Virus record (IMG/VR): IMGVR_UViG_3300032116_001510
Coordinates: 1 to 21,470 of that record
DNA length: 21,470 nucleotides
Origin: a virus
Reading direction: 5' to 3' (one strand)
The notes beneath the pieces are model-generated. The model did not search any database. It was not told where the DNA came from and saw nothing but the letters and a program-made list of their open reading frames with translations. Shown here piece by piece: positions 1 through 21,470 of the stretch (positions are counted from its first letter, which is position 1; the number at the start of each line of letters is the position of its first letter). The position numbers and the translations under genes were made by a program.

Positions 1-845
1 ACTGGATTAATTGAAAATGTACCTACATTTGCAGGATTAGTATTACTAATAACAAATTCACCTGCTACTTCTGCATTACCAATTGTATAATTGTAACCTA
101 AGAATGTAGCATTACCGCCACCTAATGTCACAGCACTACCATTTGCATAATTAACTGCGAATGTATTACCTGGTAAAGTTAAATTACCAGCAGTGTCAAA
201 CGTCCAAGTTTGGGCTGTATTTGACGAATCAGTGATAATGTCAAGATTGGCAGCGATACTGACGGTGCTGTCTACGATACTATTGAGTTGGATATAAGTG
301 TCAGTAGTGGGTTGTGCCTTAAGAATCAAGGTATTAGCGGCTGCACTGCCCGTAATGTCGCCCGCTAACGTAATGTCACCCGGTGTAGTCAATGTACCAA
401 TGTTGTCAAAAGTCCATTCTGCTGCACCGTCATCTACATTAATTATAACATTACCGTTTGCTGTTGGGATGCTGACTTCAGTTAATCCGTTTGTTATATT
501 AGTACCAGCACTGTCAACAGGACCAAATGAGCCATTGCCTCGTAATGCATTCGCTGCATTACCGTCTAAATTAATTACTGCAATATTTCCTATACCTGAA
601 ACATTTGCAACTGCTACAAGATTTGCAATATTTGCCACGTTAGCATTTGTTGCATTTGTTGCATTGGTGGCAAATGTAGCATTAGCGACAGATTGATATG
701 ATAAATTAGCCCAAGTATTAGCTCCATCACCATATTTTAAACGTAATGTATCTGTTTCTAGCCCTGGTTCACCTGCTGCTAATATAGGATTTTCTGATGT
801 CCAGTTTGCTGCTGTATCTCGTCTTAGTTTGATTATTGTTGTCAT
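1..845 (-). CDS. Tail-fibre-like structural protein, 3' end beyond the window
   Basis: The reading frame opens with ATG at 845 and stays open to the left edge, giving about 281 visible residues; the C-terminus is missing. The first ~45 residues (IKLRRDT..NW..NPILAAGEPGLETDT..LKYGDG...W) match the pattern of the N-terminal domain of phage major tropism determinant-like proteins, which anchors receptor-binding or fibre proteins to the virion. The rest is low-complexity, rich in Asn, Thr, Ala and Gly, with repeats of the form WTFDN.GTLTTPGDIT and WTFDTAGNLTLPGNT, typical of beta-structured fibre shafts. An SD-like AGGAA lies about 7-8 bases before the ATG, and the gene follows the 70-aa gene after 13 bases, so it is probably in the same late unit. 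Fibre role is inferred from composition, N-domain and neighbours. Confidence 0.8.
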   Translation of the reverse strand, partial: MTTIIKLRRDTAANWTSENPILAAGEPGLETDTLRLKYGDGANTWANLSYQSVANATFATNATNATNANVANIANLVAVANVSGIGNIAVINLDGNAANALRGNGSFGPVDSAGTNITNGLTEVSIPTANGNVIINVDDGAAEWTFDNIGTLTTPGDITLAGDITGSAAANTLILKAQPTTDTYIQLNSIVDSTVSIAANLDIITDSSNTAQTWTFDTAGNLTLPGNTFAVNYANGSAVTLGGGNATFLGYNYTIGNAEVAGEFVISNTNPANVGTFSINP

Positions 846-858
846 TTTATTTTTCCTG

Positions 859-1071
859 TTAACTACCTGTAGCGTCGCCGCCGTCTATTATTAAATCTAA
901 TAATGGATTGTATTCTGTAAAGGCATTTCCACCTTCATATGCAAATTCATATGCACCTAAGTACATAGCTAATGCGGAACTCCAACGATCACCAGTATAG
1001 ACATAGGTAACTGTATTGTCCCCTGTGAATATTTGACCATTTGTTGGATTTTGCGGAAATTGTAGTGCCAT
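859..1071 (-). CDS. Small virion-associated-like protein (70 aa)
   Basis: A 70-residue protein with ATG at 1071, an AGGAT ribosome site just upstream and a late-type promoter 18-25 bases upstream. The opening (FPQNPTNGQIFTGDNTVTYVYTGDRW) follows a pattern I know from small phage structural proteins and fibre segments, where PxNPTNGQ is followed by a short beta-hairpin with a conserved Trp. The C-terminal half is acidic and Gly-rich (LIIDGGDATGS). It lies between two fibre-like genes, so a small virion or fibre accessory role is plausible. No catalytic motif, signal peptide or membrane segment is seen. The precise function is unknown. Confidence 0.7.
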   Translation of the reverse strand: MALQFPQNPTNGQIFTGDNTVTYVYTGDRWSSALAMYLGAYEFAYEGGNAFTEYNPLLDLIIDGGDATGS

Positions 1072-1088
1072 TTTTATATCCTATTTAA

Positions 1089-1096
1089 TATTTATC
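1089..1096 (-). promoter_or_regulatory. T4-late-type promoter, GATAAATA
   Basis: On the minus strand GATAAATA matches the T4 late consensus TATAAATA at 7 of 8 positions. Transcription would start about six bases after it, giving a short leader that keeps the AGGAT ribosome site of the 70-aa gene at 1071. It falls in the 43-base gap after the 777-aa fibre gene, so it would give the 70-aa gene and the Mtd-like fibre gene their own late transcript. Confidence 0.6.
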
Positions 1097-1114
1097 GTAT
1101 TTTTGGTATCCTAA

Positions 1115-3448
1115 TCACCCACTTATCCATCGTGCCTGGAACCAAGACCTACTATCATATTGGGCCCTTGAAAGTGCTGCCCCACCAACATTAATAATGT
1201 TTATATAATCAGTTGAACCATTTAGATAGATGATTTTTGTTACCTGTTGGGCCACTGCATTGAAACTACCGGCCGCAGCCACAATGTCGAGATTTTTCTT
1301 AATCGCCAGACTTGCTTCAGAATTTCTATAAACATCATAACTGGCAGTGATTTCCCAGTAACCAGCCTTCTGTGGTGTGAATGTATAAGTTGAAGTATTG
1401 AACCACGCACTTGATACATTGACATTACTGCTCACAACGCTGTATCTACAAGGATCTTCAGTAAAACTACCTGGTAAGGTGTAAGTTTCATTTGCATATG
1501 CTTCAAGAAAATAAAGCGATAAATTTTGACCCACAACATTACCAGTTACACTTAGATTACCACCTAATATGTTGCCTGTCGCACTTACATTATTTCCTGT
1601 GAATAAATTACCACCGGTAATATTACCGGTTGCACTTATGTTATTTCCTGTAAATAGATTACCACTAATACCTACTCCACCTGCAACTGTTAAAGCACCT
1701 GTAGTAGTATTTGATGAGTTTGTATTAGCTGTGATTTGAAAAGTTTGCAAAGAGTGGTTAATTCTACCAAATATGTTGCCTGTTTGAAATCCACCAGTAG
1801 CAAATATTATATCATTAGTGTTACCTGTATCTCCAGTGGCTAAAACTAAATTACCACCATAACTACCAGCTTGTGCCTGTACAAAAATATATCCGTCATT
1901 AGGACCAGTGATCGTGTAATTAGCATCATTAAAGGCAGAACTAGTGAAACCCATGTCTATCCAACCACCACTGTCTGTGCCATTATCGGCTTGTGCTACC
2001 CAATCACTTGAACCTGTGTCACTAGAATTTATTATTAACGCTTGTATGTAATCAGCACCAACTTGTTTACCAACAATTACAGGATTATTAAATGCAGTTA
2101 AACTTGCACCTGGACCAACATATAAATGATTATTTCCTACAATATTACCTTGTGCGCCTATACCACCTGCTGTTTGAATTGATCCTGAACTAGGTGATAT
2201 AGATTCAGTATTTGCAGTTATAATTAAATTTGCTGCACGAATATTACCAGTAACACTAAGACTAGATAAATTACCAACACTCGTAATGTTAGGTTGAGCA
2301 TTTGTTGTAACTGTTGCTGCAGTAGAAACAGTCACACCTGTTAATTGACTACCATTACCTTTAAAATATGCAGCATGAATATTAGCTAATGCATTTACAT
2401 TACCAGCTACACTTAAAAATGATAATGTACCCAAACTTGAAATATTCGGCTGTGCTGCAGTTGTAACTGTGTTAGCTGTACTTGCATGAGTTGCATTTGC
2501 CACTGTGCCTGTAACATTTGCTCCAGTGATGTTGGATAAACTTGAACCTTTACCAATAAAGAAATTAGCACTTACGTTGCCACTGTAGGTTGGCAAATAT
2601 GCTGCAACATTGCTGTTTCCATAACCTATACCTGTTGCAGTTGTTAATACTGTTCCGTCTGGGAAAGTAATAGTATTAGCAGACATGTCAGGATTAGGCA
2701 ATACAGCAGGACTTAAATCTACCCAACTATTCCCATCGTAGTTAATATAGGCACGACCTTCATCACTATCAAACCATAAATGACCTTGTGGTAAATTAGG
2801 AGCAGAATTACCTATGTATATTGGGATATCATCTGCCCAAAATAAATTACCTGTACCATCAGTAGTCAAATAATTATTTGCGTTACCGCCTGTTATTTTT
2901 ATCTTAGAAACATTTCCTAAATTAACTTGTGTGCTAGATATTGTGACTACGTTAGCAACACTGTTACTACTAAATGTTATATTACCGTTACTATGTACAA
3001 TAACATTACTGTTGCCATTATAGATAGAACCAGCTACGTTTGGATCAGGATCTACCCAACGTACATTACCAGCACCATCCGTTGTTAAAACCTGTCCGTT
3101 GGCCCCACCTGATAAGTGAAAATTGTTAAGGTTAGTTTGTATATTAGCAAATAGATTTCCAGTAACATATAAATTACCACGCAATTGTAGTCGTGATGTT
3201 GATTCTGTATAAGTTAAATTACTACTACCACCAAACCCACGTGCGTTATTAAATTGAATCTGTCCGTTTGCACCGCCAGCACTATTTAAGATTTGTAGTT
3301 GTGGATTATTATCTAAATTATTCTGTAGGTATGTAGCAACAAGTGTGTTTGTATTGTTTGCGTTCTGCTGTACACTTATGACATTGGCGGTATTGCCTAA
3401 CCCATCTGTGTCGTTTATAAATGTATACGGACTTGGTTTTGTTGCCAT
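1115..3448 (-). CDS. Long tail-fibre-like protein with C1q-like C-terminal domain (777 aa)
   Basis: A 777-residue protein starting at ATG 3448 behind AAGGAAA. Three regions are visible. Residues 1-~280 carry segments such as SGGANGQVLTTDGAGNVRWVD, which occur in phage fibres, and a stretch around GHLWFDSDEGRAYINYDGNSWVDLSP. The middle is made of degenerate repeats of the type GNLS.LSVTGNI.AANL and TTGALTVAGGVGISGNLF, the usual trimeric beta-shaft composition. The last ~120 residues (Y.FTPQKAGYWEITASYDVY...YLNGSTDYI.I...GG...W.QARWI) look like a C1q/TNF-type jelly roll, a fold phages use at fibre tips for receptor binding. Its 3' part includes a near-perfect 51-base tandem duplication. It lies in a run of paralogous fibre genes. 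Receptor binding is inferred. Confidence 0.85.
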   Translation of the reverse strand: MATKPSPYTFINDTDGLGNTANVISVQQNANNTNTLVATYLQNNLDNNPQLQILNSAGGANGQIQFNNARGFGGSSNLTYTESTSRLQLRGNLYVTGNLFANIQTNLNNFHLSGGANGQVLTTDGAGNVRWVDPDPNVAGSIYNGNSNVIVHSNGNITFSSNSVANVVTISSTQVNLGNVSKIKITGGNANNYLTTDGTGNLFWADDIPIYIGNSAPNLPQGHLWFDSDEGRAYINYDGNSWVDLSPAVLPNPDMSANTITFPDGTVLTTATGIGYGNSNVAAYLPTYSGNVSANFFIGKGSSLSNITGANVTGTVANATHASTANTVTTAAQPNISSLGTLSFLSVAGNVNALANIHAAYFKGNGSQLTGVTVSTAATVTTNAQPNITSVGNLSSLSVTGNIRAANLIITANTESISPSSGSIQTAGGIGAQGNIVGNNHLYVGPGASLTAFNNPVIVGKQVGADYIQALIINSSDTGSSDWVAQADNGTDSGGWIDMGFTSSAFNDANYTITGPNDGYIFVQAQAGSYGGNLVLATGDTGNTNDIIFATGGFQTGNIFGRINHSLQTFQITANTNSSNTTTGALTVAGGVGISGNLFTGNNISATGNITGGNLFTGNNVSATGNILGGNLSVTGNVVGQNLSLYFLEAYANETYTLPGSFTEDPCRYSVVSSNVNVSSAWFNTSTYTFTPQKAGYWEITASYDVYRNSEASLAIKKNLDIVAAAGSFNAVAQQVTKIIYLNGSTDYINIINVGGAALSRAQYDSRSWFQARWISG
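1560..1661 (-). repeat. Two tandem 51-base repeat units in the fibre shaft
   Basis: Units 1560-1610 and 1611-1661 encode GNLFTGNN(I/V)SATGNI(T/L)G twice in a row (17 codons each). They differ at several third positions and at two residues. A third, more degenerate copy (GNLSVTGNVVG) follows in the protein. This looks like shaft lengthening by in-frame duplication. Confidence 0.8.
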
Positions 3449-3460
3449 TTTATTTCCTTA

Positions 3461-4795
3461 TTATGCTACTTTAAAAAGTTGAATATACGATTGTTGATAT
3501 CCTTGACCAATTGGTAAAGTAAATTGCGGAGTAACGACCCCTGTGATACTACCGTTTACTTGAATTGCCAACGTCGTTAAACCTGATAAAGTAAATTGCC
3601 CTACACCTATTGTTCTTCCAACTGAAATATTTTGTATAGTAAAATTAGTATCTACGTTTTGTAAACGCATGTAAATTTGTGTAATAGTTCCATTAGGAAC
3701 TACATTAACATTAGTTTCATAAACATAGGTACCTGCTGGTAAATCAAATGAGTTTCCATCAATAACTGCACCAATTGTATTTCTATCAAAAGTATCGAAC
3801 GGAATAGTTTGCCAAATATTTTGATTCCATGTTACAGTTGAACCACCACGTCTACTCAGAATTACGCATGGTGCTCCTGTACTTCTTACAAAACCAGCTG
3901 TTGCAATTTGATTTGCTACTGCATTTGCATTTGGTGTTGGTGCTGTTGGTATTCCTGACAAATTTAAGTTTATTTTTTGTGCTTGAACAAAACTTGTTGT
4001 AGCTACTGTATTGTTGCTGGTAAAAGAAGGTTGTGTGGGTGCCAAAATATTACCAACCAAACTTACATTTGTGAGCGTCACGTTTGACAAATTTGCTTTT
4101 GTGTTGGCAACTAGTTGCACAAACGCTGTTGTTGCAATTGAATTACTTGAACTTGAAACATTTGTTAAAGTTGGCGCCGTTGGATTACCTGTAAAGTTAG
4201 GACTATTAATGTTAGCCTTTAAATTTAGTGAATCTGTAAGTAATCTTAAAGGTACCGGAGCTTGAAGAGGACCACTTAGTGAAATATTAGGGACAGATAC
4301 GTTACCAGTAAGTGTAGGATTATTTGGTTTTAATATTCCAGTTAAATTACCACCGTCACCGACAAAAGTATTTGCAAAAACTAAATTTGCTGTTACACGA
4401 TTTGCTACTTGTAAATTAGCCAAAGATTCAATTGAGGCTGCGATTAGTCTTTCAGCTCTTATATTTCCATTTGCTACAGCACTCCTTAATTGCAATGTTT
4501 GTGTTTCAATAACTTGTTGGACTTTTAAATTACCTGATATCTCTAAATTAGATGAATTTTGATCAAATACTAAATTACGGCTAGCTGATAACTGATTTGA
4601 AGTGCTTGCAAATTGTAATGATCCTGGAATACCTGCTGCCGGTGGATTAACTACGGTTATGTTAGTAACATTTTGCCCTTGACTAGCTGCAGCCGCTGCT
4701 TGTGAGGCAGCGATTTGTGCAGTATTGGCTGCTGTTAATGCTATGTTTGCTGCTTGTCTTGCAATGATTGCTTCTGTATTTGCTGTAGTTGACAT
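3461..4795 (-). CDS. Tail-fibre-like protein with jelly-roll-like C-terminus (444 aa)
   Basis: A 444-residue protein with ATG at 4795 preceded by AGGTAATT. The first ~45 residues are rich in Ala, Asn and Gln with no Pro (TEAIIARQAANIALTAANTAQ), probably a helical coiled-coil trimerisation segment. The centre holds the fibre repeat P.FTGNPTAPT....SNSIATTAFVQ, seen again as APTQPSFTSNNTVATTSFVQ and PTAPTPNANAVANQIATAGFV. The last ~135 residues, from about CVILSRRGG, are non-repetitive beta-type sequence ending in IQLFKVA; this resembles a C1q-like tip but differs in sequence from that of the 777-aa neighbour. The gene follows the 395-aa paralogue after a 10-base gap and precedes the 777-aa gene by 12 bases. 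Fibre identity is confident; target and attachment site are unknown. Confidence 0.82.
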   Translation of the reverse strand: MSTTANTEAIIARQAANIALTAANTAQIAASQAAAAASQGQNVTNITVVNPPAAGIPGSLQFASTSNQLSASRNLVFDQNSSNLEISGNLKVQQVIETQTLQLRSAVANGNIRAERLIAASIESLANLQVANRVTANLVFANTFVGDGGNLTGILKPNNPTLTGNVSVPNISLSGPLQAPVPLRLLTDSLNLKANINSPNFTGNPTAPTLTNVSSSSNSIATTAFVQLVANTKANLSNVTLTNVSLVGNILAPTQPSFTSNNTVATTSFVQAQKINLNLSGIPTAPTPNANAVANQIATAGFVRSTGAPCVILSRRGGSTVTWNQNIWQTIPFDTFDRNTIGAVIDGNSFDLPAGTYVYETNVNVVPNGTITQIYMRLQNVDTNFTIQNISVGRTIGVGQFTLSGLTTLAIQVNGSITGVVTPQFTLPIGQGYQQSYIQLFKVA

Positions 4796-4805
4796 AATTA
4801 CCTAA

Positions 4806-5993
4806 TTAAAATGATGAAAGCGCCACACGTTTCCAAGTATTTGTTGAGGTACAAACATAAATGTAATTTGTATCCCAAACTATTTGTCCTGGTTGACCTA
4901 CTGAGGTACCTAATTTGGTAAATTGATTTTGTTTAATTCCACCTGAAACACTTAAACTATTGGCTACGTTCGCATTTGTTGCTTGAACAATACCCATTGC
5001 AGTTACATTTCCAGTTATAACATTACCTGATGTTAAGTTGCCAGTTGCACTCATTAATCCAGTTGTTCTTAAATTGGCTCCAATTACATTGCCTGCACTT
5101 GTAATATTCCCAAAAGTTACATTACTATTAGTTTGAATTATACCACCAACAAGTAGATTTCCTGCTGTAGTAATACTTCCTGTTGCGGTGATCAAACCAG
5201 TTGTTCTTAAATTTCCACCTGTGATGTTACCTGTTGCAGTCATACCTACAGTAGCAACTATGTTTTGTGCAGATGTGATATTTCCTGTGACACTAAATGT
5301 ACTACCAGTTATACCAGTAAAATTAGCAATTTGATTTATAACGAATGCAGTTGTAGCTATTTGATTTCCATAAGTATTATAGCCAGGTGTAGGGGCAATT
5401 GGAACTCCTGTAAATACTGGATTGTTAAGAGGTGCTACTCCAGTTAAACTTTGTCCATTACCTAATATTGCTCCAGAAACACTAAGTGTTGAAAAACCTG
5501 CAAAACTACCTGTAACATTACCAAAGACACTTATACTATTTGCTCGTAAATTTGATATATTTCCTGAAAACGCTGTTACATTACTAGCACTTAAATTACC
5601 TAATATATTTTCATTAACAGAATTAATAGTACCGTTTACAACAAGTTGGTTGTTTAAAAAAGTAAAATTACTTGACCCACTAAATACATTACCAGACCTA
5701 AATTGTACCCATCCGTTACTTCCTGCAGGAGAATTAGTAACACTTGTAAGTGCGATTGTGTTTGCAGTTCTTGCAGTATTAGCGTAGACTGCAGCTAGTG
5801 ATGCTGAGTTACCAGCTTGAATTGCTGATCTATTAGCAGCAAGTGCGAATGATCCAGCTAAACTTGCAGAAGCATTAGCACTTTGTGCTGCTACAGTCGC
5901 AATATTTGCTTGTTGGCGAGATGTGGCAGCTGCAATATTTGCTGCATTCAAATCATTTTGAAATGTTGTTCCTGATGTTATTATGTTACTCAT
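4806..5993 (-). CDS. Tail-fibre-like protein without a globular tip (395 aa)
   Basis: A 395-residue protein with ATG at 5993 and a clear AAGGAA ribosome site. The first ~75 residues are Ala/Asn/Gln/Ser-rich and probably helical. Then follow GSNGWVQF..GNVFSGSSNF.F, repeats of the GNI.S..NI.ATVGMTATGNITGGNL type, and one P.FTGVPIAPTPGYNTYGNQIATTAFV unit. It ends with a short motif (QPGQIVWDTNYIYVCTSTNTWKRVALSSF) that I recognise as a common terminus of phage structural proteins, and has no jelly-roll-like tip. It is the first of three adjacent paralogous fibre genes. It may form a shaft or connector, but this is inference. Confidence 0.8.
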   Translation of the reverse strand: MSNIITSGTTFQNDLNAANIAAATSRQQANIATVAAQSANASASLAGSFALAANRSAIQAGNSASLAAVYANTARTANTIALTSVTNSPAGSNGWVQFRSGNVFSGSSNFTFLNNQLVVNGTINSVNENILGNLSASNVTAFSGNISNLRANSISVFGNVTGSFAGFSTLSVSGAILGNGQSLTGVAPLNNPVFTGVPIAPTPGYNTYGNQIATTAFVINQIANFTGITGSTFSVTGNITSAQNIVATVGMTATGNITGGNLRTTGLITATGSITTAGNLLVGGIIQTNSNVTFGNITSAGNVIGANLRTTGLMSATGNLTSGNVITGNVTAMGIVQATNANVANSLSVSGGIKQNQFTKLGTSVGQPGQIVWDTNYIYVCTSTNTWKRVALSSF

Positions 5994-6011
5994 AATCGTT
6001 CCTTATAATTA

Positions 6012-7100
6012 TTATGGTCTTAGTAAGGGTGGTATGCCAGCCCTGCTTATCTTACTTCCTAATTTCTTAGCATTGTCTTGTATGCTATATGGGTTGATAT
6101 CTACTGTTAATCCAGTTTTGTATCTTGGATCGTTTTTTTGTTTAGGACTAGGTATATAACCACTAGCTCCTTCTTCTAATCCAACCTTACTTAATTCGTC
6201 ATAGTAATATGGATTTTCATTTAAATGATCCAGTGCTATTTCTTTTGCTAAAGATGGGTGATTTGTATGCTCCATCTCAACTTTTATTCCTTTTTTAAGT
6301 TGTTGGTATAAATCTTGCATTAATACGTGATGTTTACTTGCAAGTTTACGTAATGTTAGAGTTGGCTTATCCAATAAATTTTCTTCTTCTTCCGGCAAAC
6401 TTAATTTTTCACTTTTCAATTGATTTATTTTATCATATAATTTTGTTAAAATGCCTTTACTACGTAATGCTTTATATGCCAAATTTTCAGGACCAAACTC
6501 ACCATGCATGTCTAGTCCAGCTTGTCTATATTTTTTAACTGTTCGTAATAAATCGTTGATGCGTTTTTCATCTTCATTTTTAAGTGCCAGCTCTGCTAAA
6601 CGTGCTAGTTTATTAAATTTTAATCTCGTTGCAGCCTGATCTAAATTGGCTCTATGCTTTTTTGGAAGTCTTAACCATTCATCGTTTAGTACGCTATATT
6701 CACCCAAACTTATATGAGGTTGATTACTGTCCTGTACGTAAAGTTCAACATCATATCCACCAATCTGTATGTCATGATTTTCGTTATAAATTGTTTTTTT
6801 AGCGTCAAATAACTCACGGTATATAACGTCATTGTTCATTTTACTAATATCAACCAAAACATGTAAATCTATGTCACTATGTTTTGTGTATGAATAAGCG
6901 GCATTAGAACCAGATAATGTAACATCTGACACTTCTAAATGGGGGATACCTAAGTAATCTACAAAATCTTCTGCTATTAAAATTAGTTGCTTCCTTACTT
7001 CAGGACGCATTTTATCTCCCAAAAAAATCACTGGATTTAGTTGGTCGTGAAAAAATACTGCGTCATGCAGTTTAAAATTAGCTAGTTCCTTAAGGTTCAT
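6012..7100 (-). CDS. Pol-beta-superfamily nucleotidyltransferase with C-terminal DUF5661-like domain (362 aa)
   Basis: Residues 63-80 carry the nucleotidyltransferase signature: Gly64-Ser65, then Asp76-Ile-Asp78, with a third acidic position in YDVELYV (Asp117/Glu119). These bind the two metals that activate a nucleotide for transfer to an OH group. Residues ~150-250 are helical and charged. Residues ~255-308 (VEMEHTNHPSLAKEIALDHLNENPYYYDEL) resemble the DUF5661 domain found in phage proteins. ATG at 7100 lies only four bases after a late-type promoter and has no SD. An in-frame ATG at 7010 (residue 31) has a strong GGGAG seven bases ahead. I keep 7100 because residues 12-30 look like family sequence before the conserved PEVRKQL, but both starts may be used. 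Substrate unknown; it lies between the glycosyltransferase terminator and the fibre genes. Confidence 0.75.
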   Translation of the reverse strand: MNLKELANFKLHDAVFFHDQLNPVIFLGDKMRPEVRKQLILIAEDFVDYLGIPHLEVSDVTLSGSNAAYSYTKHSDIDLHVLVDISKMNNDVIYRELFDAKKTIYNENHDIQIGGYDVELYVQDSNQPHISLGEYSVLNDEWLRLPKKHRANLDQAATRLKFNKLARLAELALKNEDEKRINDLLRTVKKYRQAGLDMHGEFGPENLAYKALRSKGILTKLYDKINQLKSEKLSLPEEEENLLDKPTLTLRKLASKHHVLMQDLYQQLKKGIKVEMEHTNHPSLAKEIALDHLNENPYYYDELSKVGLEEGASGYIPSPKQKNDPRYKTGLTVDINPYSIQDNAKKLGSKISRAGIPPLLRP

Positions 7101-7104
7101 ACAG

Positions 7105-7112
7105 TATTTATC
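7105..7112 (-). promoter_or_regulatory. T4-late-type promoter, GATAAATA
   Basis: The minus-strand octamer matches TATAAATA at 7 of 8 positions and starts directly after the U-tract of the terminator at 7113-7148. It would drive the nucleotidyltransferase and the three fibre genes downstream. The expected start of transcription falls within or at the ATG at 7100, so the message would be leaderless or would begin translation at the internal ATG at 7010. Confidence 0.6.
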
Positions 7113-7148
7113 AAAAAAGGGCTATAACAGAGTTCTGCTATAGCCCTT
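7113..7148 (-). terminator. Intrinsic terminator after the glycosyltransferase gene
   Basis: Read on the minus strand, a 14-bp stem (one G-U pair) with an AACT tetraloop is followed by six T residues. The arms are 7135-7148 and 7117-7130. It lies 22 bases past the stop of the glycosyltransferase gene and directly before the next promoter. The GC-rich outer stem (GGGC/GCCC) and the T-run make it a textbook Rho-independent terminator. Confidence 0.9.
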
Positions 7149-7169
7149 GGTATTTAATGACAGTGTAAT

Positions 7170-8099
7170 TTATGCTGTCTTTTTACTTTTCTTTGTAGTT
7201 TTAGGTTGACCAACGTCTACTGGAGCTGCTTGCTGAGCAGCTTGTTGTGCTGCTTGTGCCTGTTGCTCTTGCACATACATAGGTCCAATTGTGTTCAACA
7301 AGTGCTGTTGATTTTCCATACAGAACACGTATGCACCGCTGTGACGTAACAGAACACGCTTATCTACGTAAACCTTACCACCTAAATCACGCCAGTTTTC
7401 ACAGAAAGTCCAGTCCTCACTATAGTAGCGATTCTGACGAACTGCTGTATCAAAGTAAGTTTTTAGATACTTATCATATTTTGGATCAAGTCCAATGTCG
7501 TTCTTGTACTGTTTAACTGCAGGATGAACATTTAATTTTTCAAATACATGCTTTTTCATCAACAAGAAACCAGTACCTGCTTTACTAACTTCCTGTAGTC
7601 CGTCTGGACCTTCTTCTGCACCCTCAAATCCATTGACTACCCACTTGATTGGCATAGTCTTCATGGGATAAAGTCCACCGATAACATCCTTGTCACGGTT
7701 CAACAATACTAGTAAATGCCATGGCTCCCAACCAATATCAGCATCAACAAAGAATAAGTGTGTTGATTCTGCTTGATCTAGGAATTTAGCAGTTAGTGTG
7801 TTACGTGCGCGGCTGATTAGGCTTTCATTGACCATTGTTTCTAATGTCCAATCGATTCCCAACTGTCGAGCAGTATTTGCCCATTTAATGAAACTCATAA
7901 ATGTGGACTCTGTTAACATACCACCATAGCATGGCATAGCTATGTGTACACGGGTAGTTTTTAGAAAGTCTACATTAACCTGTACTTGATTTTGAGCGGG
8001 CGCTGCAGGAGCGTCTTGTTCTTGAATTTCTTGAATTGCTTCTTGTACCTGCTCTACAGGTATAGTAGCTTCTTCTTGTGTTTGTTTTTTCTTAGCCAT
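7170..8099 (-). CDS. GT-A-fold glycosyltransferase-like protein (309 aa)
   Basis: The core from residue 51 (VHIAMPCYGG) to ~190 has the features of a GT-A glycosyltransferase: an N-terminal beta strand, a SLISRARN segment near residue 93 and a DxD-type metal/nucleotide-sugar site, FFVDADIGW (Asp119, Asp121). GGLYPMKT and GTGFLLMKK follow. Such enzymes move a sugar from a nucleotide-sugar donor to an acceptor; donor and acceptor here are unknown. The first ~45 residues are Gln/Glu/Ala-rich and the tail is Gln/Ala-rich then Lys-rich (KTTKKSKKTA); both look disordered. ATG at 8099 has an AGGAT site that lies in an inverted repeat, so translation may be controlled. It ends the late module that begins at 12007. 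Confidence 0.8.
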   Translation of the reverse strand: MAKKKQTQEEATIPVEQVQEAIQEIQEQDAPAAPAQNQVQVNVDFLKTTRVHIAMPCYGGMLTESTFMSFIKWANTARQLGIDWTLETMVNESLISRARNTLTAKFLDQAESTHLFFVDADIGWEPWHLLVLLNRDKDVIGGLYPMKTMPIKWVVNGFEGAEEGPDGLQEVSKAGTGFLLMKKHVFEKLNVHPAVKQYKNDIGLDPKYDKYLKTYFDTAVRQNRYYSEDWTFCENWRDLGGKVYVDKRVLLRHSGAYVFCMENQQHLLNTIGPMYVQEQQAQAAQQAAQQAAPVDVGQPKTTKKSKKTA

Positions 8100-8103
8100 T
8101 TTA

Positions 8104-8137
8104 TCCTCATGAAAATGTACTATTATTTACATGAGGA
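8104..8137 (-). promoter_or_regulatory. Hairpin masking the ribosome-binding site of the glycosyltransferase gene
   Basis: Perfect 8-bp inverted repeat TCCTCATG/CATGAGGA (arms 8130-8137 and 8104-8111 on the minus strand, 18-base loop). The 3' arm contains GAGGA, the SD of the gene at 8099, so RNA reading through from the upstream gene would hide it. The loop contains the late-type promoter motif at 8124-8131. Confidence 0.65.
8124..8131 (-). promoter_or_regulatory. Possible late-type promoter TGTAAATA inside the RBS hairpin
   Basis: It matches TATAAATA at 7 of 8 positions and differs from the GATAAATA used elsewhere in the window. A start about six bases further on would fall near 8118, beyond the 5' arm of the hairpin, giving an RNA with a free SD. 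Confidence 0.45.
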
Positions 8138-8150
8138 ATATCATTGTAAA

Positions 8151-9641
8151 TTATTTTTCGTCGAGATAATCTTCATTTATAGGTTCGTCAGGAAAAATCT
8201 GTTTGTAAAGATCCGATAATTCTTCATCACTAGCTAAGCTAAGATCACTAACATCATAATCCGTCGCTTTTGCTAGTCTATGGATCATTGCCTTGCGCAT
8301 ACCATAATCCATAGTATGACGGTTAGGTAAGTTAAATGGTTCTTCAGTTTCTCTTAAATCTGCATTTGAACCTTCAGCCCATCCTGTAAAATCATAAGCA
8401 TCCATTGATGGTAACATTACGCTTTGACCTTTTTTGTTAGTTAAAACAATATTATCGTATTCGTCATCCCAACCAATTTTCCAACCTAATGTTTGAAGTA
8501 TTGCAGATGTATGTTGCATAGCATTTTTAGGACCACTACCAAATCCTTTAGGGTCCATCACAGCATCTAGGCCCATACTATCTTCCTCTTGCCAAAACCA
8601 ATCATTTGCTAATTTTAAAACTTTTGGTGGTAGGTCTTTATAAGTTAATTGCCTTTGTTCAGGCCTTTTAAATTGTAAAATCTCTCCCTCTTTAACATTT
8701 TTATCCTTACTAGGACCATAAATTATTGCATTTGGATTTACATTATATTTGGTAATCAATAACTTAATAATTTTATCTAATTCGTTATTTGGAATAGCTT
8801 TGGCAATAGGATATGTGAATTCTTTTTTATTATGTTTACCTTTTATAAAAACGTCAATTAAGTCAGATCCAAAAATAACGTTTCCTTCTTTAACATCTTT
8901 AGTAGAAATTGTTTGTATAGATTCTTTTATCAATTTAAGTATTTTTACTTTTTGCTCTACATTGGCTTCTTTGAGCATAGGACGAACACGTTGTATAAAC
9001 TCTTTGATTTTTGCCTTTTTAGTTGCTGGTTTGAACTCTCCCATACGCTGACTTGCTTTCTGCATTAATGCTAACACTTCGTTATCGCTAAGTGCGTCTG
9101 GCATAGCATCTCGCCATACTTCAAACTTCTGTTCATCACTTGCGTTTGGATCTTTAAGAATTTCACGCATTGGAGTTGCCCTTGGTCCCTCTTCTGCTTG
9201 TGCTGCATCATCAACGTCTTGGCGTTTTATCACACTTAAATTTTCTAAACCTAATGTTTTGTAAACTACGTTGCCTGCTTTATCTTGTCCAACTAGATAC
9301 TGAAATGCCTTAACTTGATCTGCACCAACTACTAACACTGCATTCTTATAACCTAACTCTGCTAGTGTTCTCATTAATCTATTAATATCAGGTATCTCAT
9401 CGGTTGCACTTTGAAAGATATTTGCTTGTTTAGGAAAAACTTTCTTATAGATATATAATTTTTCTTCAGGATATAATGGATCGTCTGCACCTACTGTACG
9501 ACTAACAAAAAAGTATGGATCAGCACCCATATTCTGTGCTTGTATAATAACTGCTCTAGCCAATAGCATGTGACCTTTATGTCCCATACCACGACCCCAT
9601 CCCACTACTGCTGTATTACTTTTTCCTGTACGCTGTATCAT
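8151..9641 (-). CDS. HxGH-type nucleotidylyltransferase-like protein (496 aa)
   Basis: Residues 11-30 (AVVGWGRGMGHKGHMLLARA) carry the HxGH-type site (HKGH, 21-24) of the nicotinamide-nucleotide adenylyltransferase/cytidylyltransferase superfamily, which transfers NMP from NTP with release of pyrophosphate. VVGADQV (~104-110) and the ATPMRE segment (~155-160) match the later strand and the ISxTxxR-like phosphate-binding motif. After ~165 the protein continues for ~330 residues with no domain I can name. It is far longer than a typical NMNAT (~200 aa). ATG at 9641 is chosen because it overlaps the upstream stop as ATGA; an upstream in-frame TTG at 9659 would make a longer overlap. NAD, CDP-sugar and other substrates are all possible. 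It sits between the KxDG protein and the glycosyltransferase. Confidence 0.75.
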   Translation of the reverse strand: MIQRTGKSNTAVVGWGRGMGHKGHMLLARAVIIQAQNMGADPYFFVSRTVGADDPLYPEEKLYIYKKVFPKQANIFQSATDEIPDINRLMRTLAELGYKNAVLVVGADQVKAFQYLVGQDKAGNVVYKTLGLENLSVIKRQDVDDAAQAEEGPRATPMREILKDPNASDEQKFEVWRDAMPDALSDNEVLALMQKASQRMGEFKPATKKAKIKEFIQRVRPMLKEANVEQKVKILKLIKESIQTISTKDVKEGNVIFGSDLIDVFIKGKHNKKEFTYPIAKAIPNNELDKIIKLLITKYNVNPNAIIYGPSKDKNVKEGEILQFKRPEQRQLTYKDLPPKVLKLANDWFWQEEDSMGLDAVMDPKGFGSGPKNAMQHTSAILQTLGWKIGWDDEYDNIVLTNKKGQSVMLPSMDAYDFTGWAEGSNADLRETEEPFNLPNRHTMDYGMRKAMIHRLAKATDYDVSDLSLASDEELSDLYKQIFPDEPINEDYLDEK

Positions 9642-10765
9642 AATTTTCTCGGTTGCCAATTAAGTTGGTCTATTAGTTTTAAAAATTGTCCGGGCAACGC
9701 ATACTTGAAATTAATTTCAGGGTGTGCTTGTGCATAGCCCTCTGGTTTAGTTTGCATTATACCACCATGCAATCCTAAACTCAATGATTGTATTATTTTC
9801 ATCTTCTCATTAGTTAATGCTTCTACTGCTCCCAACGTTGCTTCATATCCTGCTTTGTCTGCTAACATTGTTTGTGCTTTTTTTGCACTTAAATTATTTT
9901 GTGCCCAATTTGGAAAATCTCTAACTAAGCCTGATGTTCTCAAATGCTGATTTAAATAATTATATAACTCACCACCTGGATTATTCATTCCTGGCTTTGG
10001 TGCTAAAAAGTTATCTATTTTTTGTGCGTTCGTGCTTATAAATTGTGCAAGTCTATCTAATCCGGTTGTGTCTACTCCCGGCATTGATTCGGCGTATGTA
10101 GTACCTTGAACAATTACCTCTTGTGTTGAAAGTTGGTCTGCATCTTCATATCTTGTTTCATCAGCACTTCCGATCGCATCATAATAACCAGTAGCAGCAA
10201 CCATCACTTTAGCATTTGCAATACGCTTACCTAATTCACTATCTGCAGGCACATGAAAAGTTGTTATATTAGGTTTAAAATCATAAGTATTCGTTTTTTG
10301 ATTAAACACCGGCGGTGCACCAGGATAAAAAAGTAATCCACCTTCTATAAAACCTCTTTGTGGGCTTATTTGTTCAAAATAAGGCCATAAGCTTGCAAAC
10401 TGTTTTGCAAACTGTGTGCGGCTAGCATCTGCTTGTCCACCTGTGCCTAATATAAAATTCATCACATCTTGTGGACTTTTAGTCAATGTAGATGCACCTG
10501 CTTTAGTTTGCATTGTACCTGATTTTAAATATTGCCATGCATTTTTGGGTATCATATAAAATGTACCGTTATCATCACGCCCCCAGTATACCACAGGCAT
10601 TCCGTCCCATTTTAATTCTATTGTTCCATAATTTTCAGCCATGTCACGCATACGTTCTACAGCATGTAATCCACCATGACTACCGTTGGCTATTACTAGA
10701 TCCTCAATATGTTGATATTTGCGACCTACCTGTCCTGCAGCTTCTAGTAATGCACTTATTCTCAT
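9638..10765 (-). CDS. Phage protein with KxDG motif, possible ligase-fold nucleotidyltransferase (375 aa)
   Basis: I recall proteins of this type in T4-like marine phages as a family of unknown function (possibly DUF6267; not checked). Residues 49-60 (IELKWDGMPVVY) contain Lys52-Trp-Asp54-Gly55, which has the form of motif I (KxDG) of DNA/RNA ligases and mRNA-capping enzymes, where Lys takes the AMP or GMP. RGFIEGGLLFYPG around Glu141 could be motif III, and KVMVAATGYYD (~186-196) could sit near motif IV. Motif V is not obvious, and the last 170 residues are mostly helical without a match. ATG at 10765 overlaps the upstream TGA (ATGA) and is preferred over a TTG at 10795. The enzyme assignment is inference; the gene is certain. 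It lies between two other nucleotidyltransferase-type genes. Confidence 0.7.
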   Translation of the reverse strand: MRISALLEAAGQVGRKYQHIEDLVIANGSHGGLHAVERMRDMAENYGTIELKWDGMPVVYWGRDDNGTFYMIPKNAWQYLKSGTMQTKAGASTLTKSPQDVMNFILGTGGQADASRTQFAKQFASLWPYFEQISPQRGFIEGGLLFYPGAPPVFNQKTNTYDFKPNITTFHVPADSELGKRIANAKVMVAATGYYDAIGSADETRYEDADQLSTQEVIVQGTTYAESMPGVDTTGLDRLAQFISTNAQKIDNFLAPKPGMNNPGGELYNYLNQHLRTSGLVRDFPNWAQNNLSAKKAQTMLADKAGYEATLGAVEALTNEKMKIIQSLSLGLHGGIMQTKPEGYAQAHPEINFKYALPGQFLKLIDQLNWQPRKL

Positions 10766-11502
10766 TTTAACATGTCCATTGTGCGACGGAACCAACTACG
10801 AATATCCTCACTTAATTCTATGTTTGGTGCCCATTTATCTTTGATAGCTTTATATTTTTCTGGATTACTTCTTAATGCTGCTAGAATAGAATGCACACTA
10901 CCCATATCGTCAGCACTAGCATTAGGTCCAATTATTATTTTTGCTATTTGATCTTTGTTGCTTGTAATTAATTCTTTCGTCTGACGATCAACAAGTCCTT
11001 TGTATGGACTCATCATCAAACTAGGATGTTCAGGAAGTGAACTCATATTTGTTAAATCAGCCCATATACCATGTAACGTGCCACCTTTCATGCTAGCATC
11101 TTTACTATAATCATGCGTATGTAATGGTACGACATCTCTTGCATTTTCTACTGCCATAATGTCTACTTGTGTGACATCATTACCTTCACCTGTTGGAACC
11201 CCTACATGCACACTAACACCTGATCTTGCAGCAAACATTCCGTTTGATTGGAAATATTCTTCCAATGCTTTACGACTGAGTTTAAGTTCTTTTGATGGAA
11301 AAACAGCCATTAATTCTGCAGCATCTATTAAAACATCCATATCGCTACTTACATCTTTTTTACCTGCACTTCCAATAGGATAGACATTAATTCCCTTAGG
11401 CATTAATTTTTGTAAATTACTAACGACGGTAGATACGTTTTTTCTTGTTACAGGCTTCGCATCAGGAACAACATTTCCACCTTCTGAAATTAAAGTTGAC
11501 AT
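10762..11502 (-). CDS. Pol-beta-superfamily nucleotidyltransferase (246 aa)
   Basis: The motif IGSAGKKDVSSDMDVLID (residues 43-60) gives Gly44-Ser45 and the metal ligands Asp54 and Asp56. TQVDIM supplies the third carboxylate at Asp114. This is the minimal pol-beta nucleotidyltransferase catalytic set. The C-terminal half contains a conserved-looking HTHDYS...MKGGTLHGIWADL segment and a helical end (DIRSWFRRTMDMLK). Start ATG 11502 overlaps the previous stop as TAATG, and its own stop overlaps the next start as ATGA, so translation is coupled through the module. Acceptor (RNA, protein, sugar or nucleotide) cannot be told. It is not closely similar by eye to the second enzyme of this fold at 6012-7100. 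Confidence 0.8.
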   Translation of the reverse strand: MSTLISEGGNVVPDAKPVTRKNVSTVVSNLQKLMPKGINVYPIGSAGKKDVSSDMDVLIDAAELMAVFPSKELKLSRKALEEYFQSNGMFAARSGVSVHVGVPTGEGNDVTQVDIMAVENARDVVPLHTHDYSKDASMKGGTLHGIWADLTNMSSLPEHPSLMMSPYKGLVDRQTKELITSNKDQIAKIIIGPNASADDMGSVHSILAALRSNPEKYKAIKDKWAPNIELSEDIRSWFRRTMDMLK

Positions 11503-11840
11503 TAGTAGCTTACCTTTATTGACTGAATGACACCTGTAGTAAAGTTAGTAATATTAACTCGCAACCAAACAAAATTACCAGATAAATTATAATATCCCAA
11601 TTCAGTTGTAGAACTAGGACTTAACGTATAAACATTAAACCAATCTGTATTTGTAGGGTTCTCTGACAAACTTGCCTGCACAACAACTGTAGCAGTTACG
11701 TTGGTAAAGTTCCAAGTAAGTGTTTGTAAATCGCTTTTTCCTAAATAATAAGAGGCAGCGGTCTGTTTGGTGCCTGTAATATTTGGACCTGATCCAAAGG
11801 GAGTTTGAGATAAAAGAATAAGTGTAGTAGCCTGAGACAT
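11502..11840 (-). CDS. Beta-rich small protein, probably virion-associated (112 aa)
   Basis: A 112-residue protein rich in Thr, Ser, Asn and aromatic residues with alternating hydrophobics (TATVVVQASL, NFVWLRVNITNFTTGVIQSIKVSY), which predicts a beta sandwich. FNVYTLSPSSTTE and GYYNLSGNF.WLRV resemble small discoidin-like or carbohydrate-binding-like domains of phage structural proteins. That is a composition-based guess. It has no charged catalytic cluster, signal peptide or membrane segment. It overlaps the genes on both sides by one base (TAATG), so it is tightly coupled to the 55-aa gene and the nucleotidyltransferase. Confidence 0.7.
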   Translation of the reverse strand: MSQATTLILLSQTPFGSGPNITGTKQTAASYYLGKSDLQTLTWNFTNVTATVVVQASLSENPTNTDWFNVYTLSPSSTTELGYYNLSGNFVWLRVNITNFTTGVIQSIKVSY

Positions 11841-12007
11841 TATGCTTGCACCACTTCTACTACTACTGAATCACCCACTAATTCTTGGGCTACTTGTTCA
11901 AGAGCGGACTGAACTTCAGCTACCGCAATTCCAGCTGTGCCAGAATCATTATCTTTGACAATTTTACTGAATTTTATAACTAGTACATCTTCTACGATTT
12001 TAGCCAT
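11840..12007 (-). CDS. Small acidic protein at the head of the late module (55 aa)
   Basis: ATG at 12007 opens a 55-codon frame ending in TAA at 11840-11842, which overlaps the next ATG as TAATG. A GGAG ribosome site lies eight bases before the ATG, and a late-type promoter precedes it. The protein starts MAKIVEDVLVIKFSKIVKDN and continues with an amphipathic helix-like EVQSALEQVAQELVG and a beta-type end VVVEVVQA. It looks like a small alpha/beta fold with no catalytic motif. Its SD is in the 3' arm of an inverted repeat, so its translation, and by coupling that of the genes after it, may depend on which promoter is used. Function unknown. Confidence 0.75.
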   Translation of the reverse strand: MAKIVEDVLVIKFSKIVKDNDSGTAGIAVAEVQSALEQVAQELVGDSVVVEVVQA

Positions 12008-12009
12008 GG

Positions 12010-12035
12010 TAAATACTCCATTAATAGAGTATTTA
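12010..12035 (-). promoter_or_regulatory. Hairpin masking the ribosome-binding site of the 55-aa gene
   Basis: Perfect 9-bp inverted repeat TAAATACTC/GAGTATTTA with an 8-base loop (minus-strand arms 12027-12035 and 12010-12018). Three of the four bases of the GGAG ribosome site (12016-12019) pair in the stem. The late promoter at 12030-12037 overlaps the 5' arm, and its predicted start near 12024 lies in the loop. Confidence 0.75.
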
Positions 12036-12037
12036 TC
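12030..12037 (-). promoter_or_regulatory. T4-late-type promoter, GATAAATA
   Basis: It matches TATAAATA at 7 of 8 positions in the 37-base gap before the 55-aa gene. It is the likely promoter of the whole module 12007 to 7170, which then ends at the terminator 7113-7148. Confidence 0.65.
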
Positions 12038-12044
12038 AAAATAG

Positions 12045-12710
12045 CTATCGCTGTTCTACTTTATAGGTTTTGCCCAAATATTCACCAAAATTCAATGCAA
12101 GTACTGACAAAAAGGCTTCGCTGTCATAGTCGATGAAAAAACAAGCGTCTAAATAACGTAGGCGCCATGTCGCTGGTCCTGTTGTTTTTAGCCATTTTTT
12201 CAAACTTCCAGTGGGGTATGCTGATTTACCATACTGTTGTAAAAAGTTCTCAAGTTCTATATGAAACCCGTCTGGAACTGTTTTGCTTCTAAAATATGTC
12301 CTAAATTTATGTTTTGGGTTATTACGCAACAGAACGCCCACGTCACCCTCTACTTTTATCTCTGAATAATGAACTGAACTAGGCGCTAAAGACTCTAATG
12401 ATTTACATATTTCTAAATCATTGCTATAAACACTTACGCAATCGTAATCAATTCTGACTGTTGCACGTTCTTTAGGTATAGTATTACGCCAATTCATTAA
12501 ATTGAGTAAAAATACTTTGTTTACAGAAGTATAATTATCTTCATATACCCTTCCAAAATTATAAGTTTTACGTAGGGCAATCGCTTTATCTAATTCTTTT
12601 TCACTTTTTGTATAGCGTATTAGACAGATATTAGGATAATATAAATAGGCTCTATATTTGTATTTTCCGTAATATAATTTATTTTTGGCAATAACCTTAA
12701 TATTATTCAA
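12045..12710 (-). CDS. Unknown basic protein (221 aa)
   Basis: I do not recognise this protein. It begins MNNIKVIAKNKLYYGKYKYR and is rich in Lys, Arg and Tyr in its first 80 residues. An alpha/beta middle follows (ATVRIDYDCVSVYSND.EICKSL), then KHKFRTYFRSKTVP and GSLKKWLKTTGPATWRLRYLDACFFIDYDSE. The basic, aromatic composition could suit nucleic-acid binding, but no named motif is seen. The frame has no early ATG; the start is taken as TTG at 12710, which overlaps the stop of the clpA-like gene by eight bases, with GACGGGG upstream. The next in-frame ATG comes only after ~70 residues. It would be co-transcribed with dnaJ and clpA. Confidence 0.65.
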   Translation of the reverse strand: MNNIKVIAKNKLYYGKYKYRAYLYYPNICLIRYTKSEKELDKAIALRKTYNFGRVYEDNYTSVNKVFLLNLMNWRNTIPKERATVRIDYDCVSVYSNDLEICKSLESLAPSSVHYSEIKVEGDVGVLLRNNPKHKFRTYFRSKTVPDGFHIELENFLQQYGKSAYPTGSLKKWLKTTGPATWRLRYLDACFFIDYDSEAFLSVLALNFGEYLGKTYKVEQR

Positions 12711-14976
12711 CTGTAATTACCCCGTCATATCCAACAAATGCAGTTACTTTTGGTGTAACAGTAAATTCAATTTCTTCACCATTTAATATTGCGAATACGT
12801 TAGAATTTTTTACATTGTCAAACACAATTTTCTTTGACAATGGAACTCTTATCAACTCATCAATTTTACGTGACAATGGTCTTGCACCCATTTTACTATC
12901 ATATCCTACCTCTGCCAAATAGTCAACAACAGGTTCACTTAAGTTAAGAGTAATATCATGTGCTGTCTTAAGGGATTTTTTAAGTTCATCAACAAACTTA
13001 ACCACAATCTTTTTAATAGCAAGCTTGTCAAGTTTATTAAATTTACAGATCAAATCTAATCTGTTTCTAAATTCAGGTTTGAAAAATTCTTTCATTGCAC
13101 GTTCATCTTCACCTGTTTTTTCCTGTGAACCAAACCCAATTGCATTCTTTTCACTATCACTTGCACCTAAATTACTTGTCATAATAATAATACAGTTTTT
13201 AGCGTTAACCTCTTTACTATTGCTTCCAGTAACACGACCTTCATCAAGTAGCTGTAAGAATATATCAAATACTTCTGGGTGTGCTTTTTCGACTTCATCA
13301 AACAACAAAATTGAATATGGATTTTTTGATAAATCATTGATCAATTTACCACCACCTAAATTACCTTCTCCATATCCTACATAACCAGGAGGTGCTCCAA
13401 TAAGTTTTGCTACACTATGTTTCTCTCCGTACTCACTCATATCATATTTGAGCAGTGGCATGTCTAAATTTTTGCTCAGTAGTTTTGCGAGTTCAGTTTT
13501 ACCTGTACCTGTAGGTCCTAAAAACAAGAAACTACCAACTGGTTTTGTTTCATTATTGATACCTGCAAAGCTTACATAAATTCTTTCAAGAACTTTATTA
13601 ACTGCATCGTCTTGTCCATAAAGTTTGTCTTTAACATTTTGATCTAGGTTCTTCACTCTGTCACTGAAATCATTACTAAGTTTATCTGCAGGAACGCCTG
13701 TAAATCGTTCAACTTGTTCATAGATTAACTCTTTAGTGATTTCCGCTTCTTTGTTTTCTAATACACGCTGTTTAGCACAGGCTGCGTCAAGTAAATCGAT
13801 TGACTTGTCAGGATTTTTTCTATCATGTATATAACGTGAGGAACAATCTACACTTGCTTCAATTGCCTCTTCAGTAATTTTTACATTATGAAAATCATTC
13901 AGTCTTTGACTTAATCCACGTAGAATACGAATAGTGCTATCTGTACTTGGTTCGTCAATACCAACACGATAGAATCTACGCATTAATGCACGATCCTTTT
14001 CAAAACTTTCGTAGTACTCTTCCCAAGTAGTACTTGCAATAATCTTCAAAGTGCCTTTAGTAATTGCAGGCTTAATCATACTTGCAAAGTCGATTGAACC
14101 GTTATTAGTATTACCACTTCCCTTCATTGTGTGTGCTTCATCAATAAACAGAATAGCTTTTTTCTTAGTATTAAGTGCATCAATGATGTTCTTAATTTTT
14201 TCTTCAAAGTCACCACGATACTTTGATCCTGCCAACAACATACCGACTTCAAGGCTATACAACTCATGATCTTTTAAGAATTCAGGCACCGCATCTTCTA
14301 TAATCATAGTAGCAAGACCTTCTGCAATCGCAGTTTTACCTACACCAGGATCACCTACCATTAATACATTTGATTTAAATCGTTTTGCTAATACATTTAT
14401 AATATCGTTAAGTTCAGTGCTACGTCCAATTAATGGTTCTAATTTACCTTCGTGAGCCATTTTAGTAAGATTGATTGTATACTCGTCGAGAATTTCATTG
14501 GCTTGAGTATCTGTAAGATTGCCTGAATATTCTGCGCCCTTATAAGTTTTTTGCCAATGAGGTACAAATTCATTCTTAGTCATTCCATACTTTAACAAAA
14601 AGTAATGTGCATGACTATTGTTTTCACTCATAATGCTCAAATACAGGTCAACTGTCGTAACATTTTTACGTCCAGTAAATAATACCTGAGTAACACTACG
14701 ATTAATCACACGCTCAAGACTGTTTGTTTTTTTAGGATGCACATCTTGACCTTGATCTACGTTTAGGACTATTGATTTAAGACTGTCTAGGTATGCTGTC
14801 AACTCTTTAGTTAAATTTTCAACGTCTATGCCAAATTGTTCTGAACATTTTTTGAATGGAGTGTGTTTCATTAAGGCTAGTAGCAAGTGTTCCACAGTAC
14901 AGTATTCATGGCAACGATCCTTTGCCATAATAATAGCCTGCTCAATAATAGATTCAATTTCGACTGAACTGTTCAA
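12703..14976 (-). CDS. clpA: ClpA-like AAA+ unfoldase (757 aa)
   Basis: A full-length Hsp100 protein, 757 aa against 758 for E. coli ClpA. The N-domain (1-~140) has the CTVEHLLLALM motif. D1 has Walker A GDPGVGKT (208-215), pore loop KYRGDFEE (252-259), Walker B LFIDEAH (276-282) and arginines MRRF (332-335). D2 has Walker A GPTGTGKT (487-494), pore loop GYVGYGEGN (531-539), Walker B ILLFDEVEK (556-564), EFRNRL and sensor-2 GARPLSR. No ClpB-type middle domain is present. NAIGFGSQ (611-618) supplies an IGF tripeptide where ClpA docks ClpP, so it may feed substrates to host ClpP. The start is TTG at 14976 with AAGGA seven bases ahead; an ATG start further in would cut the N-domain. It follows dnaJ by one base. 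Substrates unknown. Confidence 0.92.
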   Translation of the reverse strand: MNSSVEIESIIEQAIIMAKDRCHEYCTVEHLLLALMKHTPFKKCSEQFGIDVENLTKELTAYLDSLKSIVLNVDQGQDVHPKKTNSLERVINRSVTQVLFTGRKNVTTVDLYLSIMSENNSHAHYFLLKYGMTKNEFVPHWQKTYKGAEYSGNLTDTQANEILDEYTINLTKMAHEGKLEPLIGRSTELNDIINVLAKRFKSNVLMVGDPGVGKTAIAEGLATMIIEDAVPEFLKDHELYSLEVGMLLAGSKYRGDFEEKIKNIIDALNTKKKAILFIDEAHTMKGSGNTNNGSIDFASMIKPAITKGTLKIIASTTWEEYYESFEKDRALMRRFYRVGIDEPSTDSTIRILRGLSQRLNDFHNVKITEEAIEASVDCSSRYIHDRKNPDKSIDLLDAACAKQRVLENKEAEITKELIYEQVERFTGVPADKLSNDFSDRVKNLDQNVKDKLYGQDDAVNKVLERIYVSFAGINNETKPVGSFLFLGPTGTGKTELAKLLSKNLDMPLLKYDMSEYGEKHSVAKLIGAPPGYVGYGEGNLGGGKLINDLSKNPYSILLFDEVEKAHPEVFDIFLQLLDEGRVTGSNSKEVNAKNCIIIMTSNLGASDSEKNAIGFGSQEKTGEDERAMKEFFKPEFRNRLDLICKFNKLDKLAIKKIVVKFVDELKKSLKTAHDITLNLSEPVVDYLAEVGYDSKMGARPLSRKIDELIRVPLSKKIVFDNVKNSNVFAILNGEEIEFTVTPKVTAFVGYDGVITVE

Positions 14977-14977
14977 T

Positions 14978-15781
14978 TTAGTTTCCTTTATTTTTTGATT
15001 TTAAAATGCTAATTATCACATCATTGTCTATTTTATCAGGAACAAAAGGTTTAATCAATAACAATTGGTCTCCGTTGTATTGACCGTTCGTTAATCCTTG
15101 TCCAGTTATACGCAATGTTGTATTAGGTTGTGTTTTAGGTTTAATTGATACACTAAATGTTTTCCCAGAAATAGTTTGAAAGTCGATTGTAGTGCCAACA
15201 ATTAAGTCTAAAACATCAATTTCAATTTCACTTGTTAAATTAAAACCGTTTCTTTGAAATTTTGGATGATCGTAAACCCGAAATTCCACAATTAAAACAC
15301 CGTTTGGAATTAAGTTATCGTATCTTAATTGTTGACCATTTTCTATACCTTTGGGAACATCGATACGTACACTATGTGGCCCTGTGTTTGTTGAAAAATT
15401 TAATGTTTGTTGATCACCGTTATAAACCTGTTCTAGTGTTAGATTTACTATTGTTTTGTATGTTGGAACATGATGATGCCTGTGATGTCCAAACATCTGA
15501 CCAAATATATCATCAATATTCATTGGTCCAGTTTGAAAACTAAATCCGCCTGGGAATCCATTAAATGAAAAACCCCCACCAGGAAATCCGCCCTTAGGCA
15601 TATCATACTCAGTTTTTTTCTGAGGATCGCTTAATGTTTCATATGCTGATTGAATTTCTTGAAATTTAGCAGTATCACCACCCTTATCAGGGTGATGAAT
15701 ACTTGCTAGTTTTTTATATGCTTGACGAATTTCGTCTTGTGATGCGTTACGGTCTACGCCTAATGTATTGTAATGGTCCAT
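14978..15781 (-). CDS. dnaJ: DnaJ/CbpA-like J-domain co-chaperone (267 aa)
   Basis: Residues 1-60 form a J-domain (YNTLGVDRNAS..EIRQAYKKLA) with the HPD tripeptide at 30-32 that stimulates DnaK ATPase. A Gly/Phe-rich linker (~63-95) and a His-rich patch (GHHRHHHVP) follow, then a C-terminal substrate-binding region (~108-265) with VDVPKGIENGQ-like and ITGQGL-like features. There is no zinc-finger Cys repeat, so it is a class-B (CbpA-like) J-protein that would act with host DnaK. It is shorter than CbpA (~306 aa). ATG at 15781 lies five bases after a TATAAT box and has no properly spaced SD. It is directly followed by the clpA-like gene, suggesting one protein-quality-control operon. Confidence 0.92.
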   Translation of the reverse strand: MDHYNTLGVDRNASQDEIRQAYKKLASIHHPDKGGDTAKFQEIQSAYETLSDPQKKTEYDMPKGGFPGGGFSFNGFPGGFSFQTGPMNIDDIFGQMFGHHRHHHVPTYKTIVNLTLEQVYNGDQQTLNFSTNTGPHSVRIDVPKGIENGQQLRYDNLIPNGVLIVEFRVYDHPKFQRNGFNLTSEIEIDVLDLIVGTTIDFQTISGKTFSVSIKPKTQPNTTLRITGQGLTNGQYNGDQLLLIKPFVPDKIDNDVIISILKSKNKGN

Positions 15782-15783
15782 AG

Positions 15784-15814
15784 TTGATTATAACATGTTT
15801 CCTGTAATAATCAA
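15784..15814 (-). promoter_or_regulatory. Inverted repeat directly before dnaJ
   Basis: Minus-strand TTGATTAT and ATAATCAA form an 8-bp stem; a T-T mismatch and three more pairs (ACA/TGT) leave the loop GGAAACA. The hairpin ends two bases before the ATG. Its loop shows an SD-like AGGAAA that is too far from the ATG in linear spacing. The same bases make up the -35 and -10 elements described separately, so the symmetry may be incidental. Confidence 0.4.
15787..15814 (-). promoter_or_regulatory. Sigma70-type promoter with extended -10 for dnaJ
   Basis: Minus-strand TTGATT (15809-15814), a 16-base spacer and TATAAT (15787-15792) preceded by TGT, i.e. an extended -10 TGTTATAAT. The same nine bases occur in the promoter at 21139-21167. 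Transcription would start at or next to the ATG at 15781, giving a leaderless message. Confidence 0.55.
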
Positions 15815-15815
15815 A

Positions 15816-15823
15816 TATTTATG
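15816..15823 (-). promoter_or_regulatory. Possible T4-late-type promoter, CATAAATA
   Basis: It matches TATAAATA at 7 of 8 positions and lies just before the -35 element of the sigma70-type promoter. If both are used, dnaJ and clpA could be expressed early and late. The octamer is in the short gap after the holin gene, where chance occurrence in AT-rich DNA cannot be excluded. Confidence 0.4.
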
Positions 15824-15824
15824 G

Positions 15825-16355
15825 CTACGCAGCTCCAGCTACTTTTTCTTTTGTACGACCATAAGCAGCGATACCAAGAACTGCACCCATTGCGATATGG
15901 TACAAACCTGCACCTTGCAATGTTAATGGTTGCCATTGGCTAGTCACTTGCCCATTACTTAATGCTTGCAATAGTGACCAAAGAATTGGGAATACAACAA
16001 AGTCAGCGGTACAAGTCATCATATATACCCAACCCATTACTGGACGCCATTTTTTGTTGATCCAATCTGTAGCATCTTTATCAAGTGCGACGGTTGATTC
16101 GCCACCTTCACTCATTGCACCACCGCCACTTTTTAGTGATTCTGCTTGATTGTGTACTACCTGTACGTTATTATTATTTGGCATATTTGCTCCTGTATTT
16201 GAAAAAGCAGGAGATGATTGTGCTGATGCACTAAAACTACTTCCTGCAGGTATTTGACTTATTGTTGGATCATTTGCCATTTGTGTATGATGATCGTCAC
16301 TTAATCCAAAAGGATTTTCTCCGTTTGCTTTTTTTGCCAATAGTGTTGTTCCCAT
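15825..16355 (-). CDS. Putative holin, 3TM gene-transfer-release type (176 aa)
   Basis: The C-terminal ~75 residues resemble the GTA holin 3TM family: WRPVMGWVYMMTCTADFVVF, a hydrophobic span at ~105-131, then W.PLTLQGAGLYHIAMGAVLG with a second span at ~147-165, and a basic end GRTKEK. Proteins of this family are thought to form membrane lesions that release endolysin. Residues 1-95 are Ser/Asn/Gly/Ala-rich and look disordered; this is unusually long for a holin. ATG at 16355 has a strong AAGGAG site. It is the last gene of a three-gene group behind a late-type promoter, which suits lysis timing. No endolysin is recognisable nearby. A membrane structural role is the alternative. Confidence 0.7.
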   Translation of the reverse strand: MGTTLLAKKANGENPFGLSDDHHTQMANDPTISQIPAGSSFSASAQSSPAFSNTGANMPNNNNVQVVHNQAESLKSGGGAMSEGGESTVALDKDATDWINKKWRPVMGWVYMMTCTADFVVFPILWSLLQALSNGQVTSQWQPLTLQGAGLYHIAMGAVLGIAAYGRTKEKVAGAA

Positions 16356-16364
16356 TTTTGCTCC

Positions 16365-16901
16365 TTATAATCCTGCCATTGCTTTAAAATTTTTTAATTC
16401 GTTGTCTTGTTCTGTGTAAATTTTGTGAGGTTCTATACCTGATAGTTCACGCATTTCATTTAATTCAGTTTCTTTTGCTTCTCTATATTGATGAGGAGAC
16501 AATAGTATATTTGATTTTAATTGATCTATGTCAGCTTCAATTTCAATATCGTTAACTTCAATTGTCCAATCAGACATTTCAAGATTAGTTAGTGTTTCTA
16601 AATCTTCTAGTATTTCAATTATACGCTCTGGTACTTTTGATCTACGCTCCATTTCAACAAAAACTACGTGTTTACCTCTTCTAACTTCACCCTTACTTAC
16701 TTGTGCGTCTATAACAAAATCATAACCCTTTTCAAACCATGCTGCTAAATCTTGACTTGCTTCCCTACCTTTTACAGTAAAGGCTAGAGTAACCGTTTCG
16801 TCATCACTTCCAGTCTTAGCTTCATACTCATCAATTGAAAGTACAGGGATAATTTGTCTTACAAAATCTTTGTAATCTACTCCTTCATTTAATTGGTTCA
16901 T
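16365..16901 (-). CDS. Unknown acidic protein (178 aa)
   Basis: I do not recognise this protein. It has an alpha/beta opening (DYKDFVRQIIPVLSIDEYEAKTG, TVTLAFTVKGREASQDLAAWFEKGYDFVIDAQ, KHVVFVEMERRSKVPERI), then a strongly acidic helical region (IEILEDLETLTNLEMSDW and onward) and a C-terminal helix. The many Glu/Asp residues and lack of Cys or membrane segments fit a soluble cytoplasmic or virion protein. ATG at 16901 overlaps the stop of the 209-aa gene as ATGA, and AGGAG lies within the end of that gene. It precedes the putative holin by nine bases. These three genes look like one late operon. Confidence 0.65.
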   Translation of the reverse strand: MNQLNEGVDYKDFVRQIIPVLSIDEYEAKTGSDDETVTLAFTVKGREASQDLAAWFEKGYDFVIDAQVSKGEVRRGKHVVFVEMERRSKVPERIIEILEDLETLTNLEMSDWTIEVNDIEIEADIDQLKSNILLSPHQYREAKETELNEMRELSGIEPHKIYTEQDNELKNFKAMAGL

Positions 16902-17527
16902 ACTGGTGCTCCTGGCATTGGTCCCGGCATCGCTCCTGGCATTGGGGCAGCTCCTGGCATTGGTCCTCCCATGTTATCCATATCCTGATTTAGTTGATCG
17001 TCCTGCTTAGCATCTTGATCGTAATCATTTTCATATGCTTCATCCAATTCATCCAAGTCAATTGTCTGATCAGCAAGATCAATTGACCCTTCTCGTATCT
17101 CATTCATTAATTGTTTTGGCATTTCAATACGCACAAGCCAAACTTTTCTTTTTATCATTTTAGGGTAATGCGTACCTGCCTGAAAATCATTAGGATCTTT
17201 AATTTGAATAGGTATTTCTAACTCTGTCTTTTTATAATGCACTGAGCAACCCACCCCAATTAGTCTTTTACCTGCTCTAGGATCCGGCATCAATTTTAAA
17301 GGATACATGAATACACAGGTAACTGTATATTTTTTGATATCAGGGCCCTCAACTAATTCTCCTAAATCCCAATTTCTAAAAGCATAAAGGTCCGCTTCAT
17401 CTAATACACGCTCAAAATCAAGTAATGTCGCTATCGATCCGTCACTGGTATAAATACCCTTTATCGTATCAATTATGCTGACATAATCAATATCTTTAAA
17501 AAATTCGGTTGCTGGTAATTTTTTCAT
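16898..17527 (-). CDS. Unknown protein with Met/Pro/Gly-rich tail (209 aa)
   Basis: I do not recognise this protein. Residues 1-~150 look like a folded alpha/beta domain (ADLYAFRNWDLGELVEGPD, YTVTCVFMYPLKLMPDPRAGKRLIGVGCSVHY, RKVWLVRIEMPKQLMNEI). An acidic linker (IDLADQTIDLDELDEAYENDYDQDAKQDD) follows, and the last ~25 residues are repeats of PMPGA (residues ~187-209). Such Met/Pro/Gly tails occur in several phage structural proteins. ATG at 17527 lies only seven bases past a GATAAATA motif and has no SD, which suggests a leaderless late message. It heads the group that ends with the putative holin. Confidence 0.65.
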   Translation of the reverse strand: MKKLPATEFFKDIDYVSIIDTIKGIYTSDGSIATLLDFERVLDEADLYAFRNWDLGELVEGPDIKKYTVTCVFMYPLKLMPDPRAGKRLIGVGCSVHYKKTELEIPIQIKDPNDFQAGTHYPKMIKRKVWLVRIEMPKQLMNEIREGSIDLADQTIDLDELDEAYENDYDQDAKQDDQLNQDMDNMGGPMPGAAPMPGAMPGPMPGAPV

Positions 17528-17534
17528 AGTATTG

Positions 17535-17542
17535 TATTTATC
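17535..17542 (-). promoter_or_regulatory. T4-late-type promoter, GATAAATA
   Basis: It matches TATAAATA at 7 of 8 positions. The predicted transcription start is at or next to the ATG at 17527. It would drive the two unknown genes and the putative holin. Confidence 0.6.
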
Positions 17543-17590
17543 ACGGTAGGGACTTGTTTCTGGATATTGAAAAACTGCTGGACAGCTTAA

Positions 17591-17598
17591 TATTTATC
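17591..17598 (-). promoter_or_regulatory. Second GATAAATA motif in the divergent gap
   Basis: The same minus-strand octamer lies 56 bases further upstream. It could be a second late start for the 209-aa gene with a ~60-base leader, or chance in AT-rich DNA. The gap 17528-17694 is the largest non-coding stretch here (167 bases). Beyond these motifs and the phoH signals I see only short, weak inverted repeats. Confidence 0.3.
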
Positions 17599-17663
17599 AG
17601 CATTTGCTGCTCAAAAAGTCTACTATCTTTAACTTTAATATCGTCTGTAAATAAGCTTGAGTG

Positions 17664-17669
17664 TATAAC
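17664..17669 (+). promoter_or_regulatory. Possible -10 box for phoH (TATAAC)
   Basis: TATAAC lies about 25 bases before the phoH start, which leaves room for the AGGAG ribosome site. No good -35 element is seen at 16-18 bases upstream, so the promoter is weakly supported. Confidence 0.3.
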
Positions 17670-17682
17670 TCATTTTTCACAT

Positions 17683-17687
17683 AGGAG
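17683..17687 (+). promoter_or_regulatory. Ribosome-binding site that sets the phoH start at TTG
   Basis: AGGAG is seven bases before TTG at 17695. The first in-frame ATG (17740) has only an A-rich run ahead of it, and the TTG at 17554 lacks a comparable site. Confidence 0.7.
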
Positions 17688-17694
17688 AAGCAAC

Positions 17695-18468
17695 TTGAGC
17701 AAGAGAAAGACTGGAGCTTTAAGAAAAGCAGATGCAAAAATGACCAATATTAGAAAACACACAGACCAAACTTTCTACACAAATGAATCAAAAACCATAC
17801 AATTTGACACGTTAAGACCTAAAAAAACGTCAGTCATACAACTAGTCCCAAAATCAATTAATCAAGAAAAATACATTTTAGAACTACTGGATCCAAATAC
17901 ACATATTGTAATTGGAACTGGTCCGGCTGGTACAGGAAAAACATACTTGGCTATGCTTGCAGCAATTAAAGCATTAAAGACACAACAAGTAGATAAAATT
18001 TTACTTACACGTCCTGCCGTTGGTGTAGATGATGAAAAGCATGGATTTCTACCGGGGGATATTAACGCTAAAATGGAACCTTGGACTAGACCATTATTTG
18101 ATGTATTACGTGAATTTTACACGGCTAAGGAAATAACCCACATGCTAGATGAACAAATCGTAGAGATTGCGCCCCTAGCCTTTTGTCGAGGAAGAAATTT
18201 CAAAAATAGCTTTGTGATTGTAGACGAATCTCAAAATTGCACTCCTAACCAATTAAAAATGATTATGACTAGGATTGGGGTAGGTACAAAAATAGTTATC
18301 ACAGGAGATATAGAACAAACAGATAGAAAAAAATTAGATAATGGACTTTTAGACCTTCAAAAACGTTTAGAAACTAAAAAAGTAGAAGGAATAGAAGTTT
18401 GTAATTTTACATATAGAGATGTTCAAAGACACCATATAATTGAACATATTTTAGAAATGTACAAATAA
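17695..18468 (+). CDS. phoH: PhoH-like P-loop ATPase (257 aa)
   Basis: The Walker A motif GTGPAGTGKT (74-83), the segment LLTRPAVGVDDEKHGFLPGD (103-122), Walker B FVIVDESQN (173-181) and a sensor-like VITGDIEQTD (201-210) are those of the PhoH family, an ATPase group related to superfamily-1 helicases and linked in some bacteria to phosphate starvation. Phage copies are common in marine phages, but their role is unsettled. The N-terminal ~20 residues are basic (MSKRKTGALRK). The start is TTG at 17695 by virtue of the SD; the ATG at 17740 would remove only these basic residues. It is the only plus-strand gene in the window and ends at a terminator shared with the convergent early block. Confidence 0.93.
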   Translation: MSKRKTGALRKADAKMTNIRKHTDQTFYTNESKTIQFDTLRPKKTSVIQLVPKSINQEKYILELLDPNTHIVIGTGPAGTGKTYLAMLAAIKALKTQQVDKILLTRPAVGVDDEKHGFLPGDINAKMEPWTRPLFDVLREFYTAKEITHMLDEQIVEIAPLAFCRGRNFKNSFVIVDESQNCTPNQLKMIMTRIGVGTKIVITGDIEQTDRKKLDNGLLDLQKRLETKKVEGIEVCNFTYRDVQRHHIIEHILEMYK

Positions 18469-18469
18469 T

Positions 18470-18495
18470 AAAAAGGGAGTTTAATCTCCCTTTTT
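18470..18495. terminator. Bidirectional intrinsic terminator between phoH and the early block
   Basis: A perfect 10-bp stem, AAAAAGGGAG (18470-18479) with CTCCCTTTTT (18486-18495), and the loop TTTAAT. The A and T ends provide a T-run in both directions. It begins two bases after the phoH stop and overlaps the last codons of the 85-aa gene at 18481-18738, so it can end both convergent transcripts. Confidence 0.9.
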
Positions 18496-18738
18496 ATTTA
18501 AATCCTCAAGATTTTGAATAATAGTTGGATATACTTTTCTGTAATATTCAGTGATTGTATTCCAATCTGTGTCCATTTTTTTGCCGTCAATCATACATCT
18601 ATCTACACTATTTTCTTTAAAATCTAGTATAATATTACAGGTTTGAATATCTGATGTTCGTAAGTTTTTTACAACAGAGGCTTCTTCATCAATTTGTCCA
18701 CCTGCTTTCTTTTTAAAAGTTATTAAAAAATATCTCAA
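18481..18738 (-). CDS. Small unknown protein after the clamp loader (85 aa)
   Basis: The protein reads RYFLITFKKKAGGQIDEEASV with a strand-rich start, then SDIQTCNIILDFKENSVDRCMIDGKKM and a helical C-terminus. I recall similar short proteins next to replication genes in T4-like marine phages, but no function is known to me. The start is TTG at 18738, overlapping the clamp-loader stop as TTGA, the TTG counterpart of the ATGA couplings seen elsewhere; there is no ATG near the N-terminus. It lies where T4 has gene 62 (clamp-loader small subunit) but is much shorter than the ~187-aa gp62 and shows no similarity I can see. The terminator covers its last codons. Confidence 0.7.
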   Translation of the reverse strand: MRYFLITFKKKAGGQIDEEASVVKNLRTSDIQTCNIILDFKENSVDRCMIDGKKMDTDWNTITEYYRKVYPTIIQNLEDLNKKGD

Positions 18739-19658
18739 TTTGTTAACTCCGCTAGTGTTGCAGCCAAACTTATTTCTGGAATACCAACCATTGACAGATT
18801 TACTAAACCATTTCTAATTTTAATTATTGCTGCATCACGTGATTCATGTGTTTGACCCCATAAGTCGAGATTGTTATACATCCAACGATATATATCTTCT
18901 AGTCTCGTAGGGTGTATATCAAGATATTGCATTAATTCCTGACGACCCTCTAAAATTTTTCCTTGTTTAAATAATGTAGTAGCCTTAATCAAAAGATCAT
19001 CTTCAGTGTTACCAATCTCTTGTATACCTATGAGCTTACCTGTGCTACTGTTGACTTGTATCTGATTTAAACATTTACGCAAATCTGGGTAAGTGGCACG
19101 TACATAGGTATCTAGTACATCAATATCAAATTCAATGTTTTCATTTAAAAGAACTGTTGCTGCACGTGCTGTAAATTCTGCTAAGTCCGTTTTATTAATA
19201 TGAACTTGATGACATCTGCTTTTTAATGCAGGGATAATTCTATATTCATAGTTACAAGTTAAAATAAATCTACATGTTTGATGATATGTTTCCATATCAC
19301 TACGTAGTGCTGCTTGACCCTGCGGAGTTAAGTAGTCTGCCTCATCAAGTAAAATTACTTTGAACTTACCGAAAGGCATTGTCTGAACGAAACCAAGTAT
19401 TTTATTTCTTACAACATCTACACTGTTTTCACGACTTGCATTTATTTCTAGTACGTCATAATCACTTACGCCTAGTTCATTTATCAAAACTTTTGCAAGT
19501 GTAGTTTTACCAGTACCGGGATCACCGCTAAACAATAAGTGCGGAATAGATTCATCTGTTATCCAACCCTGTACTTGTTCTTTTTGTCTACCGTCTACGA
19601 AAACATATTCTTCAACAGAGTTTGGTCTATATTTTTCTACCCAAAGTTGATTTTTCAT
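18735..19658 (-). CDS. 44: Sliding-clamp-loader ATPase, T4 gp44-like (307 aa)
   Basis: An AAA+ clamp-loader subunit that opens and closes the sliding clamp on primer-template DNA. Visible motifs are WVEKYRPNSVEEYV (6-19), Walker A GDPGTGKT (45-52), Walker B VILLDEADYL (101-110), sensor-1 FILTCNYEYRIIPAL (131-145) and the SRC arginine finger (147-149). Length fits T4 gp44 (319 aa) and bacterial/archaeal small RFC subunits. ATG at 19658 overlaps the previous stop as ATGA. It lies in the early operon between an unknown 106-aa gene and the 85-aa gene. Neither a gp45 clamp nor a recognisable gp62 is present in the window. Confidence 0.93.
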   Translation of the reverse strand: MKNQLWVEKYRPNSVEEYVFVDGRQKEQVQGWITDESIPHLLFSGDPGTGKTTLAKVLINELGVSDYDVLEINASRENSVDVVRNKILGFVQTMPFGKFKVILLDEADYLTPQGQAALRSDMETYHQTCRFILTCNYEYRIIPALKSRCHQVHINKTDLAEFTARAATVLLNENIEFDIDVLDTYVRATYPDLRKCLNQIQVNSSTGKLIGIQEIGNTEDDLLIKATTLFKQGKILEGRQELMQYLDIHPTRLEDIYRWMYNNLDLWGQTHESRDAAIIKIRNGLVNLSMVGIPEISLAATLAELTN

Positions 19659-19975
19659 TTTTTTAACATTTCTAATGTAATAATTTTACCCAACGCAGTT
19701 CCTAAATCTTCTCCGCTTGGTATAATATGCAAAACTTTTCTAGGATAGTTAACTTGTATTGCACTAGGATTATAGTCATTCATAGTCATTTCTAAAACAT
19801 GACCACCTGTTGCAGGATATAAAGTAAAGTTTATAGATGATGTTTCTATACTTTTAGTATGATATTTTGAACCTACTATTTGATGTATTGTATCAACTTC
19901 TCTTAAAGGTTCGACCTGTGCGCTATTCCACGCTTCGATAGACCATTGTTTAAATTTTTTCTTTAACCATTTCAT
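19655..19975 (-). CDS. Unknown small protein before the clamp loader (106 aa)
   Basis: I do not recognise this protein. The N-terminus is basic and aromatic (MKWLKKKFKQWSIEAWN), followed by beta-type sequence (YHTKSIETSSINFTLYPATGGHVLEMTMNDYNP, VNYPRKVLHIIPSGEDLGTALGKIITLEML). No catalytic motif or membrane span is seen. Its start overlaps the co-chaperonin stop as TAATG and its stop overlaps the clamp-loader start as ATGA, so it is translationally coupled on both sides and probably expressed early. It could be a small regulatory or nucleic-acid-binding protein; that is a guess. Confidence 0.65.
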   Translation of the reverse strand: MKWLKKKFKQWSIEAWNSAQVEPLREVDTIHQIVGSKYHTKSIETSSINFTLYPATGGHVLEMTMNDYNPSAIQVNYPRKVLHIIPSGEDLGTALGKIITLEMLKK

Positions 19976-20334
19976 TAAATCACCTTATCACTGAGTGTAT
20001 CATCTTGTATGGGTTCATCACTTACCATAAGCACATCATTAGGATCAACTTTACGTATAGTTTTTTCACCCTCATGATCTTCGATTTTAACACCTCTAGT
20101 CCAGCGACCGTGAGCAATAAGGATATATTGCCCAACACTTACTGATTTTTGTTCCGGACCTATAGCGTAAACCTTTGCCCATCTTGGTCTAATACCCGAT
20201 AATTTAGTATCATCTCCGGGCAATATAATGCCACTAGAAGTAATTCTAGCATCAAAAGACATATCACTTACAATAATAGTGTCATGTAATGCAGTTAGTG
20301 TATTAATTTTAGTTGGTTGATATTGGTATTTCAT
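19975..20334 (-). CDS. GroES-like co-chaperonin (119 aa)
   Basis: The order ALHDTIIV (15-22), a mobile-loop-like ARITSSGIILPGDDTKLSGIRPRWAKVYAIGP (29-60), VSVGQYILIAHGRWTRGVKI (65-84) and a final DVLMVSD strand follows the GroES/Cpn10 fold. The GIIL tripeptide in the loop corresponds to the GroES IVL that docks GroEL. T4 gp31 has this role, replacing GroES so that the major capsid protein fits in the GroEL chamber. ATG at 20334 has AAGGA upstream. It is in the early operon with the clamp loader, as would suit a host-takeover chaperone. It is closer in pattern to GroES-like phage proteins than to gp31 itself. Confidence 0.85.
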   Translation of the reverse strand: MKYQYQPTKINTLTALHDTIIVSDMSFDARITSSGIILPGDDTKLSGIRPRWAKVYAIGPEQKSVSVGQYILIAHGRWTRGVKIEDHEGEKTIRKVDPNDVLMVSDEPIQDDTLSDKVI

Positions 20335-20346
20335 GTACGATCCTTT

Positions 20347-20616
20347 TTATTCATCATCAAAATCATTTAATTCCGATAAATTTATCTGATCACGAATGAC
20401 CGGTGGTCCTTTAACAGGTTTTGGTGCATTTACAACTGTTTTATTGTAGGCTTCGGCAACTCGACTAGACGCATCTTGAATAATTCTATTTTGAGCATCT
20501 AACAAATCACCCCTTGCATTAGATTTCATATTACCAACTGCACGTGTTTTTTCGTTACGTGTAGCCATTGCTCCCATATCCACTGTTCTACCCATCGCTG
20601 TTCTATATTTTGACAT
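20347..20616 (-). CDS. Small phage protein of unknown function (89 aa)
   Basis: The N-terminal half (MSKYRTAMGRTVDMGAMATR, then NEKTRAVGNMKSNARGD) is a pattern I recall from T4-like marine phages. It is basic and Met/Arg-rich. The middle is a charged helix (DAQNRIIQDASSRVAEAYNKTV) and the tail is acidic (LSELNDFDDE). No catalytic residues are evident. The ribosome site GGAGG is the strongest in the window, seven bases or less before ATG 20616, so the protein is probably made in quantity. It precedes the co-chaperonin by 12 bases. A DNA-binding or scaffolding role is possible but unsupported. Confidence 0.7.
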   Translation of the reverse strand: MSKYRTAMGRTVDMGAMATRNEKTRAVGNMKSNARGDLLDAQNRIIQDASSRVAEAYNKTVVNAPKPVKGPPVIRDQINLSELNDFDDE

Positions 20617-20625
20617 AATTACCTC

Positions 20626-21132
20626 CTATTTTAAGAATTCGTCAATCGACAAATCGTAATACAAACTATTTATTCTGTGTACTCCTATCAAAAATAGAAC
20701 GTAACTGGCTACGCTTGACCCTCTTCCCACTCCCCAAACTATATTATTTTCTCTCATCACATCTACTAGATATTTTAAATATTGTAATAGTGGGAAGAGA
20801 CCTTTTTCTTGAAATAAAAACAGTTCTTCACCTGCTCTTTGTAGTTCTGCTTCAGTGTTACATTTGTTCAAAACATACAGTGCTATATCCAAAGACTTAT
20901 ATTCTTCCGGCATTAACCATTTTAATTGTAATTCAATGTCATAGTTTTGTAAATCACAATCTTTTTGATTATAGGATAATACATTTGGAGTATTAGATAA
21001 TTCTAATGTTTCGGAAAAAGTGATAGGGTTTTCGGTAAGAAAAGACTTAATAATTTTGTCTGGATTTTTAAGATAAAAATCACAAACATCATCCTCAGTT
21101 AAAATTTGTTGTCCAAACTTATCAGTTTTCAT
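20626..21132 (-). CDS. Short DnaE-like protein with GRGS motif (168 aa)
   Basis: Residues ~110-168 (LQYLKYLVDVMRENN, then WGVGRGSSVASYVLFLIG, ending YYDLSIDEFLK) match the DnaE region in which the GPGRGSxxGSLV loop and the following DPL.Y.LLFERFL helix precede the catalytic palm of bacterial DNA polymerase III alpha. DnaE is over 1,100 aa; this protein stops just where the palm aspartates (PDIDIDF in DnaE) should follow, so it cannot polymerise by itself. The first ~100 residues have no match I can name. ATG at 21132 has no SD; it sits six bases past a TATAAT box. It heads the early operon. It may be a domesticated fragment with a separate role or a relic. Confidence 0.7.
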   Translation of the reverse strand: MKTDKFGQQILTEDDVCDFYLKNPDKIIKSFLTENPITFSETLELSNTPNVLSYNQKDCDLQNYDIELQLKWLMPEEYKSLDIALYVLNKCNTEAELQRAGEELFLFQEKGLFPLLQYLKYLVDVMRENNIVWGVGRGSSVASYVLFLIGVHRINSLYYDLSIDEFLK

Positions 21133-21138
21133 TTCAAC

Positions 21139-21167
21139 ATTATAACATAAAGAAATGAAATTAGCAA
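21139..21167 (-). promoter_or_regulatory. Sigma70-type promoter with extended -10
   Basis: Minus-strand TTGCTA (21162-21167), a 17-base spacer and TATAAT (21139-21144) preceded by TGT, the ideal extended -10. The predicted start is the A of the ATG at 21132, so the transcript would be leaderless. It probably drives the early block to the terminator at 18470-18495. Confidence 0.75.
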
Positions 21168-21174
21168 CTTTGTC

Positions 21175-21468
21175 TTAACCATTTCTTTTGTCGAAATTTA
21201 CGAAAACGATTTCTGAATTTTTTGGAGAATCAAATGGGTCTTTAACTTCGTAGCTTAAACTTAAATCATCCCATGATACTGTCTGTTTTATTAATTTAAC
21301 TAGCTTTTTTGATTTTGATGAGCTAATAGAATTTACATTGTTAAACTTTGGCGACGCTTCATTCCACCAACCTGGTTCATTAAATGGTCCAAAGTTTTCT
21401 TCAATAGAATGTAAATGATGTATATCGTCACTGTATAAGCTTGTAACGGAAATGTCTGTTACAAGCAT
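21175..21468 (-). CDS. Unknown protein at the right edge, possibly 5'-truncated (97 aa visible)
   Basis: I do not recognise this protein. The visible part has a strand-like start (LVTDISVTSLYSDDIHHLHSIEE), an aromatic patch (FGPFNEPGWWNE), a Ser/Lys stretch (SISSSKSKKLVKLIK) and SWDDLSLSYEVKDPF. The ATG at 21468 is two bases from the window edge, so its ribosome site cannot be seen and the true start may lie further out. The stop at 21175 is directly before the promoter of the DnaE-like gene. The Trp/Asp-rich patch does not match a motif I know. Confidence 0.55.
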   Translation of the reverse strand: MLVTDISVTSLYSDDIHHLHSIEENFGPFNEPGWWNEASPKFNNVNSISSSKSKKLVKLIKQTVSWDDLSLSYEVKDPFDSPKNSEIVFVNFDKRNG

Positions 21469-21470
21469 TC

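What the first reader, a model, noticed from the sequence alone, without database searches (positions are those of the whole stretch)
6012..12007. Cluster of five transferases of four folds next to the fibre genes
In six kilobases there are two pol-beta-type nucleotidyltransferases (GS...DxD), a KxDG ligase-like protein, an HxGH nucleotidylyltransferase and a GT-A glycosyltransferase. Four are in one coupled late unit with two small, virion-like proteins. Late timing and position beside the fibres suggest modification of virion parts, of a surface sugar or of nucleic acid. I know the individual types from T4-like marine phages but no characterised pathway that uses them together. This is the best candidate here for an undescribed system.
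Basis: partly seen in the sequence, partly recalled or inferred. Interest (0 to 1): 0.75.

Follow-up and report, generated by a model that had tools for sequence, protein, structure and literature searches.

The report
Late phage cassette of nucleotidyl-transfer enzymes
A phage makes, late in infection, a tightly linked set of three nucleotide-transferring enzymes (a polymerase-beta-like, a ligase-like and an NAD/CoA-synthase-like protein) that are fused to one another in relatives and are probably packed into the virus head and injected, which gives two 'hypothetical' genes widespread in ocean phages a testable role.

Summary
The five enzyme ORFs are real and their active-site motifs are conserved, but they are not one five-part system. 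NT1–LIG–CYT is the invariant core: NT1 adjoins or is fused to LIG in 31/31 relatives, and CYT follows LIG in 25/25 near and 67/68 distant loci. NT1–LIG and LIG–CYT fusions occur (the latter also in cyanophage S-PM2). GT and NT2 accompany the core in only 6 of 11 testable loci, all of the window's own clade; NT2 sits behind a terminator with its own late promoter, in front of the fibre genes. The predicted NT1 fold matches palm plus thumb of family X DNA polymerases (Z 12.2); the CYT core matches PPAT/NMNAT (Z 12.2); LIG is Pfam DUF6267 with ligase-type motifs, fold unproven. LIG, and mostly NT1, begin with leaders resembling T4 capsid-targeting propeptides; the window's CYT lacks one. Late-promoter-like sites precede the operon in most relatives. 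Published cyanophage virion proteomes contain CYT homologues and one NT2 homologue. Best reading: late-made enzymes packed in the head and ejected with the DNA, acting on nucleic-acid ends or nucleotide cofactors, not on fibres. Substrate unknown. A new variant of T4-type ejected head enzymes.

The parts
12029..12037 (-). late-promoter-like GATAAATAC before the first unit
   Evidence: conserved upstream of p55 in 11/13 relatives; coordinates
11840..12007 (-). p55, small conserved protein, first gene of the unit
   Evidence: no family match
11502..11840 (-). p112, small conserved protein, virion-like by look only
   Evidence: phrog_13657, unknown function
10762..11502 (-). NT1, family-X-polymerase-like nucleotidyltransferase; GS 11356-11373, DMD 11335-11343, QVDI 11158-11169
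   Evidence: alignment; AlphaFold and fold match
11482..11502 (-). NT1 leader MSTLISE|GG, CTS-like
   Evidence: most relatives end in [LI]xE before GG
9638..10765 (-). LIG, DUF6267, ligase-like; KWDG 10601-10612, EGGLLF 10328-10345, KPEGY 9734-9748, FLKLID 9668-9685
   Evidence: Pfam; alignments; motifs
10742..10765 (-). LIG leader MRISALLE|A, CTS-like
   Evidence: 85/88 LIG proteins have such a leader against 18% of other genes
8151..9641 (-). CYT, HxGH nucleotidylyltransferase core (residues 1-203) plus variable modules and DYLDEK tail; GHKGH 9570-9584, ATPMR 9165-9179
   Evidence: alignment; AlphaFold and fold match
8922..8978 (-). candidate prohead-protease sites MLKE|A and LIKE|S just after the CYT core
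   Evidence: similar sites in L008, L018; CYT tails hold 67 [LI]xE[AGS] sites against 26 expected
7170..8099 (-). GT, GT-A-type glycosyltransferase, FFVDADI 7734-7754; clade-specific neighbour
   Evidence: phrog_1574; Anp1 below cut-off; motif; co-occurrence
7118..7147 (-). hairpin followed by T-run, end of the first unit
7104..7112 (-). late-promoter-like GATAAATAC before NT2
   Evidence: ATAAATA in 9/9 relatives; coordinates
6012..7100 (-). NT2, minimal nucleotidyltransferase (GSNA 6900-6911, DIDL 6864-6875, VELY 6738-6749) plus DUF5661 and C-terminal GYIPS module; second unit, clade-specific neighbour
   Evidence: Pfam; homologue is a virion protein of S-CREM2

Best explanation
The core is a three-enzyme cassette, NT1-LIG-CYT, made from a late promoter and most likely packed into the phage head, at least NT1 and LIG by T4-type capsid-targeting leaders that the prohead protease would remove after L/I-x-E. 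The enzymes would be ejected with the DNA and act in the first minutes of the next infection. NT1 adds nucleotides as a stripped-down family-X polymerase or terminal transferase. LIG forms a covalent nucleotidyl-lysine and seals or activates ends. CYT makes or recycles the adenylylated cofactor as an NMNAT/PPAT-like enzyme. Together they would mend or modify nucleic-acid ends, possibly against host nucleases or defence. Shown here: gene order, fusions, conserved active-site motifs, predicted folds of NT1 and the CYT core, late-promoter-like sites, leaders. Reported by others: homologues of CYT and of NT2 in purified virions. Inferred: packaging of NT1 and LIG, cleavage, ejection, substrates and joint action on ends. 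GT and NT2 are clade-specific neighbours; NT2 may be a further packaged enzyme.
For: Invariant order NT1-LIG-CYT, 31/31 and 25/25 and 67/68 LIG-CYT in distant loci. Natural fusions NT1-LIG and LIG-CYT, also in isolate S-PM2. NT1 fold: pol beta Z 12.2 over 174 residues, palm and thumb. CYT core: PPAT/NMNAT Z 11-12. LIG: KWDG and PEG conserved at about 20% identity. Leaders: LIG 85/88, CYT 55/86, other genes 18%; T4-like start pattern LIG 38/90, CYT 47/84, others 31/532. Late-promoter-like site upstream of the operon in 45/55 distant loci, 12.6 expected, and in four of the isolates examined. Virion proteomes: S-SM1 T4-GC190, S-CREM2 CYT and NT2 homologue, S-SZBM1 CYT, an NMNAT-like protein in S-SCSM1. 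Virion-detected enzymes of S-CREM2 share the leader type.
Against: The window's CYT has no leader, and a stricter leader pattern was not enriched in CYT (2/84). LIG of S-SZBM1 has no leader and was not among 30 detected virion proteins; LIG and CYT of P-HM1 and S-CAM1 also lack leaders. L/I-x-E is short and found by chance, for example at the start of ClpA. The S-CREM2 authors note that such proteins may be contaminants. The LIG fold is unproven and profile tests were uninformative. The PolX match of NT1 is by predicted fold only, sequence profiles give nothing. Distant loci are not all independent.
Confidence: 0.45

Rival explanations
1. Cofactor rescue: CYT is an NMNAT (or PPAT) delivered or made to restore NAD+ (or CoA) when host defence or infection depletes it; LIG and NT1 act on the same nucleotide cofactors or on NAD-linked substrates rather than on DNA ends.
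For: CYT core fold matches PPAT, NMNAT and NadD; NMNAT-like proteins are repeatedly found in cyanophage virions, and authors propose NAD+ supply.
Against: Does not explain fusion and linkage with a ligase-like protein and a polymerase-X-like protein; substrate specificity untested.
Confidence: 0.17
2. RNA repair: NT1 and LIG restore host or phage tRNAs cut by defence nucleases, as T4 PNKP and RNA ligase 1 do; CYT supplies the cofactor.
For: LIG motifs PEGYV ... VKLVDRxEF resemble those of RNA ligase 2 by eye; the only named ligase near LIG in the viral fold search is a phage RNA ligase, weakly.
Against: NT1 resembles DNA polymerase beta and lambda rather than CCA-adding enzymes among the rows shown; no kinase/phosphatase partner was seen.
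Confidence: 0.13
3. Late intracellular enzymes that are not packaged: they repair or finish the phage DNA before packaging, or are made late for another intracellular purpose.
For: In cyanophages the pair lies among replication genes and some LIG and CYT lack leaders.
Against: CYT homologues are detected in virions of several phages; leaders are enriched.
Confidence: 0.15
4. One reading: the five enzymes modify fibres, capsid or a surface sugar.
For: GT is in the same unit, and NT2 lies in front of the fibre genes in the window's clade.
Against: The three-gene core exists without GT and NT2 and away from fibres in cyanophages and Melnitz.
Confidence: 0.08

Closest known systems
T4 internal head proteins and Alt (capsid-targeting sequence, gp21 processing, ejection)
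   Same: Short N-terminal leader ending in L/I-x-E before A/G/S/D, late expression, enzymes; homologues of CYT found in virions.
   Different: Different enzymes; in the window CYT has no leader; packaging and cleavage not shown.
Cyanophage T4-GC71 (DUF6267) and T4-GC190 (cytidyltransferase)
   Same: LIG and CYT are homologues in the same order.
   Different: About 21-30% identity to the window's proteins; in cyanophages the gene upstream is not NT1-like and the pair lies in the replication region.
Family X DNA polymerases (pol beta, pol lambda)
   Same: Predicted palm plus thumb fold, GS and three catalytic aspartates.
   Different: No room for the 8-kDa lyase domain; no sequence-profile match; natural fusion to a ligase-like protein.
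PPAT (CoaD), NMNAT and NadD
   Same: Fold of the CYT core, HxGH and TxxR motifs.
   Different: About 10-18% identity; substrate unknown; fused to LIG in relatives.
Polyvalent proteins of phages (Iyer et al. 2017, PMC5512222)
   Same: Multi-domain proteins with swapped catalytic modules, proposed to be delivered on infection; CYT tails carry HD, GNAT, HNH or PAP2 modules in relatives.
   Different: No metallopeptidase seen; candidate processing sites are prohead-protease-like.

Membership tests
Family X DNA polymerase (NT1) | palm with GS and catalytic DxD...D | tested here: met
   conserved in 18/18 complete relatives, alignment
Family X DNA polymerase (NT1) | thumb domain after the palm | tested here: met
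   predicted fold aligned over pol beta 136-335, Z 12.2, 3.5 A
Family X DNA polymerase (NT1) | sequence match to family profiles | tested here: not met
   Pfam scan at E up to 10 and PDB profile search give none
Family X DNA polymerase (NT1) | template-directed DNA synthesis | not testable with these tools
   needs enzyme assay; hence not filed as a member
Covalent nucleotidyltransferase superfamily, ligases and capping enzymes (LIG) | motif I KxDG and later motifs III-V in order | tested here: met
   KWDG and PEG conserved, [EQ]G[GD]L and KL[IV]D in order by inspection
Covalent nucleotidyltransferase superfamily, ligases and capping enzymes (LIG) | adenylation-domain fold | tested here: inconclusive
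   fold lists filled by NT1; weak phage RNA ligase match
Covalent nucleotidyltransferase superfamily, ligases and capping enzymes (LIG) | profile similarity to known ligases | tested here: inconclusive
   no signal, but Rnl2 against gp30 gives none either
HxGH nucleotidylyltransferase (CYT) | HxGH and TxxR motifs and the Rossmann-like fold | tested here: met
NMNAT (CYT) | adenylylates NMN or NaMN | not testable with these tools
   fold matches tie between PPAT, NMNAT and NadD
T4-type capsid-targeted internal head protein | N-terminal leader ending in L/I-x-E, window NT1 and LIG | tested here: met
   MSTLISE|G and MRISALLE|A
T4-type capsid-targeted internal head protein | N-terminal leader ending in L/I-x-E, window CYT | tested here: not met
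   starts MIQRTGK; present in L019, L034, L038 and many distant homologues
T4-type capsid-targeted internal head protein | late expression | tested here: inconclusive
   conserved late-promoter-like sites; no transcript data
T4-type capsid-targeted internal head protein | present and cleaved in the virion | not testable with these tools
   published only for homologues of CYT and NT2, presence without cleavage data

The most novel reading that the evidence does not exclude
A virus-head-delivered end-joining kit: a minimal family-X polymerase fused or coupled to a ligase (a short-patch or NHEJ-like pair) with an NMNAT-like enzyme that recycles the NMN released by an NAD+-dependent ligase, injected to repair or circularise the incoming genome or to undo host nuclease damage.
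Probability: 0.12. Interest if true: 0.85.

Novelty: new variant of a known kind. Interest (0 to 1): 0.55.

Why it matters
DUF6267 occurs in 469 phage records and, together with the cytidylyltransferase, in all eight marine or freshwater T4-like genomes checked here (one with only a partial DUF6267 match) but not in T4; neither protein has a known role. Fusions in both directions tie them, and the newly recognised polymerase-X-like NT1, to one task. Leaders and late-promoter-like sites suggest injected enzymes, which makes the role testable by virion proteomics and simple enzyme assays.

Tried and rejected
Five genes as one pathway: rejected, GT and NT2 absent from the five testable sister-clade loci. 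NT1 as the homologue of the gene upstream of LIG in cyanophages (T4-GC533): the NT1 profile found nothing in six phage genomes where LIG and CYT are found; a nuclease-like look of the upstream gene in Melnitz is only an impression, with no Pfam match. LIG against T4 Rnl2 and gp30 by hhalign: no signal, and Rnl2 against gp30 gave none either, so uninformative. A stricter leader pattern: LIG 27/90 against 59/532, but CYT only 2/84. No ligase chain among the rows shown for the fusion model in PDB; NT1 filled the list. PADLOC: only a weak CD-NTase-like hit to the NT1-LIG fusion (E 9e-4), not followed because the fold match includes the pol-beta thumb. ATAAATA counts alone are not above chance in the window. 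DUF6267 is not mentioned in the paper library.

Full report
What is there. The window is a 21.5-kb viral contig with T4-like neighbours. On the minus strand lie p55, p112, NT1, LIG, CYT and GT, then NT2 and the fibre genes. ATGA overlaps place the likely starts of LIG at 10765 and of CYT at 9641.

Transcription. GATAAATAC stands directly before p55 and before NT2 in nearly all relatives, and a hairpin with a T-run ends the first unit between GT and NT2. In distant loci a late-promoter-like site lies just upstream of LIG or about 1-2 kb upstream, where the preceding gene starts, in 45 of 55, against 12.6 expected in shuffled DNA. The same word lies upstream of the operon or of CYT in S-CREM2, Melnitz, S-SZBM1 and S-CRM01, although there the genes sit among replication genes; P-HM1, S-CAM1 and DSL-LC02 lack the exact word.

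Co-occurrence. Scans of viral contigs gave 23 and 24 close relatives and 80 distant ones. NT1 precedes or is fused to LIG in 31/31; CYT follows in 25/25 near and 67/68 distant loci. Fusions join NT1 to LIG (L036-L042) and LIG to CYT (L021, L022, and S-PM2d138 in an isolate). GT and NT2 are present in 6 of 11 loci with enough flank, all in the window's clade, and in none of the other five. In S-CRM01 LIG, a kinase, CYT and NT2 lie within 7 kb. LIG homologues are in 469 phage records. Eight of nine genomes searched have LIG and CYT matches (S-CREM2 only a partial LIG match); T4 has neither.

Folds. AlphaFold of the natural NT1-LIG fusion (pLDDT 79) shows NT1 as palm plus thumb of family X polymerases: pol beta Z 12.2 over 174 residues, pol lambda Z 12.1. 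Sequence profiles do not see this. The CYT core (residues 1-203, pLDDT mostly above 90) matches PPAT, NMNAT and NadD. LIG is DUF6267 with conserved KWDG and PEG; its fold could not be tied to ligases apart from a weak match to a phage RNA ligase, and profile tests were uninformative.

Leaders. LIG N-termini vary in sequence but end in L/I-x-E before A, D or similar (MRISALLE|A, MKIKEFITE|A, MRAIEFLTE|A, MINFSSFLTE|D). T4 internal proteins read MKTYQEFIAE|A and MKTFKEF..., and gp21 cuts after L/I-x-E (PMC9026906). Counts: LIG 85/88, CYT 55/86, other genes 18%. A T4-like start pattern is enriched in both (LIG 38/90, CYT 47/84, others 31/532), while a stricter pattern supported LIG only. These patterns were chosen after seeing the sequences, so the P values are not clean tests. 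In S-CREM2, whose virion proteome is published (PMC10665884), the detected SAM hydrolase, Cas9-like protein, kinase and CYT bear such leaders; with the broad pattern 6/17 detected and 3/39 undetected genes have one (p 0.017). S-SZBM1 CYT, also found in virions (PMC9146016), starts MRFRQFIIE|A, while its LIG has no leader and was not detected. T4-GC190 was found in S-SM1 virions (PMC3037559). The window's CYT lacks a leader but has L/I-x-E sites just after its core, and CYT tails in general hold 67 such sites against 26 expected.

Reading. Shown here: a conserved, partly fused three-enzyme cassette behind late-promoter-like sites, with intact active-site motifs. Supported but not shown: packaging in the head. 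Inferred: processing, ejection and action on nucleic-acid ends or cofactors. Membership in family X polymerases or in ligases is not claimed; the claim is that NT1 and LIG probably work like them.

Noticed in passing
window 8151-9000; L022, L024, L097, L125: CYT ORFs carry different modules between core and tail in relatives: RelA/SpoT-type HD_4, GNAT-like, HNH_3, PAP2, DUF5824. In the window's clade most end in a conserved DYLDEK/DYIDEK tail.
   Followed up: partly
L045, L046 (S-CREM2 gp6, gp12-gp15, gp154): Virion-detected SAM hydrolase, Cas9-like protein, kinase and CYT share an M-K-x-F-x-x-F-L-x-E type leader, a possible way to predict ejected enzymes in cyanophages.
   Followed up: partly
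L249 (S-CRM01 g126-g131): Six consecutive genes, including the kinase and CYT, begin with CTS-like leaders; with LIG g132 and NT2 g125 they look like a cargo cluster.
   Followed up: no
window 6012-6300: NT2 ends in a DUF5661 domain and a SGYIPS...KNDPR...LTVD...RAGIPP module; the GYIPS module recurs at the NT2 C-terminus in relatives while the part before it differs in length.
   Followed up: no
window 16365-16901: 178-aa protein with leader MNQLNE|G; its family has such a leader in 88% of 8 members.
   Followed up: no
L045 gp160 (12343-13236): S-CREM2 virion protein gp160 carries TGFTGAAAPEGPVAGYDPLM near its N-terminus, resembling the segment after the propeptide of its own major capsid protein.
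   Followed up: no
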